From Phycisphaerales bacterium (GTDB lineage: Bacteria; Planctomycetota; Phycisphaerae; Phycisphaerales; SM1A02), in NCBI GenBank assembly GCA_029260575.1, contig JAJDDB010000004.1, forward strand, positions 62,001 to 126,000: a stretch of 64,000 nucleotides of DNA, read 5' to 3'. The position numbers and the translations under genes were made by a program. This document shows positions 1 through 64,000 of the stretch, one piece after another. The notes under the pieces are model-generated. The model was not told the origin of the DNA, made no database searches, and worked only from the letters and a program-made list of their open reading frames with translations. Numbering within the stretch: position 1 is the stretch's first letter; the number at the start of each line of letters is the position of its first letter.

Positions 1-324
1 GGCGTTGATGACGTCGGCCACAAGGCGAAGCTGTTCGCGTACGGATTCCGTCGATGCAGTGTTCAATTCCTCATCCATTGCAAAAGCCTTGGCAATGTTG
101 AAAGCCATGATGCGGACCGACACATCGGAAGATTGCGAATCGGCTGCGGTGATGCCGGCTGGACGTGCGGGTGCCCCTGAAAGGGGCGTCTCGGCATTGG
201 CCAGCCACAGGCCGTTAATCACGAACAGCCCGGCCACAAGTGCAGGGACGCCGATCAGTATCAACGCGGCAGCATATAGACCACGGCGGAGACAGCGGCG
301 CCAACGAGGCTTTGGACGTGTCAC
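1..324 (-). CDS. Membrane-anchored endonuclease/exonuclease/phosphatase-like protein (5' part only)
   Basis: The gene runs off the left edge, so only the first 108 codons are visible. It starts at GTG (322-324); an in-frame TGA lies eight codons upstream and no better start is present. The protein opens with a basic stretch (TRPKPRWRRCLRRG) followed by one hydrophobic helix, about residues 14-38, which is a likely membrane anchor. After a low-complexity linker comes VSVRIMAFNIAKAF. This resembles the first beta strand of the endonuclease/exonuclease/phosphatase fold, where the Asn contributes to the active site. The metal-binding Glu and the catalytic His/Asp motifs would lie outside the window. 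The family call rests on one short motif and is tentative. Confidence 0.5.
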   Translation of the reverse strand, partial: MTRPKPRWRRCLRRGLYAAALILIGVPALVAGLFVINGLWLANAETPLSGAPARPAGITAADSQSSDVSVRIMAFNIAKAFAMDEELNTASTESVREQLRLVADVINA

Positions 325-399
325 GACAGTAATACCGCCCGCGGCTCAATCGAGGTTCGGATTTGTTACCTGATTCATCCAAGTGAATCGCTGCGAATC

Positions 400-429
400 T
401 TGACGCAGGCAGAAGGGGGTGGATACACT
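400..429 (+). promoter_or_regulatory. Sigma-70-like promoter for tRNA-Asp
   Basis: TTGACG at 400-405 and TACACT at 424-429 are separated by 18 bases and lie about 45 bases upstream of the mature tRNA. The -35 is near consensus and the -10 matches four of six positions. It is the only good candidate between the divergent gene at 324 and the tRNA. Confidence 0.5.
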
Positions 430-473
430 GCTCGGCCCGGCCAAGCAGGTCGGGACCCGAATACCGGGTATTT

Positions 474-547
474 GGGGCGGTAGCTCAATTGGTTAGAGTA
501 CTGGACTGTCGATCCAGTGGTTGCGGGTTCGAGTCCCGTCCGCCTCG
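474..547 (+). tRNA. tRNA-Asp (anticodon GTC)
   Basis: A complete cloverleaf can be folded by eye. The 7-bp acceptor pairs 474-480 with 540-546 (one G-U), with discriminator G at 547. The D arm contains AGCTCAATTGGTTAGAG. The anticodon stem CTGGA/TCCAG closes the loop CTGTCGA, giving anticodon GTC. The T arm is GCGGG-TTCGAGT-CCCGT. The 3' CCA is not encoded. The gene has its own promoter and an immediate terminator, so it is monocistronic. Confidence 0.96.
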
Positions 548-558
548 CTTGACGACAA

Positions 559-590
559 AGCCCTGCCATCTTCGGCAGGGCTTATTTGTT
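559..590 (+). terminator. Intrinsic terminator of tRNA-Asp
   Basis: Perfect 9-bp stem AGCCCTGCC/GGCAGGGCT (559-567, 574-582) with a 6-base loop, followed by TATTTGTT. It lies 11 bases after the tRNA and is a convincing rho-independent terminator. Confidence 0.88.
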
Positions 591-643
591 GCGCATGCCG
601 TTATCTTGAGCAATCTTGCGTGTGTGCTTTCGACACAACCGCA

Positions 644-808
644 CGCGAGCCGCATCCGGTCGTTGATGCCGCTTTCCGCCAGCGCCTTGATCGCCACCGC
701 TCGATCAAGCTGCGCATCATGGCCTAAGTACACCACACCCATGCCGCCACGGCCGAGTTCATGCTCGATCGTGTACGTGCCTATGGTCGTGGGGTGCGTG
801 TCTGGCAT
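644..808 (-). pseudogene. Truncated Ser/Thr protein kinase (N-terminal lobe only)
   Basis: From ATG at 808 the frame reads as the start of a Hanks-type kinase: EHELGRGGMGVVYLGHD (glycine-rich loop), then DRAVAIKALAES with the VAIK lysine. It is strongly similar to the first 55 residues of the intact kinase at 873-3530 (ERELGRGGMGVVYLSHD, DRPVAIKALSED). Similarity stops after NDRMRLA, where a kinase should continue into helix C, and the frame runs into the tRNA terminator. No HRD or DFG motif follows. It is a broken paralogue left between the intact kinase and the tRNA, and is not expected to make an active enzyme. Confidence 0.75.
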
Positions 809-872
809 TTGGGAGTGTAGCGAAACCAACTTCAGAATTGAGTGGAGGAATCCGGTCGCGGCCACGGGCGCG

Positions 873-3530
873 TCAATCCTGCCGGAATTCCTCGAACCAG
901 TTCTCGATGACGGAGATTGTTGCCGGATCGTCCGCTTCCACATTGCGCAGTACTGCGATGAAGCGATCGGGATCCGGCGTCGGATGAATATCAGGCAAGC
1001 GGTCCCTATCAATTGTTGCATCGTCGAAGACCGGCCGCGGTGTGCTGAAAACGGGCGAGGGTTCAATCGTCACGTCTACTTCTTTGAATGTGTCATCAGA
1101 CCAGTAGTACAACGACTTGCCGTCAACCGACCACACAGGCGAGTTGCCTTGTTCAATGGAGACCTGCCATTTGCCGGTTCCATCCGGCGTACGCGTGCAA
1201 TAGACCTGCTGTGTACCCGATTCTGCCGAAGTGTATGCGAGCACATCACCAGTCGGGTGCAGGGTAAACCCCTGAAACGTTGACTCGGCGGCACGCAGAG
1301 TCTTCTGATCAGTCGGATCTTCCAGCGAAATGAGTGTCATGGTCCGGTCCTGTTGGAAGGGGTCGGACATCGCTGCGCCTGTTGTAAATGCTTTGTTGAC
1401 GGACATGATCATTGCATTGATGGCAGGTCGAGTCTCTCCGGAACCGTCTGCGGCAATGAAGTGTGTCGCTGACTTCGACATGTCTCCGAGATCCGGCGTC
1501 ATCACCATGATCTCACGACCGTCCGGCGACCAGCCCACGCCGACCGCAACGTCGTCGTAGTAGGTAACGCGACTGTTGACGCCGCGTGCGAGGTCGCGCA
1601 CCCAGACATCCGCTTTATTGAACGCCTCGCCGGCCGTGAACAGCACCTTCGTCCCGTCCGGTGAAACGATCGGATTTTGAATCAGGTTGAAACCGCCGCT
1701 GATCGCCTCGACCACGCCCGATCGAGACAACCAGACGAGCTCGCCACCCGGAGTGCGGGTGCCGCGCATCATCACCAGCGTGCCGTCGTTTGAGACGCTT
1801 GGTGATGAAGCTTTGTTCAGAACAAGGAACGGATCACCGGCGACAGTCATCGATTCCGGCGAGAATTCGACTGCCCAGATACTCTGCGGATCGAATCCGT
1901 GCGCAAAGAGCACATGCCCCGTGGGCGACCACGCTGGATCGAACAGCGAGTATTCACCCATGTCGGCAATTTCGACCCGGCTGGTTCCGTCGTAGGCCTG
2001 GAGAATCAGATGGCCGTCGCGTCGATGCTGCACAAAGATGATGACATCGGTTTCAGGTATGACGACAGCTTCGTGAAAATCAATCTCTGTGTCGTTGTCG
2101 GATTCAAGCAATCTCGTGACCAAGCCGCCGCGAGCGGAGACCGCGATGATCGCCTCATCTCCATCGCCAGCGCTCTGCGTGGCGATGATCCGGTCATCAG
2201 TGGTCCAGCCGCCACAATGCTGACCTGCGCCGGTGATTTGCGCCAGTTCAATCACACCTCCCCCCTGGGAAGGGATCTTGTACATCGCGCTCGGCGTCGC
2301 AAATGCGATCCACGCACTATCGGGTGACCACACGAGCGACAATGCGCCGTCCGTTGCTACAAGCGGTTGCGAGTCGAATGAATCAAGATGCCGGACATGA
2401 ATCGTCTTGTCCAGAATGTACGCCACGCGCGTGCCGTCCGGCGAGATGCGGGGATTCGCCTGAGAAAACATTTGCCCTTCAGCTTCGGTCATGAGATCGA
2501 ACTTCCGAACTGTGCGCAGCGGTTCCTGATGGGTGGCAACGGCAGCGAACCACACAGAAGCGCCAACGGCAAGCAGGAGAAGAACCATTGCCAGCATGCG
2601 GACAGCAGTACCCTTCGCTGAGGACACTGCTGTGAGTGAAGCACCATATTCACTTTCTTTCTCAGCATGCATCAATTCCAACCGTACATCGCCGATGTCG
2701 CGGTAGCGCAGCTTCTTATCGCGCTCCACACAACGGCTTAACACGCGCCGAACACCAGCCGGTGTGTCAGCAGGCAGCCGTTCAAGATCAATACCCTTGT
2801 GCAGCACCGCGCCGATTGAATCACTTACAGTTTCACCGACGAATGGACTCGCGCCCGTAAGCAGTTCGTACAGGACGACGCCGAACGACCAGATGTCGGT
2901 GCGCTTGTCGACACGGCGACCGCGCGCCTGTTCCGGGCTCATGTATGCAGCGGTGCCGAGGATCACTCCGGGCATCGATGGCGAGTGCTGCAGTGCCGGG
3001 CTGGTCAGTGTCGGGCCGTCACTGAGAATCGATGATGATGATGTGACTTCATCAATGCGGGCAAGGCCGAAGTCGAGGACCTTGGCCACTCCCTCCGGCG
3101 TGATGATGACATTGCCCGGTTTGAGATCGCGGTGTATCACACCTGCGTCATGCGCCGCTTCAATGCCGGCTGCGATCTGGATTGCAAACTCAATCGCATC
3201 ATCTACTGGCAGCGGTCCACGATCGAGTCGTTCTTCCAGAGATTCACCTTCGACGAACTCAAGAATGAGAAAACGCCGGCCGTCCTGTTCTTCGACACCG
3301 TAGATGCCCGCAATATTGGCGTGATTGAGTTGGGCCAGCGTCTTGGCTTCGCGCTCAAATCGGGCCAGCCTTGCCGGGTCGTTCACAACGTCTTCTGACA
3401 ACGCCTTGATGGCAACCGGCCGATCAAGTGTGTCATCGTGGCTGAGATAGACAACACCCATCCCGCCGCGGCCGAGTTCACGTTCGATTCTGTATGAGCC
3501 AATCTGATTGGGTGCAGAGGAATCCATCAT
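873..3530 (-). CDS. Ser/Thr protein kinase with C-terminal beta-propeller (885 aa)
   Basis: Hanks-type transmembrane Ser/Thr kinase. The catalytic domain spans about residues 13-280: GRGGMGVVYL loop at 20-29, ATP-binding Lys42 in VAIK, HRDLKPGN at 133-140 (catalytic Asp135), DFG at 153-155, and MSPEQARG with DIWSFGVVLYELLTG further on. One hydrophobic helix follows near residues 310-330 (AVRMLAMVLLLLAVGASVWF). The remaining 550 residues are TolB/WD40-like propeller repeats (SPDGTRVAYI, SPDSAWIAFA, SPDGTKVLF, SPDGREIMVM). This kinase-TM-propeller layout is common in Acidobacteriota and Planctomycetota. By inference the propeller senses ligands outside the cytoplasm. Two ATGs occur at the start (3530 and 3527). 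A truncated paralogue lies just downstream. Confidence 0.93.
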   Translation of the reverse strand: MMDSSAPNQIGSYRIERELGRGGMGVVYLSHDDTLDRPVAIKALSEDVVNDPARLARFEREAKTLAQLNHANIAGIYGVEEQDGRRFLILEFVEGESLEERLDRGPLPVDDAIEFAIQIAAGIEAAHDAGVIHRDLKPGNVIITPEGVAKVLDFGLARIDEVTSSSSILSDGPTLTSPALQHSPSMPGVILGTAAYMSPEQARGRRVDKRTDIWSFGVVLYELLTGASPFVGETVSDSIGAVLHKGIDLERLPADTPAGVRRVLSRCVERDKKLRYRDIGDVRLELMHAEKESEYGASLTAVSSAKGTAVRMLAMVLLLLAVGASVWFAAVATHQEPLRTVRKFDLMTEAEGQMFSQANPRISPDGTRVAYILDKTIHVRHLDSFDSQPLVATDGALSLVWSPDSAWIAFATPSAMYKIPSQGGGVIELAQITGAGQHCGGWTTDDRIIATQSAGDGDEAIIAVSARGGLVTRLLESDNDTEIDFHEAVVIPETDVIIFVQHRRDGHLILQAYDGTSRVEIADMGEYSLFDPAWSPTGHVLFAHGFDPQSIWAVEFSPESMTVAGDPFLVLNKASSPSVSNDGTLVMMRGTRTPGGELVWLSRSGVVEAISGGFNLIQNPIVSPDGTKVLFTAGEAFNKADVWVRDLARGVNSRVTYYDDVAVGVGWSPDGREIMVMTPDLGDMSKSATHFIAADGSGETRPAINAMIMSVNKAFTTGAAMSDPFQQDRTMTLISLEDPTDQKTLRAAESTFQGFTLHPTGDVLAYTSAESGTQQVYCTRTPDGTGKWQVSIEQGNSPVWSVDGKSLYYWSDDTFKEVDVTIEPSPVFSTPRPVFDDATIDRDRLPDIHPTPDPDRFIAVLRNVEADDPATISVIENWFEEFRQD

Positions 3531-3715
3531 TCCGCCATCGTACTACGATTTTGCGCATGCGGCAGCAGCGATCCATGCTGTTGAAGCTGGGGAGTCCCGA
3601 TAAGACAAATCGGGCGACGTGCGAATCACCTTGGATTGAAGAATCAAAGTCTTGAACTACGGTCTTGCGCGCTTGAAAGTGCAGATGACGTTGAACAATG
3701 CTCTCAGTTAACGCG

Positions 3716-4891
3716 TTATTCGGTCTGCTGTTCGTGCCACGCAGCAAGCACTTCTACTTCCTTTTCGGGCGAAATACCGGCCCTGCGATGCAGACCCATG
3801 CGCGCATCATCCTCCAGACCATCGTACCACTGCAACGTGTCTTCAAGTGTCTCCACCATCGGGCGGAATGTCAGTCCCGCAGCGACAGCTTTGTCGATAT
3901 TGCGTGATCCGAAGCCCGCGTATTCTCCTTCTGAAGGAAGCCAGCACGGCATCTGCATCCACGGGCCGACTTGATGTTCCGCAAGGAAATCATTTGGCAC
4001 CCACGTGAATGTCGTATCCGACTCAGCAACTGTTCGGCATTGCTCGAGCATGCGTTTCATTGTCAGCGGATTGCGCGGATGCGGGCCGACAACATTGAAC
4101 GTGCCGTCGAAGCTGCGTTCCATACACAGCAATTCAAATTCAACAAGATCACGGCCGTCGATATTCTGAATGCGCGTTTCGCCATCGCCGGGCGCAAGCA
4201 CTTCACCGCCCTTGCGCACGCGCACCGGCCAGTACCCACCGCGGTAGCTGAAATCGCGCGGCCCGATGATTAGACCGGGGCGGAAGATTGTATTGCGATC
4301 CGGAAACAGTTTGCGGACACGGTTCTCGCATTCCGCTTTGAACGGGCCAAAGAGTTCCCAGTTGAATTCCATGTTGTCTGCATCGGGCGCGCTGCCGACT
4401 TCTGCTGACTCGTCCTGATTCTTCTCGGATGAATCGACATAGACCGACATTGATGAGACGAACATGTATCGGGCTGCATTGTTCTTTAGAAGTCTTGCGG
4501 TCGCTTCAACAAGACTGGGAATGTGCGGCCAGATATCGAGCACAACATCCCACGTTCTGCCGGCTTTGACTTCCGCCTCGAGTGCGCTGAGTCCGTTGCC
4601 TTGATCGGGAACGCGATCGCCGATCAGGCATTCGACGTCGGGGAACATCTCCTGCGAACGGTTGCCGCGGTTGAACATGCTCAGTTCATGGCCGTGCGCT
4701 TGGGCCTGGCGGAGGAAGTGCGGTCCGGTCTGGCCTGTTCCGCCGAGCACGAGGATTTTCAATTGATCAGGCACTCTTCTAGCATCATATTGCTGTGCAG
4801 TTGCATTGCTGGTCAGTGGTGTCAAGCCGAGGGCAGCTCCAGCCCCGGCGGCTGCACCCAGAAATGCACGTCGAGATTGATCGTTCTGCAT
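3716..4891 (-). CDS. Tat-exported NAD-dependent epimerase/dehydratase family protein
   Basis: 391 residues. The N-terminus carries a Tat signal (SRRAFLG at 6-12, then an Ala/Gly-rich hydrophobic stretch to about residue 32), so the enzyme is probably folded with cofactor before export. The mature part starts with a Rossmann strand LKILVLGGTGQTG (glycine motif at 50-56), followed by a region typical of extended SDR/NAD-epimerase proteins (MFNRGNR, VSSMSVYVDSS). The canonical YxxxK catalytic pair is not obvious, so it may bind NAD(P) without classical SDR chemistry. The substrate cannot be deduced. The start is the ATG at 4891, directly before the Tat motif. It stands alone between the kinase and the PqqB-like gene. 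Confidence 0.8.
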   Translation of the reverse strand: MQNDQSRRAFLGAAAGAGAALGLTPLTSNATAQQYDARRVPDQLKILVLGGTGQTGPHFLRQAQAHGHELSMFNRGNRSQEMFPDVECLIGDRVPDQGNGLSALEAEVKAGRTWDVVLDIWPHIPSLVEATARLLKNNAARYMFVSSMSVYVDSSEKNQDESAEVGSAPDADNMEFNWELFGPFKAECENRVRKLFPDRNTIFRPGLIIGPRDFSYRGGYWPVRVRKGGEVLAPGDGETRIQNIDGRDLVEFELLCMERSFDGTFNVVGPHPRNPLTMKRMLEQCRTVAESDTTFTWVPNDFLAEHQVGPWMQMPCWLPSEGEYAGFGSRNIDKAVAAGLTFRPMVETLEDTLQWYDGLEDDARMGLHRRAGISPEKEVEVLAAWHEQQTE

Positions 4892-5068
4892 AGATAACCC
4901 TTACATAATTATGGCTTTGCGTGCGCCGTCATCAAAACAAATGTTGTGCGGGAGCGATTTCGTTGCGCATCGGCTTTGCTCTTACTGGTTGATCGATGTT
5001 CAGGTTGCTGCGTTTCACGAAAAACTGAGCGGAGATGCGGTCGTAATGAACGCGAGATTCAAATTCAA

Positions 5069-6073
5069 TCAATGCCGGTTGTCGTGCGGCGCAGTCTGAA
5101 GTGTGAACACATCGCCTTCCCTTGCGATCTGAAATCCGGCAGCTTGTGTTGTCGTGGCCGCGCTACTTTCAGGGTGCAAAGCTGGATTCGTGTGATTCAA
5201 GTGAATGAACCGTATCTTGGCACGCTCAGAAAGTGGAAGTTCTGCGAGTTGATGTATTGTTTCTTCGATAAACGGGTGGGGGATATCCGACATGTCTCTG
5301 CCGGGAATCTCGCCGTTGCGGTAGAAGGTTCCATCGAGAAACGCGATATCCACTCGAGACAATTCGTCTTCGATTGCCCGATTCCATCGTTCCCATTTAT
5401 CGATGTCAGGAATATACAGAACCGACAGACTCGGACCGACAATGCGATAGCCGACCGTCTCGGAGAATTCATCACGATGCGGTACACGCAGCGGCGTGAT
5501 TGTGATGCGTTTATTGAGCTGCAGCGCAACATCGTCTTCAAGCACGCGCAGTTCGATGTTTCCAAGTTCGACGAGCTGACTCCACGGTCCGTTTGTGCTT
5601 AGAAACTTCCGCATCCTCGGCATGGCGTAAACCGGAACACTGTGCGCACCGGTGACTTCACGGCCGAGATCCTGCAATCCCGTGTAATGACCGATGTGTG
5701 CATGTGTCAGAAAAATTCCCGACAATCCCGGCTGCGAGCTATTGTCGCGATTCGGCGGCGCAACCGCATCGAGCATCTGAAGTTGCTCGCGAAGGTCCGG
5801 CGTCGCATCGATCAACCATCGTTCGTTCGAGATCGGATCAACAATGCCCAGGCAAGCAACATGCCTGCGGCGTTGCGCATCGGTCCATGCGGGGCGGCAA
5901 CACTCCTTGCGGCATGCGGTTTGTGGATAGCCCGCATCCTGCGCGACGCCGAGCACAATCACGAATGGGTATTGGTGCGATGCACTATGAACATCAGAAT
6001 GTGCGCGTACAGATCCGCAGCCGCCGATCCACAGCACGAATAGAGTGGCAAATGAGAGAAGAGTCTGCGTCAT
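5069..6073 (-). CDS. PqqB-like metallo-beta-lactamase-fold hydrolase, exported
   Basis: 334 residues of the MBL fold, closest in style to PqqB. VLGVAQDAGYPQTACRK with a Cys cluster (C54, C58, C59) opens the domain. WLIDATPDL is followed by the metal motif THAHIGHYTGL (HAHIGH at 124-129); further metal-ligand candidates are LRVPHRDE, YIPDIDKW and FIHLNHTNP. PqqB proper acts in pyrroloquinoline quinone synthesis, but no other pqq gene is visible, so this is probably a paralogue with another substrate. Residues 1-19 (LFVLWIGGC) look like a lipoprotein signal with Cys19 as the lipid site. The start is the ATG at 6073, 36 bases after the stop of the next gene upstream. Confidence 0.8.
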   Translation of the reverse strand: MTQTLLSFATLFVLWIGGCGSVRAHSDVHSASHQYPFVIVLGVAQDAGYPQTACRKECCRPAWTDAQRRRHVACLGIVDPISNERWLIDATPDLREQLQMLDAVAPPNRDNSSQPGLSGIFLTHAHIGHYTGLQDLGREVTGAHSVPVYAMPRMRKFLSTNGPWSQLVELGNIELRVLEDDVALQLNKRITITPLRVPHRDEFSETVGYRIVGPSLSVLYIPDIDKWERWNRAIEDELSRVDIAFLDGTFYRNGEIPGRDMSDIPHPFIEETIHQLAELPLSERAKIRFIHLNHTNPALHPESSAATTTQAAGFQIAREGDVFTLQTAPHDNRH

Positions 6074-6109
6074 CTCCGCATCGTATCAGGGCATCACGAG
6101 CGGGTGAAA

Positions 6110-7432
6110 CTACTCGTTGTCCGACTTCACGATGCGTTCATACTGAATCAAAGCGCTCAGCGCATGCTGCACGTAATCGATCCGCACTTCGCCAGCTCTG
6201 CGATTGAAAGTTTCGCTATACATCGGATGCGTCCTGGGAATCTGCCCAATGGCCCGTGGAAACCCTCCTGCCTGGGATCCCTCGGCAATCTGCGCCTTCA
6301 GTATAAACGCAATTGCCTGCTGCGCGTGAAACTGAATCTGGCTGCGCGCATCATCATTCTCATTTTCAAGCATATGCAGTGCCGCAAGCAATCCTTCAGC
6401 GCGCGTTGCGGTCGGAGTTGTCGTCCCATCTGCTGTAAAACAGCCGGCTTCGGGGGTGAACTTTTGCACTTCATTTTTGTTGCGAATCATGCTCTCGCAA
6501 ATCTGCAGTGCGTGATTTCGAAGCAATGCATTGTCGTCGGTGCGCTCGCATTTCTCAAGAAGTGGCAGAAGCGCAGCCGTCGCAAGCAGCGCCCAATGAT
6601 CAGCCGGAACAAATGTGTCGTCAGCCCGTGTCTCTGCCAGATAGCGCAGCGCATCGGCAGCAGCCTGCAGAAACCGGAGGTCGTGATCGGCCTCATACAG
6701 CATGAACAGGCCGAACGCTGCTTCGCCCGGGTAATACAACGAGTTCCATGAACGATCTTTTCCGCCGGCAGTAGGAACGAATTTCGAAACGAAGCGTCCA
6801 TCGTCATCCTGCATGAAAGTGATGAATCGCCCGAGTTGCTGAAGTTGCTGCATCGATGCAGCTGAATGCTCCGGCCCAAGTGCGAGAAGTGCAAGTAACC
6901 CCAATCCGCTGCCGCCGAGCTTGGCAACCGATTCGCGTTCGCCCGTGATTTCGGGATCGGACCAGATTGCAAGCAGGCCCTCTTCTCCGGGAACATCGCG
7001 CAGGCAGGAATCGATGAGATAGCATTGTGCGCGATGTATCGCTTTGGCAATACGATCATCGGGCGCCCTGTGATATGCCATGCCGAGCGCGTAGGTTGTG
7101 CCGCAATGCCGAAGTATGTTGTAATCAGGCGCGACACTCACATCCGGATCGACATGCGCGAGATATTGAAACCGTCCATCGTCCCGCTGCGTGCGGATGA
7201 TGTAGTCGGTTGCGGCATCGATCGCCGCGGAAATGTGGATTGCGTTTTCGTTTGGAGTCGCTGCATCGGTTACCGATTCACGTTGCTGCGCTGATGGGCT
7301 TGCCGGGGTTTGCGCCCCAGGACACACAAGGAGTACAGACGTCAATAGCGCGAATTGGGTGAATGATGTAACGGTGTTTCGGTGCCGCCACACATTTTCC
7401 TGTCGATGGGATTGTTGTATTTCACAGCGCAT
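6110..7432 (-). CDS. Exported alpha/alpha-toroid (terpenoid cyclase-like) protein
   Basis: 440 residues with a long basic N-region and a hydrophobic signal (FALLTSVLLVCPGA). The mature protein has repeated helical hairpins with the QxDDGRF signature of alpha/alpha-toroid proteins: AIDAATDYIIRTQRDDGRF, LGRFITFMQDDDGRF, LYYPGEAAFGLFMLYE and HWALLATAALLPLLEK. This fold occurs in prenyltransferase/squalene-cyclase-type proteins and in some glycoside-processing enzymes. No catalytic motif allows a choice. The ATG at 7432 overlaps the stop of the ZntB-like gene as TGATG, implying translational coupling. A GTG at 7441 is a possible earlier start. Confidence 0.65.
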   Translation of the reverse strand: MRCEIQQSHRQENVWRHRNTVTSFTQFALLTSVLLVCPGAQTPASPSAQQRESVTDAATPNENAIHISAAIDAATDYIIRTQRDDGRFQYLAHVDPDVSVAPDYNILRHCGTTYALGMAYHRAPDDRIAKAIHRAQCYLIDSCLRDVPGEEGLLAIWSDPEITGERESVAKLGGSGLGLLALLALGPEHSAASMQQLQQLGRFITFMQDDDGRFVSKFVPTAGGKDRSWNSLYYPGEAAFGLFMLYEADHDLRFLQAAADALRYLAETRADDTFVPADHWALLATAALLPLLEKCERTDDNALLRNHALQICESMIRNKNEVQKFTPEAGCFTADGTTTPTATRAEGLLAALHMLENENDDARSQIQFHAQQAIAFILKAQIAEGSQAGGFPRAIGQIPRTHPMYSETFNRRAGEVRIDYVQHALSALIQYERIVKSDNE

Positions 7433-8490
7433 CACAACCACTTCATCAGCTTGAACAGCAGCACTTCACCTGCAGCGAGGGCAACCAGCACAATGCAGAC
7501 GACCGCAAAGCCGACGGGTGACTCTGCAAGTGGAATGCCACCGACGTTTATGCCGAGCAGACCGGTGAGTATGGACAGCGGCAATGCGACAGTTGCGATA
7601 AGTGTCAGCAGGTACAGCGTTTTGCCCATGCGCATTTCATGGCGGGCGCGCATCTCTTCCTGCGTCACAGCAGCGCGATCGCGCAGTTCCTCCAGCGATT
7701 CGCCGATTCTGGTGGTGTGTTCAGCAGCCATGCGCAGCTCCGCAAGATCGCGCTGTGACAACAGCGCACCCGGATTGGTAATCAGAGCAAGAAGAGCATC
7801 GCGCTGCGGAACGATATGCCTGCGGTACGTTATCGCCTGCCTGCGAATGGTCGCCAATTGCGATCGCACGGCTGGATCATCCGTGTCGCGTTCCAGCATT
7901 GCATCCTCAATGGAGTCGAGCATTTCCTCGAGGTTCTCGACCGTTGGATTCATACGCATTGCCAGACCCATTGCTACCGCCGTCAGAAACGCTCCTGTCG
8001 TCGGGGGCGCTTCGCCGCGTTCCGCCCGAGCGCGCAGCTCAACAATCGTCTGGAATCGATATTGCCTTGTCGATATCACCCGATTGAGTTCGACGAAGAT
8101 TCGAATGGTTATCAATTCGTCAGGTTCAGCCCCCGGGTTCATGTTCACGCCACGAAGAATGACAAGAAGACCGTCACCGACTGCTTGTGCGCGCGGACGA
8201 GTTTCATCGGTCAACAGGGATTCGACGACATGCGGATCAAGCCCGGCCTTCGTTCGAAGCCACTGCTGCGCGTGTTCCTTCTTGCGATCCAGATGGATCC
8301 AGATTGGCCGGGCATTCGGCGGGTGGGAAATATCATCCCAACCCATGCGCGAGGTGTACAACTCTTCATACGAACCAGGCAGATGTGTTGCCAGAATGAG
8401 ACCGCCTTCGGAATCAAACGGCGGAAAAGATCGTGGGTGTTCGCTACTGCTAGATCCAGGTGATTGCGGCGGCATTCCGTTTGACACCAT
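7432..8490 (-). CDS. ZntB-like CorA-family divalent cation transporter
   Basis: 352 residues. A long cytoplasmic N-terminal domain (IWIHLDRKKEHAQQWL, LDPHVVESLLTDETRPRAQ, GDGLLVILRGVN) leads to a coiled central helix and two C-terminal transmembrane helices (LYLLTLIATVALPLSILTGLL and VGFAVVCIVLVALAAGEVLLF). The pore loop reads GINVGGIPL, the GxNxGGIP form of ZntB rather than the GMN of CorA, so zinc or another divalent metal is more likely than magnesium. The ATG at 8490 is preferred because GAGG precedes it by five bases; a GTG at 8553 is also in frame. It lies just downstream of the RND pump genes. Confidence 0.86.
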   Translation of the reverse strand: MVSNGMPPQSPGSSSSEHPRSFPPFDSEGGLILATHLPGSYEELYTSRMGWDDISHPPNARPIWIHLDRKKEHAQQWLRTKAGLDPHVVESLLTDETRPRAQAVGDGLLVILRGVNMNPGAEPDELITIRIFVELNRVISTRQYRFQTIVELRARAERGEAPPTTGAFLTAVAMGLAMRMNPTVENLEEMLDSIEDAMLERDTDDPAVRSQLATIRRQAITYRRHIVPQRDALLALITNPGALLSQRDLAELRMAAEHTTRIGESLEELRDRAAVTQEEMRARHEMRMGKTLYLLTLIATVALPLSILTGLLGINVGGIPLAESPVGFAVVCIVLVALAAGEVLLFKLMKWL

Positions 8491-8564
8491 CGTTTCCTCG
8501 ACTGCGGTCGTCAACGTGTCACGACGTATCGGCACATCAACGAATCGTAACACAACAGCATTCT

Positions 8565-11500
8565 TCAGGCGCGAGAGCGGCTGGTGACTTTCTCCACGAC
8601 TGTACTGACGACAAAGAATAACATCGGCACAATCAGGAGACCGACGACCGTGCCGACCAGCATGCCGCTGAATACTGTGATGCCAAGAATTTTTCGGCTT
8701 GAGGCGCCCGCGCCTGAGGCGGCGACAAGCGGGAGCACGCCGAGAATGAACGTAAACGCAGTCATCAACACCGCGCGATATCGCAGGCGGGCGGCCTGCA
8801 GCGCTGCATCGTGTATCGATTGTCCTTCACGACGGAGTTGGCTGGCATATTCCACAATCAGAATCGCTGTCTTGGCTGAAAGTCCGATGAGCAGGACAAT
8901 GCCGATCTGCACATACGCATCACGGCTCAAACCAAGCAGCGTAATGCCTAGCACAGCACCGAGCAGCGCAGCTGGAATCGCAGCAATCACTCCCAGTGGT
9001 GTTGTCCAGCTTCCGTATTGCGCTGCGAGCACAAGGAACACAATGAACGCAGACAGGAGGAATGTAGTTCCCATGCCGCCCGATGAAAGTTCCTGAAAAC
9101 TCAGACCGGTCCAGGCAAATCCGAATGACTCCGGCAAGGATTGGGTTGCGGTCGCTGCTGCGACATCAAGAACTTCGCCGGACCCGAAACCTGCAGCAGA
9201 ACTTCCGTTTATGAGCGCGCTTGCATACAGATTGTGATGGGTCACCGTCGCCGGCCCGACGGTTTCTTCGATTCGAACAAACGCACCGAGTGGAACCATG
9301 TCACCGTTACTGTTTCGAACCTGAATCTTCAGCAGATCATCCGGCGTCGAACGTGCTGTTGCCTCGGCCTGCACTTTGACCTGATTGATTCTTCCAAACC
9401 TCAAGAAATCATTGACATACACTGATCCGAGAAATGCCTGCAGCGCTTCATACACGCGATCGAGTGGAATGCCCATCGATTTGGCTTGCTCACGATCAAT
9501 TTCCAGTTGCAACTGCGGAACACCTGCGCGGTATGTCGAAAACGCCCGATTCACTGCTTTTTGTGAATTAAGAGATTGCGTCAGTTGCTGAGTCGCGACG
9601 GCAAGTTGCTCCTGGCCCACACCTGCGCGATCCTGCACCTGCATGGAGAAACCCCCGGAATTTCCGACGCCGGGCAGCGAAGGCGGAATGATGGGCATAA
9701 CGATTGCGTCCTGAATTGCACTCATCGGTCCAGTCAGCTTATTGACAATCATGGTGACATGCGCATCCGGACGCTCGTCCCAATTGTCGAGCGTCACGAA
9801 CAGCGTTGCAGCGTTTGCAGTTCGCGAATTGTCGAGCAACGAAAGCCCGGTGATCGCAACCACATCCGCAACGCCTTCCTGATCGAGACACAATTGTGTG
9901 ACACGTTCAGCCACGAGTTGTGATCGGTGCAGTGCCGCAGCATCCGGCAGCTGCACGCTTACAATGAAATAGCCCTCGTCCTCAGGTGGTACAAAACCGC
10001 CTGGCAGCCGGATAAATCCCAGAACTGCGACGGTTGCGAGAACGCCGAACAACAACAGCGCCGGAACAGCACCTCGCAGAATGAGCCGGGCTGACCAGAC
10101 GTATGCGCTTCGGGATGCTTCGAGCGCGCGATCAAACATACGGAAGGGCAGCAAAGGCTTTTTGTGCTTCTGCCGCAGCAGCGCAGCACACAACATTGGG
10201 CTGAGCGTCAGCGCATTGATACTGCTGAATACTGTCGCAACTGAAATTGTCACCGCAAACTGTTCGAACAACCTTCCAATGATTCCGCCGAGGAAAATCG
10301 TGGGTACGAAAACCGCAAGCAGCACGAGTGTCGTCGCGACAACCGGGCCGGTCACTTCCTGCATCGATTTGATCGCAGCTTCTCGGCGGGGCAGGCCGTC
10401 ATTGATCAAACGAGATGTATTTTCAACAACGACAATTGCATCATCGACGACAATTCCGATGACGAGCACGAGTCCGAAGAGTGTGATTGTGTTGAGCGTG
10501 TAGCCAAGTGCTGCAAGCACAATAAACGTGCCGACAAGCGACACCGGAATCGTCGCAGCAGGTATCAGCGTCGCCCGCCAGTCCTGCAGGAAGACAAACA
10601 CAGTCAACATGACAAGTCCGAGCGTGAGAAACAGCGTGATCAGAACCTCGCGAATGGACGCGCGAATCACATCAGTCGTATCAAGTACAACGGTGGCCTG
10701 CATCGCTTCGGGAAAGTCAAGTTCAAGTTGCTTGAGCTTTTCTTGAACGCTGTCTGCGACATCAATCGCATTGGCGCCGGGTAACTGATAGATGGCGATT
10801 GCTGATGCCGCCTGAGTGTTAAGCTGTGAAGTGAGATTGAATTGTTGCCCGCCGAGTTCGACACGCGCCACATCCGAGAGATGAATGATGCCGGTATCTC
10901 GATCCGACCGCAGCACAATCTCTTCAAACTGCTGCGGCTCAGACAACCGTCCTGATGCGAGAACCGAAAGTTGAACCGGTTGATCGAGCGGGGCAGGCGG
11001 CGCACCAATTTCGCCTGCTGCAACCTGCACATTCTGTTCTCTGATCGATTGTAGAACGTCAGCGACAGACAATTGTCGCACGCGCATCTTGTCGGGATCA
11101 AGCCAGATGCGCATACTGTATTCGGTGCCGAAGACAGTCACTTCGCCCACGCCGGGCACGCGCGCAAGCTCATCGCGAATGCGCAGTGCTGCGTAATCAG
11201 AAAGGAAAACGTCAGAGTATCTGCCGTCGGGCGAAAACAAACTGACCAGCATAGTGATCTCAGCGCTTTGCTTTTTTACGCTGATTCCAAGTCGGCGGAC
11301 TTCTTCGGGGAGGCGCGCTTCTGCCAGTGCAACGCGATTCTGCACCATCACCGATGCCATGTCGATATCCGTCCCGACTTCGAACGTAACAGTTAACGAC
11401 ATCGTGCCGTCCGAAGAACTGCTGCTTGTCATATACAGCATGCCTTCGACACCGTTGACCTGTTGTTCGATCGGAGTTGCGACTGTTTCAGCAACAGTCG

Positions 11501-11666
11501 CTGCGGATGCGCCTGGATATGACGCGCTGACGTTGATCGTCGGTGGTGCAATCTCGGGGTAGCGTGCGATGGGCAACGTGACCGCTGCGAGACCGCCCAT
11601 CAGGAGAATCGTGATTGAAATAACCCACGAAAAGACCGGGCGATCAATGAAGAATTTACTCAGCAC
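8565..11666 (-). CDS. RND efflux pump inner-membrane transporter (AcrB/MexB-like)
   Basis: 1033 residues, the normal length for HAE1-type RND pumps. It starts with FFIDRPVFSWVISI and PIARYPEIAPPTINVSASYPG, both hallmarks of the family. TM4 carries the proton-relay Asp pair in GIVVDDAIVVVENT. TM10-12 contain VQIGIVLLIGLSAKTAILIVEYA and AFTFILGVLPLVAASG. Two large periplasmic porter/docking domains lie after TM1 and TM7. It exports hydrophobic drugs or toxic compounds with proton antiport, as a trimer with the adaptor encoded upstream. The GTG start at 11666 overlaps the adaptor stop by 11 bases. No TolC-like outer-membrane gene or TetR regulator is present in the window. Confidence 0.96.
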   Translation of the reverse strand: MLSKFFIDRPVFSWVISITILLMGGLAAVTLPIARYPEIAPPTINVSASYPGASAATVAETVATPIEQQVNGVEGMLYMTSSSSSDGTMSLTVTFEVGTDIDMASVMVQNRVALAEARLPEEVRRLGISVKKQSAEITMLVSLFSPDGRYSDVFLSDYAALRIRDELARVPGVGEVTVFGTEYSMRIWLDPDKMRVRQLSVADVLQSIREQNVQVAAGEIGAPPAPLDQPVQLSVLASGRLSEPQQFEEIVLRSDRDTGIIHLSDVARVELGGQQFNLTSQLNTQAASAIAIYQLPGANAIDVADSVQEKLKQLELDFPEAMQATVVLDTTDVIRASIREVLITLFLTLGLVMLTVFVFLQDWRATLIPAATIPVSLVGTFIVLAALGYTLNTITLFGLVLVIGIVVDDAIVVVENTSRLINDGLPRREAAIKSMQEVTGPVVATTLVLLAVFVPTIFLGGIIGRLFEQFAVTISVATVFSSINALTLSPMLCAALLRQKHKKPLLPFRMFDRALEASRSAYVWSARLILRGAVPALLLFGVLATVAVLGFIRLPGGFVPPEDEGYFIVSVQLPDAAALHRSQLVAERVTQLCLDQEGVADVVAITGLSLLDNSRTANAATLFVTLDNWDERPDAHVTMIVNKLTGPMSAIQDAIVMPIIPPSLPGVGNSGGFSMQVQDRAGVGQEQLAVATQQLTQSLNSQKAVNRAFSTYRAGVPQLQLEIDREQAKSMGIPLDRVYEALQAFLGSVYVNDFLRFGRINQVKVQAEATARSTPDDLLKIQVRNSNGDMVPLGAFVRIEETVGPATVTHHNLYASALINGSSAAGFGSGEVLDVAAATATQSLPESFGFAWTGLSFQELSSGGMGTTFLLSAFIVFLVLAAQYGSWTTPLGVIAAIPAALLGAVLGITLLGLSRDAYVQIGIVLLIGLSAKTAILIVEYASQLRREGQSIHDAALQAARLRYRAVLMTAFTFILGVLPLVAASGAGASSRKILGITVFSGMLVGTVVGLLIVPMLFFVVSTVVEKVTSRSRA

Positions 11667-12828
11667 CGACGCGATCCTCGGTTGACGACGGCACTGCTTC
11701 TGATTCGTCGCGCGTCATTGTTTCCACGATGACGGTCATCTGCGGGCGGACGCGCTGAAAACCGCGAACGATAACGCTCTCGGAATCACTTAACCCCTTC
11801 AGGATAACTCGATACGCACCAACACGATCGCCGAGTTCGAGGTCATTCCGATGCACGATGTTCTTTTCATCCACAGTCAGGACAAATGGACCGACCACGT
11901 CGTATTGAATGGCTGTCTGTTCAATGAGCAGAGCAGTTTCGGCCGGTCTTTGCAGAACAGCTTGTGCATACATGCCGGGAAGCAGAATTCGGTCGGCATT
12001 GGCAAATCGGGCCCGCACCAGAATTGTGCCGGTTGTCGGATCCACCTGATTGTCTGCGTAATCCACAACTCCGACCTCACCGTAATCCGTACCATCAGCC
12101 AGCACGAGACGAACTTCAAGCGTCGGCGGGCGATTGTCGTTGGTGCCCTGCGCGCGTTGATTGCGCATACCTTCAAGCAGGCGCTGCTCATCAACGTAGA
12201 AGTACACGAACATGGGCTGCATTTGCACGATGCGTGTCAATAGCGTCGGCTCGGTTTGGCCGACGAGATTGCCAACATCAACCTTGGTTTCACTGATTCG
12301 GCCAGCCACAGGCGCGCGAATATCCGTATAGCTGAGATTCAACTCAGCTTCTGCTACGGCTGCCATCGCGCTGGCCAGCTCCGCTTCCGCAAGGGCAGCG
12401 CCGGCTTCGGCGTTTGTAATTTCAACAGGAGTAGCAGCATTATTTTCCGCAGCTCGCCGGACGCGTTCGAGATTCGTCGCAGCTTTGTCACGATCAGCTT
12501 GCCGGGCTGCAACCTGTGCCTTCGCACGAAGCAGCGCCACGTCGTAGGTTTTCGGATCAATCGTATACAGCGGATCTCCACGCTGAACATCCTGCATGTC
12601 CGTGAAGTGAATCTCCTGCAAATACCCCGGCACCCGTGCGCGAATCTCGACTACTTCACCGGCCGAAGTCGAACTCGGAAATCGCAGTTCAACTCCCACA
12701 TCGCGCGTGATCGGCGGTGCAACAGTGACAGTCGGCGGGGGCGGAGCAGCGTACTCATTGCGCTCGCGACATCCACACCCAAGAACCAATGACAAGAGCG
12801 TAAGTGTCTGTATTGCTCGACGGATCAT
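11656..12828 (-). CDS. RND efflux periplasmic adaptor (membrane fusion protein)
   Basis: 390-residue adaptor of the AcrA/MexA family and partner of the overlapping transporter gene. The lipoprotein signal ends LSLVLGCGC. The barrel-sandwich hybrid halves (VVEIRARVPGYLQEIHF and LNLSYTDIRAPVAGRISETKVDVG) flank an alpha-hairpin rich in Ala, Arg and Glu (residues about 95-155). A beta-barrel and a membrane-proximal domain follow (GDRVGAYRVILKGLSDSESVIVRG). It bridges the inner-membrane pump and an outer-membrane channel. The ATG at 12828 is used; it is the first gene of the efflux operon. Confidence 0.94.
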   Translation of the reverse strand: MIRRAIQTLTLLSLVLGCGCRERNEYAAPPPPTVTVAPPITRDVGVELRFPSSTSAGEVVEIRARVPGYLQEIHFTDMQDVQRGDPLYTIDPKTYDVALLRAKAQVAARQADRDKAATNLERVRRAAENNAATPVEITNAEAGAALAEAELASAMAAVAEAELNLSYTDIRAPVAGRISETKVDVGNLVGQTEPTLLTRIVQMQPMFVYFYVDEQRLLEGMRNQRAQGTNDNRPPTLEVRLVLADGTDYGEVGVVDYADNQVDPTTGTILVRARFANADRILLPGMYAQAVLQRPAETALLIEQTAIQYDVVGPFVLTVDEKNIVHRNDLELGDRVGAYRVILKGLSDSESVIVRGFQRVRPQMTVIVETMTRDESEAVPSSTEDRVGAE

Positions 12829-12990
12829 GACTGCTCAATGATTCTTGCCGGTCGTTCACACAACGTGTGCTGATGTACGAGTTTTCGCACCGATTGCACA
12901 GCATACCAGAAGTCCATTGAGTCGCGCCGCTCACCGTGATCGAGTTCTGCGCAAAGCATGTGCTGCATACTCCGAAGAGTTCACCCGACA

Positions 12991-13034
12991 TAAAAGAACG
13001 AACGACCATGGGCGCGGATCCCAATGGTCGTTCG
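12991..13034 (-). terminator. Intrinsic terminator after the Arg/Pro-rich gene
   Basis: Inverted arms CGAACGACCATGGG (12999-13012) and CCCAATGGTCGTTCG (13020-13034) with a 7-base loop and one bulge. On the minus strand the hairpin is followed by TTCTTTTA. It separates the gene ending at 13062 from the efflux operon. No gene is seen in the rest of 12829-13061. Confidence 0.75.
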
Positions 13035-13061
13035 AAAGTGGGGCGAACTGTTGAATTCGAA

Positions 13062-13724
13062 TCAGTTCTGCACCGCATCATCGTTCGGTGGCGGTGGGGG
13101 ATTGTGTTGACCTTGCCGGCGATGTTTGGGTCGCCGGTTCGGCCCGACAGCGTCTTTGGGAAGCGCATCTTCGAGCGCGTGACCACAACGCGGGCAGTGT
13201 CCGGGCGCACCCTGTTGTGATTCTGGGCCGCGCCGTCTCTGGCCGGGTCCCGGCATTGCGGAAGCGCGATTCGGATGTGCGTGCCGTGCGCCGCGCATTG
13301 AGGGACCCGGTCGTTGCGATCGACCTTGTTGATCAAAGTGCCGGTCTCGGCCCGGGCCAGGACGTTGGAATTGTTCTTCGGCGCGTGGGCTTTGGCATTG
13401 CCGCATAGAGTGGAATCGTCGCATCATTCGAAAGCGCTGCATCATTGCGCTGTGGCGTCTTCCGGGGTTTTGAAAAGCCCCTTGAATACCCTTATTCTTC
13501 GCGCCGCGCTTCTGCATTTCTGCCGCTCCGCGTTGCTGTACGTGCTTCTTGACATCGCGGGATTTGCGTTGCAGTACCGGATCGTTGTGTTCCGCATCAA
13601 ATGCATCCCGATGTTCCGGTAGAATCTGCGATTGACCGGGCGGCGGCGGATGGATTGCATGGACTGCGCTGTTGAATGTTGCAGCGACGATTGTCAGACA
13701 AAGTGCGAGGTATAGCTGTCGCAT
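13062..13724 (-). CDS. Small secreted Arg/Gln/Pro-rich protein with zinc-ribbon-like tail
   Basis: 220 residues, family not recognised. Residues 1-23 are a clear signal peptide ending near NSAVHA. The mature protein is low-complexity, dominated by R, Q, H, P and G. Near the C-terminus is HCPRCGHALEDALPK, half of a possible zinc ribbon (one CxxC only), then a basic, Pro-rich end. AAAGGAG lies eight bases before the ATG at 13724, a strong ribosome binding site. This and its own terminator support a real, well-translated gene despite the odd composition. By inference it may bind polyanions or metals at the cell surface. Confidence 0.65.
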   Translation of the reverse strand: MRQLYLALCLTIVAATFNSAVHAIHPPPPGQSQILPEHRDAFDAEHNDPVLQRKSRDVKKHVQQRGAAEMQKRGAKNKGIQGAFQNPGRRHSAMMQRFRMMRRFHSMRQCQSPRAEEQFQRPGPGRDRHFDQQGRSQRPGPSMRGARHAHPNRASAMPGPGQRRRGPESQQGAPGHCPRCGHALEDALPKDAVGPNRRPKHRRQGQHNPPPPPNDDAVQN

Positions 13725-13780
13725 GGAAAATGCTCCTTTGCGTTAGTGTGAAAACTCAATGTGAGTGCAACAGACCGTTG

Positions 13781-15673
13781 TCAGGGACACTGGCCCCAAT
13801 TCATGATCACCTCAAGGAGATCAAGAACATTGACAACGTCATCCATATTGACGTCTGCCGCGCATGCGGGACATAAACCCCACGAATTGAGTACTAAAAG
13901 GAGATCAAAGATGCCGACAGTCCCGTTGCCATTGATATCACCGAGGCAGCGGTCCGGAACTACGAACACGTTTTCGGGAAGTTCATCGCCGATGTTGGTG
14001 TTGCGCCGAATGACTGTGGCGAGTGTCTGGTCGTTCACCATGCGGACCATATACTCCGGCAGGTACGACTGATACCAGAATCGATCACCATCACGCAGTC
14101 GAACAAGCTGATCAGTGAGAACGCGCGCAAGCGTTTCGCCAACCATCGCACCGGGACGATGCGGCTCTGCGAGCATGCCAACCCACGCGTCTATCTCATC
14201 AGAATTCGCGTACGCCGCTGCAAGTTTTGCCTGAATGCCTGCGTCAGGATTGATATCAGCAAACGTCAGAGCGGGTTTGCGGCCAAATGCTGCGCGCACC
14301 TGATTGTATGTTGCCAGTCCGTGATCGCGGCCACGCTGAATATTCAGCGAAGCCAGATCAAACCCGCCCGCGCCGGGCGCGCCAAACAGAAAGTTGCGTA
14401 CATCATCACGCACATACGGATCAACTTCCTGGGAGGCAATGCAGTACAGACCGCGCAGCAACGGCTCGACGCCGTAGTCAATGACTTCCTGCGGGCTGAA
14501 AAATGCCTCGGCAAGTTCGAGATGCCCAGCGGGGATTTCGTTGCCTTCGGGCCCCACACGCATCAACGGTGAGGACAACATTGTGTGTCCCACTCGATAC
14601 GCTGCAGTAGCAAAAATGTTGGAAATACCGGGGTGTACGTTAGGTCGATAGCCCTGATACTGCGGCAGCGCATCCGGCCCGAGCAGCACCGGCAGAAACT
14701 CTCGAATCGTGATGGCCTGCATTTCCGCTGCGACTATCGCGCGGGCCTGTTCGTACACTTCATCACCGCTCAGCACCGGCAGAATCAGGTTCAGAAAGTC
14801 AGCCCAGAAATTGTGTTCACGCATCCAGACAACGTGCATCGCGGTCAGGCCGACTTGTTCATTTGCGCGCACGTCGCCGGCAAGAAAAAACGAAGGATCA
14901 AACGCAGTCGGAGCATTGGCAAAGCCATTCGTGTTGAACGGCAGAAGGTTGCCCGCACTCGTGCGAAGCCGACCGCTTCCATCCAGGCTGCGCAATTCAT
15001 TTGCACGATCACTCTCTGACCCGTACACATTGGATGCATCAATGAATGCGGTGATGTTGTTGAGTTGTTGACGAACACCATTGACGTAGTCATACGCCGA
15101 ACGATCAAGGCCCATGATCACATCACCGCTGCCATCCGGATCAAACCACAGATCGAATGCGGGAATCAGAATGTCGAACGTCTCTGCCGGGCTTGCAATC
15201 GGTGTCTCGTCAATGTCATGGTCCAGGAACTGACCCCATTGCCACAGGTACGCCGAAGCGCCCTTTGCGTTGGGGTGGCTTTGGTATTGAGCGCATACCG
15301 CGTTGCTGATGGTTCGCGGGTTCGGACGGCTGAGTCCGCCGGGAATATCGCCGATTGAATCGCTGTAGCTCTCCGGCGTCAATCGCAGGAGCACAGTACC
15401 GGCCGCGCCGCGCAGCGGGTACATCGCATTGTTAAACGTCCCGTCGATCGTGCGAAACTCCTGTGGGAACCGCGCGGGGCCGACAGTGCCATTTCTTGGC
15501 GCGTGATCGGCCGGCGGTCGCACAGCGGGTCGCTGCACGAGTGAACTCGGGCGATCCCTGTCTGCCTGTGAAGACCCGGGAGTCTGGCTTGATGCAGCCC
15601 AAACAACGGTTGGAATCAAAATTGCCGCCCATGCGATCTGTACCATTGAATGACGAGTCATGGTCATCTCCAT
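13781..15673 (-). CDS. Secreted animal-type heme peroxidase with C-terminal dockerin-like domain
   Basis: 630 residues from ATG at 15673 (ATGs at 15667 and 15661 are also in frame; GGGGA precedes the first). A signal peptide (VQIAWAAILIPTVVWA) is followed by a peroxidase domain of the animal/peroxidasin family. LWQWGQFLDHDIDETP carries the distal His, YRVGHTMLSSPLMR the proximal heme His, and LNIQRGRDHGLATYNQVR is the family signature. About 56 C-terminal residues hold two dockerin-like calcium loops (GDINGNGTVGIFDLL and DVNMDDVVNVLDLLEVI). By family it would oxidise halides or organics with peroxide outside the cell. It faces an ECF sigma factor gene across a shared 174-bp region, suggesting control by that sigma factor. 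Confidence 0.9.
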   Translation of the reverse strand: MEMTMTRHSMVQIAWAAILIPTVVWAASSQTPGSSQADRDRPSSLVQRPAVRPPADHAPRNGTVGPARFPQEFRTIDGTFNNAMYPLRGAAGTVLLRLTPESYSDSIGDIPGGLSRPNPRTISNAVCAQYQSHPNAKGASAYLWQWGQFLDHDIDETPIASPAETFDILIPAFDLWFDPDGSGDVIMGLDRSAYDYVNGVRQQLNNITAFIDASNVYGSESDRANELRSLDGSGRLRTSAGNLLPFNTNGFANAPTAFDPSFFLAGDVRANEQVGLTAMHVVWMREHNFWADFLNLILPVLSGDEVYEQARAIVAAEMQAITIREFLPVLLGPDALPQYQGYRPNVHPGISNIFATAAYRVGHTMLSSPLMRVGPEGNEIPAGHLELAEAFFSPQEVIDYGVEPLLRGLYCIASQEVDPYVRDDVRNFLFGAPGAGGFDLASLNIQRGRDHGLATYNQVRAAFGRKPALTFADINPDAGIQAKLAAAYANSDEIDAWVGMLAEPHRPGAMVGETLARVLTDQLVRLRDGDRFWYQSYLPEYMVRMVNDQTLATVIRRNTNIGDELPENVFVVPDRCLGDINGNGTVGIFDLLLVLNSWGLCPACAADVNMDDVVNVLDLLEVIMNWGQCP

Positions 15674-15847
15674 CTTTCTGTCCCCAAAGGTCGGCCGATG
15701 CTGATACCGCGCCGGCCGCACCATGAAAGTTACACCATCTTCAGCGCTTCGGGACATACTTTTTCCGCATCTGCGACCATTGCTATTTACCCACGAAATC
15801 TTGTCCCCTGCGGATCGTTTTACGACAAGATGGGTAGGAGAATTCCC

Positions 15848-16390
15848 GTGCCTGCAAGAACGACCGGCCGAGGCGGCCACGATGTATTCGAGATTCTGGT
15901 CCGAGAACATGCAGACATGTTGACCGCATATCTCCGGAGCATTCTGTGGGATACGAATGCGGTTGACGATGTTTTTCAGGAAACAATGCTCGTCGCGTGG
16001 CGCCGGCTTGATGATTACGACCGGCAGCGGCCGTTCGGTCCGTGGCTGCGCGGGATTGCAGCCAGACTGGTATTGCAACACAGACGCAAGGCTGCACGCG
16101 GCGGTTTGAGCTGCGCTCCGGAAGTTCTGGCTGCACTTGATGCACGATTTGAAACGATGACGCAGATGCCCGGCGATTCGTTTCGCAATCGCGTTGACCG
16201 CCTGCTTGAGTGCCTGAAGAAACTTCCTGAGAAACTGCGCACGGTCATTGAGTTGACCTACGCGCGTGAGATCATGCTTCGTCAGGTCGCGCTGGCTGTA
16301 GGTAGCTCGGAAGAAGCTGTCAAGAAGCGCGTACAGCGCGGCAGACAACTGTTGGCCGATTGCCTGCAATCTTCGGAGTCTCATGTATGA
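15848..16390 (+). CDS. ECF-type RNA polymerase sigma factor
   Basis: 180 residues. Region 2 reads LVREHADMLTAYLRSILWDTNAVDDVFQETMLVAWRRL (about residues 14-51) and region 4 reads LPEKLRTVIELTYAREIMLRQVALAVGSSEEAVKKRVQRGRQLL, a helix-turn-helix for -35 recognition. The start is taken as GTG 15848 because AGGAG sits seven bases before it; an in-frame ATG at 15830 would add six residues but lacks a site. The stop overlaps the next gene as ATGA. The family belongs to the many stand-alone ECF groups of planctomycetes, and the target may include the divergent peroxidase. Confidence 0.92.
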   Translation: MPARTTGRGGHDVFEILVREHADMLTAYLRSILWDTNAVDDVFQETMLVAWRRLDDYDRQRPFGPWLRGIAARLVLQHRRKAARGGLSCAPEVLAALDARFETMTQMPGDSFRNRVDRLLECLKKLPEKLRTVIELTYAREIMLRQVALAVGSSEEAVKKRVQRGRQLLADCLQSSESHV

Positions 16391-17613
16391 ACAACCATAT
16401 ACCGAACCAGCAGGGCAGTAGTTCGACCGCGATTGAGCCGGCGCCGACAGATGATGTTCAGCGTATTGCTGATGAACAGTTCGCACACGGTCTTCTGCAG
16501 TTTCTGCACCGTGACACGCGCGCTGTTCAAGATGCGAGGATCACCCAAGCCATGAACGCACTGCGAAGTGAAACAGAGCGATCACCGGTTGCCGGCCGGA
16601 TCAAAATAAAGCGCTCGTCGTGGCGCGGTGTTACCGCTGCCGCAGCAAGTCTGATGCTGGTTGCTGTTCTGGCAATGCTCGGTTTGCCGACGGATCAAAC
16701 TGCGCACGCAATGGTGCAGGCATCCATCGAAGCATCTGCTGAAGCAGGCCCGAGACGCTACGAAGTTCGCGCCCAGCATCCGTATTCTGATGATGATGAA
16801 ACCGAACCGATCGCAACGCTTGACCTGCACGGTGTCGATCGCATGCTGTTTCGCGCCCAGTCGCCGCACGGACACCGACTTGTCGTCGGGCGGAATCCCG
16901 GCGGGCATTGGGCAGTTCGGCCGGATGGCGCAATCGAACACTTTGACGCGCGTCGGCCCTGGCCGCGCTGGGCGGAATTCAGTGATAGAACGCTCCTGTT
17001 GGAATCCGTTGACTCGCTTCTGAAGCGCCTAAGCAAAGATTACAATCTGCAGTACGTTCAGGCTGTGTCGAATTCCAAAGCTGAGAGTGCGAAACCGTTT
17101 GATCAGATCACCGCAACCAGGACCGATGGCCCGCGGCAGTTTCCTGATCGCATTGAATTGCAGCTTGATCCTGCGACGCACATTGTGCAGCGGATGGAAT
17201 TGCATTGGTCCTTTGAACGACTCGGGCTGGATGCAGAACGCATGCGGCGACACCGAGCGCGCAGGCATGACACGGCTGGCGCTGATGAGGCTCCCAGCGA
17301 CGAACCTCGGCTGGGGGAACGCCGTCGTCGACGCATGCACGGTGATGACGGCCAGGCGAAACGGAATCCCTCGCAACGACAATCCGGAATTGATGACCAG
17401 CCACCACATGATCGGATACCTCGACGCCGCGATCCCAGCAACAGCGATGGTGATTTGCGATCGGACGATGGCCACCGGCCGCGTTTTCTCGATCGAGCGC
17501 CAGAGTTTCGCGATGGACGCAACATGCCGCCGCCGCGCGTGATCATTTTCGAACTGGTCGACCAGCCGGAATTCTCAAAAGACTGGTTCGATCCGGAAAC
17601 GCATGTCGATTGA
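16387..17613 (+). CDS. Anti-sigma-like membrane protein with disordered charged region
   Basis: 408 residues, translationally coupled to the ECF sigma gene by an ATGA overlap. The first 75 residues are cytoplasmic and helical (QFAHGLLQFLHRDTRAVQDARITQAMNAL). A single transmembrane helix follows (VTAAAASLMLVAVLAMLGL). The extracytoplasmic part starts with a LolA-like beta domain (RYEVRAQHPYSD, TLDLHGVDRMLFRAQSPHGH, NPGGHWAVRPDG). About residues 270-385 form a long Arg/Asp-rich, probably unstructured stretch before a short conserved-looking end. Position and topology suggest it tethers the sigma factor and releases it on an envelope signal. No ZAS-type HxxxCxxC motif is seen, so the call is contextual. 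Confidence 0.7.
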   Translation: MNNHIPNQQGSSSTAIEPAPTDDVQRIADEQFAHGLLQFLHRDTRAVQDARITQAMNALRSETERSPVAGRIKIKRSSWRGVTAAAASLMLVAVLAMLGLPTDQTAHAMVQASIEASAEAGPRRYEVRAQHPYSDDDETEPIATLDLHGVDRMLFRAQSPHGHRLVVGRNPGGHWAVRPDGAIEHFDARRPWPRWAEFSDRTLLLESVDSLLKRLSKDYNLQYVQAVSNSKAESAKPFDQITATRTDGPRQFPDRIELQLDPATHIVQRMELHWSFERLGLDAERMRRHRARRHDTAGADEAPSDEPRLGERRRRRMHGDDGQAKRNPSQRQSGIDDQPPHDRIPRRRDPSNSDGDLRSDDGHRPRFLDRAPEFRDGRNMPPPRVIIFELVDQPEFSKDWFDPETHVD

Positions 17614-17625
17614 CTTCGGTGTGCC

Positions 17626-18597
17626 GTGATGCGACGCGTTGTCGGCGGGGACAGTACGATCGCGGTTATGAAACAGCCCGCCGGGGATTCTTCACAACCC
17701 AACACCCCGGATACCCCGGTGCGGGTTGCAGTCTGCGCTGCGACATTCCGCAGGCCGGTAGGACTCGAGCGCCTGCTCGACGGCCTTGCAGCGCAGCAAT
17801 TCGATGACAATCCCCCATCCGTTTCGCTGGTGATAGTGGACAACGATCCGCAGGCTGGCGCGCAAGCAACTGTTGAAGCGAAGCGCAGTGCGATGCCGTG
17901 GCCGGTGCAGTATGTGCATGAACCGTCGCCTGGTATCGTTGCGGCGCGCAACGCTGCGCTTGATGCAGTTGATCCGAACGCAGAACTCATTTGCTTCATC
18001 GACGATGACGAAGCGCCGCATCCCGACTGGCTGCAGAATTTGATCTTGGCGCAGCAGCGCACCCGTGCGGATGTCGTAACCGGCCCGGTTGATGTGGTAT
18101 ATGAACCCGGCGTGCCGAACTGGGTGATTGCAGGCGGTTTCTTCCAACGGCGTAAACCGGCTGAAGATCAACGCTTGCCGTATGCCGCAACGAACAATGT
18201 GCTATTTCGTGCAGACATGTTGCGGAAACTCAACCTTCGCTTCGACTCGCGTTTCCAACCAATGGGTGAAGACCACGCGCTCTTTCAGCAGATTGCCATG
18301 TCCGGAGGGCGCATCGTCTGGGCCGGCGATGCAGTCGTTTCAGAGTGGATACCCGCGCATCGAGCGACAGCGCGTTGGCTGATCCGCAGGATGTATCTCG
18401 TCGGCAGGTCGATGACGCGGATTGAGATTACATTGCGCGGCGGGTTTCCCATCGGTCTCGTTCAAGCCGCAAAGGGCATCGTCTGGGTTGGCATCGGTTT
18501 GTTGACGCTACTCGGTGGAGTACTTGCGCGTCGGTGGGCTGTGCGGTCGCTGCGCTGGATTGCATACGGAGCCGGACTCATTCGCGGTACATTCTGA
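17626..18597 (+). CDS. Family 2 glycosyltransferase with membrane tail
   Basis: 323 residues, GT-A fold. RVAVCAATFRRPVGLERLLDGL is the nucleotide-binding start, PSPGIVAARNAAL follows, and ELICFIDDDEAPHPDWL contains the DxD-type metal motif. GEDHALFQQIAMSGGRIVW is the acceptor-site region. A C-terminal hydrophobic segment (GIVWVGIGLLTLLGGVLA) probably anchors it to the inner membrane. It would transfer a sugar from a nucleotide donor during surface polysaccharide synthesis. The start could be ATG 17626 or, 14 codons later, ATG 17668. It converges with the sulfotransferase, with only three bases between stops. Confidence 0.87.
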   Translation: MMRRVVGGDSTIAVMKQPAGDSSQPNTPDTPVRVAVCAATFRRPVGLERLLDGLAAQQFDDNPPSVSLVIVDNDPQAGAQATVEAKRSAMPWPVQYVHEPSPGIVAARNAALDAVDPNAELICFIDDDEAPHPDWLQNLILAQQRTRADVVTGPVDVVYEPGVPNWVIAGGFFQRRKPAEDQRLPYAATNNVLFRADMLRKLNLRFDSRFQPMGEDHALFQQIAMSGGRIVWAGDAVVSEWIPAHRATARWLIRRMYLVGRSMTRIEITLRGGFPIGLVQAAKGIVWVGIGLLTLLGGVLARRWAVRSLRWIAYGAGLIRGTF

Positions 18598-18600
18598 ACA

Positions 18601-19374
18601 TCATCCGTCGAAACGAGACAGCGTGCATAGCGCTTCATACTGTTTCAAGACATCTTCTGGAACATCACCACTACTTGTCGCACGCGGAATTGATCTATCC
18701 GGAAAGTTTGCATCCACCGGCGCATCAACAAACGCAGCAAGTCGATGAAGCCCGTCGCCGGACACGATTTGGTCAAAGTGCAGAAACAACCAGTCACCAG
18801 TTGCGCGATGTTTTTCCAGGATGTGCCGATACATGAAAGTCCAGACACGCAAAGCCGTCTCGCGGTTCATCTGCAAATTGTGCAGGTACGGCCGTTCAGA
18901 ACATTCACGCACAATGCTGTCCGCCGTCGCTGCGGGATGACGGAACACACAGACGAACACCGTGTCATCGGGCAGGTGCGGCCGCCAGCATGGCAGCGTG
19001 TAACACAACCGCGGGTCTTTCAGGCAAAACGGCTGGTGACCAACAACGGATTCAATGTCGCCGGCCGTTGACTGCGGACAGAGAATCTTCGAATCAAGGG
19101 GAATCTGTGCGACCCAGCGCTGTCCGTATCGTAATCCTCGTGGCCACAGCCGCCTGCCGACCGGTCCCAGCGGCGGCGATGGGCACACCTGCGCGAGCAG
19201 GCGTTCATTAATGTCGTTGACTGTGCGATCTTCGAAATATCCCTTCGGATTCCCCGGCGATGCAGCCATATAGTCCTGACCCATGTGATAGCCGGCATGT
19301 GACAGCGCGCCCGCAGTCATGCTGGTGCCGCTTCGCCCTGAGCCGAGGATCAGACAGTTTCGCATCGTTGACAT
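18601..19374 (-). CDS. Sulfotransferase family protein
   Basis: 257 residues from ATG 19374. NCLILGSGRSGTSMTAGAL is the 5'-phosphosulfate loop that binds PAPS, and VFVCVFRHPAATADSIVREC is the 3'-phosphate-binding segment. PGNPKGYFEDRTVNDINERLL is typical of bacterial sulfotransferases that act on glycans. Lying between two glycosyltransferase genes, it probably sulfates the same polysaccharide. The frame stays open to 19458, but that start would overlap the divergent glycosyltransferase and has no ribosome site, so the shorter form is given. The true start is uncertain. Confidence 0.84.
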   Translation of the reverse strand: MSTMRNCLILGSGRSGTSMTAGALSHAGYHMGQDYMAASPGNPKGYFEDRTVNDINERLLAQVCPSPPLGPVGRRLWPRGLRYGQRWVAQIPLDSKILCPQSTAGDIESVVGHQPFCLKDPRLCYTLPCWRPHLPDDTVFVCVFRHPAATADSIVRECSERPYLHNLQMNRETALRVWTFMYRHILEKHRATGDWLFLHFDQIVSGDGLHRLAAFVDAPVDANFPDRSIPRATSSGDVPEDVLKQYEALCTLSRFDG

Positions 19375-19450
19375 CGTATCGAAGTGTGCGCGGCATCGGA
19401 AAGCCGCATCGTCTGTTGAGAGGTCTTGCCGATATAGTGTCTGCCGACCG

Positions 19451-20683
19451 ATGAACATTGCCTACTTCGTCACTTCGTTTCCGACACTGTCGCAGACTTT
19501 TGTGCTCAATCAGCTCACCGGGCTGATTGATCGCGGGCACGAACTGACGATCTATTCGCGCAAACCCGGCGATGACACGCCACATCCTGATGTCGCGACA
19601 TACGACCTCCTGTCAAAGACGAAATTTTGCCGGGTGCTGTCCGTCAACCCGCTGGCCCGCGCATGGACGGCGCTGCGACTGCTGAGCGGGCCGTATCGTT
19701 CATCACCTGCGAAGGCAGCTCGCGCACTGAACATCCCGAAGTATCGCTATCGAGCCTTGTCTCTGGAGTTGCTGTTTACCGGATCAGTCATGCTCGGTTC
19801 GGAGGCCGGAAGTCACGACGTTGTACACGGCCACTTTGCGCCCAACGGCATCACAATCGCACTCCTGCGTGACATTGGATTGCTGCAAGGCAAGATTGTC
19901 ACGACGTTTCACGACTACGGCCTGACGTGGTATCTGCGCAAGTGGGGGCCAAGAGTTTATGACCATCTGTTTGCAAACGGCGATTTGTTCCTGGCCATCA
20001 GCGACTACGCGCGCAACCGCATGATTGAACTGGGTTGTCCGCATGAAAAGGTCGTCGTGCATCGCATGGGTGTGGATTGTCAACGGTTTTCGCCAAGTCA
20101 TCGGTCAGCCCGCGCCAGCCAAGGCCTGGTGCAGATTCTGTGCGTCGGTCGATTCGCGGAAAAGAAGGGCTTCGAATATGCAATCCGCGCCGCAGCAAAC
20201 CTACGAGATTCGCAATCCCAATTCGAAATGACAATCATCGGCGATGGCGAACTGCGCAGCGAACTCAAGCAACTCGTTCATGAACTCGATGCAGACGCAT
20301 TCATACACCTTCCCGGATTGAAAACACAGGATCAGGTCGCTGCAGCTCTGCACGATGCGGATATCTTTCTCGCGCCAAGTGTCACTGCATCATCCGGCGA
20401 CGCAGAAGGCATTCCCGTTGTGCTGATGGAAGCAATGGCAGCGGGGCTACCAATCGTCAGCACGCAACACGCAGCAATTCCTGAATTGGTCCGCGACGAA
20501 ACGACTGGTTATCTCGCAGAAGAACGCGATGTTGATGCACTGACGCAACGATTGGACGCGCTGATCAAAGATGATGCCTTGCGCCAACGTCTCGGAACCG
20601 CCGGCCGGATGGTCGTTGAAACCGAATTCAATATTGACACACTGAACGATCAACTCATCGCGCGGTTTCAAGAACTGCTCTAG
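19451..20683 (+). CDS. Family 4 glycosyltransferase (WcaL/AmsK-like)
   Basis: 410 residues, GT-B fold. The N-terminus MNIAYFVTSFPTLSQTFVLNQ is characteristic of WcaL/AmsK-type colanic acid or amylovoran glycosyltransferases. The donor-binding half has LCVGRFAEKKGFEYAIRAA, MTIIGDGELRSELKQL and the E-x7-E motif EGIPVVLMEAMAAGLPIVST. It would add a hexose to a lipid-linked repeat unit on the cytoplasmic face. The ATG at 19451 begins the conserved start; in-frame codons further upstream lie inside the sulfotransferase region and are not needed. Its stop codon overlaps the paaB-like stop on the other strand. Confidence 0.9.
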   Translation: MNIAYFVTSFPTLSQTFVLNQLTGLIDRGHELTIYSRKPGDDTPHPDVATYDLLSKTKFCRVLSVNPLARAWTALRLLSGPYRSSPAKAARALNIPKYRYRALSLELLFTGSVMLGSEAGSHDVVHGHFAPNGITIALLRDIGLLQGKIVTTFHDYGLTWYLRKWGPRVYDHLFANGDLFLAISDYARNRMIELGCPHEKVVVHRMGVDCQRFSPSHRSARASQGLVQILCVGRFAEKKGFEYAIRAAANLRDSQSQFEMTIIGDGELRSELKQLVHELDADAFIHLPGLKTQDQVAAALHDADIFLAPSVTASSGDAEGIPVVLMEAMAAGLPIVSTQHAAIPELVRDETTGYLAEERDVDALTQRLDALIKDDALRQRLGTAGRMVVETEFNIDTLNDQLIARFQELL

Positions 20684-21288
20684 AACGTGTCCTTCAGATC
20701 ATCTTTCTCGTACTCAGTCAGATCGCGATCGGTGCGGATCTGCTCCCACTTCTCGCGCACATCTTTGCTGTACCCCCGTGCGAGGCGGTACGTTTGATCG
20801 GTGTTGCGCCAGATCATCTCGCCGGGTTCGGTGTGCAACAATTCATCAACCGGAATCGCCCAGAGATGGTGCAGATCAGCAGCACCATCGATTAGTGCCT
20901 TTGCATTTTCAATTGCGTCCGCAGCACTTTTTGCGTTGATCGTGATTGATGAGAAGTATTGATCGCCGGATTCCTTCTGTGTGAAAATCTGATAGTTGCG
21001 TGGCGTGGAAACAGTTTCCTGCGCTGCATCAGTATTCTCCCGCAGCCCGCCGACGTACTGCCGCGGCGCAGCCCAGATCGCAGTGCACTGCTGATCCTGG
21101 CCGTAGTGTTCCTTGGCAAGAATCAACGCCATGTCATCATCAGGCGCATCCAGCCAGCCGGCGTAAATGAATGGCCCGCCCTTTTTCAACTGCGTGAATA
21201 TCACATACCCCGTCAGATCACCCTCGCGTGGGATCGACAGATCTTCTTCATTGATCGACGTATCAAGCTGCTGGCGGAGTTTGGACAT
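20680..21288 (-). CDS. PaaB-like protein with two tandem PaaB domains
   Basis: 202 residues, about twice the length of PaaB (near 95). The first unit, about residues 27-80, has GYVIFTQLKKGGPFIYAGWL followed by DAPDDDMALILAKEHYGQDQ and IWAAPRQYV. The second, about 98-150, has NYQIFTQKESGDQYFSSITI followed by AADAIENAKALIDGA and LWAIPVDELL. PaaB is the non-catalytic bridging subunit of phenylacetyl-CoA epoxidase (PaaABCE). paaA lies 5 kb away on the same strand. By inference the fused pair would replace a PaaB dimer or contribute a lost-function half. Clear ATG at 21288. Confidence 0.75.
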   Translation of the reverse strand: MSKLRQQLDTSINEEDLSIPREGDLTGYVIFTQLKKGGPFIYAGWLDAPDDDMALILAKEHYGQDQQCTAIWAAPRQYVGGLRENTDAAQETVSTPRNYQIFTQKESGDQYFSSITINAKSAADAIENAKALIDGAADLHHLWAIPVDELLHTEPGEMIWRNTDQTYRLARGYSKDVREKWEQIRTDRDLTEYEKDDLKDTF

Positions 21289-21308
21289 GCCTGTATTGTA
21301 CGAACATC

Positions 21309-22829
21309 ATGAAACGACGGCGGCGAATCCTGCTATGGCTGGCGCTGGCCGGGGTGCTCGTCATCATTGTGGCGCTCGTGGTAATCGCTCGCCCGGCCCT
21401 GCACTTGTGGCGGGTGTCCAGCGCCGATCGTGATGCGCTGCCGCCGATCCCTGCCGGGCATGCGGATGATGCCAGTCGCCAGAATCAAACCGAGATTCAT
21501 GAAATTATTGCTGTTGCTGAGGACCGCGCTGAAGCTGAAGCGCAGCTTGCACATCTGCTGCACAAAGCCGCATCCGAAGGGCTGCGCGTTTCCATCGCCG
21601 GCTCGAAACACACCATGGGCGGCCACACCATCTATCCCGGCGGCATTGTCATCGACATGACCACGTTCGATGATTTTGAACTGGACGCATCGACCAAGTT
21701 CCTGCATGTACAGGCCGGAGCAACGTGGGATGAGATCATCGCGTATCTCGATCAACACGATCGTTCCGTCGCGATCATGCAGTCCAACAACTCGTTCACG
21801 GTCGGCGGCTCAATCAGCGCCAATTGTCATGGCTGGCCGCCGAACCACCCGCCGATTGCATCAACAGTTCGGTCATTTCGTTTGATGGGCGCTGACGGAT
21901 CGATCAAAACATGCAGCCGCGATGAAAACGCAGAACTCTTTGCACTCGCGCTCGGCGGATACGGACTCTTCGGCATCATTCTCGATGTAGAGCTTGATGT
22001 CGTGCCCAACGAACGCTATCGAATCGAACGTACAACACTCGCAGCAGACTCCATGCCGCAAGCATTTCGCGCATCAGTCCTCGAACGCGATGACGCAGCT
22101 TTGGCGTACTGTCGGCTGCGCGTCACGGAAGAACGTTTCCTCGAAGATGCTGTGCTCAACGTCTTTCGCAGTGATCCCGACGGCCCGATTCCGGAACTTG
22201 CCGATGCATCCATGGCTTCGGTGAAGCGATCAGTCTTTCGTGGTTCCGCAGGCAGCGACTACGGCAAACGCTTGCGATGGAATGCGGAACTCGCGGTATC
22301 TGATCGGCTTGCGGAGCAGGCTGTATCCCGCAATTCGCTGCTCAACGATCCCGTGCAGTTGTACCAGGATCGCTCGGACACGACGGTCGATATTCTGCAT
22401 GAGTACTTTGTGCCGCCGGTGAACTTTGCTGCATTTCTGACTGCGATGCGCGAGATTATTCCGCGTCATAGCGGCGACTTATTGAACGTCACCGTGCGCC
22501 ATGTCATTGAAGATCCCGACACGTTCCTGCGCTATGCCGATCAGGAAATGTTTGCACTCGTGTTGCTGTTCAGTCAGCAGCGCACGGATGCCGGCGATGT
22601 CCAGATGCAGGCGATGACCCGCGAATTGATCGATGCAGCTCTGCAGCACGACGGCCGGTACTACCTGCCGTACCGCCTGCACGCGACTGTTGCGCAGTTT
22701 GAACGCGCATATCCGCAGGGACGCGAGTTCTTCGAGCTCAAACGAAAGTACGATCCGCAGGAGTTGTTTCAGAATACGTTCTACCTGAAGTACGGCAGTA
22801 GTGTGACTGACCCTGCGATGGATGAATGA
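21309..22829 (+). CDS. FAD-linked oxidase, membrane-anchored (sugar-lactone/alditol oxidase-like)
   Basis: 506 residues. An N-terminal anchor (RRRRILLWLALAGVLVIIVA) is followed by an FAD-binding type 4 (VAO/PCMH) domain: VSIAGSKHTMGGHTIYPGG, VQAGATWDEIIAYLDQH, SFTVGGSISANCHGWP and ALGGYGLFGIILDVEL. The C-terminal part resembles the D-arabinono-1,4-lactone oxidase cap, ending in RKYDPQELFQNTFYLKYG. It would oxidise a sugar, alditol or lactone. No conserved His of the covalent-flavin type is certain (SKHTMGGH contains candidates). It is divergent from the paaB-like gene with 20 bases between starts, so the two share a regulatory region. It is unrelated to phenylacetate catabolism as far as known. 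Confidence 0.84.
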   Translation: MKRRRRILLWLALAGVLVIIVALVVIARPALHLWRVSSADRDALPPIPAGHADDASRQNQTEIHEIIAVAEDRAEAEAQLAHLLHKAASEGLRVSIAGSKHTMGGHTIYPGGIVIDMTTFDDFELDASTKFLHVQAGATWDEIIAYLDQHDRSVAIMQSNNSFTVGGSISANCHGWPPNHPPIASTVRSFRLMGADGSIKTCSRDENAELFALALGGYGLFGIILDVELDVVPNERYRIERTTLAADSMPQAFRASVLERDDAALAYCRLRVTEERFLEDAVLNVFRSDPDGPIPELADASMASVKRSVFRGSAGSDYGKRLRWNAELAVSDRLAEQAVSRNSLLNDPVQLYQDRSDTTVDILHEYFVPPVNFAAFLTAMREIIPRHSGDLLNVTVRHVIEDPDTFLRYADQEMFALVLLFSQQRTDAGDVQMQAMTRELIDAALQHDGRYYLPYRLHATVAQFERAYPQGREFFELKRKYDPQELFQNTFYLKYGSSVTDPAMDE

Positions 22830-22838
22830 CGTTGATGC

Positions 22839-23540
22839 TCACGCCGCCAACCGCAGAACATCATTGCCCAGCCGCAGCGTCTGGCACTGCATATGCGTAT
22901 ACACCGCCTCGCTCATCGGCCCGGCCTGCTGGCGCGGGTTAAACCACCGCGCTGCGATCCACACGACTGCGCCCGGCTGAACATGGTCGAACGTGATGTC
23001 CAATCGCGGCCGCGTCGTATTTGTCTGCATCCACTTCCGGGGGTCGGCAGGCGGCCGATCACCCACGTAACTCAGAATCGTCGCGCCGGCTACGCCCTGC
23101 GGTTTGCCCCGCCGCAGCGACTTGCGCGCTTGCACCGTGATGCGCACTGTCGAACCGAACAGCAGCTTCGCCGAAACCCGCGGCCGCTCGACCGGGCGCC
23201 GCACCGGCGACGGCTGCGTATCGCGCACCGTCAACCCGAGGGCTTGCTTGTGCTCATTGCTCACGCCCGGCGTCGCCTGAATCAATCGCGCCAACTGCCG
23301 CAGCGACCGCTCCGCATTTCGCCGGGCGGTGTTCTTGGCCCCCACGGCAGGCGTCGTGCGCGTGATTGACTGCGTGGCTCTCGTGAATGCACTGTGCAAT
23401 GTCGCATTGAGCGCTGCATAGTCACTCGCCATCGCTGGCGTCAGACCGAACGCAACAGGTGTCGCATTGATCCGCGCGCTGAACGAAGCTGAGAAGTTGA
23501 CGAAATCACAATCGCGCCGCGGAATGAAATCGTGTGCCAT
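22839..23540 (-). CDS. Conserved hypothetical protein, helical N-terminal and beta C-terminal domain
   Basis: 233 residues from ATG 23540, which begins MAHDFIPRRDCDFVNF. I do not know a function. Residues 1-125 look helical, with repeated Ala-rich helices (AMASDYAALNATLHSAF, ARRNAERSLRQLARLIQ). Residues 145-233 look like a beta-sandwich (AKLLFGSTVRITV, RLDITFDHVQPGAVVWIAARWFN, MSEAVYTHMQ). No signal peptide is seen. Open reading frame continues upstream of the ATG only because the 21-bp repeat array there is free of stops. The array ends 56 bases before this start, so it may influence expression. The gene ends 10 bases from the convergent FAD oxidase. Confidence 0.6.
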   Translation of the reverse strand: MAHDFIPRRDCDFVNFSASFSARINATPVAFGLTPAMASDYAALNATLHSAFTRATQSITRTTPAVGAKNTARRNAERSLRQLARLIQATPGVSNEHKQALGLTVRDTQPSPVRRPVERPRVSAKLLFGSTVRITVQARKSLRRGKPQGVAGATILSYVGDRPPADPRKWMQTNTTRPRLDITFDHVQPGAVVWIAARWFNPRQQAGPMSEAVYTHMQCQTLRLGNDVLRLAA

Positions 23541-23595
23541 GATGAATGTTTCGGCCCATGCGAAGCCAGACTTCAGCGATTGCGGCGTTCTTCGA

Positions 23596-23805
23596 AGCGA
23601 AAGAGGCCAACCCCTTGCAAGCAGGGGACTTCCGCACGACGCTTGTGTGCATCCGCACGCGAATGGCGGCTGCCCCCGAGCGCTTCGGGGGAACCCCCGG
23701 AATGCTTGGGGAAATGCCCGATCGGGATGCGGAGAAGCCCGCGCGACGCGGGGCATGTCGCGGAATCAGTGGGGGAGGTTGCGAGTGGTGTGGGGTTGGC
23801 CGCAG
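23596..23805. repeat. 21-bp tandem repeat array, ten clear units
   Basis: Ten consecutive units of exactly 21 bases without an indel, starting at 23596, 23617, 23638, 23659, 23680, 23701, 23722, 23743, 23764 and 23785; an eroded eleventh may follow. The sequence varies, but each unit keeps a core of about GGGGA-n(2-3)-CCCG around an imperfect dyad, clearest at 23685-23700 (CGGGGGAACCCCCGG). Read on the plus strand the array gives heptads of pattern xx[R/W/C]GxP[R/H]. No direct-repeat/spacer alternation exists, so it is not CRISPR. It lies between the acyl-carrier-like gene and the hypothetical gene, both on the minus strand. The 21-base period is two helical turns, so all cores face the same side of the DNA. 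Confidence 0.8.
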
Positions 23806-23817
23806 ACTGCGTTGTTC

Positions 23818-24102
23818 TCAGTCGGCATTCAGATCGTCGACATAGTGTGTCTCATCAGTGATCGAATCGCGCTTCACACCGAACTGTTCGGCAACAATCG
23901 TGTAGACGCGCTCACGAACGGCCTCGATTTTCTTCATCTCATCCGGATTTGACTTGGAAGTGTCGAGATCAAGGCCGTGCTGCGCGGCGACGTAGCGAAC
24001 TGTGTCCCCGACGGTCTGCATCTGTTCCGCATCCGCATCGGGAATCTTGAGATCGAACTCATCTTCGACCTCCATCACGAATTCGACACTGTCGAGTCCC
24101 AT
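23818..24102 (-). CDS. Acyl-carrier-like protein with halves in swapped order
   Basis: 94 residues. It begins [20 protein letters not shown], which is the middle of an acyl carrier protein: GLDS would hold the phosphopantetheine Ser (Ser5), and helix III follows ([15 protein letters not shown]). After a linker (TSKSNPDEM) comes what is normally the N-terminal half: [35 protein letters not shown]. The stop falls where a second attachment Ser would be expected. It may be a circularly permuted carrier, a head-less and a tail-less carrier joined, or a planctomycete family with this natural order. GGAGAA precedes the ATG at 24102. Both ends lie next to 21-bp repeat units. Expression and modification are unproven. 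Confidence 0.65.
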
Positions 24103-24151
24103 TGTTCTTCTCCAGATGTTTGAGAATCGCGGTGATTTTGTCTTTGCTCCA

Positions 24152-24214
24152 CGCGCTTCGGGAAAACCCCGGACGCAGTGGGGGAGGTTGCAGAACGTGT
24201 GGGGCCGGCCACGA
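24152..24214. repeat. Second copy of the 21-bp repeat, three units
   Basis: Units at 24152-24172, 24173-24193 and 24194-24214, in the same phase and orientation as the main array. The last two nearly repeat the units at 23764-23805: both loci share CAGTGGGGGAGGTTGC, then GTGTGGGG and GGCC. The acyl-carrier-like gene thus lies between direct repeats about 409 bases apart. Confidence 0.78.
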
Positions 24215-24236
24215 AAGGCGCGTTCGACTAGTCATG

Positions 24237-24336
24237 GGTGCCGTAGTCTGACGACCGAAGAGAGGAAGGCCACGAAACGGTGATGTGACGCGTCGCAACG
24301 GCGTGGCCTTCGGCTGGCGCCTCAGACTTCGGCACC
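24237..24336. repeat. Nested inverted repeat (possible planctomycete interspersed repeat)
   Basis: Outer arms GGTGCCGTAGTCTGA (24237-24251) and TCAGACTTCGGCACC (24322-24336) match at 14 of 15 positions. Inner arms GAAGGCCACG (24265-24274) and CGTGGCCTTC (24302-24311) match perfectly. The spacers between outer and inner arms pair only partly. The whole could form a 100-base stem-loop in DNA or RNA. It sits just downstream of the restriction endonuclease stop (24353) with no T-tract, so it is not a typical terminator. Similar GGGTGCC-initial elements are, as I recall, frequent in planctomycete intergenic DNA. Confidence 0.7.
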
Positions 24337-24352
24337 GGCGCCGGGAGAACGG

Positions 24353-25069
24353 CTATGAGCAAATCGTCGAGACATGTGCCAGTAGTGGCGTGATGAACTT
24401 TGTAAACGTCAGTTCGGCGTGCGGTTGGCTGTAGTCGCCTGTGGTGATGGCATCGTCGTTCGACAGCATCAGGCATGCGCCGTCATACAAGCGCTCTCGG
24501 ACTAGTTTTTCGATGAGGATGGCGTAGCGCTGCTGATACGATGCGCTCTTGAACTCGGGAAAGACTTCAAAATGCGGTTCGACCACCTTGACGGGTGATC
24601 GAGAGCGGTCGCAATCCTCGACGAGCATTAAATAGCCGAGGAAGGGACGGGCGGAGGGCTTGAACGCACCTTCGCGGTAGGCTGCCCAGATGTCGGTGGC
24701 GCTGCCAAGGGCCTCTTCGGTGCAGTTATTGAAGTTATTGCCAAACGATGGACCGATCTGTGATTTGAATTCGATGGCGACGAGCAGTTCGCCTTCGTGG
24801 ACGATGACGAGGTCCCACTTCTTTTCCGCGCGGAACCAGCTGGGCAGTTCGATGCGCCTGTCGATGAAAATGCAGGACTCGGGGACTTTGGATTCGACGA
24901 GCAGATTGTGCACGAGTTGGATGAAGCCGTCCATCTGCTTGCCGCCGGTGACGGCAGCGCGGGCACCGCGATCGAGGTCAACACCACCGCCTTGTTTCCT
25001 TGATTGCAAGAGGCGTTTGCCCCAAAAGAATCGAACTGCCTCACGGATATCCCCGTCAAGATTACGCAT
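24353..25069 (-). CDS. Type II restriction endonuclease, XhoI/PaeR7I family
   Basis: 238 residues, close to PaeR7I length. The core carries a PD-(D/E)xK nuclease pattern: KKWDLVIVHEGELLVAIEFKSQ supplies Asp and the ExK. The family-typical segments GNNFNNCTEEALGSATDIW, AAYREGAF, PFLGYLMLVEDC and VVEPHFEVFPEFKSASYQQRY follow. By homology the target is CTCGAG, cut to give a 5' overhang. It starts two bases after the methyltransferase stop on the same strand, forming a compact modification-restriction operon with protection expressed first. CTCGAG does occur in this window (for example at 7927 and 49504), so self-DNA would need methylation. Confidence 0.88.
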   Translation of the reverse strand: MRNLDGDIREAVRFFWGKRLLQSRKQGGGVDLDRGARAAVTGGKQMDGFIQLVHNLLVESKVPESCIFIDRRIELPSWFRAEKKWDLVIVHEGELLVAIEFKSQIGPSFGNNFNNCTEEALGSATDIWAAYREGAFKPSARPFLGYLMLVEDCDRSRSPVKVVEPHFEVFPEFKSASYQQRYAILIEKLVRERLYDGACLMLSNDDAITTGDYSQPHAELTFTKFITPLLAHVSTICS

Positions 25070-25071
25070 GC

Positions 25072-26058
25072 TCAGCCCGTTGTGGTATTGACGTTAACGG
25101 AGGTGAAGAAGTCATCGTCCTTCGCGCAGAGTCGTTTCTTGGCGATGTCGAAGTATTTCTGATCAAGCTCGATGCCGATGCTGTTGCGGCCCCACTTCGC
25201 GCAGGCGTGGTTAGTCGTGCCGGTTCCCATGAAGGGATCGAGCACTGTATCACCGACGAAGGAGAACATACGGGTGAGGCGTTCCGCGAACTCGACGGGG
25301 TACGGCGCAGGGTGTTTGGGGTGAGACGTGCCACGCAGATCCATCCAGAGTTGACGGAACCAGCGTTGGTAGTTTTCTGCACTGATGATGCTGAGTAGGC
25401 GTTCCTGTTTGGTCGGACTGCGATATCCACCTGGCTTGCGCTGCATGAGAACGAATTCGATGTCGTTCTTGATGACGGCATTGGGTTCGTATGGTTTGCC
25501 GAGGAAACCCGCGCCGCCGCCGGAGACTTCGTACTTGGCGTTGGCGATCTTGTGCCAGATTATTGGAGCGAGGTTGTCAAAGCCGATCGCTTTGCAATGG
25601 TCCTGAATGGTCGCATGGAGCGGGACGACAGTATGCCGGCCGTTGTTCTTGCGACGGGAAAGGCAGACATCGCCGACGTTGATGATGAGCCGGCCGCCGG
25701 GAACGAGCGCGCGGAAGCAGTTGTTCCAGACTTCATCGAGACCGGCAATAAATGCGTCGTAGTCGTCGATATGGCCCATCTGTTCATCGTGTTCGTTGTA
25801 CCGCTTAAGCGTCCAGTATGGCGGCGAGGTAACAACAAGGTGGACTGAGCTTGGCTCAAGCGCGGAAGCGGTGCGGGCGTCGCCGAGGATAAGGTGATGA
25901 TTCGTTTCGAGTCCGCCGACAACGGCTTCGATGCGTTGCATGGCGCGGGTATCGCGTGCAAGTGTAGGAACCGCGTCATCGAGTTTGCCATTGCCGTATT
26001 CGTCAAGTAGAGATTCGACGGTGTCGCCGGTCGAAGTTGAGGTCGCAATCGTTGTCAT
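25072..26058 (-). CDS. Site-specific DNA methyltransferase (beta class) of the restriction-modification pair
   Basis: 328 residues from ATG 26058. Catalytic motif IV, TSPPYW, comes early (about residue 80) and the SAM-binding motif I, DPFMGTGTTNHAC, comes near the C-terminus. This order defines beta-class amino-methyltransferases (N6-adenine or N4-cytosine). Other segments are GDARTASALEPSSVHLVV at the N-side and GIELDQKYFDIAKKRL at the end. It presumably protects CTCGAG from the endonuclease encoded immediately downstream. The frame continues upstream through a TTG (26097), but the resulting hydrophobic leader would make no sense for a methylase. As I recall, the characterised PaeR7I methylase is larger and of another class. 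Confidence 0.88.
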   Translation of the reverse strand: MTTIATSTSTGDTVESLLDEYGNGKLDDAVPTLARDTRAMQRIEAVVGGLETNHHLILGDARTASALEPSSVHLVVTSPPYWTLKRYNEHDEQMGHIDDYDAFIAGLDEVWNNCFRALVPGGRLIINVGDVCLSRRKNNGRHTVVPLHATIQDHCKAIGFDNLAPIIWHKIANAKYEVSGGGAGFLGKPYEPNAVIKNDIEFVLMQRKPGGYRSPTKQERLLSIISAENYQRWFRQLWMDLRGTSHPKHPAPYPVEFAERLTRMFSFVGDTVLDPFMGTGTTNHACAKWGRNSIGIELDQKYFDIAKKRLCAKDDDFFTSVNVNTTTG

Positions 26059-26189
26059 TAAAAGCACCGCGAGAACGAGGATTACTGGCTTGGGCAATTC
26101 TTAATCTTGGTAAACGGATTCTTGAGTAGGTTAGTCGACCATTGTCTTCTTGTGTTCGATTCGTCACCAACCTGTCCCTTGCGCTTCAC

Positions 26190-27212
26190 TTACGCCGCCG
26201 GTGGTACACTTGCCTTGCCGTTCAATACTGCTTGGCGGACCCAACGGCCTTGTTCGTGACTCATGCGGCGCAGCGCGAGGCGTTTGGCGTTGCATGGGCC
26301 GTTGCCACGGATCACGCGGAAGAATTCTTCCCAGTCGGGTTCGGTGAAGCCCCAGTGGCCGGTGTCTTTATTCAGCACTGCCATATCATCCAGCCGTTTG
26401 CTGGTGACCAATCCTGCTTCGTCTTTTTCCACCACGTGAATCTTCAGGCCAAGATCAAGCGCAGCCGGGGTGAAGCGATCGACAAACCGTTGACGCAGTG
26501 TGTCGTTGGTGACGACCTTCATCCGCCAGCGCATCGGCGGGAGCTGTTCCGCATTGGGTTTGTCATGCGGGCCGAAGAACATCAGCGATGGACCCCACCA
26601 GCGATCGAACGCATCCTGCGCGATCTGCTTCTGCTGCTTCGTACCCGTCATCAGCGTCAGCACCATGTCTTCGCCGCTCTTGAAGTGGAACGCTTCTTCC
26701 ATATTGATGCGCTTCATCGTGCGCACATACGGCCCGAACGCGCCATCAGCAAGCGTCTTCTGATTCATGATCGCAGCGCCGTCGATGAGCCACTGAATCA
26801 TCGCAATATCGCCCCACGTCGGCGCGGGGTAGTTGAAACAGTTGTGGTATTTGGTCTTGCCTGTGATGAGATCGCGGAGCATGTCATCGCGCGTCTTGCC
26901 GAGATCCTGTGACACGCGGTACAGCATCTGGCCGTGGCCGACTTCATCCTGCACTTTTGCAGTCAGCGCGAGCTTGCGCCGTAGCGACGGGGCGCGGGTG
27001 ATCCATTCACCTTCGGGCAGTGCGCCGATGATTTCGCTGTTGGCATGATGTTCCGCCATGCGCAGCATGCCGGTGCGATACGCCTGCGGCATCCAGTCAT
27101 CAGCTTCGATGAGTTCACCTGCATCAATCACAGCCTGAAATTCGGCAAGCTTCTCCGGGTCTTCATCCAGCCCGTGATCGACATGTACACCAACATTCGC
27201 GCTACCACTCAT
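26190..27212 (-). CDS. paaA: Phenylacetyl-CoA 1,2-epoxidase subunit PaaA
   Basis: 340 residues, diiron catalytic subunit of the multicomponent phenylacetyl-CoA epoxidase. The two metal-ligand helices read AKVQDEVGHGQMLYR (ExxH) and RINMEEAFHFKSGEDMV (EExxH), with further Glu positions around GELIEADDW. Substrate is phenylacetyl-CoA plus O2 and NADPH, giving the ring-1,2-epoxide. PaaC (structural partner) and PaaE (reductase) are not in the window; a double-PaaB gene is 5 kb away. The start is ATG 27212, with GAGGTG nine bases before it; a GTG at 27224 is less likely. It is the last of the paa genes read leftwards from 33.8 kb and directly precedes the restriction-modification operon. Confidence 0.93.
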   Translation of the reverse strand: MSGSANVGVHVDHGLDEDPEKLAEFQAVIDAGELIEADDWMPQAYRTGMLRMAEHHANSEIIGALPEGEWITRAPSLRRKLALTAKVQDEVGHGQMLYRVSQDLGKTRDDMLRDLITGKTKYHNCFNYPAPTWGDIAMIQWLIDGAAIMNQKTLADGAFGPYVRTMKRINMEEAFHFKSGEDMVLTLMTGTKQQKQIAQDAFDRWWGPSLMFFGPHDKPNAEQLPPMRWRMKVVTNDTLRQRFVDRFTPAALDLGLKIHVVEKDEAGLVTSKRLDDMAVLNKDTGHWGFTEPDWEEFFRVIRGNGPCNAKRLALRRMSHEQGRWVRQAVLNGKASVPPAA

Positions 27213-27237
27213 GAGTTCGTTCACCTCAAGAATTTAT

Positions 27238-27268
27238 TTACCACGGAGGGCCACAGAGGGCCACGGAG
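27238..27268. repeat. Short CCACGGAGGG/CCACAGAGGG direct repeats
   Basis: Three imperfect 10-11-base copies in a row (ACCACGGAGGG, CCACAGAGGG, CCACGGAG) between paaA and the thiolase. This motif is familiar from intergenic DNA of many environmental bacteria. Its role is not known to me. Confidence 0.6.
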
Positions 27269-27313
27269 TTTGATTATAGGGGACTGATCTGTGATGTGGC
27301 CTGAGTTGCCTGC

Positions 27314-28516
27314 TCACGTATTCTCGAACACCGTGGCGAGTCCTTGCCCAACGCCGATGCACGCGGTTGCGACGCCGTAGTGCACATCACGCCGGCGCAT
27401 TTCATGCACGAGTGTTCCTGCCAGACGAGCGCCGCTACACCCCAGCGGATGGCCGATCGCAATTGCGCCGCCGTTGGGGTTGACTTTCTGTTCGTCAATG
27501 CCGAGTTCGCGCACACAGGCCAGTGATTGTGCTGCGAACGCTTCGTTGAGTTCCATGATGCCGATGTCATCGAGTTTAAGTTTGGCACGGTCAAGAGCCT
27601 TGCGCGTCGCAAAGATTGGCCCAAGCCCCATGTATGCAGGATCAACGCCAGCTGCTGCGCTGGGGCCGACATACGCAAGCGGATTCAGGCCGAGCTGTTT
27701 CGCTTTATCTTCTGCAACGATCAAAAGCGCCGCAGCGCCATCGTTTATGCCGGAGGAATTGCCCGCAGTGACAGTGCCGTTGTCATCTTTGGCAAAGACG
27801 GGTCTGAGCTTTGCGAGTTTCTCCAGCGTCGTGTCCGGCCGGGGGTGTTCATCAACATCGACAACAATCGGATCACCCTTGCGCTGCGGGATCACTACTG
27901 AGACAAGTTCATCATCGAACAGCCCGAGCTCGTGCGCTGCTGCCCACTTCTGCTGGCTCCACAGTGCGAAACGGTCCTGATCTTCACGGCTGATGTTGAA
28001 CTTCCGCGAAACGTTTTCCGCTGTCTCGCCCATTGTATATGGATGATGCAGCTCGGACAGTTTCGGATTGATGAACCGCCAGCCGATTGCGGTGTCATGT
28101 ATTTCCTGCCCGCGATCCCACGGAACAACCGCCTTGCTCATGACATATGGGGCACGACTCATCGATTCGACGCCGCCTGCGATGAACACATCGCCGTTGT
28201 CTGCCTCGATCATGCGGGCAGCGATGTTGATTGCTTCCAATCCGGAAGCACACAGACGATTGACGGTCGCGCCGGGCACAGTCTCCGGCAAACCCGCAAG
28301 CAGCGCCGCCATTCTTGCGACGTTGCGATTGTCTTCACCCGCCTGATTGGCAGCACCGAAATAGATGTCGTCGATCAGCGCAGGATCAATGCCGCTGCGC
28401 GCGACGACTTCTTTGATGACCAGCGCTGCGAGGTCATCCGGACGAACCGAGGCTAGCGCGCCGCCGAATCGGCCGATGGGTGTTCGCAATGCAGTGATAA
28501 TGGCAGCTCTTCGCAT
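27314..28516 (-). CDS. paaJ: Acetyl-CoA acyltransferase (thiolase), 3-oxoadipyl-CoA thiolase-like
   Basis: 400 residues. It starts RRAAIITALRTPIGRFGGAL, the normal thiolase beginning. The nucleophilic Cys lies in VNRLCASGLEAINIAA (near residue 90), the His in AIGHPLGCSGARL and the second Cys in ATACIGVGQGLAT. GGVESMSRAPYV and NDGAAALLIVA are also conserved. In the paa cluster its likely role is CoA-dependent cleavage of 3-oxoadipyl-CoA to acetyl-CoA and succinyl-CoA, and of the earlier 3-oxo-5,6-dehydrosuberyl-CoA. A general beta-ketothiolase role cannot be excluded. A copy of its first 76 bases occurs at 29431-29506. Confidence 0.9.
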   Translation of the reverse strand: MRRAAIITALRTPIGRFGGALASVRPDDLAALVIKEVVARSGIDPALIDDIYFGAANQAGEDNRNVARMAALLAGLPETVPGATVNRLCASGLEAINIAARMIEADNGDVFIAGGVESMSRAPYVMSKAVVPWDRGQEIHDTAIGWRFINPKLSELHHPYTMGETAENVSRKFNISREDQDRFALWSQQKWAAAHELGLFDDELVSVVIPQRKGDPIVVDVDEHPRPDTTLEKLAKLRPVFAKDDNGTVTAGNSSGINDGAAALLIVAEDKAKQLGLNPLAYVGPSAAAGVDPAYMGLGPIFATRKALDRAKLKLDDIGIMELNEAFAAQSLACVRELGIDEQKVNPNGGAIAIGHPLGCSGARLAGTLVHEMRRRDVHYGVATACIGVGQGLATVFENT

Positions 28517-28557
28517 GGGGGCATAGTAGCGGCCCGAGACGTGAGAAGTATCAGCAC

Positions 28558-29145
28558 TTAGGACACGATGTGACGAGGTCCTGCTTTGTTGTCCAGCTCT
28601 TCAAACTTCAACTGCGCTTTGGCTCTTTGTTCGTATGGAACGTACTTTCGAGCCAAGTCGACGAATGCGATGATCCCTTGGAGCCATGCATGCACCCGAA
28701 TGTTCTGGCCATATGTGTCGCGCACACTGAACCAGCACGTGTATTCGTTAAAACCGATCTTCGTAATCTCTTCCCATTTCACGAATCGGCCGCGTCGAAG
28801 CGGTGCATGCAAGTCAATGCCGTCCGTTGTAAGGGTCACACGCAGGCACGCTGTTTCGAGCAACATGAAGCCACCGATAGGAGCAAAAAAAAAGGAGCTC
28901 ACAATTACGGACCCGTAGCCGCCGGGATTTGACGGTCGGTAATTGCCGAGCAATATCCCGATTGTGGCTGCAACTGGCGGCATGGCAATGATGCCAACTG
29001 CGATCAGTCGATGTGCCCAGCTATACCGAAGAACAATCTCACCAGAATTCGGATGTCTTCGCGGAAGTCGGACTGCGGCTGCAGTTATAGATGCTCCGCA
29101 GATAAACACCGCCGTATAGGCCAAGAATTGCAAGGTCAAGCTCAT
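28558..29145 (-). CDS. Hypothetical membrane protein with PH-like C-terminal domain
   Basis: 195 residues, family not recognised. Three hydrophobic helices are visible: residues about 4-24 (LQFLAYTAVFICGASITAAAV), 46-66 (LIAVGIIAMPPVAATIGILLG) and 78-98 (VIVSSFFFAPIGGFMLLETA). The soluble tail contains LRVTLTTDGIDLHAPLRRGRFVKWEEITKIGF. This resembles the strand-rich start of bacterial PH-like domains that follow membrane helices. GGGGAA lies five bases before the ATG at 29145. It lies inside the 990-bp interval bounded by the duplicated thiolase 5' sequence. Confidence 0.6.
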   Translation of the reverse strand: MSLTLQFLAYTAVFICGASITAAAVRLPRRHPNSGEIVLRYSWAHRLIAVGIIAMPPVAATIGILLGNYRPSNPGGYGSVIVSSFFFAPIGGFMLLETACLRVTLTTDGIDLHAPLRRGRFVKWEEITKIGFNEYTCWFSVRDTYGQNIRVHAWLQGIIAFVDLARKYVPYEQRAKAQLKFEELDNKAGPRHIVS

Positions 29146-29166
29146 CGGAGTTCCCCGTCCAACTGT

Positions 29167-29430
29167 TCAGCACTCTTCACCAAACGCAGTACAGTATCTC
29201 ACTATTCCGCTTCGCTGTTGTTCGTCACTTAACCAGCGAATCATGAACACCTCATCCGGCACGTCCCATTCGCAGCGACAACCAAATCTCGATGCGGTCC
29301 TGAAACCGAAGCGCGGGTAATACTCGGGGTGGCCGAGGACGAATACAGCGGGCACGCTCATCGCTTCACACCGCCGCAACCCTTCTTCGATCAGGGCACT
29401 GCCAATCCCGCGCCGCTGCCACTCCGTCGG
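29167..29430 (-). pseudogene. GNAT acetyltransferase, C-terminal remnant
   Basis: The frame reads FVPTEWQRRGIGSALIEEGLRRCEA, the acetyl-CoA-binding motif A of a GNAT enzyme. It continues with VFVLGHPEYYPRFGFRTASRFGCRCEW and a normal C-terminus (DEVFMIRWLSDEQ). This matches YhbS-type N-acetyltransferases. The N-terminal half is missing. Upstream of the motif the DNA is instead a copy of the thiolase 5' end, in a different frame, with no plausible start for the acetyltransferase frame. It is therefore a broken gene. Confidence 0.78.
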
Positions 29431-29506
29431 GACGAACCATTGACAGGGCGCCGCCGAACCGGCCGATGGGTGTTCGCAATGCAGTGATGATGGCAGCTCT
29501 TCGCAT
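29431..29506 (-). repeat. Copy of the thiolase 5' coding end
   Basis: 29431-29506 aligns without gaps to 28441-28516 (exactly 990 bases apart). About 8 differences occur in total and only 2 in the 60 bases nearest the start codon. From ATG 29506 it would encode RRAAIITALRTPIGRFGGAL, then run out of frame and stop. A TATAAT-like box lies just upstream of the copy. Confidence 0.9.
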
Positions 29507-29600
29507 GCGCGTATAATAACCGTCTGCTCGAGGCAGTTCGGTGAGCGACACATCGAATGTGTATCATCCGTCCGAATGCATTGCACTGGAGGCGAGCGCA

Positions 29601-29936
29601 ATGGCCGACATCAGCAACTGGAAACATGAGGGCGGTGTTGAGCGTGAAGGTGACGTCGAGATGGACAAAGTGCCTGGACAGCAGACACCGAAGAAGAAGG
29701 CGACGGCAGGTCGGGTTGCCGGAGAGGTGATTGAAGAATCCGGGTGGTTTCTGTTCATCTTCCATTCGAAGATAAGCATTGGAATAGCCTGTGCCGTCAT
29801 CGGTGGCATGGCAGGTTACGCCGTGGGCACCGCAATTGCGGGTTGGATACTCGGCGTCGTTCTTGCTGGCGTTGGCGGGATCGTTGGTTTAATCGCCGGA
29901 ATCGTGGGAGCACTTCTGCTTCCATTCGTTGATTGA
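29601..29936 (+). CDS. Small membrane protein with glycine-rich helices
   Basis: 111 residues from ATG 29601, with GGAGG eight bases before it. The N-terminal 60 residues are hydrophilic (KHEGGVEREGDVEMDK, PKKKATAGRVAGEVIEES). Two long hydrophobic segments follow (ISIGIACAVIGGMAGYAVGTAIAGW and ILGVVLAGVGGIVGLIAGIVGALLL), with glycine-zipper spacing typical of tightly packed or oligomeric membrane helices. Family unknown. It is isolated between the acetyltransferase remnant and a convergent acetyltransferase gene. Confidence 0.6.
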   Translation: MADISNWKHEGGVEREGDVEMDKVPGQQTPKKKATAGRVAGEVIEESGWFLFIFHSKISIGIACAVIGGMAGYAVGTAIAGWILGVVLAGVGGIVGLIAGIVGALLLPFVD

Positions 29937-29965
29937 GTGATGCGTTGAATTTTTGTTTGGTCAGC

Positions 29966-30550
29966 CTAGCGATTCGTCTGCCGCTGCGCCTGCCAATCTT
30001 CTTTGAGGATCGCCCAGCGTTCGTGATCGCGCCAGCGGCCGCCGATCTTGACCAGCCGCCTGGACAGTCCTTCGAATTCGAAATTGCAGCGCTTCACTAG
30101 CGCGATGGAACGTTCGTTGTGCGGTTGAATGCCCGCTTCGACGCGGTGGAGTTTCAGTGTTCGAAATGCGTGTCGCAGGACAAGATCAAGCCCATTGGTC
30201 ATATATCCCTGCCCGGTGAACGGCAGAAAGGCGTTGTAACCCACATTCGCACTTTGCAGGTCAAAGCGAATGATCTCGCCGAGGTTGATCGTGCCGATCA
30301 GCGCATCATCTTCAATTCGTCGCAACAGGAAACAGGCCCGATCTTCGCGTTTAGATCGTTGCAGATACTCGGCGTATTCTTCGTCATCAGCAGGTGCGCC
30401 GCCGAAGCTGCCGAACAATGATCGACTGCGCCGCGCGGCAGTGATGAACTCCTCACGATCACGCTTCGTCGGGTGCGCGATGTACACACGGCGACTCTTC
30501 TCCACAACATCAGCCGGCCTACGTTGTGACACGAAGCGACTCCGGCACAT
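29966..30550 (-). CDS. RimJ/RimL-type GNAT N-acetyltransferase
   Basis: 194 residues. The RimJ/L layout is clear: RRVYIAHPTKRDREEFITAA at the start, ALIGTINLGEIIR (beta 4), YNAFLPFTGQGYMTNGLDLVLRHAF (acetyl-CoA pyrophosphate loop), LHRVEAGIQPHNERSIALVKRCNF and FEFEGLSRRLVKIGGRWRDHERW. Such enzymes acetylate protein N-termini or antibiotics using acetyl-CoA. The start is uncertain: ATG 30550 gives a 32-base overlap with the paaH end, ATG 30565 is also in frame, and no clear ribosome site is present. It follows paaH on the same strand and may be co-transcribed. Confidence 0.84.
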   Translation of the reverse strand: MCRSRFVSQRRPADVVEKSRRVYIAHPTKRDREEFITAARRSRSLFGSFGGAPADDEEYAEYLQRSKREDRACFLLRRIEDDALIGTINLGEIIRFDLQSANVGYNAFLPFTGQGYMTNGLDLVLRHAFRTLKLHRVEAGIQPHNERSIALVKRCNFEFEGLSRRLVKIGGRWRDHERWAILKEDWQAQRQTNR

Positions 30551-31748
30551 CAAATCGGTTGTCATCGACGGTTGTGTTGAGCACTTCGAGCAGTCCGCCG
30601 ACCGTTGCTGCGCCGATCTGCGCAGTCCATTCAAACGGACCTTTCGGATAATTCACGCCGTATTTCAGCGCTGTGTCGATGTCTGCAGCGCTGGCGACGC
30701 CGCGTTCATGGGCAAGGTGTCCCTGCACAATCAGCGCTGCGACAATGCGGGCAAAGACATATTGATGCACGCGATCCATTGGCGGGTCGGTCACCGCTTC
30801 AACGAAATCATTGACTTCAACAGTCAGTTCTTCGGTCCAGTCAATATCGCGGCGGTTGATCTGCAGCGCGACGGTTGGTGAGTCGGTGCTGTAGTCGTAC
30901 ACGCCACGGCTGGTCTTTCGGCCAAGCGAACCATCGGAAACGAGTTGTTCCTGCATGGCGCTGGGATTTAGCAGCGGGGGATTATCGAGCTGCTGCCAGA
31001 CGCTGTGGGTCGTTGCGGTGTTAATGTCCTGACCGATGAGATCGGTGAGCTCGAGCGGACCCATGCGGAACCCGCCGATGGTTTTCATTGCGCTGTCAAT
31101 CTGCTGTGCGTCGGCGTAACCGTCTTCCATAATGCGAAACGCTTCGAGGTAGTACGGCCGGGCGACGTGATTGACGATGAAACCGGGCACATCCGCAGCA
31201 CGTGCAACGACTTTGCCCCACAACTCGGCGATACCTGCAACTCGATCGACAATTCGTGTGTCAGTGTTTTGTCCCGCCACGACTTCGACGAGTTTCATAA
31301 GCGGCGCGGGGTTGAAAAAATGCATGCCGAGGAAGCGCGGCGCGATTTCCAGAGCTTTGCCGAGGTTGGTGATTGAAAGCGAAGATGTGTTGCTTGCAAT
31401 AATCGCATCGTGACCGACAGCATCTACAATCGGCCGCAGCGCTTTCACTTTGATATCAAAGTCTTCGACAATTGCTTCGATTATGAGCGAGCAGTCTTGC
31501 AAATCATTGACCGCGTTCGCCGCGTGCAGGCGTTGTTTGGCAGCATTGGAATCATCTGCGGTCATGCGCTGCTTTTGCACAAGCCGATCGAATCGACCGT
31601 GAATGGAGCCGATCGATTGGCGCACAACATCACTGTCGACATCGAATAGCTGCACAGTCCACCCGGCAGCCGCAGCGACCTGCGCGATACCCGCGCCCAT
31701 TGTGCCCGCGCCGAGGATGCCAACCGTGTGGGAGTATTCTTCAGTCAC
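30519..31748 (-). CDS. paaH: 3-hydroxyacyl-CoA dehydrogenase (PaaH-like)
   Basis: 409 residues. The NAD-binding domain starts VGILGAGTMGAGIAQVAAAA. The catalytic region includes ASNTSSLSITNLGKAL and RFLGMHFFNPAPLMKLVEVV (His of the His-Glu dyad). The C-terminal helical domain includes DVPGFIVNHVARPYYLEAF, GPLELTDLIGQDIN and GVASAADIDTALKYGVNYPKGP, giving the two-part tail of PaaH/PaaC dehydrogenases. In phenylacetate degradation it oxidises 3-hydroxyadipyl-CoA to 3-oxoadipyl-CoA with NAD. Its GTG start overlaps the paaG stop as GTGA, which is direct evidence for operon organisation. Confidence 0.92.
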   Translation of the reverse strand: MTEEYSHTVGILGAGTMGAGIAQVAAAAGWTVQLFDVDSDVVRQSIGSIHGRFDRLVQKQRMTADDSNAAKQRLHAANAVNDLQDCSLIIEAIVEDFDIKVKALRPIVDAVGHDAIIASNTSSLSITNLGKALEIAPRFLGMHFFNPAPLMKLVEVVAGQNTDTRIVDRVAGIAELWGKVVARAADVPGFIVNHVARPYYLEAFRIMEDGYADAQQIDSAMKTIGGFRMGPLELTDLIGQDINTATTHSVWQQLDNPPLLNPSAMQEQLVSDGSLGRKTSRGVYDYSTDSPTVALQINRRDIDWTEELTVEVNDFVEAVTDPPMDRVHQYVFARIVAALIVQGHLAHERGVASAADIDTALKYGVNYPKGPFEWTAQIGAATVGGLLEVLNTTVDDNRFDVPESLRVTT

Positions 31749-32563
31749 CGGCCCTTGAACTCCGGCTTACGCTTTTCAATGAACGCGCTTACGCCTTCGA
31801 AGTGATCTTCTGTTCGCCCTGCGGTTTCCTGGGCAAATGCTTCGGCTTCGAGCTGTGCATCAAGATCGTTTTCAAACGACTGGTTGAGCAGCCGCTTGGT
31901 GAGGGCGATCCCTTTGCCCGGCAACGATGCCAGCCGCTGCGCGAGCGCGTTGGCTTCATCCAACAGAGCGTTCGACTCGACAACGGCATTCACCAGCCCG
32001 TATCGCTCCGCATCTTCTGCGGTGACCTTGTTGCCGGTCATGCACATTTCAAACGCCCGGCCGAGGCCGACCAATCGCGGCAGTGTGAAGGTACTTGCGG
32101 AATCTGGAATCAAGCCGACGTTGATGAACACTTCAATGAACGTAGCCTGGGTCGATGCGATGCGCAAGTCGCACGCCAGTGCAAGCGAGCAGCCGGCACC
32201 CGCCGCCACGCCATTGACCGCTGCGATGACGGGCTTGTTCATGTTGCGAATGCGTTTGACGATCGGATTGTAGCGCTTGCGCAGATCATCGCCGAGTGCG
32301 GGGACATGCCCCGGAACATATTTCTTCTTGAGATCACCAAGATCCTGGCCGCTGCTGAACGCCTTGCCTGCGCCGGTGATGATCAGCACGCGCACCTCGG
32401 CATCGCGCTCAATCATCTTGAGCGCATCCTGCAGTTCGGTCGTCAGGGCATCGTTGAACGCGTTGTATGTGTCCGGCCGGTTGAGTGTGATCGTGCAGAT
32501 GTGATCCGCCGTCTCGACGGTAAGGGTTTCGTAGGTTGTGCCGGGTGCGGTTGCTGTCGCCAT
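31745..32563 (-). CDS. paaG: Enoyl-CoA hydratase/isomerase (PaaG-like)
   Basis: 272 residues of the crotonase superfamily. TLNRPDTYNAFNDAL, then GKAFSSGQDLGDL (oxyanion-hole strand in the PaaG form SSGQDL) and AAVNGVAAGAGCSLALACDL are clear. INVGLIPDSASTFTLPRLVG holds the region where PaaG carries its catalytic Asp. PaaG isomerises the ring epoxide to the oxepin-CoA and later double bonds. The ends FIEKRKPEFKGR and, in the next gene, FVEKRKPNFKGR show that paaG and paaF are paralogues. GTGA overlap with paaH; 69 bases separate it from paaF. Confidence 0.9.
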   Translation of the reverse strand: MATATAPGTTYETLTVETADHICTITLNRPDTYNAFNDALTTELQDALKMIERDAEVRVLIITGAGKAFSSGQDLGDLKKKYVPGHVPALGDDLRKRYNPIVKRIRNMNKPVIAAVNGVAAGAGCSLALACDLRIASTQATFIEVFINVGLIPDSASTFTLPRLVGLGRAFEMCMTGNKVTAEDAERYGLVNAVVESNALLDEANALAQRLASLPGKGIALTKRLLNQSFENDLDAQLEAEAFAQETAGRTEDHFEGVSAFIEKRKPEFKGR

Positions 32564-32632
32564 TTTGAAATCGCCTTGTACTCGTAGCCGCGGTGGACAT
32601 CCGCGGATATATATCTGCCGGTGTGATGGTTC

Positions 32633-33436
32633 TTACCGTCCCTTAAAATTCGGCTTGCGTTTTTCAACGAACGCAGACATGCCTTCCTTCTGATCTTCGG
32701 TGGCAAACAGCAGATAAAACAGCTTGCGCTCGTACTCCAGCCCATCACTCAAGTTGGAATCGTGCGCCTTGAGCACGGCTTCCTTGGCAATCTTCAGCGC
32801 CGTCAACGGCATCTTCGCGAGCTTCTGCGCCGCACGCATGGCTTCGGTGAAGTAATGTTCCGCGGGGACGACACGACTGACAAGACCAAACTGCAGTGCT
32901 TCTTTTGCAGTGAGAAAGCGTCCGCCGAGGATGACGTCCATAGCGATTGCTTTGCCGACTGCTTTGGTGAGTCGCTGCGTGCCGCCGGCTCCGGGCATGA
33001 CGCCGATGTTGATTTCAGGTTGGCCGATCTGCGCGGTTTCTGAAGCGACGATGACATCGCAGAGCATCATGAGTTCACACCCACCGCCGAGCGCATACCC
33101 GCTGACGGCTGCGACAATCGGTTTCTTGATGCGCTTCATGCGATCCCATGTGGCGAACTGATCACGTTCGTACATGTCAATCGCCGATTGTTTGGCCATG
33201 TCGCCGATGTCCGCTCCGGCTGCCCAGGCGCGTTCGTTGCCTGAGATGACAATGCAGGAGATGCCATCGTCTGCATCAAACGCTTCAAGCTGTTCTGCAA
33301 GTTGTGACATCAGCTGTGGGTTAAGCGCGTTGAGCACTTTCGGCCGGTTGAGGCGAATGACTCCGACGCGGCCATCAGTTTCGGAGAGGATGAGGGGTTC
33401 ATCAGTCGTCATCGGTTTGGCTTCCACGGCAGTCAT
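32633..33436 (-). CDS. paaF: Enoyl-CoA hydratase (PaaF-like)
   Basis: 267 residues, crotonase family. RLNRPKVLNALNPQLMSQL, AWAAGADIGDMA (oxyanion hole), AAVSGYALGGGCELMMLCD and GQPEINIGVMPGAGGTQRL contain the two catalytic Glu positions of true hydratases (CELMM and PEINIGVMPGAGG). It should hydrate 2,3-dehydroadipyl-CoA. The ATG at 33436 overlaps the stop of the thioesterase gene as ATGA, so the order thioesterase-paaF-paaG-paaH is one transcription unit on the minus strand. Confidence 0.91.
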   Translation of the reverse strand: MTAVEAKPMTTDEPLILSETDGRVGVIRLNRPKVLNALNPQLMSQLAEQLEAFDADDGISCIVISGNERAWAAGADIGDMAKQSAIDMYERDQFATWDRMKRIKKPIVAAVSGYALGGGCELMMLCDVIVASETAQIGQPEINIGVMPGAGGTQRLTKAVGKAIAMDVILGGRFLTAKEALQFGLVSRVVPAEHYFTEAMRAAQKLAKMPLTALKIAKEAVLKAHDSNLSDGLEYERKLFYLLFATEDQKEGMSAFVEKRKPNFKGR

Positions 33437-33828
33437 TTCATCGCTCTTGTAATCAGTGATTCGAGTTTGCTTTTCGGGAGGACGCGCTGCACCTGTCTGC
33501 CGCGTCCCACGATCCGGTCGCCATGATACGCGATGACATCGCAGATCAGGGTGGACGGTCCGAGTTCAACCGCAGTCGCTTCGACGCGCACCTGTTCACC
33601 GACTGGCGTCGGGGCCACATGATCGATACTCAGGTGCGATCCGATGCCTTCTTCGTGATCTTCCAGATGCGGCGCGAGTACTTTGCGGGCCGCAAGCTCC
33701 ATGTGATGGGCCATCGACCATGTGGAATACACTCGATGCACAACGATGCCATCAAATGCCGGGCACATATCGTCGGTGACGGTGATGATGACAGCAGTGG
33801 TGTTGCCGATCTTGAGAGACGGATGCAT
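33433..33828 (-). CDS. Hotdog-fold acyl-CoA thioesterase (FlK/PaaI-like)
   Basis: 131 residues from ATG 33828 (MHPSLKIGNTTAVIITV). Typical hotdog segments are DGIVVHRVYSTWSMAHHMELAAR (central helix with a Glu), GIGSHLSIDHVAPTPVGEQVRVEATAVE and DVIAYHGDRIVGRGRQVQRVL. It resembles fluoroacetyl-CoA thioesterase-like proteins more than classic PaaI. As the first gene of the paa operon it may release CoA from stalled ring-cleavage intermediates, the role assigned to PaaI. A much longer open frame extends upstream, but it overlaps the divergent hydrolase and has no homology. Confidence 0.85.
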   Translation of the reverse strand: MHPSLKIGNTTAVIITVTDDMCPAFDGIVVHRVYSTWSMAHHMELAARKVLAPHLEDHEEGIGSHLSIDHVAPTPVGEQVRVEATAVELGPSTLICDVIAYHGDRIVGRGRQVQRVLPKSKLESLITRAMK

Positions 33829-33889
33829 GACCCGCGCAGTGTACCGCCTGCTGAAAATGTTACCCTGCGCCCGGTTACACTGACGCGCG

Positions 33890-34816
33890 ATGTTTGGACT
33901 TCTGATTCTGCTGCTGATTGCGTTTGTGCTTGGAATGTTCTTGCTCACAGTGGTGATGCTGTGGGGTTCGATGCATCCGCCGCGCACCGGGCCCGGTACG
34001 GCGCTCGCCCGGGGGTTGCCTGCTGATCCGGGCGATCTCGGGTTGCATGCCGAGCAGTGGTGGCTTGACCGGCCCGACGGCGCACGATTGCCTGTGTGGG
34101 AGATCGCGACAGATGCGCAACCAACAACAGATGGCTTGACTGCGGTGTTCGTGCATGGCTGGGCAATGTCGCGGTATGACATGCTCGGGCGGCTTGATCC
34201 ATATCGACAATTCTGTGAGCGCATTGTTCTGTACGACTTGCGCGGGCACGGTGACGCAACCGGCGCCCCCAGCAGGATCGGCCACGATGAACAGTACGAC
34301 CTGCTTGAATTGCTGAACCGACTCGGCGATACACGATTGGTTCTGGTCGGCCTGTCGATGGGCGCGGTGATCGCGCTGCATGCAGCGGCGGAAGCTGATG
34401 ACGCGATGAAGAATCGCATTGCCGGAATCGTGGCGTACGGGCCGTATACGAAATTACACGAATCGTTGCGCGGTAGGTTGCGCGTGCAGCAGATGCCGAC
34501 GCGTCCGATGACCGACCTCATGATGTTGTTGTTACGTGCGATCGGCATTCGACATCGTGACTTGATTACGCATGTTCGGAATGTGCGGTGTCCGCTTCTC
34601 GTAGTGCATGGCCGCAACGATCGTATTTCGCCGTTGCGCCATGCTGAAGAGATTGTCGATGCTGCTGCGGATGCAGCACTTCACGAGATCGCCGATGCGG
34701 AGCACCTTGATGCGCCTTTCGCTGCCGCACACCAGCACAATGCCGTCGTGCGGTCGTTCCTGCAGCGGATTAAATCGTCTCCACCTGCCGAAGTTACACG
34801 ATCAGGGACGTTCTGA
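33890..34816 (+). CDS. Alpha/beta hydrolase with N-terminal membrane helix
   Basis: 308 residues. A hydrophobic N-terminus (LLILLLIAFVLGMFLLTVVML) anchors the protein. The hydrolase domain has TAVFVHGWAMSRYDM (oxyanion region), VLYDLRGHGDA, the nucleophile elbow VLVGLSMGAVIALHAA, and the acid and His regions VVHGRNDRISPL and AEHLDAPF. Substrate unknown. It is divergent from the paa operon (61 bases between starts) and its last 15 bases overlap the convergent DUF1573 gene. Confidence 0.84.
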   Translation: MFGLLILLLIAFVLGMFLLTVVMLWGSMHPPRTGPGTALARGLPADPGDLGLHAEQWWLDRPDGARLPVWEIATDAQPTTDGLTAVFVHGWAMSRYDMLGRLDPYRQFCERIVLYDLRGHGDATGAPSRIGHDEQYDLLELLNRLGDTRLVLVGLSMGAVIALHAAAEADDAMKNRIAGIVAYGPYTKLHESLRGRLRVQQMPTRPMTDLMMLLLRAIGIRHRDLITHVRNVRCPLLVVHGRNDRISPLRHAEEIVDAAADAALHEIADAEHLDAPFAAAHQHNAVVRSFLQRIKSSPPAEVTRSGTF

Positions 34817-36136
34817 CGGCCCCGCAGGCGGTGTGCTCGTTGCCTGTGTCGGTGGTGAAATACGCCTGGGTGTGACGGGGGTATTTTGTTGTTCGGGGTC
34901 GACAACTATGCCTGCGACACGAATGTTGACCGTTTCATCGCCGGGCATGTCCGTGGTGATGTTGACCATCCCGCGGATGCCGCCGACGTATGTACCGCTG
35001 TCGCCTTTGAGCACAATTCCGTAGCCGGAGACTCCCGGTTCATCGAGGGCAATGGTTTCGACGGTCATGCCGGGAACTGTACTGCCGCTCAGCTGGATGT
35101 TGGTGATATTGAACGGCCGACCGTCACGGCTGGTCAATCGGCAGACCTTCTCGAATGAATCGCCGGTCTCGACGCGACCGGCCTGGAGATACGGAAGATC
35201 CGGCAGCAGGTTGTTATAGACGGTGGCGTTGACAGTAATGTTTACATCATGGTCGACCGACGCCGATGCACCGGGCAGACGGCCGCGCGTCTTGACACTG
35301 ACTGCGCCGAAGACCTGTCCCCATTGTGCGTTCTCATCAAGTGTGATTTCGATCAGCTTTGGTTCGGACGGCTGGGCTGAATCCATCGGGGCGGGACCGG
35401 ATTGCGTTTCGATTAGCCGTGCGGTCATGTTGCGCTGCTTCGACTGGACATCGAGTACTTCAAAGGTGGGGTCGACTGATGTCAGCTTCACGATGCGTGT
35501 ATGCCGCTGGCCCGTTCTGACATTGTCAAACTTCAGTATGTACGGTTCGACCTTGACGAACTGCTTGATGTCGGATTGGATGACAAGCGTAATCTTTGGT
35601 TCGTTGGTCGCATTGGAATTCACGGTAATGGTCTTTGCCTGCCTGCCGTGCCCTTTGGGTTTAAATGTAATGCCGATCGAACCGCTTTCCCCCGGCTCGA
35701 ACACGTACTTGTCCGGCTCTGCTGCCGTGCATCCGCAACTGGTCTTCAATTCCTTGTCGATGACAAGCGTGTCGTCACCATTGTTCGTGAACGAGAATCG
35801 GTATGTTTTCTCTTCAATGTCCCAGATGCTGCCAAAGTCGTGTGTCTTCTCTTGGAACTCGATCGTTGGCCCATTGGACTTTCGATCGATTGCAGCGGTG
35901 GCGCGTCGCGATAGTGTTTGATCAGCAGTTGCAGGTGTTGTCGAATTGCTGTTCACATCGCGAGGCGAATCATCCGTTGCAACAGCATCAGAACCTGAAA
36001 CCGGACTTGCCGCTGCAGTAGCGGACCGGTCAACATCAGCGGATTTGTCGCAGCCGCTTGCGATGAGAATTACGCAGGTGACTGCCATTGTAAAAATGAG
36101 TGAACAACTCAGACTTCGTTTCATGAATCGCAACAT
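34802..36136 (-). CDS. DUF1573 domain lipoprotein
   Basis: 444 residues from ATG 36136. The signal ends in the lipobox ILIASGC. After a Ser/Thr/Asp-rich linker comes a DUF1573 immunoglobulin-like domain: HDFGSIWDIEEKTYRFSFTN, LVIDKELKTSCGCTAAEPD (the conserved SCGCT) and PGESGSIGITFKPKGHGRQAK. A second similar region follows (FDNVRTGQRHTRIVKLTS) and a Pro/Thr-rich tail. DUF1573 proteins are frequent in planctomycetes and Bacteroidota, usually in the periplasm or on the surface, with no known reaction. Alternative starts are GTG 36148 and ATG 36124. Confidence 0.87.
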   Translation of the reverse strand: MLRFMKRSLSCSLIFTMAVTCVILIASGCDKSADVDRSATAAASPVSGSDAVATDDSPRDVNSNSTTPATADQTLSRRATAAIDRKSNGPTIEFQEKTHDFGSIWDIEEKTYRFSFTNNGDDTLVIDKELKTSCGCTAAEPDKYVFEPGESGSIGITFKPKGHGRQAKTITVNSNATNEPKITLVIQSDIKQFVKVEPYILKFDNVRTGQRHTRIVKLTSVDPTFEVLDVQSKQRNMTARLIETQSGPAPMDSAQPSEPKLIEITLDENAQWGQVFGAVSVKTRGRLPGASASVDHDVNITVNATVYNNLLPDLPYLQAGRVETGDSFEKVCRLTSRDGRPFNITNIQLSGSTVPGMTVETIALDEPGVSGYGIVLKGDSGTYVGGIRGMVNITTDMPGDETVNIRVAGIVVDPEQQNTPVTPRRISPPTQATSTPPAGPSERP

Positions 36137-36280
36137 CTTTATTACCACCCAGGAGTTTTCAGATTCTCATTCACGTTGCCGCGCAGACGCCTGCGGCAGT
36201 CGAACGCTTTGAATCCGCCGAAATTGCCCCGCAACGGCTAATTCCCGAGGAAATCTACCACACGAATCTGCCTTGCAGGC

Positions 36281-37735
36281 TCACTTCTTCGGTTCAGTCA
36301 TCGACCGGGCATCGAGCAGCGTATCCAGTTTCTTGGCGTCCACGAGATCGTGTTCGAGGACGTATTCACGCACCGTCTGGCCGGTCTTGAATGCGTTCTT
36401 GGCGACTTTCGCAGCCTCATCGTAGCCAATGACCGGAGCCAGAGATGTACACATCATCAGGCTCTGTTCAACCATATTGCTGGCAATATCCTTGTTGGGC
36501 TTCAAATCCACAAGGCATTTGTCGGTGAACATTGTCGCCGCATTGCCCAGCAGCGTGATAATGTCAATCAGATTCGCAGCCATCATCGGCATCGCTACGT
36601 TGAGTTCCAGCAGCGACCCGATCCCACCAAGCGCGCCGATGGTGATAGCAGCATCATTGCCGATGACCTGGCAGGCGACCTGCATGACTGATTCGCAGAT
36701 GACCGGGTTCACCTTGCCGGGCATGATTGACGACCCCGGTTGCGTCGGCGGCAGACTCAATTCAAACAGACCGCACCGCGGACCCATGCCAAGCAATCGA
36801 ATGTCACTGGCGATCTTCGACAGCGACACCGCAATCGTCTTGAGTTCGCCAGACGCTTCCACGATGCAGTCGCGTGTTGCCTGTGCTTCAAAATGGTTCG
36901 GAGCTTCGACGAACTTGATGCCTGTATGTTTGGACAGCCGCTGCGCAACGAGCTTGCCGAATCGCGGATGCGTATTGATGCCCGTGCCGACAGCCGTGCC
37001 GCCGATCGGCAGGTTTTCTGCAATGCGCATCATCGCGCGTTCAGCACGCGTGACGGAATACTCCGCCTGCGCTGCATAGCCGCTGAATTCCTGCCCGAGA
37101 CGAATCGGCGTCGCATCCATCAGATGCGTGCGCCCGATCTTGACGATGTTGTCCCACTGGCGCGCCTTCTTCTTCAGTTCACGCGTCAGCGACTTCAATG
37201 GTGGAATCAATTCGAGTTTGATTGCTGTTGCCGCAGCGATCTGCATCGCAGTTGGAAACGCGTCATTGCTCGACTGGCCCATGTTCACATGATCGTTGGG
37301 ATGAATCGGATCCTTTGCGCCGATGCGCTTGCCCGCTGCCTTGCACGCAAGGTTGCTGATGACCTCGTTGACGTTCATGTTGGTACTGGTGCCGCTGCCG
37401 GTTTGGAACACATCGATCGGGAAGTGCCGCATCATGTCATGTGTGGATTTGCCTGCCGGCCCGTCACTGAGCGCTTCCATTATGTCCGAACAGGCACTGA
37501 CGATCAGTTGGGTCGGCTTCGCATCGAGCTTCTTCAACTCGTGATTCGATTCAGCGCATGCACGTTTGAGCATCGCGAAAGCGTGAATCACGCTCGGCGG
37601 CACAGGCCGGCCCGACACGGGAAAATTCAACACCGCCCGCTGGGTTGTTGCTCCGAACAGCACATCAGCCGGTACCGTCATTTCACCCATCGAATCTTTC
37701 TCGACCCGTGTCTTCATGGTTGTTGTCGTTGCCAT
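36281..37735 (-). CDS. fumC: Fumarate hydratase class II
   Basis: 484 residues, close to the family norm of 460-470. The fumarase/aspartase signature GSSIMPGKVNPV is present. So are the substrate-site segments TGSGTSTNMNVNEVISNLA and GQSSNDAFPTAMQIA, and KIGRTHLMDATPIRLGQEFSGYA with the catalytic His. Interconverts fumarate and L-malate in the TCA cycle as a soluble tetramer. An aspartate ammonia-lyase would look similar, but the HPNDHVNMGQSSND form fits FumC. The start is ATG 37735; the extra Ala/Thr-rich residues before KDSMGEMTVP are unremarkable. Confidence 0.94.
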   Translation of the reverse strand: MATTTTMKTRVEKDSMGEMTVPADVLFGATTQRAVLNFPVSGRPVPPSVIHAFAMLKRACAESNHELKKLDAKPTQLIVSACSDIMEALSDGPAGKSTHDMMRHFPIDVFQTGSGTSTNMNVNEVISNLACKAAGKRIGAKDPIHPNDHVNMGQSSNDAFPTAMQIAAATAIKLELIPPLKSLTRELKKKARQWDNIVKIGRTHLMDATPIRLGQEFSGYAAQAEYSVTRAERAMMRIAENLPIGGTAVGTGINTHPRFGKLVAQRLSKHTGIKFVEAPNHFEAQATRDCIVEASGELKTIAVSLSKIASDIRLLGMGPRCGLFELSLPPTQPGSSIMPGKVNPVICESVMQVACQVIGNDAAITIGALGGIGSLLELNVAMPMMAANLIDIITLLGNAATMFTDKCLVDLKPNKDIASNMVEQSLMMCTSLAPVIGYDEAAKVAKNAFKTGQTVREYVLEHDLVDAKKLDTLLDARSMTEPKK

Positions 37736-37794
37736 AGCCAACAGTGTAGCGGCTCGATCAACTGCGACGACGCGCCTGCCGATGACCGCGATTG

Positions 37795-38529
37795 TTATTG
37801 CGTTTCGAGTAATTGCGGCAGCACATCGCCTGCCTGCGCAATCAATTCAATATCGGCAAGGTCGCTTGCCGCGCTGCGCTGCGTGTTCACGACAATGATG
37901 CTCGCGCCGCTTTCGCGGGCAATGCCGATCAACGCCGCTGCGGGGTAGACCACAGCACTGGTGCCAATGACCAGCAGCAGATCACTTTCAATGCAAAGCG
38001 TTGCAGCGCGTTCCCATGCGTCAGGAGGAAGATCTTCGCCGAACCAGACAACGGACGGCCGCATCAAAGCGCCACATTCCGGGCAACTGCGCAGCCCCGG
38101 CGGATCGGCCATGTCGATCTCCTGTTCGCAGCCGCACCGACTGTGACAACGATCTCGCGCGATCGAGCCGTGCAGTTGCACAACGTCGCGTGCTCCAGCT
38201 CGAAACAACAGATCATCTACATTCTGAGTCACGTTCACTACGTCAGGTCGTTGCCCAAGCGCGCGGTGTGCCGGGTTTGGCTGCGCCGCTGCTACAGCTG
38301 CTCGCCGATGGTTGTACCAATCGATCACCAATTCCGCATCAACTTCAAAGCCTTGTGGCGATGCGAGGGTCGTCGGGTCGTAGCGTGCCCACATGCCGGT
38401 CTGCGCATCGCGAAACGTCGGCACACCGGATTCAGCACTCAGACCCGCGCCCGAAAACGCAACAATAGATGCACTTTTTTCGATCAGTGTTCGCGCATCA
38501 TCGAGCGTCGCAACAAGGGCATTGGTCAC
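37795..38529 (-). CDS. NAD-dependent protein deacylase (sirtuin)
   Basis: 244 residues, class III sirtuin. IVAFSGAGLSAESGVPTFRD binds NAD; TQNVDDLLFRAGARDVVQLHGS holds the catalytic His. A zinc knuckle is made of CHSRCGC and CPECG, followed by PSVVWFGEDLP and VIGTSAVVYPAA. The pair Tyr and Arg in DWYNHRR is the YxxR motif that in SIRT5 and CobB gives preference for succinyl, malonyl or glutaryl lysines. This fits a genome stretch rich in succinyl-CoA and acyl-CoA metabolism. Start taken as GTG 38529; the frame also opens with TTG at 38535. Confidence 0.92.
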   Translation of the reverse strand: MTNALVATLDDARTLIEKSASIVAFSGAGLSAESGVPTFRDAQTGMWARYDPTTLASPQGFEVDAELVIDWYNHRRAAVAAAQPNPAHRALGQRPDVVNVTQNVDDLLFRAGARDVVQLHGSIARDRCHSRCGCEQEIDMADPPGLRSCPECGALMRPSVVWFGEDLPPDAWERAATLCIESDLLLVIGTSAVVYPAAALIGIARESGASIIVVNTQRSAASDLADIELIAQAGDVLPQLLETQ

Positions 38530-38556
38530 GAGCAAAGACCCTTTTCTGGTTCAGAT

Positions 38557-40755
38557 TCAGGGTTCGGACGCGGCATTGGAGGCATCAGCCGCGGTGGGTT
38601 CAGGCGGGGTTTGCGACTCGCCATCAAGTTGCTGACGGAGCGTATCCAGACGCGTCCGTAGTTCTTCAGTCAACGTTGCACCAAACCGCTGATCGATCTC
38701 GGTCTGCACACGTTTGGCCAGCGTCTCATCACCACCGGCAAGATCTGCCAGGAGTTCGATCCAAGCCTCGGCAGTCGGTTGAAATTCCGCAGCGCGGTTG
38801 TAATGGCCAGCCAGAAGGGCTGCTTTGAATCTCAACTGCTGCAGCTCGGCCGATCCATTGGCTGTTGTGATCAATTCCAGCGCAACGTGTGCATCGGCAT
38901 ATTGCTCACGTTCCACAAAAAACCGCCCCAGTCGTGTTGCCACTTCGACTCGGTCCGCCGCCGGAAGCTGCTCTGTCGGCATGGTTGCCACCCGTGAAAG
39001 CAGTTCTATGCGAAGTGCAGCATCAGCATTGGCCTGCATCAAGAGATCGTCAGCTCCGATCACATCAGCAGGGGCAAGCTTAGCCAAGACGCTGGTGATG
39101 GATTCACGCCACGTGTTTGTCAATGTTTCTTCCGGCGGGCGCAGCTCAACCACGGATTGCAGCGTTGCGAGTGTCGCATCACTCTGTGCGATTGCGCGAA
39201 TCAACGACGGGTACACCGCAGTGTCATCGGCTCGGGCGCGCAGCAGCGTCAGGTTGGAACGCTGCGCTAACGCTTCGGCGACAGCAGTGCGCATTGCGGG
39301 ATCATCGCTTTCCAGGAATCTCGCAGCCTGTCCGAATTCCGCATCTTCTGAAAGGTACACTGCCAGTCGAGTCAATTGAGGTGTTGTGCGCACCGCGCTC
39401 GCGTCGCGCACAGAGTCAATCAAAGCAGCGCGTTGTTCTGCGTCAATCTCCTCCGTGCCATGAAGAAACAAGCACTTCCAAACCGCTTCACACGCAGCGT
39501 CACTGACCGTGGGATCACCAATGCGTCGAATGAGCGCAGGCAGCGCAGTTGCCGTCGGGCGTTCAGTTAAGAGTTCGATGGATGTCTGGATGACATCGAT
39601 GGATGTTTCATCGCCGAGTCCACGTGCAAGTCGTTCGCTGAGTTCAGTATAGTTCAGTTCATTGAGAAGACGGGCTGCGCGTGTGCGAATAGTCGCCTGC
39701 GGATCATCCAGTCGCGCTGAAAGAGCATTTATGAGTGCAGCCGGGATCTCGTGATCGCGCGAGATGAAGCGGATTCGTTCAATGGCAAATTCACGAACAA
39801 CTGAAAGTTCATCGTCGAGCAGGGTGGGCAGGGGGGCCAACTGCTGATCTACATCGGTGGGCAGTGCCCGGAAAAGATCACGCAGTACTTCAATAACACG
39901 TTGTTCGACACGACGAACCCGCTGTCGTTGCAGCGTCAACTCACGTTCCAGTTCGGCACGTTCGGTGGCAAGACGCTGCACCTGGTCGACGAGCCATTGC
40001 TCACGGGTCTGGTTGCGGGCTTGTACCCACCACGAACGCCAGGTCTGCGGACGGTTGCCGTACGGCAAACGCGTCAGGCGCGTCAGGGCTTCGCAGGCAG
40101 CAGCAGTAATCGCTTCTGGTTCCTCGCGTTGTTCATTCAGAAGCGCGATCAACTGGTCCGCTGCGTCGCGTGTTCGAAATGCGCCCAGCGCGCCAATGGC
40201 ATTGAGGCGATGCTCCGGCGCGGCGGACTGGTCCTGGACAAGAGCGGAAATGTTGGCAAGTACGTCAGCTTCGTGCTGTGCAAGCAACCGCCAGAGTGTG
40301 TCCTGGGCCTGCAGGGGCGCGGTGGGGAGAATATCCAGCGCAGCCTGTACCAGTCGCTGCGGCGTGGTTTCAGATGTGATCATCGCACGCAAGACCGCGA
40401 GCATCTGATTGGGCTGATTGCCTCGCAGGGCCTGCTCCAGGATCTGGTCAGCCCGATCGATTTCCAGCGCAAGCAGTTCCTGCGCCGCAGCGAGCAGGCG
40501 GCCGTCATCCGGCCCATTTGTTGACTCCAGCAGGATTGGCGCGATAAGGTCGATTTGCCGCTGCTGGCGTTCTGTCAAGGCCCCTTCGCTGTCTGCATCG
40601 TCCGAGTCCGCCTGCCCGATCGCCCCGGGGGCGGCATTAGGTTGTACTGGGCCAGTTGTGGTTGCGAAACCGGAACAGCCGGCTGTCACAGCGACGAGGG
40701 CCAGGAATAGACAAGACACTCCGGGCAGTATGCGAAAGCTCGGCCGATCTCGCAT
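38557..40755 (-). CDS. HEAT-repeat lipoprotein
   Basis: 732 residues from ATG 40755, whose signal ends in the lipobox VTAGC (Cys27); ATG 40794 would add 13 residues. After a linker, residues from about 60 onward are arrays of helical pairs of HEAT/armadillo type (HRLNAIGALGAFRTRDAADQL, LDDPQATIRTRAARLLNELN, ESDDPAMRTAVAEALAQRS). The segment GNRPQTWRSWWVQARNQT is a motif often seen in planctomycete HEAT proteins. A coiled coil (AERAELERELTLQRQRVRR) sits in the middle. It is a protein-interaction scaffold on the envelope; partners unknown. Confidence 0.84.
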   Translation of the reverse strand: MRDRPSFRILPGVSCLFLALVAVTAGCSGFATTTGPVQPNAAPGAIGQADSDDADSEGALTERQQRQIDLIAPILLESTNGPDDGRLLAAAQELLALEIDRADQILEQALRGNQPNQMLAVLRAMITSETTPQRLVQAALDILPTAPLQAQDTLWRLLAQHEADVLANISALVQDQSAAPEHRLNAIGALGAFRTRDAADQLIALLNEQREEPEAITAAACEALTRLTRLPYGNRPQTWRSWWVQARNQTREQWLVDQVQRLATERAELERELTLQRQRVRRVEQRVIEVLRDLFRALPTDVDQQLAPLPTLLDDELSVVREFAIERIRFISRDHEIPAALINALSARLDDPQATIRTRAARLLNELNYTELSERLARGLGDETSIDVIQTSIELLTERPTATALPALIRRIGDPTVSDAACEAVWKCLFLHGTEEIDAEQRAALIDSVRDASAVRTTPQLTRLAVYLSEDAEFGQAARFLESDDPAMRTAVAEALAQRSNLTLLRARADDTAVYPSLIRAIAQSDATLATLQSVVELRPPEETLTNTWRESITSVLAKLAPADVIGADDLLMQANADAALRIELLSRVATMPTEQLPAADRVEVATRLGRFFVEREQYADAHVALELITTANGSAELQQLRFKAALLAGHYNRAAEFQPTAEAWIELLADLAGGDETLAKRVQTEIDQRFGATLTEELRTRLDTLRQQLDGESQTPPEPTAADASNAASEP

Positions 40756-40949
40756 CAGTCGTTGGTCAGCAGTTTGGGCTATCTGTTTAGTCATTCTGTG
40801 CAAAGAACTGTTTTGAAAGAGGCGACTCCAGAATCGTATCGGATACACTATGGCCGATCTGGTAATGAATCGCAGATGTTTGATCAAAGCTTCAGTCAGA
40901 AGGATCTTTCAGGATTGATGATAGCGCGACGTAGCAGGGAAACCGCGGG

Positions 40950-42329
40950 ATGAGCGACTGGATTGACGCTGAAGGACATGCCGAACGTGCGTTCGAGATG
41001 TTTGAACGTGGCCGGTGGGCGGAAGCGGAAATGGAACTCCGCAAAGCGCTGTCGCTGAACCCCTCCCAGGCAGAATGGCATTTCAATCTGGGGCTCACGC
41101 TCGAGGCCTCCGGCCGGGATCCTGAGGCGCTGGACAGTTATGAACGGGCAATAGAGTTACTGCCGACCGAAGTCGACCCGCTGGTGGCTGCGGGGATTGT
41201 CGCAAATCGCCAGAATCGATGTGAAGATGCGATTCGATGGTTCGATCGGGCATTGACTTTGGAATTCGGCTGTGAGCCGGCGTACGCGCACAAGATGCAA
41301 AGTCATCTTCGTCTTGGCGATCATGAAGAAGTTGAGGCGACGTACTACCTTTCCCAGCAGGCGCTTGATGAGCCGAGCCCGCATTGTCTGGCGGTGATGG
41401 CAGAAAGTCTGATGGAGCGCGGCAAGGCTGAGCATGCCGGGTGGTGCCTGCGAGAGGCGATTCGGTTGGATCCAACGATGCCGCGTCTGCGGGCGCGGTT
41501 GGGTTCGGTCTTTGCTGCCACTGGACAACAGCACCGCGCGCTGCAGATGTTTCTTCGCGACCTGCGTGACGATCCGGGCAACATTGACACATTGCTGGAC
41601 TACGGTGAATTGCTGATTGATCTACGGCGGCTGCCTGAGGCTTCCGAGAAGTTTCGCCGAGTGCTGGAGATGGAGCCGGCGAACATCGACGCCCATGTGA
41701 TGCTCGGCCAAATTGCGATGCAAAGCGGCCAGTTCGAACAGGCGTATGTCGAGTTTGAACTCGTTGCCCGTCTTGATCCGGAATACCTGCAGAATCGAGT
41801 GAATCTGGCGAACGTGCTTCTGCGCCGCGGCATGCTCGATGATGCGCGCGAATGCCTTTGCGATCTGCATGAGATGGTTCGGGGTGCGGAGCAGCCATCA
41901 ACTTCGGCAGTCGATACTGCTCAATTCGGTAGCCTGCTTCTGGATGCCGACATGGCATGCGAGGCGGTAGAGGTTCTGCAGCAGATCGCAGATGACGACG
42001 AATCTTCAGTTGATATCTTGCGAAAGCTGGCGCTAGCGCGATATCAGTCCGGCGATCGACGTGGCGGCGCTGCATGCAGCCGAAAAGTGCTGCGTCTGAA
42101 TCCCGGGTGTGTGCAGTCAATGCACAATCTGGCGCTTGCAGCGTTGCAGGCCAACCGACTGTTCGTGGCTCGGGCGTGGATTCAGCGGGGCCTGAAGGTG
42201 GACAAGCATGACGACGGGTTGCGTCGTCTGCGCACCCGGTTGTGGATGGCAATGCTGCGGCGCGCGCTGGGTATGCGCAAACCAATCGCAGTTGCGGACA
42301 AAGCATCCGCACTTCCCGCATCATCGTGA
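40950..42329 (+). CDS. Tetratricopeptide-repeat protein
   Basis: 459 residues built almost wholly of TPR motifs, at least ten in succession: RWAEAEMELRKALSLNPSQAE, RDPEALDSYERAIELLPTEVD, RCEDAIRWFDRALTLEFGC, KAEHAGWCLREAIRLDPTMP, RLPEASEKFRRVLEMEPAN, QFEQAYVEFELVARLDPEY and more. There is no signal peptide and no enzymatic domain, so it is probably a cytoplasmic adaptor. AGGGA lies nine bases before ATG 40950. It is divergent from the HEAT lipoprotein with about 190 bases between starts. Confidence 0.88.
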   Translation: MSDWIDAEGHAERAFEMFERGRWAEAEMELRKALSLNPSQAEWHFNLGLTLEASGRDPEALDSYERAIELLPTEVDPLVAAGIVANRQNRCEDAIRWFDRALTLEFGCEPAYAHKMQSHLRLGDHEEVEATYYLSQQALDEPSPHCLAVMAESLMERGKAEHAGWCLREAIRLDPTMPRLRARLGSVFAATGQQHRALQMFLRDLRDDPGNIDTLLDYGELLIDLRRLPEASEKFRRVLEMEPANIDAHVMLGQIAMQSGQFEQAYVEFELVARLDPEYLQNRVNLANVLLRRGMLDDARECLCDLHEMVRGAEQPSTSAVDTAQFGSLLLDADMACEAVEVLQQIADDDESSVDILRKLALARYQSGDRRGGAACSRKVLRLNPGCVQSMHNLALAALQANRLFVARAWIQRGLKVDKHDDGLRRLRTRLWMAMLRRALGMRKPIAVADKASALPASS

Positions 42330-42350
42330 AACAAATTCGAATTTCTGAAT

Positions 42351-42629
42351 TTAGAGCGTTGCGCTGGTGTACGGCAGCAAAGCCATGTACCGAGCCCGCT
42401 TGAGTGCCTGAGAAAGCATGCGCTGTTCGCGAGCGGTGGTGCCGAGGCGTTTGCGTGAGTAGATCTTGCCGTTGGGCGTCATGCACCGTCGAAGGTCTTC
42501 GACAGCCTTGTAATCGACAAAGAATCGATCGTTGTGACCTTTCATCAGGTAGCCGGCCCGTCGTCCGGGTCCGCTGACGTTGGGTCCGCTGTCTCTGTTG
42601 CCGCCGCCGTGTTGTCGCCTGTTGTTCAT
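42351..42629 (-). CDS. rpsR: 30S ribosomal protein S18
   Basis: 92 residues. [20 protein letters not shown], then [34 protein letters not shown] is the S18 core. The N-terminus is extended by a Gly/Arg/Asn-rich stretch. Start ATG 42629 is preferred over ATG 42641 because GGAG lies six bases before it. S18 binds S6 in the platform of the small subunit. The usual neighbours rpsF, ssb and rplI are absent: the flanking genes encode TPR and amidotransferase-like proteins, so rpsR stands alone here. Confidence 0.95.
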
Positions 42630-43032
42630 CGAAAACTCCATATCGTCGTGGTTGCTGGGAGCAGCCCTCCGGACTACAGCCGAAGGGCGACGAATCGAGC
42701 AGAATACGCTGGTTGTTGCGGTTCGGCAAGGTGCTGAGGGCCGAATCGCAATGTTCCCGATGGATTGTTCGTTGTACCAGAGCATCCGGCGAAAACGTAC
42801 TGCGAATAGTCCAACGGCCGAATGCCTGAATTTCGGGGGCTTTGCGGCACCAAAATTGCTTCCCTCCTCCACTGCCGATGGTCGAGTGTGCGACGTACCC
42901 CACCGTCGTGACGGCCATCGGCGGTCTTTTTGTAGCAGCACAGCCCAGCTGGCAGTGTGGGCTAACCGTCCCGGTGATTGCTGTTTTGGTGCGGGTCTGA
43001 TCCGATAGACCGGAAGACTCCGGAGCTTTCTC
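42630..43032. other. Intergenic region between rpsR and the amidotransferase-like gene
   Basis: 403 bases with no credible gene. It holds the rpsR promoter on the minus strand and, near the right end, GGAG seven bases before the GTG start at 43033. A weak hairpin with five Ts (42910-42931) could be a terminator but has a central mismatch. Confidence 0.5.
42701..42729 (-). promoter_or_regulatory. Sigma-70-like promoter of rpsR
   Basis: Read on the minus strand, TTGCCG (42724-42729) and TATTCT (42701-42706) are 17 bases apart. The -10 box ends 71 bases before the rpsR start codon. Confidence 0.55.
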
Positions 43033-43677
43033 GTGAAACGACCCCGCATTGCTATCACACCGGACCTTGCTGAAGATCGCTGCACCGTCGCGCGGTCGTA
43101 CAGCAGAATGGTCTGGGAGGCTGGCGGTTTGCCGATCATTGTTCCGGTGCTGCCAGATGCTGGTGCGGAGCTGCTCGAAGGATGCGACGGCCTGATTCTG
43201 ACTGGTGGCGATGATCCGAACATGGAACAGTGGGGCCAATCCACGCATCCCAAAGCGACACGTATCCATGCGGATCGCCAGGCATTCGAGATTGAGCTGC
43301 TGTCGCTGGTTGCGCAGCAGCCGGAGTTTCCCGTGCTGGGTGTGTGTCTGGGAATGCAGTTGATGGCGCTGCACCACGGCGGGAAGCTTGAACAGTACCT
43401 GCCGGACACACTTGTCACGCATGCAGATCACTGGGGCAAGGTTGAACATCAGGTCGAGGGCGCGCTCGGCAGCGGCGTTGTACACAGTCACCACAGACAG
43501 GCAATCGTCGATCCCGGCGTGATGAGCGTTGTCGCGGTGGCGCATGATAATGTTATCGAAGCGGTGCGCAGCGACGACCGACGGTTCTACCTCGGCGTGC
43601 AATGGCACCCGGAGCGGACAGTTGATGAACTGTTGTCGCGAGGGCTGTTCACACAAATGGTCCACGCAGCCGGGTGA
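43033..43677 (+). CDS. Class I glutamine amidotransferase-like hydrolase (gamma-glutamyl-GABA hydrolase family)
   Basis: 214 residues. [17 protein letters not shown] and the nucleophile motif [19 protein letters not shown] (Cys in GVCLG) are diagnostic. [12 protein letters not shown] and [13 protein letters not shown] supply the catalytic His-Glu. The family includes PuuD, which releases glutamate from gamma-glutamyl-GABA, and related peptidases; [10 protein letters not shown] is a local variant of the PuuD GGxDxxP motif. It is shorter than PuuD (about 250) and the substrate is not certain. The GTG start has a good ribosome site (GGAG, spacing 7). Confidence 0.85.
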
Positions 43678-44263
43678 GCGTGTCGATACCGGCCGAAGAA
43701 GCGCATCGTATGGCGCGCGCAGCAGTTGCAGGGGGTTGTTACTTGCATGCGCGCAAAGCTGTCGTACTGCGATATCCACCTGCAATCGACGGTGGCATTG
43801 CGCATTTGCGCGCTCGATTTGGGGATGACAATTGTTTGGCGCGGGCCGCGCGCACATTCGCGCAACTGCATCAGGCGCGCGCCTTGGCGCGAGCGACTGT
43901 CGACGCTTTCGAATCACACCTGCCGAACACAGCGCAGAGCGATCCGGAGTCGAAATGTGGAAATGCTGTACCACCACACTGGGGCGAGCGCAGAGCATCG
44001 CGCGCGCCACGGGGCGGTGAAACTGCACGATGGTCGGCACTGATCTCAAAAAGGCGCACAGGGTGCCGCAAAACCGTATTCTTGATCTGGAAAACGTGGC
44101 AGAATTCGTGCCGTTCGGCGATTCGAATTGCACCGGTGCGGCGCGCGCAATCTGATACACGCCCGAGCTGGTGCGAATCGGTCGTATGCCTGGGAATATC
44201 CGTTGTCGCGCGGGCGTTTGGCGTCTGTCTTGTACAATGAACTTTCTGTCATGGAGATGAACA
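43678..44263. other. GC-rich region without recognisable gene
   Basis: 586 bases rich in CGCGC/GCGCG words. Open frames exist on both strands but none has a good start with ribosome site or a recognisable motif. GGAG at 44252-44255 belongs to the DinB gene. It may be decayed coding sequence; I see no RNA gene that I can fold with confidence. Confidence 0.4.
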
Positions 44264-44794
44264 ATGTCGATCCTTGAAACGCTTCTCGACCACAACACGA
44301 TGCTTCAGCAGTGGGTTTTATGCACTGTGGAGGATGTTGATGATGCGCAATGGGCTGAGCAGCCGGCTGGTCTGACGAATCACCCCGCATGGGTGCTCGG
44401 TCATCTGACAAATGCGATCGACAACGTCATCCGCCAACTCGGCGGTGCGGTTGATCGCGCACCGGAATGGGCCAAGCAATTTGCCGGCGGAAGCATGCCG
44501 ACGAACAATCGATCTGATTATCCATCACGTGATGAACTGATCAGCGCCTACACCGGTGCGTGTGAGAATCTGCGCGCAGTTGTTCGGCAGGCAGGTGAAG
44601 ATGTATTTGATATGCCGGTGGAGAATGAGCGCATTCGCGCGTTTTTCCCGACTGTCGGCCGTTGGGTCAGTCACGTGTTGCTGAGTGAATGTGCGTTTCA
44701 CGCTGGGCAACTGTCTGCCTGGCGCCGGAGCAAGGGATTGTCGTCGGTATTTGAAAGCGAGGCGAACATTGGCCGGATGATTTCAGCGGTCTGA
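44264..44794 (+). CDS. DinB-family protein
   Basis: 176 residues, four-helix-bundle DinB/YfiT-type fold. Metal-ligand candidates are the His in LTNHPAWVLGHLTNAIDNV and the C-terminal ECAFHAGQLSAWRR. Helix 1 reads LLDHNTMLQQWVLCTVEDV. Family members are thiol S-transferases or damage-inducible proteins of unknown reaction. GGAG lies seven bases before ATG 44264. Flanked by gene-poor DNA on both sides, it appears monocistronic. Confidence 0.85.
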   Translation: MSILETLLDHNTMLQQWVLCTVEDVDDAQWAEQPAGLTNHPAWVLGHLTNAIDNVIRQLGGAVDRAPEWAKQFAGGSMPTNNRSDYPSRDELISAYTGACENLRAVVRQAGEDVFDMPVENERIRAFFPTVGRWVSHVLLSECAFHAGQLSAWRRSKGLSSVFESEANIGRMISAV

Positions 44795-45016
44795 ATCGCC
44801 AGAGCTGCGCTGTTGGTCCTGTAACCACGGGCATCAAGTGTGAGAACGCCTCGCGCACCGTAATAGACTGACGCAAATTCATGCGACCTGAAGCAGTCTG
44901 CGAGTCGAATTTGTCTGCAGCGCCTCACTGACCGATGTGTATCGGACAGATCATCGGTTCGGCTGCGCGCGTCTGTTGCGCTGTGCGGGTCGGTGAGGGG
45001 CAAGGGGGTTCCAGAC

Positions 45017-46588
45017 ATGCGTGGCAAGAGAGTTGTTCTTTCAGCGGTTGGTATTGGACTGCTCACGCTGGCAGTGATGGTGACGTTTTTTGTGCCGGGA
45101 CCATTGACGCCGAACACGGCGCTGAGTGTTTCGGGATCTGAAGGCATCACGATTACGGGCATCGTGCGCGATTTTCCATCGGCGCATCCGGACTTCAGTG
45201 TCACACTTGGCGGTGGACAGGGACACGTCGCGGGCAATGTGCAGACGCAGCTGGGACCAAATGATGTGCCTGCGTTCATTCAACCGACATCGGCGGTGAC
45301 GGACTTTGAGATAGTCGATGGCGTTGTCATACCTGGACAATCGTTTGCAGCGCAGGTCACAGTGCTCGGCTCGGCGCTCGAAACCGGCTCGTACCACTGC
45401 CCGACTACGATGCGCACAACTGTCGGCACGTCGCAATACGCGCAATTCGGTCCATACGATCAACCTGCAGATGGCAATCTGAATGATTTTCCACAGGTGA
45501 CCGGCGACAAAGTACCCGGTTCCAATCCGCGGGAATTTGTCCTGCCGGAAATTTATGCGCCGGGCGCGCCGATCTCGATTGAAGCGTTGAGCTGGCTGCG
45601 CAAGAGTGGCGTCAGCGGGACATCGAACAGCCATTGGGATGAGTATCTCGAGTCCAATTCAGCGCAGAGTAGTCCGCGTGTGTATGCACTGCGCGATGGT
45701 GATCCGGTTCCCGACACTCCGGGACTGAACGATCAGGCATCGATTGCACAGTACGTTTCTGAATACGTTGATCTGGTGACGAATACCATCACACTTGAAT
45801 CCAATGAAGTGATCTATCTGTTCGAGCTCGGTGTGACGAACCTCAGTTCGCCTGCTGCGGATTTTCAGGACATGGTCGTGCTGATCACACTGGCATCGCA
45901 TCCGTCATATTTCGACCAGGAAACCACGGAGACTGGTACTGAATCGTCGATGATCGCTGCCGGTGCAAAGGTGCTGCAACAGTGGCGCAATAGTGATGGC
46001 AACGCAATTGCGCCGCATATCGGCGCTCGTGGAGATGCGATGGACAGTTGCGGCAATGCTCTGAGTGACAGCAGTGGCGCGATGGGCCCGCCAAGTGCCG
46101 GCGGCATCACATCTGCTGAAACGTATGATCAGTGGTTCCGTAATCGGATCGGTACAAATCTTGCGAGTCTGCATTCAATTACGCTGGTTGATGACGGCAC
46201 AGGCGTGTACGAATACAGCACCGACAGTTTCTACCCGGCTGATGACGCGCTGCTGGGCAACGAAAACGCAGATCACAACTACTTCTTCACGTATGCATTC
46301 GATGTGCGGTTCGAATATGACACGTGCACGAATCAGTTCCTGCAGTTTGCCGGGACCGATGACGTCTGGGTGTTTGTGAACAACGAGCTGGTCATGGATC
46401 TTGGTGGAGTTGTACCTGGCTCTGATCAGTACGTGTACATGGATCGTCTCGGCCTGACGGACGGCCAGTCGTATGAGCTGCAGCTTTTCTACGCGCAGCG
46501 ACAGACCGAGTACGCCGATTTTCATCTGCGCACCAACATCCTGTTGGAATCGACAGGTCAGAAAACAGCCGGCGGCGGCTACGACTGA
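45017..46588 (+). CDS. Secreted fibro-slime domain protein
   Basis: 523 residues. Signal peptide: VVLSAVGIGLLTLAVMVTFF. The N-terminal domain starts GITITGIVRDFPSAHPDFSV, the fibro-slime opening. The middle has a SPLL-like beta domain (SIEALSWLRKSG, VIYLFELGVTNLSSPAADFQD). The PA14-like C-terminal part contains NYFFTYAFDVRFEYD, DDVWVFVNNELVMDLGG and QSYELQLFYAQRQTEYADFHL. Such proteins occur in myxobacteria, Fibrobacter and planctomycetes and are thought to act in adhesion or extracellular matrix. GGGGG precedes ATG 45017 by eight bases; a GTG at 44993 is an earlier candidate. Its 3' end faces the repeat protein, 17 bases apart. Confidence 0.88.
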   Translation: MRGKRVVLSAVGIGLLTLAVMVTFFVPGPLTPNTALSVSGSEGITITGIVRDFPSAHPDFSVTLGGGQGHVAGNVQTQLGPNDVPAFIQPTSAVTDFEIVDGVVIPGQSFAAQVTVLGSALETGSYHCPTTMRTTVGTSQYAQFGPYDQPADGNLNDFPQVTGDKVPGSNPREFVLPEIYAPGAPISIEALSWLRKSGVSGTSNSHWDEYLESNSAQSSPRVYALRDGDPVPDTPGLNDQASIAQYVSEYVDLVTNTITLESNEVIYLFELGVTNLSSPAADFQDMVVLITLASHPSYFDQETTETGTESSMIAAGAKVLQQWRNSDGNAIAPHIGARGDAMDSCGNALSDSSGAMGPPSAGGITSAETYDQWFRNRIGTNLASLHSITLVDDGTGVYEYSTDSFYPADDALLGNENADHNYFFTYAFDVRFEYDTCTNQFLQFAGTDDVWVFVNNELVMDLGGVVPGSDQYVYMDRLGLTDGQSYELQLFYAQRQTEYADFHLRTNILLESTGQKTAGGGYD

Positions 46589-46605
46589 ATCGCTGTGGGA
46601 ATGTT

Positions 46606-48018
46606 CTAACAGTTTCCCCAGGCTGCGAGCAGATCGAGCAGGTCGAAGACATCCGCGATGTTTGATGGATTGGCGATCGCAGCGCCAGTGCCGTTGGTGC
46701 CCCAATTGCTGAGCAGTTCGAGCAGATCGAAAACATCGACAGCACCATCGGGAGGGCCTGCTGTGCTGTTGGTGAGGTCTGCAGGGCAGGGGCCCAATTC
46801 GCATGTATCGGGAATGCCGTTGCCGTCGGAATCGGCTTCTGTCACAGCCTGGTAGCTGACGATGACCTGAATGTAGGGCGTACACAGTACCGGCGTTGCG
46901 TCGACTGCGGCGGATGCTGTCATAACTATTGTGAGATCGCCGCCGTTCAACGCTGAGTTATAAGTTGCGACATCAACGACAAGTGAATCGACATTGGGCG
47001 ATTGAGGACAATCGTTGCTCCCCACCTCAAACACACGACCGACCGGTGCGCCGTTGACCGTGACATCGACAAACTCCACCATTGCGGCGAAATCACCAAT
47101 AGCGGCAAAATCGAGCGTGACATCTTCTCCCGAATCCGGCGGACCGACGAGGACGAACTGCCGCGGTGAGTTGTGCCCGATCGGCGAAAGCTCGGGTGAC
47201 TGTTCAAACAGCAGCAGGATTTCGCAAATGTCAGGCATGCCGTTTTGATCGCAGTCTTCCTCGGGGTTGATTGCGTCACAACTGTCCGGCCTGCCGTTGC
47301 CGTTGCAGTCTCCGTCGGTCCCTGATGCGATGTCGCATTCATCGGGAACAGCATTGTTGTTGCAATCCAGACTTGTGAGATTCACAAGATCGCAATCGTC
47401 GGGCATGTCGTTGTTGTTGCAATCGAGTTCACATTCGTCGGGAATAATGTTGCCGTTGCAATCCGGCGCGCCCGCGGCGACTTCGCAATCGTCGAGCATG
47501 CCGTTGCCATTGCAATCGAAGCTCGTGCCGTTCTGTCGATCACAGAAATCGGGCACGTCATTGTTGTTGCAGTCCTGACTCAGTCCGTTGGAGATGTCAC
47601 ATTCATCGGGCAGCGTGTTGCCGTTGCAGTCCTCGCTGGTTCCATTGAGGATGTCGAATTCGTCCAGGATGCCGTTGTTGTTGCAATCCGGCTCGCACTC
47701 GTCCGGAATCTCGTTGCCGTTAAGGTCTTCGCTGGTTTGAGCCTGCACATCACAGACATCAGGAACGTTGTTGCTGTTGCAGTCCTGGCTGAATCCCGAG
47801 GTAATGTCACATTCATCGGGGACGTTGTTGTTGTTGCAATCCTGGCTTGTACCAACAGCGATGTCTTCGGCATCTTCCACACCATTTGTATTGCAATCGG
47901 CGGCAAGGGACTGCGTCGGAAACAGGAAGATTGCAAGACATGCGATCGTACCTGCGAGGCAAGTCAAGACATGGCGGCGAAGAGGCCGACTCTGGACAGA
48001 TTTATAGCGTTGTTTCAT
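46606..48018 (-). CDS. Secreted protein with about a dozen DCNxNxxPDECD calcium repeats and dockerin-like end
   Basis: 470 residues. Signal peptide to about residue 40. Residues about 40-260 are repeats of roughly 17-20 residues of the form DCNNNNVPDECDI / DCNGNTLPDECDI, resembling thrombospondin type-3 calcium-binding repeats; some lack one Cys. A beta-sandwich domain follows (RQFVLVGPPDSGEDVTLDF, LTIVMTASAAVDATPVLC). The end has GPCPADLT and two dockerin-like DVFDLLELLSNWG / DVFDLLDLLAAWG motifs. By inference it is a calcium-stiffened surface or matrix protein. GGGGA lies eight bases before ATG 48018; ATG 48024 is also possible. Confidence 0.88.
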   Translation of the reverse strand: MKQRYKSVQSRPLRRHVLTCLAGTIACLAIFLFPTQSLAADCNTNGVEDAEDIAVGTSQDCNNNNVPDECDITSGFSQDCNSNNVPDVCDVQAQTSEDLNGNEIPDECEPDCNNNGILDEFDILNGTSEDCNGNTLPDECDISNGLSQDCNNNDVPDFCDRQNGTSFDCNGNGMLDDCEVAAGAPDCNGNIIPDECELDCNNNDMPDDCDLVNLTSLDCNNNAVPDECDIASGTDGDCNGNGRPDSCDAINPEEDCDQNGMPDICEILLLFEQSPELSPIGHNSPRQFVLVGPPDSGEDVTLDFAAIGDFAAMVEFVDVTVNGAPVGRVFEVGSNDCPQSPNVDSLVVDVATYNSALNGGDLTIVMTASAAVDATPVLCTPYIQVIVSYQAVTEADSDGNGIPDTCELGPCPADLTNSTAGPPDGAVDVFDLLELLSNWGTNGTGAAIANPSNIADVFDLLDLLAAWGNC

Positions 48019-48114
48019 GTACATCTTCCCCGCCGGGTCTCCACCGAACAGACTATCAACGGGTGATCAGTATTGCCAGCGAATTCGACAGGGGGATGTA
48101 CGAAACGGCTTTCA

Positions 48115-49188
48115 TCACTTCACAGTGGACATCCATGCTGCCATCAGGTCAATCGTGTCTTGCAGGTCGTTTTTGTCGATCGATTCGGTCACAGTGTGGA
48201 TGTACCGCGTGCCGCACACAACCGCAGCACATCGCGCCCCCATGCCAGATCGCTGAATGGCTGCGCCGTCCTGGCCGCCGCGCGCGAGAATGCAGCGCTG
48301 ATACTTGATTTTGTTTTTCTCAGCGACTTTGCACAACTCATCGCTCAAGCGGTAGTCACCGATCATCGAGGAATCCTGCACCATGATGCCGACACCCTCG
48401 CCATGCTTGGTGACTCTTTCAGTATCGGGAACGCCGGGCGTGTCGCAGGCCAGCGTAGTGTCGAGACCGATGCCGATATCTGCGCCGACGCGATTGGCGA
48501 CTGTCGTTGCGCCGCGCAGGCCGACTTCTTCCTGCACGGTGAATCCGACGATGATGTCCGCAGCGTGCTTGCCCTGGGCATTTTTCTTCATTTTTCGCAC
48601 TGCTTCGATTGCGACAAAACATGCGATGCGATTGTCAAGAGCTTTGGAAACGAGTTTGGTCGGTTGTTCGAGAAACGGCTCGTGCATGACGACGTAATCG
48701 CCGACTTTGACTTTCTTCTTCACGTCCTTGTCTGTCATCCCAAGATCGACAAAGAACTCCGAGAGTTGCGGGATCTTTTTCTTGTCTTCTTCAGAGGCAA
48801 TGTGAATCGGCTTGCCGCCGGGATTCATGACGCCGACATAGTCGCCGCCGTCACAGCAAACCAGCACCCGCCTGGAAAACAGATTGCGAGCGTCGAAGCC
48901 GCCGGCAGGGTTCAACCATAGAAATCCGTTGTCGTCGATGTGCCGAACGTAGAACCCGATCTCATCCATGTGCGCAGCGATGAGCACGCGCGTCGGTCCG
49001 TTGCTGCTTTTCGATTTACCCGTCGGTTTCTTCGTTGCATTTCGCGAACAGATCATCGATCCCATCGGGTCTGTGTGGACATCATCGAAGAGTCCGCCGA
49101 TTTCGTTTTCAATGAGTTTGCGGACGCGTTCTTCACGGCCGGGGATGCCTGGTACTTCACACAGGCGGGCAAGCAGGTCGATATTCAT
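48115..49188 (-). CDS. M42-family aminopeptidase/endoglucanase-type peptidase
   Basis: 357 residues. MNIDLLARLCEVPGIPGREE begins the domain. Metal ligands are visible in LIAAHMDEIGFYV (His, Asp), VSKALDNRIACFV (bridging Asp), FTVQEEVGLRGA (catalytic Glu-Glu), GLDTTLACDTPGV (Asp) and CGTRYIHTVTESI (His). M42 enzymes are dodecameric cytoplasmic aminopeptidases that trim short peptides. A Lys/Ser-rich insertion (KKPTGKSKSSNGPT) lies before the first His. The start is ATG 49188; the ribosome site is weak. Confidence 0.93.
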   Translation of the reverse strand: MNIDLLARLCEVPGIPGREERVRKLIENEIGGLFDDVHTDPMGSMICSRNATKKPTGKSKSSNGPTRVLIAAHMDEIGFYVRHIDDNGFLWLNPAGGFDARNLFSRRVLVCCDGGDYVGVMNPGGKPIHIASEEDKKKIPQLSEFFVDLGMTDKDVKKKVKVGDYVVMHEPFLEQPTKLVSKALDNRIACFVAIEAVRKMKKNAQGKHAADIIVGFTVQEEVGLRGATTVANRVGADIGIGLDTTLACDTPGVPDTERVTKHGEGVGIMVQDSSMIGDYRLSDELCKVAEKNKIKYQRCILARGGQDGAAIQRSGMGARCAAVVCGTRYIHTVTESIDKNDLQDTIDLMAAWMSTVK

Positions 49189-49375
49189 CGGCGGATTCCG
49201 GGTTCTTGTTGTTATGGATGTATTGGCCGAGCGCAACAGTGAGCGTGCCGCAGCGAGTTGCAGATTATAACGAGTTCAGCGTTGTACCGCCGAGTCGAAA
49301 ATCGTTGCACCGCAGGGCGAATATCGGTGCTGCTGAACCTACCATGTGCGCTGAACCAATTAGGGATGAACACAA

Positions 49376-50644
49376 ATGAGCAGGCAAACACCGCTGCGAC
49401 CAATGCACGAAGCGTACGTATGCAGTCTCGCTGGGATGTCGCCAAGCGCGCAGCCCGGCGATCGACCCGGCGCTGCGACCGGCAGTCGGATCAGTTCAGC
49501 AGAGCTCGAGACGATTGCCTACGGCCCGTCGGGAGCTGAACACGGCGCAACGAGCGACACCTGCCAGGTGCCTGCGATGTACGACACGGTTGAAACGGAA
49601 TACGGCGCACTTCGGCGGGGTGCGGGATTGATGGATTGTCCGCATCGGGGCACGCTTGTCATTACCGGGGCTGAGCGCATTGATTTCCTGAACCGCATGC
49701 TCACGCAGCAGTTCGCAGATGCTGATGCGGGCAGCGCCCGGCAGAGTTTTCTGATCAACCGCAAGGGGCGCGTCCTTGCAGATCTGTTCGTCGCGGCGGT
49801 CGGTGATCGAGCGTTCGTGGATGTGGACATTCACCAGGCAGCGGAAACCGTGCAAGCACTGGATCAGTTCCTGTTTGCTGAAGATGTGCAGATCGAGAAC
49901 GCAACTGAACAGATGCACCGCATCGCAGTACACGGCCAAAATGCCGCGACACTGATTGGGCAGTGCGCCGGGCAACGCGATTTTCAGCTGGATGAGATGT
50001 GCTGCGCGATGATGCAGATCGGGAACATTGCTGTGGGCATCGCACGACGTGATCAGATCGGTGAATCCGGCTACGAGTTGTTTGTGAAGTGCAGCGATGC
50101 GCCAGCCGTCTGGCAGTCGCTGCTTGATGTTGCGGATGCAATGAACGGCGGGGGCGCGCGGATGCATCGCCCTGTTGGGTGGCATGCATGGAACATCGCG
50201 CGGATCGAAGCGGGTTCGCCGGTGATGAATATTGACTTTGACACGACAAGCCTTCCGCACGAGACAAGCCTGGTGGACAGCCGTGTGAGTTTTCGCAAGG
50301 GGTGTTACCCGGGGCAGGAGGTTATCGCGCGGATGCAGAACCTCGGGGCGCCGAAGCAGCGGCTGGTTGGGTTGCGTGTGCAGGGTGATGTGCTGCCTGT
50401 AGCTGGCACGGAAGTATTTGCAGAACCGGATAATGCTGCCGGAACAATCGGCGAGCCGGTGGGTGTCATAACCAGTAGTACACTGAGTCCGATGCTGGGC
50501 GCGGTGCCGATCGCTTTTGCCATGCTGCGCACGAAGCAGGCGCCTGATAATGCGACGGTAGTGGTGGCAGCGGAAGGTGAAACCGCACGGGCGAGCGTTG
50601 TCCAGTTGCAATTCTGGTCGCGAAGTGAGGCTGTTGTAACATGA
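49376..50644 (+). CDS. YgfZ/GcvT-like folate-binding protein
   Basis: 422 residues. AGLMDCPHRGTLVITGAERIDFLNRML and FLINRKGRVLADLFV are typical of the GcvT/YgfZ fold. The diagnostic YgfZ heptad K-G-C-Y-P-G-Q-E occurs in VSFRKGCYPGQEVIARMQNLG. YgfZ helps assemble or repair Fe-S enzymes such as MiaB in other bacteria, using tetrahydrofolate; miaB is also in this window. AGGGA lies nine bases before ATG 49376. The stop overlaps the start of a small membrane-protein gene (ATGA). Confidence 0.9.
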   Translation: MSRQTPLRPMHEAYVCSLAGMSPSAQPGDRPGAATGSRISSAELETIAYGPSGAEHGATSDTCQVPAMYDTVETEYGALRRGAGLMDCPHRGTLVITGAERIDFLNRMLTQQFADADAGSARQSFLINRKGRVLADLFVAAVGDRAFVDVDIHQAAETVQALDQFLFAEDVQIENATEQMHRIAVHGQNAATLIGQCAGQRDFQLDEMCCAMMQIGNIAVGIARRDQIGESGYELFVKCSDAPAVWQSLLDVADAMNGGGARMHRPVGWHAWNIARIEAGSPVMNIDFDTTSLPHETSLVDSRVSFRKGCYPGQEVIARMQNLGAPKQRLVGLRVQGDVLPVAGTEVFAEPDNAAGTIGEPVGVITSSTLSPMLGAVPIAFAMLRTKQAPDNATVVVAAEGETARASVVQLQFWSRSEAVVT

Positions 50645-50820
50645 CATTGGCTGCACTACAGGCAGAGGCAACCGAATCGGCGTTTGTGATCAGCGCTCCG
50701 GAAATACTGCTGATGGCGGTGGGCGTCGTGTTCACGTTCGCGCTGTTTGCGTTGTTCGTGATTGTCCTGCGCAAGGAGCTTCGGAGAGATGCGTCGATGG
50801 ATTCAGCAGATGATGATTGA
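50641..50820 (+). CDS. 59-residue single-helix membrane protein, coupled to ygfZ-like gene
   Basis: ATG 50641 overlaps the ygfZ-like stop (ATGA). The predicted protein has a short acidic N-terminus, one strong transmembrane helix (LLMAVGVVFTFALFALFVIVL, residues about 23-43), then LRKELRRDAS and an acidic end (SADDD). No family recognised. The overlap, the clean TM/positive-inside pattern and the stop 18 bases before the HMG-CoA lyase gene support a real small gene within an operon. Confidence 0.6.
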   Translation: MTLAALQAEATESAFVISAPEILLMAVGVVFTFALFALFVIVLRKELRRDASMDSADDD

Positions 50821-50838
50821 CGTTACGATGCGCAGCTC

Positions 50839-51738
50839 ATGAATCTGCCGAAGACCATTCGCATGACTGAAGTCGGCCCGCGTGACGGGCTGCAGAACGA
50901 AGCGCAGACCGTTTCGGTTGCAGACAAGGTGCGATTCATCGATCTGTTGTCGCAGGCCGGTGCAGCGGAGATCGAAGTCAGCAGTTTTGTCAACCCGCAA
51001 TGGGTGCCGCAGTTGGGTGATGCTGCGGAGGTGTTTGCGCGTATCAAACGCCGGTCGGGTGTTGTGTACTCCGCATTGGTTCCGAATGATCGCGGCCTGG
51101 ATGGCGCTCTTGAAGCAGGTGTCGACAAGGTTGCGGTCTTTACTGCTGCAAGCGAGACGTTCAGTCAGCAAAACACGAACGCTAGCATTGCCCAGACGAT
51201 TGAGCGGTTTCAGCCGGTGATAGCCAGGGCGAAGCAATCGAAACTGCTGGTGCGTGCGTACATCAGTTGTGTTGTGCAGTGTCCGTATGAAGGCCCGGTT
51301 GCGCCGAAACAGGTGCGCGATGTGGCAGCGAAGTTGCTCGACATCGGCGCAGATGAAATTGATCTCGGTGAAACCATCGGCGTGGCGGTACCGACGGACA
51401 TTGACAGCCTGTACGACGGACTGGCAGGGTTGGTTCAACCAGCAGATTCAACGCTGCATCTGCACGACACGCGGGGGACAGCTCTGGCATGCGCGGTTCG
51501 CGCGATGCAGCTTGGTGTGACGAGTTTCGATGCAAGCTGTGGCGGGCTGGGCGGATGTCCCTATGCACCGGGGGCTGCGGGGAATCTGGCGACCGATGAT
51601 CTGGTGTATCTCTGCGACCGCATGGGCATCGAGACACACGTGGACCTGCCAAAGCTGTTTGATGCGGGACGTCACATTGCCGGCGCGCTTGGGCGAGGAT
51701 TGCGCAGCCGCGTGTTCGAAGCATCAGCCGAAGCTTGA
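50839..51738 (+). CDS. mvaB: Hydroxymethylglutaryl-CoA lyase
   Basis: 299 residues, HMGL-like TIM barrel. TEVGPRDGLQNEAQTV is the active-site start (Arg-Asp). EVSSFVNPQWVPQLGDAAEV follows, then LHLHDTRGTALA (metal-binding His-x-His), and the signature SCGGLGGCPYAPGAAGN carries the catalytic Cys. It cleaves HMG-CoA to acetoacetate and acetyl-CoA, the last step of leucine degradation. It is full length. It follows a small membrane gene and precedes a strong palindromic terminator-like element. Confidence 0.95.
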   Translation: MNLPKTIRMTEVGPRDGLQNEAQTVSVADKVRFIDLLSQAGAAEIEVSSFVNPQWVPQLGDAAEVFARIKRRSGVVYSALVPNDRGLDGALEAGVDKVAVFTAASETFSQQNTNASIAQTIERFQPVIARAKQSKLLVRAYISCVVQCPYEGPVAPKQVRDVAAKLLDIGADEIDLGETIGVAVPTDIDSLYDGLAGLVQPADSTLHLHDTRGTALACAVRAMQLGVTSFDASCGGLGGCPYAPGAAGNLATDDLVYLCDRMGIETHVDLPKLFDAGRHIAGALGRGLRSRVFEASAEA

Positions 51739-51740
51739 AT

Positions 51741-51790
51741 AGGGGACGGGAGTCTTTTATTGAATAAAAGACTCCCGTCCCCTTTATTTT
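51741..51790 (+). terminator. Perfect 21-bp-arm palindrome, REP-like, probably terminator
   Basis: Arms 51741-51761 and 51763-51783 are exact complements (AGGGGACGGGAGTCTTTTATT and its complement) around a single G. TTATTTT follows on the plus strand. It begins 3 bases after the mvaB stop and ends one base before the stop of the convergent metallophosphoesterase gene, so it could terminate both. The GGGGACGGGAGTC core is familiar as an interspersed palindrome in environmental bacteria. Confidence 0.85.
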
Positions 51791-52650
51791 GCGGCGAGGG
51801 TTGCGGTCGTTGGTGTTGCCATGGCGCGATTCGGCGGCTTTGTTGGCTGGGCGATTTCGAATGTGGCGATTTGTTGCGTGGCGAATGAGAACTCGCGTGC
51901 GGTCGTGTTGATGTTGCGCACTGTCAGTACAGAGTTCTCAATTGTCACCGCACGTGGGCTGCCGGGGAATCCGTAGCAGCCGGTGTTGATGATTGTGCGT
52001 CCATTGATGGTGCTGATTTGCGGGTGGTGCGTGTGGCCGAAGATGCCGAAGCGCGATTCGGGAGCGTGCGTTTCCAGAAAGCGCGCTGCCAGCCGTGGGA
52101 ATCTGTGCCAGTACCAGAGAACTTGCGCCACCTTCCACGGCCGAAGCAGCATTGATCGACGTTTGGATTTGCGGGCTTGCTGTGCGAGTGCTTCCCATTC
52201 CGCATGCGAGGCATGTTGCGACACAGCAAGCATCGATTCGAGATGGCCGCGATCTTCGGGTGCGACTTGTTCGAGGTAGCTGTTGTGAGCCTGGCGCATG
52301 CGGCCTGCGCGTGGGCTCCAAGGCGCTATTGCAGGGTGCAACACATCACCGTGGGTGACAAACACATCGCCGCCGGCCAGGAGCAGATGTCGCACATCGC
52401 TGAGAAACGGATCGTGATTGCCCGAAAGCAGCACGAGGCGTACGCCATCAGTTTCGCAGAGTTCTGCCAGGCGCAGCACATGCCGAGCGGCATTTCCTCT
52501 ATAGCGCGGGTGATGCACTTCCGCAATGTCGCCGTTAATTATGAGATCGGTCGCGCCCTGCCACAGCGGGCGCAGCGCATCTGCAGATGGCACTGCGCCG
52601 CGGGGTCTGCCGAGATGCGTATCGGAAAGGATTACTGTGCGATCACTCAC
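51784..52650 (-). CDS. Metallophosphoesterase (calcineurin-like, LpxH-type fold)
   Basis: 288 residues. The dimetal motifs are complete: ILSDTHLG (DxH), LIINGDIAEVHH (GDxx), VLLSGNHDPFL (GNHD), VFVTHGDVLH and FGIFGHTHHPQ (GHTH). The overall look is of the UDP-2,3-diacylglucosamine hydrolase/YbbF group, but LpxH-specific residues cannot be confirmed and no other lpx gene is near. GTG start at 52650. The last codons lie against the palindrome at 51741-51783. Confidence 0.86.
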   Translation of the reverse strand: MSDRTVILSDTHLGRPRGAVPSADALRPLWQGATDLIINGDIAEVHHPRYRGNAARHVLRLAELCETDGVRLVLLSGNHDPFLSDVRHLLLAGGDVFVTHGDVLHPAIAPWSPRAGRMRQAHNSYLEQVAPEDRGHLESMLAVSQHASHAEWEALAQQARKSKRRSMLLRPWKVAQVLWYWHRFPRLAARFLETHAPESRFGIFGHTHHPQISTINGRTIINTGCYGFPGSPRAVTIENSVLTVRNINTTAREFSFATQQIATFEIAQPTKPPNRAMATPTTATLAAK

Positions 52651-52706
52651 GTGTGGTGTTTATCGGCACACGCACGATGCAATTGACGGGCTTTGACGAG
52701 TTTTCA

Positions 52707-54113
52707 CTATGATTCGTCGGATGCGGGTCCGAACGTGATGACATTCTTGCCGGCGCGCTTGGATTGCAGCGCCCGCTGATCTGCGAGGCGGAGCAGCACA
52801 TCCGGATCATCGCCATCCCACGGGAAGGTGGCCAGCCCGCCGGAGATTGTCAGGCTGCCTGGAGCTTCGCGGCTGAGCTTGGGAAATGTCATCGCGGTGA
52901 CCTGTTTCTGGAATCGTTTGGCAATGTCGCCGACCGCATCGGGATGGGCGGAACCTGCGGCGCGCGGGCCTTCGAGGTCTGCGAAGATGACTGCGAATTC
53001 ATCGCCGCCGATTCTGCATACGCGATCGCATTGGCGAATGACAGATTCAAGCAGTCGCACGGTTTCAATCAGAATTTCATCGCCTGCATCGTGGCCGTAC
53101 TGGTCGTTGTAGATCTTGAAATCATCGATATCGAAGACCATGACAGTGACGGGCACGCGTAATTGTCGAGCGCGTTTGAGCGATTCGCACAGAAAATTGG
53201 TGAAGAATCTGCGATTCCACGCGCCGGTCAGATCATCGCGCAGTGAATTCAGACGGTGGGTGTGATGCGCTTCGTCGAGTGCCAGCCAGCGTGCAAGCCA
53301 GTCGGCCCACGGCTTGAGCGCGCGGGCGTCGGCACTTTCGGTGGCCAGCATTCCATAGGCGTCGCCGTCATATACGACCGAGGCAACTGCGCCGTCCATG
53401 AGTTCGTTGGTGTCGTTGAAGAGGACGTCGGTCCAGCCGGTCTGCTGCATGATCAGCCGCATGCACAGTTCGAGCAGCCGTCCATCCTGGTGGAGGATTG
53501 CTTCGACCAAGTCAACGTCGCCCAGCGGTTCATCTGCTAGGGTGCTGCGCTTGGGGTTGGGTTCAACTGTGGGCCGCTGAATCTCGATTTCGATTGGCTG
53601 CGCGACATGCTCATGATGTGATTCAGGCTTGGCGCGTAGCGATTCCTGCGATGTGTCTACGTGCTGTGCGTCGTCGTCTGCAGCCTGGTCGTGGGTGGAT
53701 TGTTCAAGAGGTGCAGCGTCATGCATACGCGCATCGTCAGGGTGTCCTGACAAGGCTGTGGAAAGTGAATTGAAATTGAGCGGCGCGCTGACGCTGTGAT
53801 CGAACAGCGCGCTGAGCGGCGAATGGATCGCATGTGCATCGCGCACCAGAATCAGCCGTGCAGCAGGTTCAATGTCGCGCAGCGCTTCGATGGATTCAGC
53901 AGTTGCGCCGTCAAGGGCCGGCTGGGCGATAAGAATCGTATCGATTGGTGTTCGGGCAGAGGAGAGTGTCAACTCGCCGATTGCATCAAAGAGACTGTCA
54001 ACTTCGATATGCGGCGGCATGTCTGCAGTAGACAATTCGCCGACGGCATTTCCAAGTCCGACGCAGAGTATCTGTGCTCGTCGGGTTCGACCTTGTGCGA
54101 GTGTGCGGGTCAC
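52707..54113 (-). CDS. Diguanylate cyclase with GGDEF domain
   Basis: 468 residues. The N-terminal 120 residues look like a degenerate receiver domain (AQILCVGLGNAVGEL, DTILIAQPALDGA, ARLILVRDAHAIHSPLS). A Glu/Asp/His-rich linker and a helical middle domain follow (LLELCMRLIMQQTGWTDVLF). The C-terminal GGDEF domain starts DDLTGAWNRRFF. It has VMVFDIDDFKIYNDQYGHDAGD, the active site RIGGDEFAVIF and an inhibitory RxxD site (RQCD) five residues before it. It makes cyclic di-GMP from GTP, probably with product inhibition. The GTG start overlaps the stop of the preceding gene (GTGA). Confidence 0.91.
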   Translation of the reverse strand: MTRTLAQGRTRRAQILCVGLGNAVGELSTADMPPHIEVDSLFDAIGELTLSSARTPIDTILIAQPALDGATAESIEALRDIEPAARLILVRDAHAIHSPLSALFDHSVSAPLNFNSLSTALSGHPDDARMHDAAPLEQSTHDQAADDDAQHVDTSQESLRAKPESHHEHVAQPIEIEIQRPTVEPNPKRSTLADEPLGDVDLVEAILHQDGRLLELCMRLIMQQTGWTDVLFNDTNELMDGAVASVVYDGDAYGMLATESADARALKPWADWLARWLALDEAHHTHRLNSLRDDLTGAWNRRFFTNFLCESLKRARQLRVPVTVMVFDIDDFKIYNDQYGHDAGDEILIETVRLLESVIRQCDRVCRIGGDEFAVIFADLEGPRAAGSAHPDAVGDIAKRFQKQVTAMTFPKLSREAPGSLTISGGLATFPWDGDDPDVLLRLADQRALQSKRAGKNVITFGPASDES

Positions 54114-54700
54114 GATGACGCTGGCTCCTCTCCACTACCCATCAACATGTTGACTTCATCTGATGACAATGATTCTGCGCGATCAGCACATGCAGCCTCA
54201 TTATCATCCTGGGAAACTTGATCGTTCTGTGCGCCTGTACGCGGCGCATCCTCCGGCGGTTCGTGCAAACGCAACATCGGGCCGTTGAATGACGCAGCCG
54301 GGGATCGCGCAGGCGGCGCAGAGTGTCCAGCCTGACTCACTGCAGGGGGTGGAGGTTGCGGCGCTGCGGTGCGAAGTGTCTCAAGTTGTCCCGCGCGCCA
54401 TTGCCAGATGCCGATGCCTGAGATGTATTGATCGCATGCAGCGAGGAGTTGCTGGTGCAGAGCAGGTGTGGAATCTGCATCGATAACGAGAACCGGGGGC
54501 ATGTGGCGTTCAAGACCCCAGGAAGATCGAGCGGACTCAAGGCGTTCGTGCAGGCACAGTCGGGCAAATGCCTGGTGCGGGCAAGCGGTTGTTTCGATGC
54601 GCCAGTTTCTGCTGCGCAAGTGATCGAACAGCGCCCGGTCATCATCAGCAGCGCTCTGGCGCAGCAGCACGCAGTTGGTGTGTCGATTCTGCTCGGTCAT
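54110..54700 (-). CDS. Receiver-like protein coupled to the diguanylate cyclase
   Basis: 196 residues, no firm family. Residues 1-105 have the alternating pattern of a response-regulator fold (CVLLRQSAADDDRALFDHLR, PPVLVIDADSTPALHQQLLA) without the normal phosphorylatable Asp context. Then a Pro/Ala-rich linker and a tail LSSDEVNMLMGSGEE, reminiscent of the LSxDExxxLL motif at the N-terminus of FliM. ATG 54700. GTGA overlap with the cyclase gene shows they are made together; by inference it modulates or localises the cyclase. Confidence 0.6.
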   Translation of the reverse strand: MTEQNRHTNCVLLRQSAADDDRALFDHLRSRNWRIETTACPHQAFARLCLHERLESARSSWGLERHMPPVLVIDADSTPALHQQLLAACDQYISGIGIWQWRAGQLETLRTAAPQPPPPAVSQAGHSAPPARSPAASFNGPMLRLHEPPEDAPRTGAQNDQVSQDDNEAACADRAESLSSDEVNMLMGSGEEPASS

Positions 54701-54899
54701 GACATCAATCGCCGCCCTGGTTCCGTCAATGACTCGGACGTTCCGGCGTCATTTATTCGGATTCCACATGTGATTCTACACTTGGTGTGCTGTCCCGCCA
54801 GCACAGTTCCGTACGCGGTGGAATATCCTGCAAATGGATGCTTTCGGTGCGAAGATAGGAAAGACGATGTGGATTGCACCTGATGTGCAAGACTCTTAT

Positions 54900-56057
54900 T
54901 CAGTCGAGCAGGTGCTGCGCGATGATTGCAGCGCCATCAGCCGGTTGCATCAATGCGAGTGCGGAATGCATAGCAGCGCGTTGTGCGTTGTCACACAGCA
55001 GTGATCGCATGGTGGGCCCAATCGATTGCAGGTTACGCTGCGGTTCAATGAGATCATCAATGATTACTGCAGCGCCGCGGTCTGCGAGCGGCTGGGCATT
55101 ATGCCACTGGTGCCGATCTTCGTGCCAGGGATACGGAAGGAACAACGTTGGAATGCGGTTGGCGGCAACTTCTGCAACTGAATTCGCGCCGGCCCGACTG
55201 ATGGCCAGATCCGCAGCACCCCAGGCAAGGGACATGTCATCAAGAAACGGCAGTACGACAGCGGGAATAGTGTTGCTGCGATAGTTGGCTGCAATCGGCT
55301 CGGTTTCGTCACTGCCAGCCAGATGCAGCACCTGCCAGCCATGCAGCCAGTCGTGGTGATCACACGCCACGGCTGTTATGAATTGATTGATGCTCGTGGA
55401 CCCCTGCGACGCGCCGGTGACAAGAAGTGTCCGGCGGTCCGGTGCAAGCTTGAGTGCAGTTCGACAGTCTGATTGGCTTCGGCTGGAGATGGCGCATCGA
55501 CGTACCGGCGTGGCAACGACATGTCTGTCAAACGGGCCTTCCAGGCCGGGCAGCGGATGGTTGTCGATGGGCGGTACCGGGATCGCACTGATGATGTCGG
55601 TGGCTCGCCGGCCGATCCAGCGATTGGCCTTGCCCGGCGGCACGTCGAGATTCACAAGCGTCGTCGGCACACCGATGCGCGATGCAGCCCAGGCGACCGG
55701 TGCCGCAACGAATCCGCCCAACAACGCGACGCGGTTGATGTGTTCAGCGCGGATCAGAGCCTTCGCCTGCGAAATGGCACGTTTCGTTGCCAAAACGAAG
55801 TGCAACATTTCGCGCGGGCGCTTGGACAGCGGAGCGGCTGCCAGTGGAAAAAACGTCCGGCCGGCATCGGAGAGCATGTGCGCATCAACAGCACGCATCG
55901 AGCATGCAAAGACGCAGCGTACAGTCGGATCGAGTTCTGCAAGGCGTTCTGCGATCGCAAGGCCGGGCGCTATGTGTCCGCCCGAACCTCCGCCGGCAAA
56001 GAGGATCGTGCGCGGTCGGTGGTTTTCATGTGTCAATGGTGACTGCGATGACGTCAT
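54900..56057 (-). CDS. murG: UDP-N-acetylglucosamine-N-acetylmuramyl-(pentapeptide) pyrophosphoryl-undecaprenol GlcNAc transferase
   Basis: 385 residues, GT-B fold. TILFAGGGSGGHIAPGLAIAERL is the MurG G-loop 1; LLGGFVAAPVAWAASRIGVPT is G-loop 2 context. LLVTGASQGSTSINQFI is G-loop 3, and ADLAISRAGANSVAEVAANRIPTLFLPYPWHEDRHQWHNA is the donor site with the SRAGA Ser/Glu region. It adds GlcNAc to lipid I to give lipid II at the inner membrane face. Encoded directly after ftsW with 33 bases between. This is notable because some planctomycetes were long thought to lack peptidoglycan. Confidence 0.95.
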   Translation of the reverse strand: MTSSQSPLTHENHRPRTILFAGGGSGGHIAPGLAIAERLAELDPTVRCVFACSMRAVDAHMLSDAGRTFFPLAAAPLSKRPREMLHFVLATKRAISQAKALIRAEHINRVALLGGFVAAPVAWAASRIGVPTTLVNLDVPPGKANRWIGRRATDIISAIPVPPIDNHPLPGLEGPFDRHVVATPVRRCAISSRSQSDCRTALKLAPDRRTLLVTGASQGSTSINQFITAVACDHHDWLHGWQVLHLAGSDETEPIAANYRSNTIPAVVLPFLDDMSLAWGAADLAISRAGANSVAEVAANRIPTLFLPYPWHEDRHQWHNAQPLADRGAAVIIDDLIEPQRNLQSIGPTMRSLLCDNAQRAAMHSALALMQPADGAAIIAQHLLD

Positions 56058-56090
56058 TGATCGCAGCGTATCGACTGGGGCAGTCCAAGT

Positions 56091-57299
56091 TCACGAATTG
56101 CTTGTTGCGGCAGATAGTGCTCCAGCAAGCTCACTTTCATCTTCTATTGCGACGGCAGCCTGGGTTTCGAGCTCGACATCACTTGCGTGTTCATCCGAGC
56201 CGAGCCTGCGGTCGATGGAAATCAGCAGGCCGACCATGAATGCGGTGAGCACCCAGCCGGTGCCGCCTGCGGATAGCAGGGGCAGGGCGATCCCTTTGGT
56301 GGGGCCGAGGCCGGTGACGACGGCAAGATTGATCAATGCCTGAAGGCCGACTGTGAGCATAACGCCCATTGCCAGGAGGCGATCAAACGGCAAGACCGCA
56401 CGGCGGATAATCGTCAGCGCACACAGCAGAAACATGGCATACAGCGCGATGACGATTCCCGCCCCGGCGAAGCCAAGTTCCTCGCAGATGATCGCAAAGA
56501 CAAAGTCAGTGGTGTCTTCGGGCACATACCCGAATTTGTGGATGCCGTTACCAAGCCCGCGCCCGGGTAGGCCGCCTTGAGCGACGGCTGCCATGGACTG
56601 AATCATGTGGTAGCCGATGCCCTGAGGGTCCTGGTATGGATCGACAAACGCGCGCAATCTCTCGAGGCGATAGGGGCTTTGGATGATCGCAGCAGCGGAA
56701 GCAGTAGCTCCAATCGGGATGAGCAGGGCGACATGCCAGAGTTTCGCGCCGGCTGCGATGAGCAGGCACAGGCTGACTGTCGCAATGAGTACAGCGGTGC
56801 CGAGGTCTTCGGTGGCAATGAGTGCACAGATCACTGCGATGCCGAGCAGGGGAAGGGCAAGGCCTTTGAAAAGGCGTCCAACACGTGCTGCGTGCCGGCT
56901 CCCGTACCAGGCAATGACTATGAGCATGCCCCACTTGGCGAGTTCGCTCGGCTGGAAGTTCACCGGGCCGAACTCGATCCATCGCCAGGCGCCGTTGACC
57001 TCTTTGCCGATGCCGGGCACACGGACAAGCACGAGCAGGGCGACGCAGCCGAGCATGATCCAGATCACGGGATTGTGCAGGCCGCGGAGGCGCGGCAGCT
57101 CGTAAATCGGAATAAACGATCCGATCGCCAGTGCAATCATCGCCAGCAGCGCAAGGATGGCGTACTTGCCCAGCAGCAGGGATTCGAGTGTCAGCGGTTG
57201 ATCTGCATCAAGTGTGAGGCCGGCGGAATTGACCATGACCACGCCGAACATGAGCAGGGCGATCGTCACCAGTGCAAGACCGTGTCCGGGGCGAAGCAT
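56091..57299 (-). CDS. ftsW: Peptidoglycan polymerase/division protein FtsW
   Basis: 402 residues, SEDS family with about ten transmembrane helices. Recognisable are WRWIEFGPVNFQPSELAKWGMLIVIA, TVSLCLLIAAGAKL, the large loop GRGLGNGIHKFGYVPEDTTDFVFAIICEELG with the catalytic-region residues, and VVTGLGPTKGIALPLLSAGGTGWVLTAFMVGLLI. The pairing with murG favours FtsW over RodA. It polymerises lipid II with a class B PBP at the division site. Start taken as ATG 57299 just before the first helix; ATG 57344 would add 15 residues. Confidence 0.93.
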   Translation of the reverse strand: MLRPGHGLALVTIALLMFGVVMVNSAGLTLDADQPLTLESLLLGKYAILALLAMIALAIGSFIPIYELPRLRGLHNPVIWIMLGCVALLVLVRVPGIGKEVNGAWRWIEFGPVNFQPSELAKWGMLIVIAWYGSRHAARVGRLFKGLALPLLGIAVICALIATEDLGTAVLIATVSLCLLIAAGAKLWHVALLIPIGATASAAAIIQSPYRLERLRAFVDPYQDPQGIGYHMIQSMAAVAQGGLPGRGLGNGIHKFGYVPEDTTDFVFAIICEELGFAGAGIVIALYAMFLLCALTIIRRAVLPFDRLLAMGVMLTVGLQALINLAVVTGLGPTKGIALPLLSAGGTGWVLTAFMVGLLISIDRRLGSDEHASDVELETQAAVAIEDESELAGALSAATSNS

Positions 57300-57456
57300 C
57301 ACATCAGTATCGGCGGTGCTGCAATTCGCGACCCAAAAAGGCATAGGCAAGTCGTGTGAAGGCCTCAGCTCGGCAACGAGCTACACATCTGAAATATGGC
57401 AACGGTCACGCTCTTGGTGAGTTTGCAGAACGCGCGTGCTACGATGCTGACTTGCC

Positions 57457-59100
57457 ATGAGCGATCAATATTGTCAAACAGAATCGAAAACTGACCCGAC
57501 AGACTGTGTGTCGTCGACCGGCAGGGCTGTCTACCTGGAGACGTTCGGTTGCCAGATGAACGAGTTGGACAGTGAACTCGTCATCGGCCAACTTCGGGCA
57601 TTGGGGTATCACTTCACGAGCGACTCTGATGTGGCGGACATTGTGCTGTTCAATACGTGTTCTGTGCGTGAGCAGGCGGAAAACAAGGCCCGCAGCCGAA
57701 TCGGCCTGATCGGTCAGCGGAAGAATGATGGCGAGTCGGTCGTGCTCGGGGTGCTCGGCTGCATGGCAGAGCGCGAAGGGGCCGGCATGATGCGCCGGTA
57801 CCCGCAGATTGACCTGATGTGCGGTCCTGGTGAGCTGGATAGGCTTCCGATGCTGATCGATAATGCCTTCAAGACCGGGGCTGTCGAGGCGGCTGACCGC
57901 ATCGCATTGCAAGGCAGCAGAACCCGGCGGTCATCGACATTGGCTGCTGCTGAAGACAACCTCGAACTGCTGGACCTTTCACGCAGCTTTGATCCAGACA
58001 GAAACGGTGATAATCCTGCCGCCCGGCGGAGTGCGTATGTCCGTATCACTCGTGGCTGCAACAAGTTCTGTACGTACTGTGTGGTGCCCAATACCCGCGG
58101 GCCGGAGGTCCATCGCCCGCCTGATGCAATTGTCGAGGAATGTCGACAACTTGCTGAGCAGGGGGTCATTGAAATCACGCTGCTGGGGCAGACCGTCAAT
58201 CACTACGTCTATGTCCACGGCGCTGCTGTCACGGTCAACGGCACTGAAGCAGCGCAGGTCGGTCCGGGGCTGTCAGCATTCCGAAACGGCAAAGCATCGG
58301 CACTTGGGGCGCGGGTGACAACGTTTGCAGACCTGCTGCGGCGGATTCACGATGAAGTTCCGGATATTCGACGACTACGGTTTGTGACCAGCTACCCCCG
58401 TGACTTTTCTGAGGAAGCGCTTCAGGCAATTGCCCAGTGCGAGCGGATCTGTCCGTATCTGCATGTCCCGGCTCAATCCGGCTCCAACCGCATTCTCAAG
58501 CTGATGAACCGCGGGTATACCGTCGAGCAGTACCTTGAATTCATTGATCGGGCTGTGGATATCGTTCCGGATGTTTCGATTGCGGGCGACATCATTGTGG
58601 GCTTCCCAACCGAGACAGATGCCGATTTCGAGGCAACCAAAGCGCTGCTTCGGCGGGTGCCTTTCAAGAACAACTTTATCTTCAAGTATTCACCCCGGCC
58701 CGGGACGACAGCGATAGATCGGTTGCCCGATGATGTGCCGGTCGACATCAAACGCAGGCGGAACAAAGAGTTATTGGACCTTCAAGCTGAAATCAGCAGT
58801 GATGTGCATGCCCACTGGATCGGCAGAACCGTGGATGTCTTCGTCGAGCAGATAAGCCAGCGATCAGCCGCTCGCCAGGGCAAAATCGAGCTGGCCTGGC
58901 AGCGGGAGCGGATTCAGATGTCCGGGAGGACGGACGGGGATCTCATTGCGGTATTTGATTTACCGGATGATGTGCTGCCGGACTCTATTCTCGGAACTTG
59001 TGTGAAATTGCGCATCTCCCAGGCCCAGGCGCTGCTTCTGCGGGGCGAGGTCTGCAATGAGGATGCAATGATTGCCACCGGTAGTCTCACAGGATCATAA
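57457..59100 (+). CDS. miaB: tRNA-2-methylthio-N6-dimethylallyladenosine synthase
   Basis: 547 residues, longer than the usual 440-480. The UPF0004 domain has VYLETFGCQMNELDSELV, LFNTCSVREQAENKARS and LGVLGCMAEREG, giving the three auxiliary-cluster Cys. The radical-SAM site is VRITRGCNKFCTYCVVPNTRG (CxxxCxxC). A C-terminal TRAM domain follows. It adds the 2-methylthio group to i6A37 of tRNAs reading UNN codons. Extra length comes from an insertion after LLGQTVNHYVYV, about residues 253-288 (VTVNGTEAAQVGPGLS and neighbours), and from linkers in the first half. It is divergent from ftsW. Confidence 0.95.
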   Translation: MSDQYCQTESKTDPTDCVSSTGRAVYLETFGCQMNELDSELVIGQLRALGYHFTSDSDVADIVLFNTCSVREQAENKARSRIGLIGQRKNDGESVVLGVLGCMAEREGAGMMRRYPQIDLMCGPGELDRLPMLIDNAFKTGAVEAADRIALQGSRTRRSSTLAAAEDNLELLDLSRSFDPDRNGDNPAARRSAYVRITRGCNKFCTYCVVPNTRGPEVHRPPDAIVEECRQLAEQGVIEITLLGQTVNHYVYVHGAAVTVNGTEAAQVGPGLSAFRNGKASALGARVTTFADLLRRIHDEVPDIRRLRFVTSYPRDFSEEALQAIAQCERICPYLHVPAQSGSNRILKLMNRGYTVEQYLEFIDRAVDIVPDVSIAGDIIVGFPTETDADFEATKALLRRVPFKNNFIFKYSPRPGTTAIDRLPDDVPVDIKRRRNKELLDLQAEISSDVHAHWIGRTVDVFVEQISQRSAARQGKIELAWQRERIQMSGRTDGDLIAVFDLPDDVLPDSILGTCVKLRISQAQALLLRGEVCNEDAMIATGSLTGS

Positions 59101-59247
59101 AGCGACGCTCTTGAGCCACAGTAAGGGGGTCTGAGCCTATCCGAAACGAATGGAGCGTTTTGCACACAAGGTCTTTTGCTGCAACAACTTCAGATTCTCC
59201 CATCTTAACAAATGTTCATAGTCCAAAAAACTGGCAAAGACGTGGAA

Positions 59248-59282
59248 TTGAGTCTTGACTCAACGAAAGCTGCCTGTATCTT
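59248..59282 (+). promoter_or_regulatory. Promoter with overlapping palindrome before the PEP-CTERM gene
   Basis: TTGACT (59255-59260) and TATCTT (59277-59282) are 16 bases apart. The -35 lies inside a perfect palindrome TTGAGTC-TT-GACTCAA (59248-59263), a plausible operator. The transcript would have a leader of about 110 bases. Nothing else is evident in 59101-59399. Confidence 0.5.
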
Positions 59283-59399
59283 CGAGTCGGAGTATTTGAG
59301 TGGTAACGGCTGCACCGGCTGCTGTCGCAGTTGGTACCTGAGTGTCATTGTTAGTGCAAATTACAGAGTGAATGAAGAGAAGAAGAAAGGTCCATACTC

Positions 59400-60194
59400 A
59401 TGAAAGTGAATCATCTGACATTGGCAACGACCGGTTCGTTGCTGCTCGCTGGCGCTGCTCAGGCTGCGTTTACGGGCGTAAGCATTTACCAAGTCGACGA
59501 CTACATGGCGAACGACCATCCTGTTAACGCCGTGAAGAGTCACTTCCTCGCGAATGGTGGTGGGCTTGACGTGTATCGCATCTACGCTGAATTCGATGCA
59601 GCGGGCGCGGTTACCGCGACGTTTGGTTCAGGCGCTACTGGTCAGCTTATGTTCCTGACCAACAAGGACTCCGGCGTGTTCTTCAACCACGCGGCCTACA
59701 CCAGCACATCCGGCAGCTACGTCGAAAGCGACACAGCTCCGGCAGGCCCTTTCAGTGGTGCTGACGGTGCCAAGGGCTATGACACGTTTGCCACGATCGG
59801 TGTGGAACGCGTCATCGGCGGCGTTGATGAAACAACGCTGACTTCAGGTGTGTCCTCGGGCACCAACAACTTTGCAGGCGACTGGGATTCAAACAGCTTC
59901 ACCGGCGGCACAGGCGGCTGGTTCAGCTTTGACCCGCTTGCAGCTCAGACAAACGCTATGCAGGGTGCTGCCGCACCTGGTGCCCCTGCCGACGGTGTCT
60001 GGCGCGTCCTGCTCTATCAGGCAACTGTGCCTGCAGGCGAAGGTATTGAAGGCAACTTCGGCGTTGCTGTTGTCGGCGAAGGCAACATCTACGACGGAAG
60101 TACATTCTTCACGACCAATGATGTTCCGGCCCCGGGTGCTCTCGCACTTCTCGGCCTGGCTGGTCTTGCCGGCGCTCGTCGCCGTCGCAAGTAA
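59400..60194 (+). CDS. Secreted PEP-CTERM-sorted protein
   Basis: 264 residues. Signal peptide to about residue 22 (TTGSLLLAGAAQA). The body is beta-rich and low in charge (GVSIYQVDDYMAND, LDVYRIYAEFDAAGAVTATFG, DGVWRVLLYQATVPAGEGI). The C-terminus VPAPGALALLGLAGLAGARRRRK is a PEP-CTERM/GlyGly-type sorting tail in planctomycete form: Pro-containing motif, hydrophobic helix, basic end. It would be processed by an exosortase-like protease and displayed or released. AAAGG lies nine bases before ATG 59400, and a strong terminator follows, so it is probably monocistronic. Specific function unknown. Confidence 0.86.
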   Translation: MKVNHLTLATTGSLLLAGAAQAAFTGVSIYQVDDYMANDHPVNAVKSHFLANGGGLDVYRIYAEFDAAGAVTATFGSGATGQLMFLTNKDSGVFFNHAAYTSTSGSYVESDTAPAGPFSGADGAKGYDTFATIGVERVIGGVDETTLTSGVSSGTNNFAGDWDSNSFTGGTGGWFSFDPLAAQTNAMQGAAAPGAPADGVWRVLLYQATVPAGEGIEGNFGVAVVGEGNIYDGSTFFTTNDVPAPGALALLGLAGLAGARRRRK

Positions 60195-60242
60195 TTGAGA
60201 ATTAGGTCTTCGCTTCGGCAAGACTTGACAATCAAAACTCCA

Positions 60243-60278
60243 CACCGCCGTCCGGCAACGGGCGGCGGTGTTGTTTTT
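60243..60278 (+). terminator. Intrinsic terminator of the PEP-CTERM gene
   Basis: 12-bp stem CACCGCCGTCCG/CGGGCGGCGGTG (60243-60254, 60259-60270; one G-T pair) with a GCAA tetraloop and TTGTTTTT tail, 48 bases after the stop. Confidence 0.92.
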
Positions 60279-60467
60279 GAAGCATTCATTATTTCTTCTG
60301 ACGTCATTGCAATGCCCGGTGCCGTACATACCGCTCAGGTTCAGCGCAGGATCACGTGCAGAAGCGTACGAGACTGCTCAACGCTGGAGTCGCTGAGAAT
60401 CTGCACGACAGCGTAAGACGTCGCAGCAGACGGCGTTTATTGTGTTTCATTGACTACGAGAAAGAAG

Positions 60468-61988
60468 TTAGCGTTGCTGGAGCTCTGCAGCGGTCTGTTG
60501 TTGCCAAAAGCGTTGTCCCTCAGCAAGACCTTCATGCAGCGGCTTGAGAAATTCCTCGAACTGCGCTGCTCGTTGGATAGAGGACTTGTACATCGGTTGG
60601 CGAACCTGGCTATAGCTCAACGTGGGCGATGTCCCTTTTTGGCTCCGCTCACCGGCCTTGTGGAACTGCAGGCAGTCATCGTGCCATGAGAGTCCACAGA
60701 AGTCGATAATGCGGCGTGTCCAGGGCTCCTGATCCTGAACGACGTCCTCGTAGTTCACACGCAGAATCGGGATGTCGAGCACTTCACTCCAGTGTTTCAT
60801 AAGGCGCTCGACGGCGCGATAGGCGATGCCGACTTCTCGAAGATCGGTGCTGTATGGATGCTGGGAGCCGAGGGGCGAGGTGTAACACGCAAAGCAGTTG
60901 TCGACGGCACTTCGCCGAAGGTCGATGACCTTGGCATTGGGGACGAGCATTTGTATTGCGCCAAGGTGCTTCCAGTTGCCCAGATACTTATCGGTGATTC
61001 GCGTAGAGGTCGGACTCTTGGCCCGCAGGTTATCGAGGTATCTCTGGCTGAGCAGATCGACATCTTTCTGATTCATGTCGGTCACAACGTCTGGATATTC
61101 AAGTGTGGACCCGATGGCGAGCGCCGCGTCCTGGGTGACGCGGGACATGTAGTTGACTTCGCCGGCGGCGTGTGCTTCCGGATGGGCGGCAATGATGCGT
61201 TCGATCATGGTGCTGCCCGAGCGAGGGCGGCTGACGACGAAGACCGGCAATTCTGAATTCGTCGTCGCGCGGGGCAAGCGTTTGACGTTCTCGCGTGAGA
61301 AAACCTGCATCAACTTTTTGACGAGATCAATCATCTCGCTCGTATCACGGCGCGACTCTTCAGAATCATTGGCCATCTTGAATGCCTCGAAAGCCTTGTC
61401 GGGAACCTCGAGCTTTTCGAATGCCAGACCGATCCTGTACAGCAAACCGCATCGAGTCTGACGGGGCATCGCTCTATTGTTGACATGCCGTATGCCGATG
61501 CGCACGACTTCCTTGTAATTTCGAAGGTTTGATTGCAGCGTCGTATAGGCAATCGCGATCTCGTAATTCTCCTTGCCAGAATCGACGATTGGCTTGAGCA
61601 GCCGTTCAGCCCGCTTGTTTTCCCCGTTGACGATGTAGCAGTGTGCGAGCCCGGCGGTCACCTTTGGATTGTCCGGAGAGATCCTCCGAGCTTTGTCAAA
61701 GTGCGACAATGCACCACGGGAATCGCCCTGGTGATGAAGCCATTGCGCAAGGCGAACACGCTTGCCAATGTCCTTCGGATAATGCCGTACGTATCGCTTG
61801 AGAAGGTCAATGGCCTCTTTGCGGTGCTTCTCTTCCCAATTGATCTCAGCAAGTAGGGATATGGCTTCCGGCGACTTGGGATTCATGTTCAGAAGGTGCG
61901 CGCATGCTTCGCGTGCATCAACATGACGCTGCTCGTGAAAGCACAGTTGGGCCTGTCGGACGATGTTGGCATATTGAATTGAACTCAT
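60468..61988 (-). CDS. TPR-sulfotransferase fusion protein
   Basis: 506 residues from ATG 61988. Residues about 5-230 are TPR-like repeats (HVDAREACAHLLNMNPKSPEA, HRKEAIDLLKRYVRHYPKD, DSRGALSHFDKARRISPDN, VPDKAFEAFKMANDSEES). The sulfotransferase domain begins PVFVVSRPRSGSTMIERIIA (PAPS 5'-phosphosulfate loop), with KVIDLRRSAVDNCFACYTSPLGS as the 3'-phosphate region and a C-terminal helical end (SSIQRAAQFEEFLKPLHEGL). This TPR-sulfotransferase layout is frequent in marine proteobacteria and planctomycetes, and substrates are mostly unknown. A remnant of a related sulfotransferase C-terminus lies 100 bases upstream. Confidence 0.9.
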   Translation of the reverse strand: MSSIQYANIVRQAQLCFHEQRHVDAREACAHLLNMNPKSPEAISLLAEINWEEKHRKEAIDLLKRYVRHYPKDIGKRVRLAQWLHHQGDSRGALSHFDKARRISPDNPKVTAGLAHCYIVNGENKRAERLLKPIVDSGKENYEIAIAYTTLQSNLRNYKEVVRIGIRHVNNRAMPRQTRCGLLYRIGLAFEKLEVPDKAFEAFKMANDSEESRRDTSEMIDLVKKLMQVFSRENVKRLPRATTNSELPVFVVSRPRSGSTMIERIIAAHPEAHAAGEVNYMSRVTQDAALAIGSTLEYPDVVTDMNQKDVDLLSQRYLDNLRAKSPTSTRITDKYLGNWKHLGAIQMLVPNAKVIDLRRSAVDNCFACYTSPLGSQHPYSTDLREVGIAYRAVERLMKHWSEVLDIPILRVNYEDVVQDQEPWTRRIIDFCGLSWHDDCLQFHKAGERSQKGTSPTLSYSQVRQPMYKSSIQRAAQFEEFLKPLHEGLAEGQRFWQQQTAAELQQR

Positions 61989-62089
61989 GACAACGTTGCC
62001 CTGTCTGCGGGGTTGCGTACTGTGATTGGAATTCTTGAGAGCCGAATCAGCATAGCCCGGCAATCAGAATCGTGGTAGTCGAATCCCAT

Positions 62090-62284
62090 TCACTCGCAGT
62101 CGTGCTGCTGCCTATACACGATGCCTTCAGTGAGGCCTTCGCGGAGGCGGTCACTGTGGGCGCTGTAGTGTTCGGCCCGACCGATGGAGGGTGGGTACAT
62201 CGGCCTGCGCACCCGATCGAAACTCTGCATCAGCGTGACGTTGCGTTGCGTGCTTTCGCCAGCGTCATAGAAGCGAAGGCAATC
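62090..62284 (-). pseudogene. Sulfotransferase C-terminal remnant
   Basis: The frame reads DCLRFYDAGESTQRNVTLMQ, then FDRVRRPMYPPSIGRAEHYS and LREGLTEG before a stop at 62090-62092. It aligns with the end of the TPR-sulfotransferase next door (DCLQFHKAGERSQKGTSPTL, YSQVRQPMYKSSIQRAAQFE, LHEGLAEG). An in-frame TGA lies a few codons upstream and no catalytic part is present, so only the last 65 codons survive. It sits between rho and the intact paralogue on the same strand. Confidence 0.78.
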
Positions 62285-62328
62285 GCGGCATCCTCATTCC
62301 TCATGCAGTGCTGCAGCAGCCAATCCCG

Positions 62329-63465
62329 TCAACCCTTGACAAGGTCTTCATTGGTCGGGAACCGCTTCAGCGCAGACAGCAACTGTTCGATTTGTCTCGG
62401 CGGGGGCATGTTGGTGAGGCGGCGCCGCAGCGCGGTGACTGTCTTCAGTTCGCGCTCGTCCATCAGCAGATGTTCTTTGCGCGTGCCCGAGGCAGCAAGG
62501 TTGATGGCAGGGTATAAGCGCTGTTCGGAAATGGAGCGGTCGAGAATCAGCTCCATGTTGCCGGTGCCTTTGAATTCCTCGAAGATGATCTGATCTGCCT
62601 TGGAGCCGGTGTCGACGAGGCACGAGGCAACGATCGTCAGCGAGCCGCCCTCTTCAGCTTTGCGGGCTGCGCCAAATAGTTGCTTGGGGACTTCAAGTGC
62701 GCGTGAATCCAGTCCGCCTGTCATCGTGCGCCCGCCCGAACCATACTTGCGCGAGACATTGAAAGCTCTACCCAGCCGGGTCAGCGAATCAAGCAATAGC
62801 ACAACATCGCGGCCGGCTTCGATCATGCGCTTGGCTCGCTCCACCGCAAGAATGCCCAGCGAGATGTGTCGCTCAGTGTCTTCATCATTGGAAGATGCAA
62901 GGACCTGAGCCGGCACATTGCGTTTGAAATCTGTGACTTCTTCGGGTCGTTCATCAATCAGCAGCGCGACCAGTTCGACGCCGGGGTGATTCTTTTTCAC
63001 TCCTTCTGCGATCTGCTGCAGAAGCATGGTTTTCCCTGCCTTGGGCGGCGAGACGATCAGCCCGCGAGTGCCGAAACCGATCGGGCAGAACAGATCGATC
63101 AATCGGCAGGCGGGGGGGCAGCCGGGATGTTCCAGCGTCAGCCGCGGCTGCGGGTCCAGCGGGGTGAGTTCTTCAAACCGCTTACGGGCTGAGAAGCTGT
63201 CCGGGTCCAGACCTTCGATCTGGATGACTTCCTCAACGACCGGCCGAGGCGGACGCCGTCGTCCACGCCGACGCCTGTTGCGTGTTGATTTGGTGACCAC
63301 GTTGACCTTGAGTTCCTGGCCCTGGCGGAGGTTGTAGCGCTCGGTGAGGTCGCTGGGGACGAACGGATCATCCGCGCCTTCGATGAGTCCGTCATCGAGT
63401 TGCCTGATTCGACCCTCGGCGCCGTTAGGCAGTTCGAGAATGCCGCTGAGCGTGCTTGTATCCAT
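62329..63465 (-). CDS. rho: Transcription termination factor Rho
   Basis: 378 residues from ATG 63465 (GTG 63534 would add 23). The RNA-binding cold-shock-like domain is near the start: GILELPNGAEGRIRQLD, DDPFVPSDLTERYNLRQGQEL. An Arg-rich insertion follows (RNRRRRGRRRPPRP). The ATPase domain has GTRGLIVSPPKAGKTMLLQQIA (Walker A), LLIDERPEEVTDF, DVVLLLDSLTRLGRAFN (Walker B), GGLDSRALEVPKQLFGAARKAEEGGSL (Q- and R-loops) and LLMDERELKTVTALRRRL. It is a hexameric RNA translocase. The N-terminal helical bundle of E. coli Rho is absent, making the protein short. Confidence 0.95.
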   Translation of the reverse strand: MDTSTLSGILELPNGAEGRIRQLDDGLIEGADDPFVPSDLTERYNLRQGQELKVNVVTKSTRNRRRRGRRRPPRPVVEEVIQIEGLDPDSFSARKRFEELTPLDPQPRLTLEHPGCPPACRLIDLFCPIGFGTRGLIVSPPKAGKTMLLQQIAEGVKKNHPGVELVALLIDERPEEVTDFKRNVPAQVLASSNDEDTERHISLGILAVERAKRMIEAGRDVVLLLDSLTRLGRAFNVSRKYGSGGRTMTGGLDSRALEVPKQLFGAARKAEEGGSLTIVASCLVDTGSKADQIIFEEFKGTGNMELILDRSISEQRLYPAINLAASGTRKEHLLMDERELKTVTALRRRLTNMPPPRQIEQLLSALKRFPTNEDLVKG

Positions 63466-63660
63466 GCGGTTCCAGCCGGAAACCTGCAGCCGTGACGCAG
63501 ACTCCGACGCCGCGTCGGTGTCATGACGACCCACTGGCTTGTGGTGCGTTTGAGTGTTTCAGATGCTCCAATGCCCGGCGATCGACTCGGTCAATCACAA
63601 CGGCGCCATCGGACAGTCAGAGTAGACCAGCAGCGCTGATGCCTGTCAAGCAACTGTCTG

Positions 63661-64000
63661 TCAGATATCGACCTGCGACCATGCACTGCTGATTCGTGCA
63701 GCCAGTTGGGCATTGCTCAGAAGCAGCGCAATGTTCGCTATAAGCGATCGGCCGTCCGTATTTCGCGCGACATGATCGAGCACAAATGGAGTGCGGGCGG
63801 CACCATGTATTGCCCGCTGGGTTGCTTCAGATTCGGCCTGCTGAACTGCTGTTTCCATTTCATCGGCGTCTGCTGCAAGAGCATCGGGCACGGGATTGAC
63901 AACAAGCACTGCGGAGTGCTGAGCGAGCAGTTTCCAGTGCGTGTGCATGTGCCGGGCGATTGCATCGACATCCGTACAGTGATGGCGCAGCGGCAGATCG
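63661..64000 (-). CDS. psuG: Pseudouridine-5'-phosphate glycosidase-like protein (C-terminal part)
   Basis: The gene runs off the right edge; 113 codons are visible. The sequence DAIARHMHTHWKLLAQHSAVLVVNPVPDAL matches the C-terminal region of PsuG, where the motif is usually NPIP. The helical end follows (AARTPFVLDHVARNTDGRSLIANIALLLSNAQLAARIS). In the family this last part packs over the active site; the enzyme splits pseudouridine 5'-phosphate to uracil and ribose 5-phosphate with Mn. The catalytic Lys and Glu/Asp residues lie outside the window. Confidence 0.82.
   Translation of the reverse strand, partial: DLPLRHHCTDVDAIARHMHTHWKLLAQHSAVLVVNPVPDALAADADEMETAVQQAESEATQRAIHGAARTPFVLDHVARNTDGRSLIANIALLLSNAQLAARISSAWSQVDI

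Follow-up and report, generated by a model that had tools for sequence, protein, structure and literature searches.

The repeat array and its neighbours

The window, by which we mean the whole 64,000-nucleotide stretch analysed, is part of a contig of 516,607 bases. It contains an array of ten contiguous 21-base units at 23596–23805, free of indels as the preliminary description had reported. The array is located 5′ of an HDFIP-type (MAHDFIP) gene on the minus strand (22839–23540), which encodes a protein of 233 amino acids, and is separated from the gene start by a 55-bp spacer (23541–23595). Lag-21 self-identity of the array was 0.481, a value reached by none of 20,000 first-order Markov shuffles (shuffle maximum 0.429). 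The lag-21 score at about 23653 was the highest 126-bp lag score in the window over lags 15–30 (0.524, z 5.6). The array was absent from the TRF output for the window.

A second, three-unit array of 21-bp units is located at 24152–24214 on the plus strand, in the orientation of the main array and beyond an acyl-carrier-like gene; it was missing from the list of the earlier reader. Its unit 2 is identical to unit 9 of the main array at 17 of 21 positions, and its other units are loosely similar to main units (unit 1 matches unit 6 at 14 of 21 positions, unit 3 matches units 9 and 10 alike at 13 of 21). The acyl-carrier-like gene (23818–24102, minus strand) looks circularly permuted: residues 3–41 match the second half of the ACP models and residues ∼58–94 the first half. 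A partial second match to it, covering residues 3–40 only, was found at C35:30129. The suggested co-occurrence of this gene with the array did not hold, as a full-length match was found in its own genome only among 41 genomes.

The literal strings GGGGA and CCCG, which had been proposed as a GGGGA-n-CCCG core, each occur four times in the main array. What stands of that core is a pattern of columns over the 23 units of three arrays: G is found at unit positions 8, 10 and 11 in 22, 21 and 20 units, and C at positions 17 and 19 in 19 and 22 units. The dyad described for each unit is quasi-palindromic, with a self-complement value of 0.417 at the best phase and 0.23–0.33 at the remaining phases. 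Open reading frames run across all or most of the array in every plus-strand frame and in one frame of the minus strand, instead of the two frames described. Because the DNA is so GC-rich, this openness is no sign of coding.

Further arrays in the same genome and in relatives

Another array in the same genome (locus L002, contig C27) shares 84% identity over 95 bp with the main array. It keeps the unit order of the main array over four units, with unit 2 identical at 21/21 positions and the next three at 15, 16 and 18 of 21; beyond those four, the correspondence is less clear. A Y1/REP-type transposase-like ORF (L002:710–1177, plus strand) is located ∼220 bp from this array. Its NCBIfam match (E = 3.4e-4) was below the family cut-off, and no relatives of it were found at the other loci scanned.

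A 63-position sequence profile, R1, was built from the main array, the L002 array and the array at 24152–24214, and therefore matches these three by construction; the match to 24152–24214 (E = 9.4e-10) is to be read as that of a training sequence. A weak R1 match (E = 0.0012) was also seen at 25276–25324 (plus strand) of the window, within a DNA-methyltransferase-like gene.

A nucleotide search with the main array against 60 relatives gave nothing convincing outside its own genome (best E = 0.0075). Foreign relatives were reached by a translated query and the sequence profile instead. A search with R1, a profile search of the array having been recommended, had hits at E ≤ 0.1 in 15 genomes of the 101 searched, including the window's own. 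Six foreign R1 matches were examined. At L071, L072 and L090 the array was located 5′ of a MAHDFIP-like gene, which in L090 is cut at the contig end. No MAHDFIP-like gene was seen at L073, L074 or L075 (ORFs were listed for L073 and L074), and no 21-bp array was evident at L075. The translated array search yielded an additional array with a MAHDFIP-like gene at L051. Its match at L055 most likely falls in a coding gene with a repetitive tail.

Several 21-bp arrays are orphans with no HDFIP gene nearby. Besides the arrays at L002, L073 and L074, these are L053 and L054 (ORFs of at least 120 amino acids within ∼1.5 kb considered), a clean palindromic array at L243:11573–11883 in genome G160, and an array at L233:3607–3740 in genome G000. 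No HDFIP-type ORF is found within 2 kb of either of the last two.

The HDFIP-type protein family

The profile A3 was made from four HDFIP-type proteins and applied to only 28 candidates in each genome. The family was detected in 21 of the 101 genomes searched, with 24 match places, fragments included, in the window's own genome. The alignment A4 of 25 members was run against 392 genomes of the phylum and gave matches in at least 18 of them (seven candidates per genome scored). One peptide pattern confirmed 11 loci in a named collection of metagenome assemblies, labelled Planctomycetota, Phycisphaerae, Phycisphaerales, Planctomycetaceae and Vicinamibacteraceae. The last label, carried by WYBR01000058.1 (G047), is probably wrong, as the genome was placed in the window's order. 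Bacteroidota may also carry the family.

Searches of 25 members against Pfam gave weak scattered hits only (best E = 0.0063) and no FnIII hit, and three members against NCBIfam (E up to 1) gave a single weak hit (E = 0.21). The HDFIP-type protein had no hit in PHROGs and none below E = 0.2 among PDB sequences, and no transposase or recombinase family was found in it. PADLOC gave no convincing match for four members and one neighbour; a weak Csm2 hit on the L217 protein (E = 0.0062) was judged to be chance.

The AlphaFold model of the window protein (mean pLDDT 90.5, pTM 0.62) predicts a helical bundle at residues ∼10–100 and a fibronectin-III-like (FnIII) domain at ∼113–218. The predicted C-terminal domain matched 6tpv_A at VIA Z 13.6 (rmsd 2.0, 96 residues aligned), the match list for the whole model covering mainly residues 112–221, and on this model it has a FnIII β-sandwich fold. 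The bundle modelled alone had a pLDDT of 89.2 and found no PDB fold match at E ≤ 0.001. The N-terminal part of the proteins is near neutral in charge (mean +0.7, range −6 to +10). By a rough script, the C-terminus is Ala-Ala in 54 of 88 copies.

A GNAT-like gene is located downstream on the same strand at 23 of 94 loci in nine genomes (for example L129:3090–4253). The encoded proteins have a long Lys/Ala-rich tail, and Pfam support for the GNAT acetyltransferase reading is weak (E = 0.041). At six loci in four genomes a repeat protein takes the place of the GNAT-like gene; repeat proteins of AVTTEKIANG type were seen downstream of the HDFIP-type gene at L207, L218 and L189, in G160, G397 and related genomes. 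No ORF of either kind follows the window copy.

Three IMG/VR contigs catalogued as viral (L230, L231 and L232) encode proteins 79–94% identical to that of L127 in G089. TRF found no 20- or 21-bp array in the viral contigs L230 and L231, and the search of viral contigs with alignment A5 found none. No record of the plasmid collection was matched by three members (tblastn), and no phage was matched by the one member searched.

Linkage of arrays to HDFIP-type genes

To quantify the linkage, 94 gene copies were taken from the listed A3, peptide-pattern and A4 places, picked by score and irrespective of arrays. The best 84-bp self-identity at lags 14–30 was measured in 700 bp on each side of the gene, in gene orientation, with a threshold of 0.54; threshold, window size and choice of copies were our own settings. 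The upstream denominator is 90, the copies with enough upstream DNA, and the downstream denominator is 94.

Upstream, 57 of 90 copies reached 0.54, and the best lag was 21 in 51 of them and 20 in six, with no other lag. Downstream, 13 of 94 copies did so at lags of 14, 16, 18, 24 or 30, none at 20 or 21. The co-occurrence with the MAHDFIP-type gene proposed earlier thus holds across relatives. With the window copy and L099, L101 and L102 left out, the latter three having been first found by their arrays, the upstream count was 54 of 86. No array was detected at 0.54 in 33 of 90 copies; the window copy itself lies just below the threshold and was counted as a miss. At a threshold of 0.50, arrays were found upstream of 74 of 90 copies (lag 21 in 66, lag 20 in six, lags 18 and 24 in one each) and downstream of 25 of 94, including three at lag 21, so that the two sides separate less cleanly than at 0.54.

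Random 700-bp windows had a best lag of 20 or 21 at 0.54 in one of 280 cases in G000 (of which ∼2.5 kb is masked as N) and one of 280 in G160; at other lags there were five and four such windows, respectively. The gene-upstream regions of the same genomes had arrays in 10 of 19 and 7 of 7 cases. Corresponding counts were 6 of 6 in G111, 6 of 6 in G397 and 3 of 7 in G391. When proteins were clustered at 50% identity, 20 of 36 clusters had at least one array. Nine loci of a distant branch were viewed apart; L195, L196 and L197 had 21-bp arrays (0.63–0.74) and six had none. The number of units varies by locus, from ∼5.5 to 26.

Constraint on period, columns and symmetry

No common unit motif was found beyond near relatives, the unit consensus scoring 0.336 versus 0.332 for permuted columns (1182 pairs, 53 arrays). 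The period, by contrast with the sequence, is kept. Six arrays of period 20 belong to one clade of nine proteins from two host families, the other three members of which have one array of period 21 and two no array. Mapped on the protein tree, period 20 required two changes versus a mean of 5.9 after shuffling, and none of 500 shuffles was as low. The period may follow the clade through linkage alone.

Nine pairs of orthologs or close paralogs were compared. Substitutions were found at 174 of 1104 sites in conserved columns and 208 of 882 in variable columns (Fisher p = 1.3e-5, an approximate value because the pairs share loci); the result was reversed in two pairs, L187/L202 and L160/L163. 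Array indels were absent from five pairs and amounted to 21 bases in two, a net 20 in one and 17 in one. The flank 5′ of the array diverged by 0.28–0.56, while the array diverged by ∼0.1–0.25 in seven of the nine pairs. The spacer that separates the array from the gene was better conserved than the array in several pairs (divergence 0.028 in L160/L205 and 0.000 in L151/L153) and worse in others. The lag, indel and clade tests bear out the earlier proposal of selection on a spacing of about two helical turns. At the 0.05 level, 29 of 64 arrays had significant dyads, compared with an expectation of about three.

A proposed phased array on duplex DNA and the alternatives

The dyads showed no preference for a strand. 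Over 64 arrays, the mean folding z was −2.09 for the sense strand and −2.07 for the antisense strand, the sense strand being better in 32, and the dyad arms of the 29 arrays with significant dyads contained 193 G-U pairs versus 180 A-C mismatches. Such strand-symmetric dyads and folds are expected of duplex DNA, while hairpins formed in a transcript should be biased towards the sense strand. Because of the fixed two-turn period, the dyads, the strand symmetry and the linkage in cis, the simplest reading is a phased element acting as duplex DNA. We consider it the best explanation, at nearly even chances, that array and gene form one module, with the array as its cis component, bound as phased duplex DNA and controlling the adjacent gene.

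In such a module, a dimeric protein would bind the 20- or 21-bp units that lie immediately 5′ of the HDFIP-type gene, and would do so in their double-stranded form. With two turns per unit, the dimers would be aligned on one face of the helix, and a cooperative nucleoprotein array could form and control the adjacent gene and those that follow it. Binding may be by the product of the gene itself or by a partner protein. The unit sequence is private to most copies, and we therefore propose that each module may be addressed separately. The near-neutral charge of the N-terminal part of the protein, the bundle lacking a PDB match, the 33 of 90 copies lacking an array, the 35 of 64 arrays lacking a significant dyad and the orphan arrays count against the DNA reading. 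A DNA-binding array nevertheless remains the best of the three candidates given in the preliminary description, whose interpretation overall was partly supported; a structured RNA, the second candidate, is not favoured given the strand symmetry.

As a structured RNA leader, the array would form a row of hairpins in the 5′ untranslated message and act in translation, stability or protein binding. Some loci suggest this. At L217 and L225, TTGACA/TATAAT sites with zero mismatches are located just 5′ of the units, and such a perfect sigma-70 site at these two AT-rich loci means that the array may lie inside the transcript there. A Shine-Dalgarno-like sequence, read by eye, follows a few bases past the array at L225 and L226, and the L217 array folds at z −8.2. 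Over 60 arrays, however, promoter-like sites with at most two mismatches numbered six forward (3.55 expected) and three reverse, which is not clearly above chance. For the window array, folding is better on the strand opposite to the gene (z −3.9 versus −1.7), a constant spacing of 20/21 makes no obvious sense for an RNA, and an Rfam scan of the window at gathering scores gave only a tRNA and nothing for the array. The strand tests over 64 arrays do not support RNA hairpins as a general explanation for the dyads, and we regard an RNA leader as unlikely.

A mobile or selfish element with REP-RAYT-like logic would have the array as its recognised site and the orphan arrays as non-autonomous offspring. 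This reading is kept in play, at a probability as low as that of the RNA leader, by the patchy multi-copy spread of the family (24 match places in a single genome, but presence in only 21 of 101 genomes searched and in at least 18 of the 392 from the phylum), by shared blocks with unrelated flanks and by orphan arrays such as L243 and L002, the latter with its 84% identity to the main array. The paralogs L187 and L202 share one 1113-bp block consisting of the array region and the gene, with no match outside it in ∼3.65 kb each; L160 and L205, which come from different species of the same genus, have a single 1238-bp block of array and gene in common. Other pairs have long downstream DNA in common too, however, and no inverted-repeat ends were seen in L187/L202, the sole pair inspected at its ends. 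The lack of a transposase or recombinase family in the HDFIP protein, of relatives of the Y1-like ORF of L002 at the loci scanned, and of matches in the plasmid collection (three members) and phages (one member) also argues against mobility.

Neutral replication slippage, with the arrays intergenic by happenstance, would account for the likeness of units within one array, the variable unit number and the whole-unit differences in some pairs. It is hardly probable, considering that periods 20 and 21 occur solely upstream of the gene at 0.54 and other periods solely downstream, that unit columns are constrained, and that in seven of nine pairs the array has diverged less than its 5′ flank. A heptad-repeat element that codes, or once coded, for protein is the least credible explanation: 21 bases are seven codons and heptads can be read on both strands, but substitutions are flat over codon positions in most pairs (L215/L224 is uneven at 3, 18 and 14), 20 of 60 arrays are closed in all six frames, only three of 60 stay open as far as the frame of the gene, and the period is 20 in six arrays, so that coding is rejected for the family. 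With it fall both the young heptad-repeat element, the third candidate proposed earlier, and the decayed coding repeat without conserved spacing that had been named as the outcome contrary to selection on phase, the period being kept in relatives. From the column, indel, flank, frame and stop results, the array is constrained and non-coding.

Comparison with known systems

Iterons of plasmid origins are direct repeats of about two helical turns located beside a gene and phased on one helix face. The arrays of the window type are likewise phased direct repeats next to a gene, and their periods of 20 or 21 bp lie within the iteron range of ∼17–22 bp. They differ in that no Rep-type initiator family was detected (25 members against Pfam, E up to 0.1; three against NCBIfam), in their location on a long contig in many copies per genome with mostly private repeat sequences, and in the lack of a plasmid-collection match for three HDFIP members.

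Arrayed operators and nucleoprotein-filament sites of bacterial regulators are phased dyad sites 5′ of a gene, as are the arrays 5′ of the HDFIP-type gene. Here, however, there are 5 to 26 units, mostly unshared among paralogous copies, and no known regulator family. A repeat array beside a gene family also recalls CRISPR, but, in keeping with the misfit to CRISPR noted at the outset, the units are contiguous and diverged and there are no spacers, and no convincing PADLOC match was obtained for four HDFIP members. The HDFIP protein resembles FnIII proteins in the predicted fold of its C-terminal domain; it differs in that this domain is joined to a helical bundle with no clear fold match and gives no Pfam FnIII hit.

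REP/BIME elements with RAYTs are palindromic, extragenic and multi-copy and occur in gene-linked and orphan forms, according to PMC3733652. The present arrays share these properties. However, they consist of contiguous tandem 20/21-bp units; GTAG, CTAC and CGTC are absent from 23596–23805, where GACG occurs twice, in keeping with the misfit to REP types recognised before; and the partner is a predicted helical bundle with FnIII, lacking any Y1 family match.

No description of an array combined with an HDFIP-type module was found in the literature searched, which covered the openings of abstracts. These comparisons leave us inclined, at somewhat less than an even chance, to regard the arrays and genes as an undescribed planctomycete module, made of a bundle-plus-FnIII protein family and a private phased array for each copy, in which spacing and dyad are kept and not sequence. 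Within this reading, keeping spacing and dyad rather than sequence would let many insulated copies coexist in one genome. Bacterial repeat arrays have led to large discoveries before, and the present one is linked, in planctomycete families distant from each other, to one particular protein family that has no name and reaches as many as two dozen match places per genome. It is unusual for a cis element to preserve its period, and often its symmetry, through the turnover of its sequence. Such turnover would need a recogniser that either co-evolves with each array or responds to the shape and phase of the DNA, and the pairing of array and gene makes this question directly testable.
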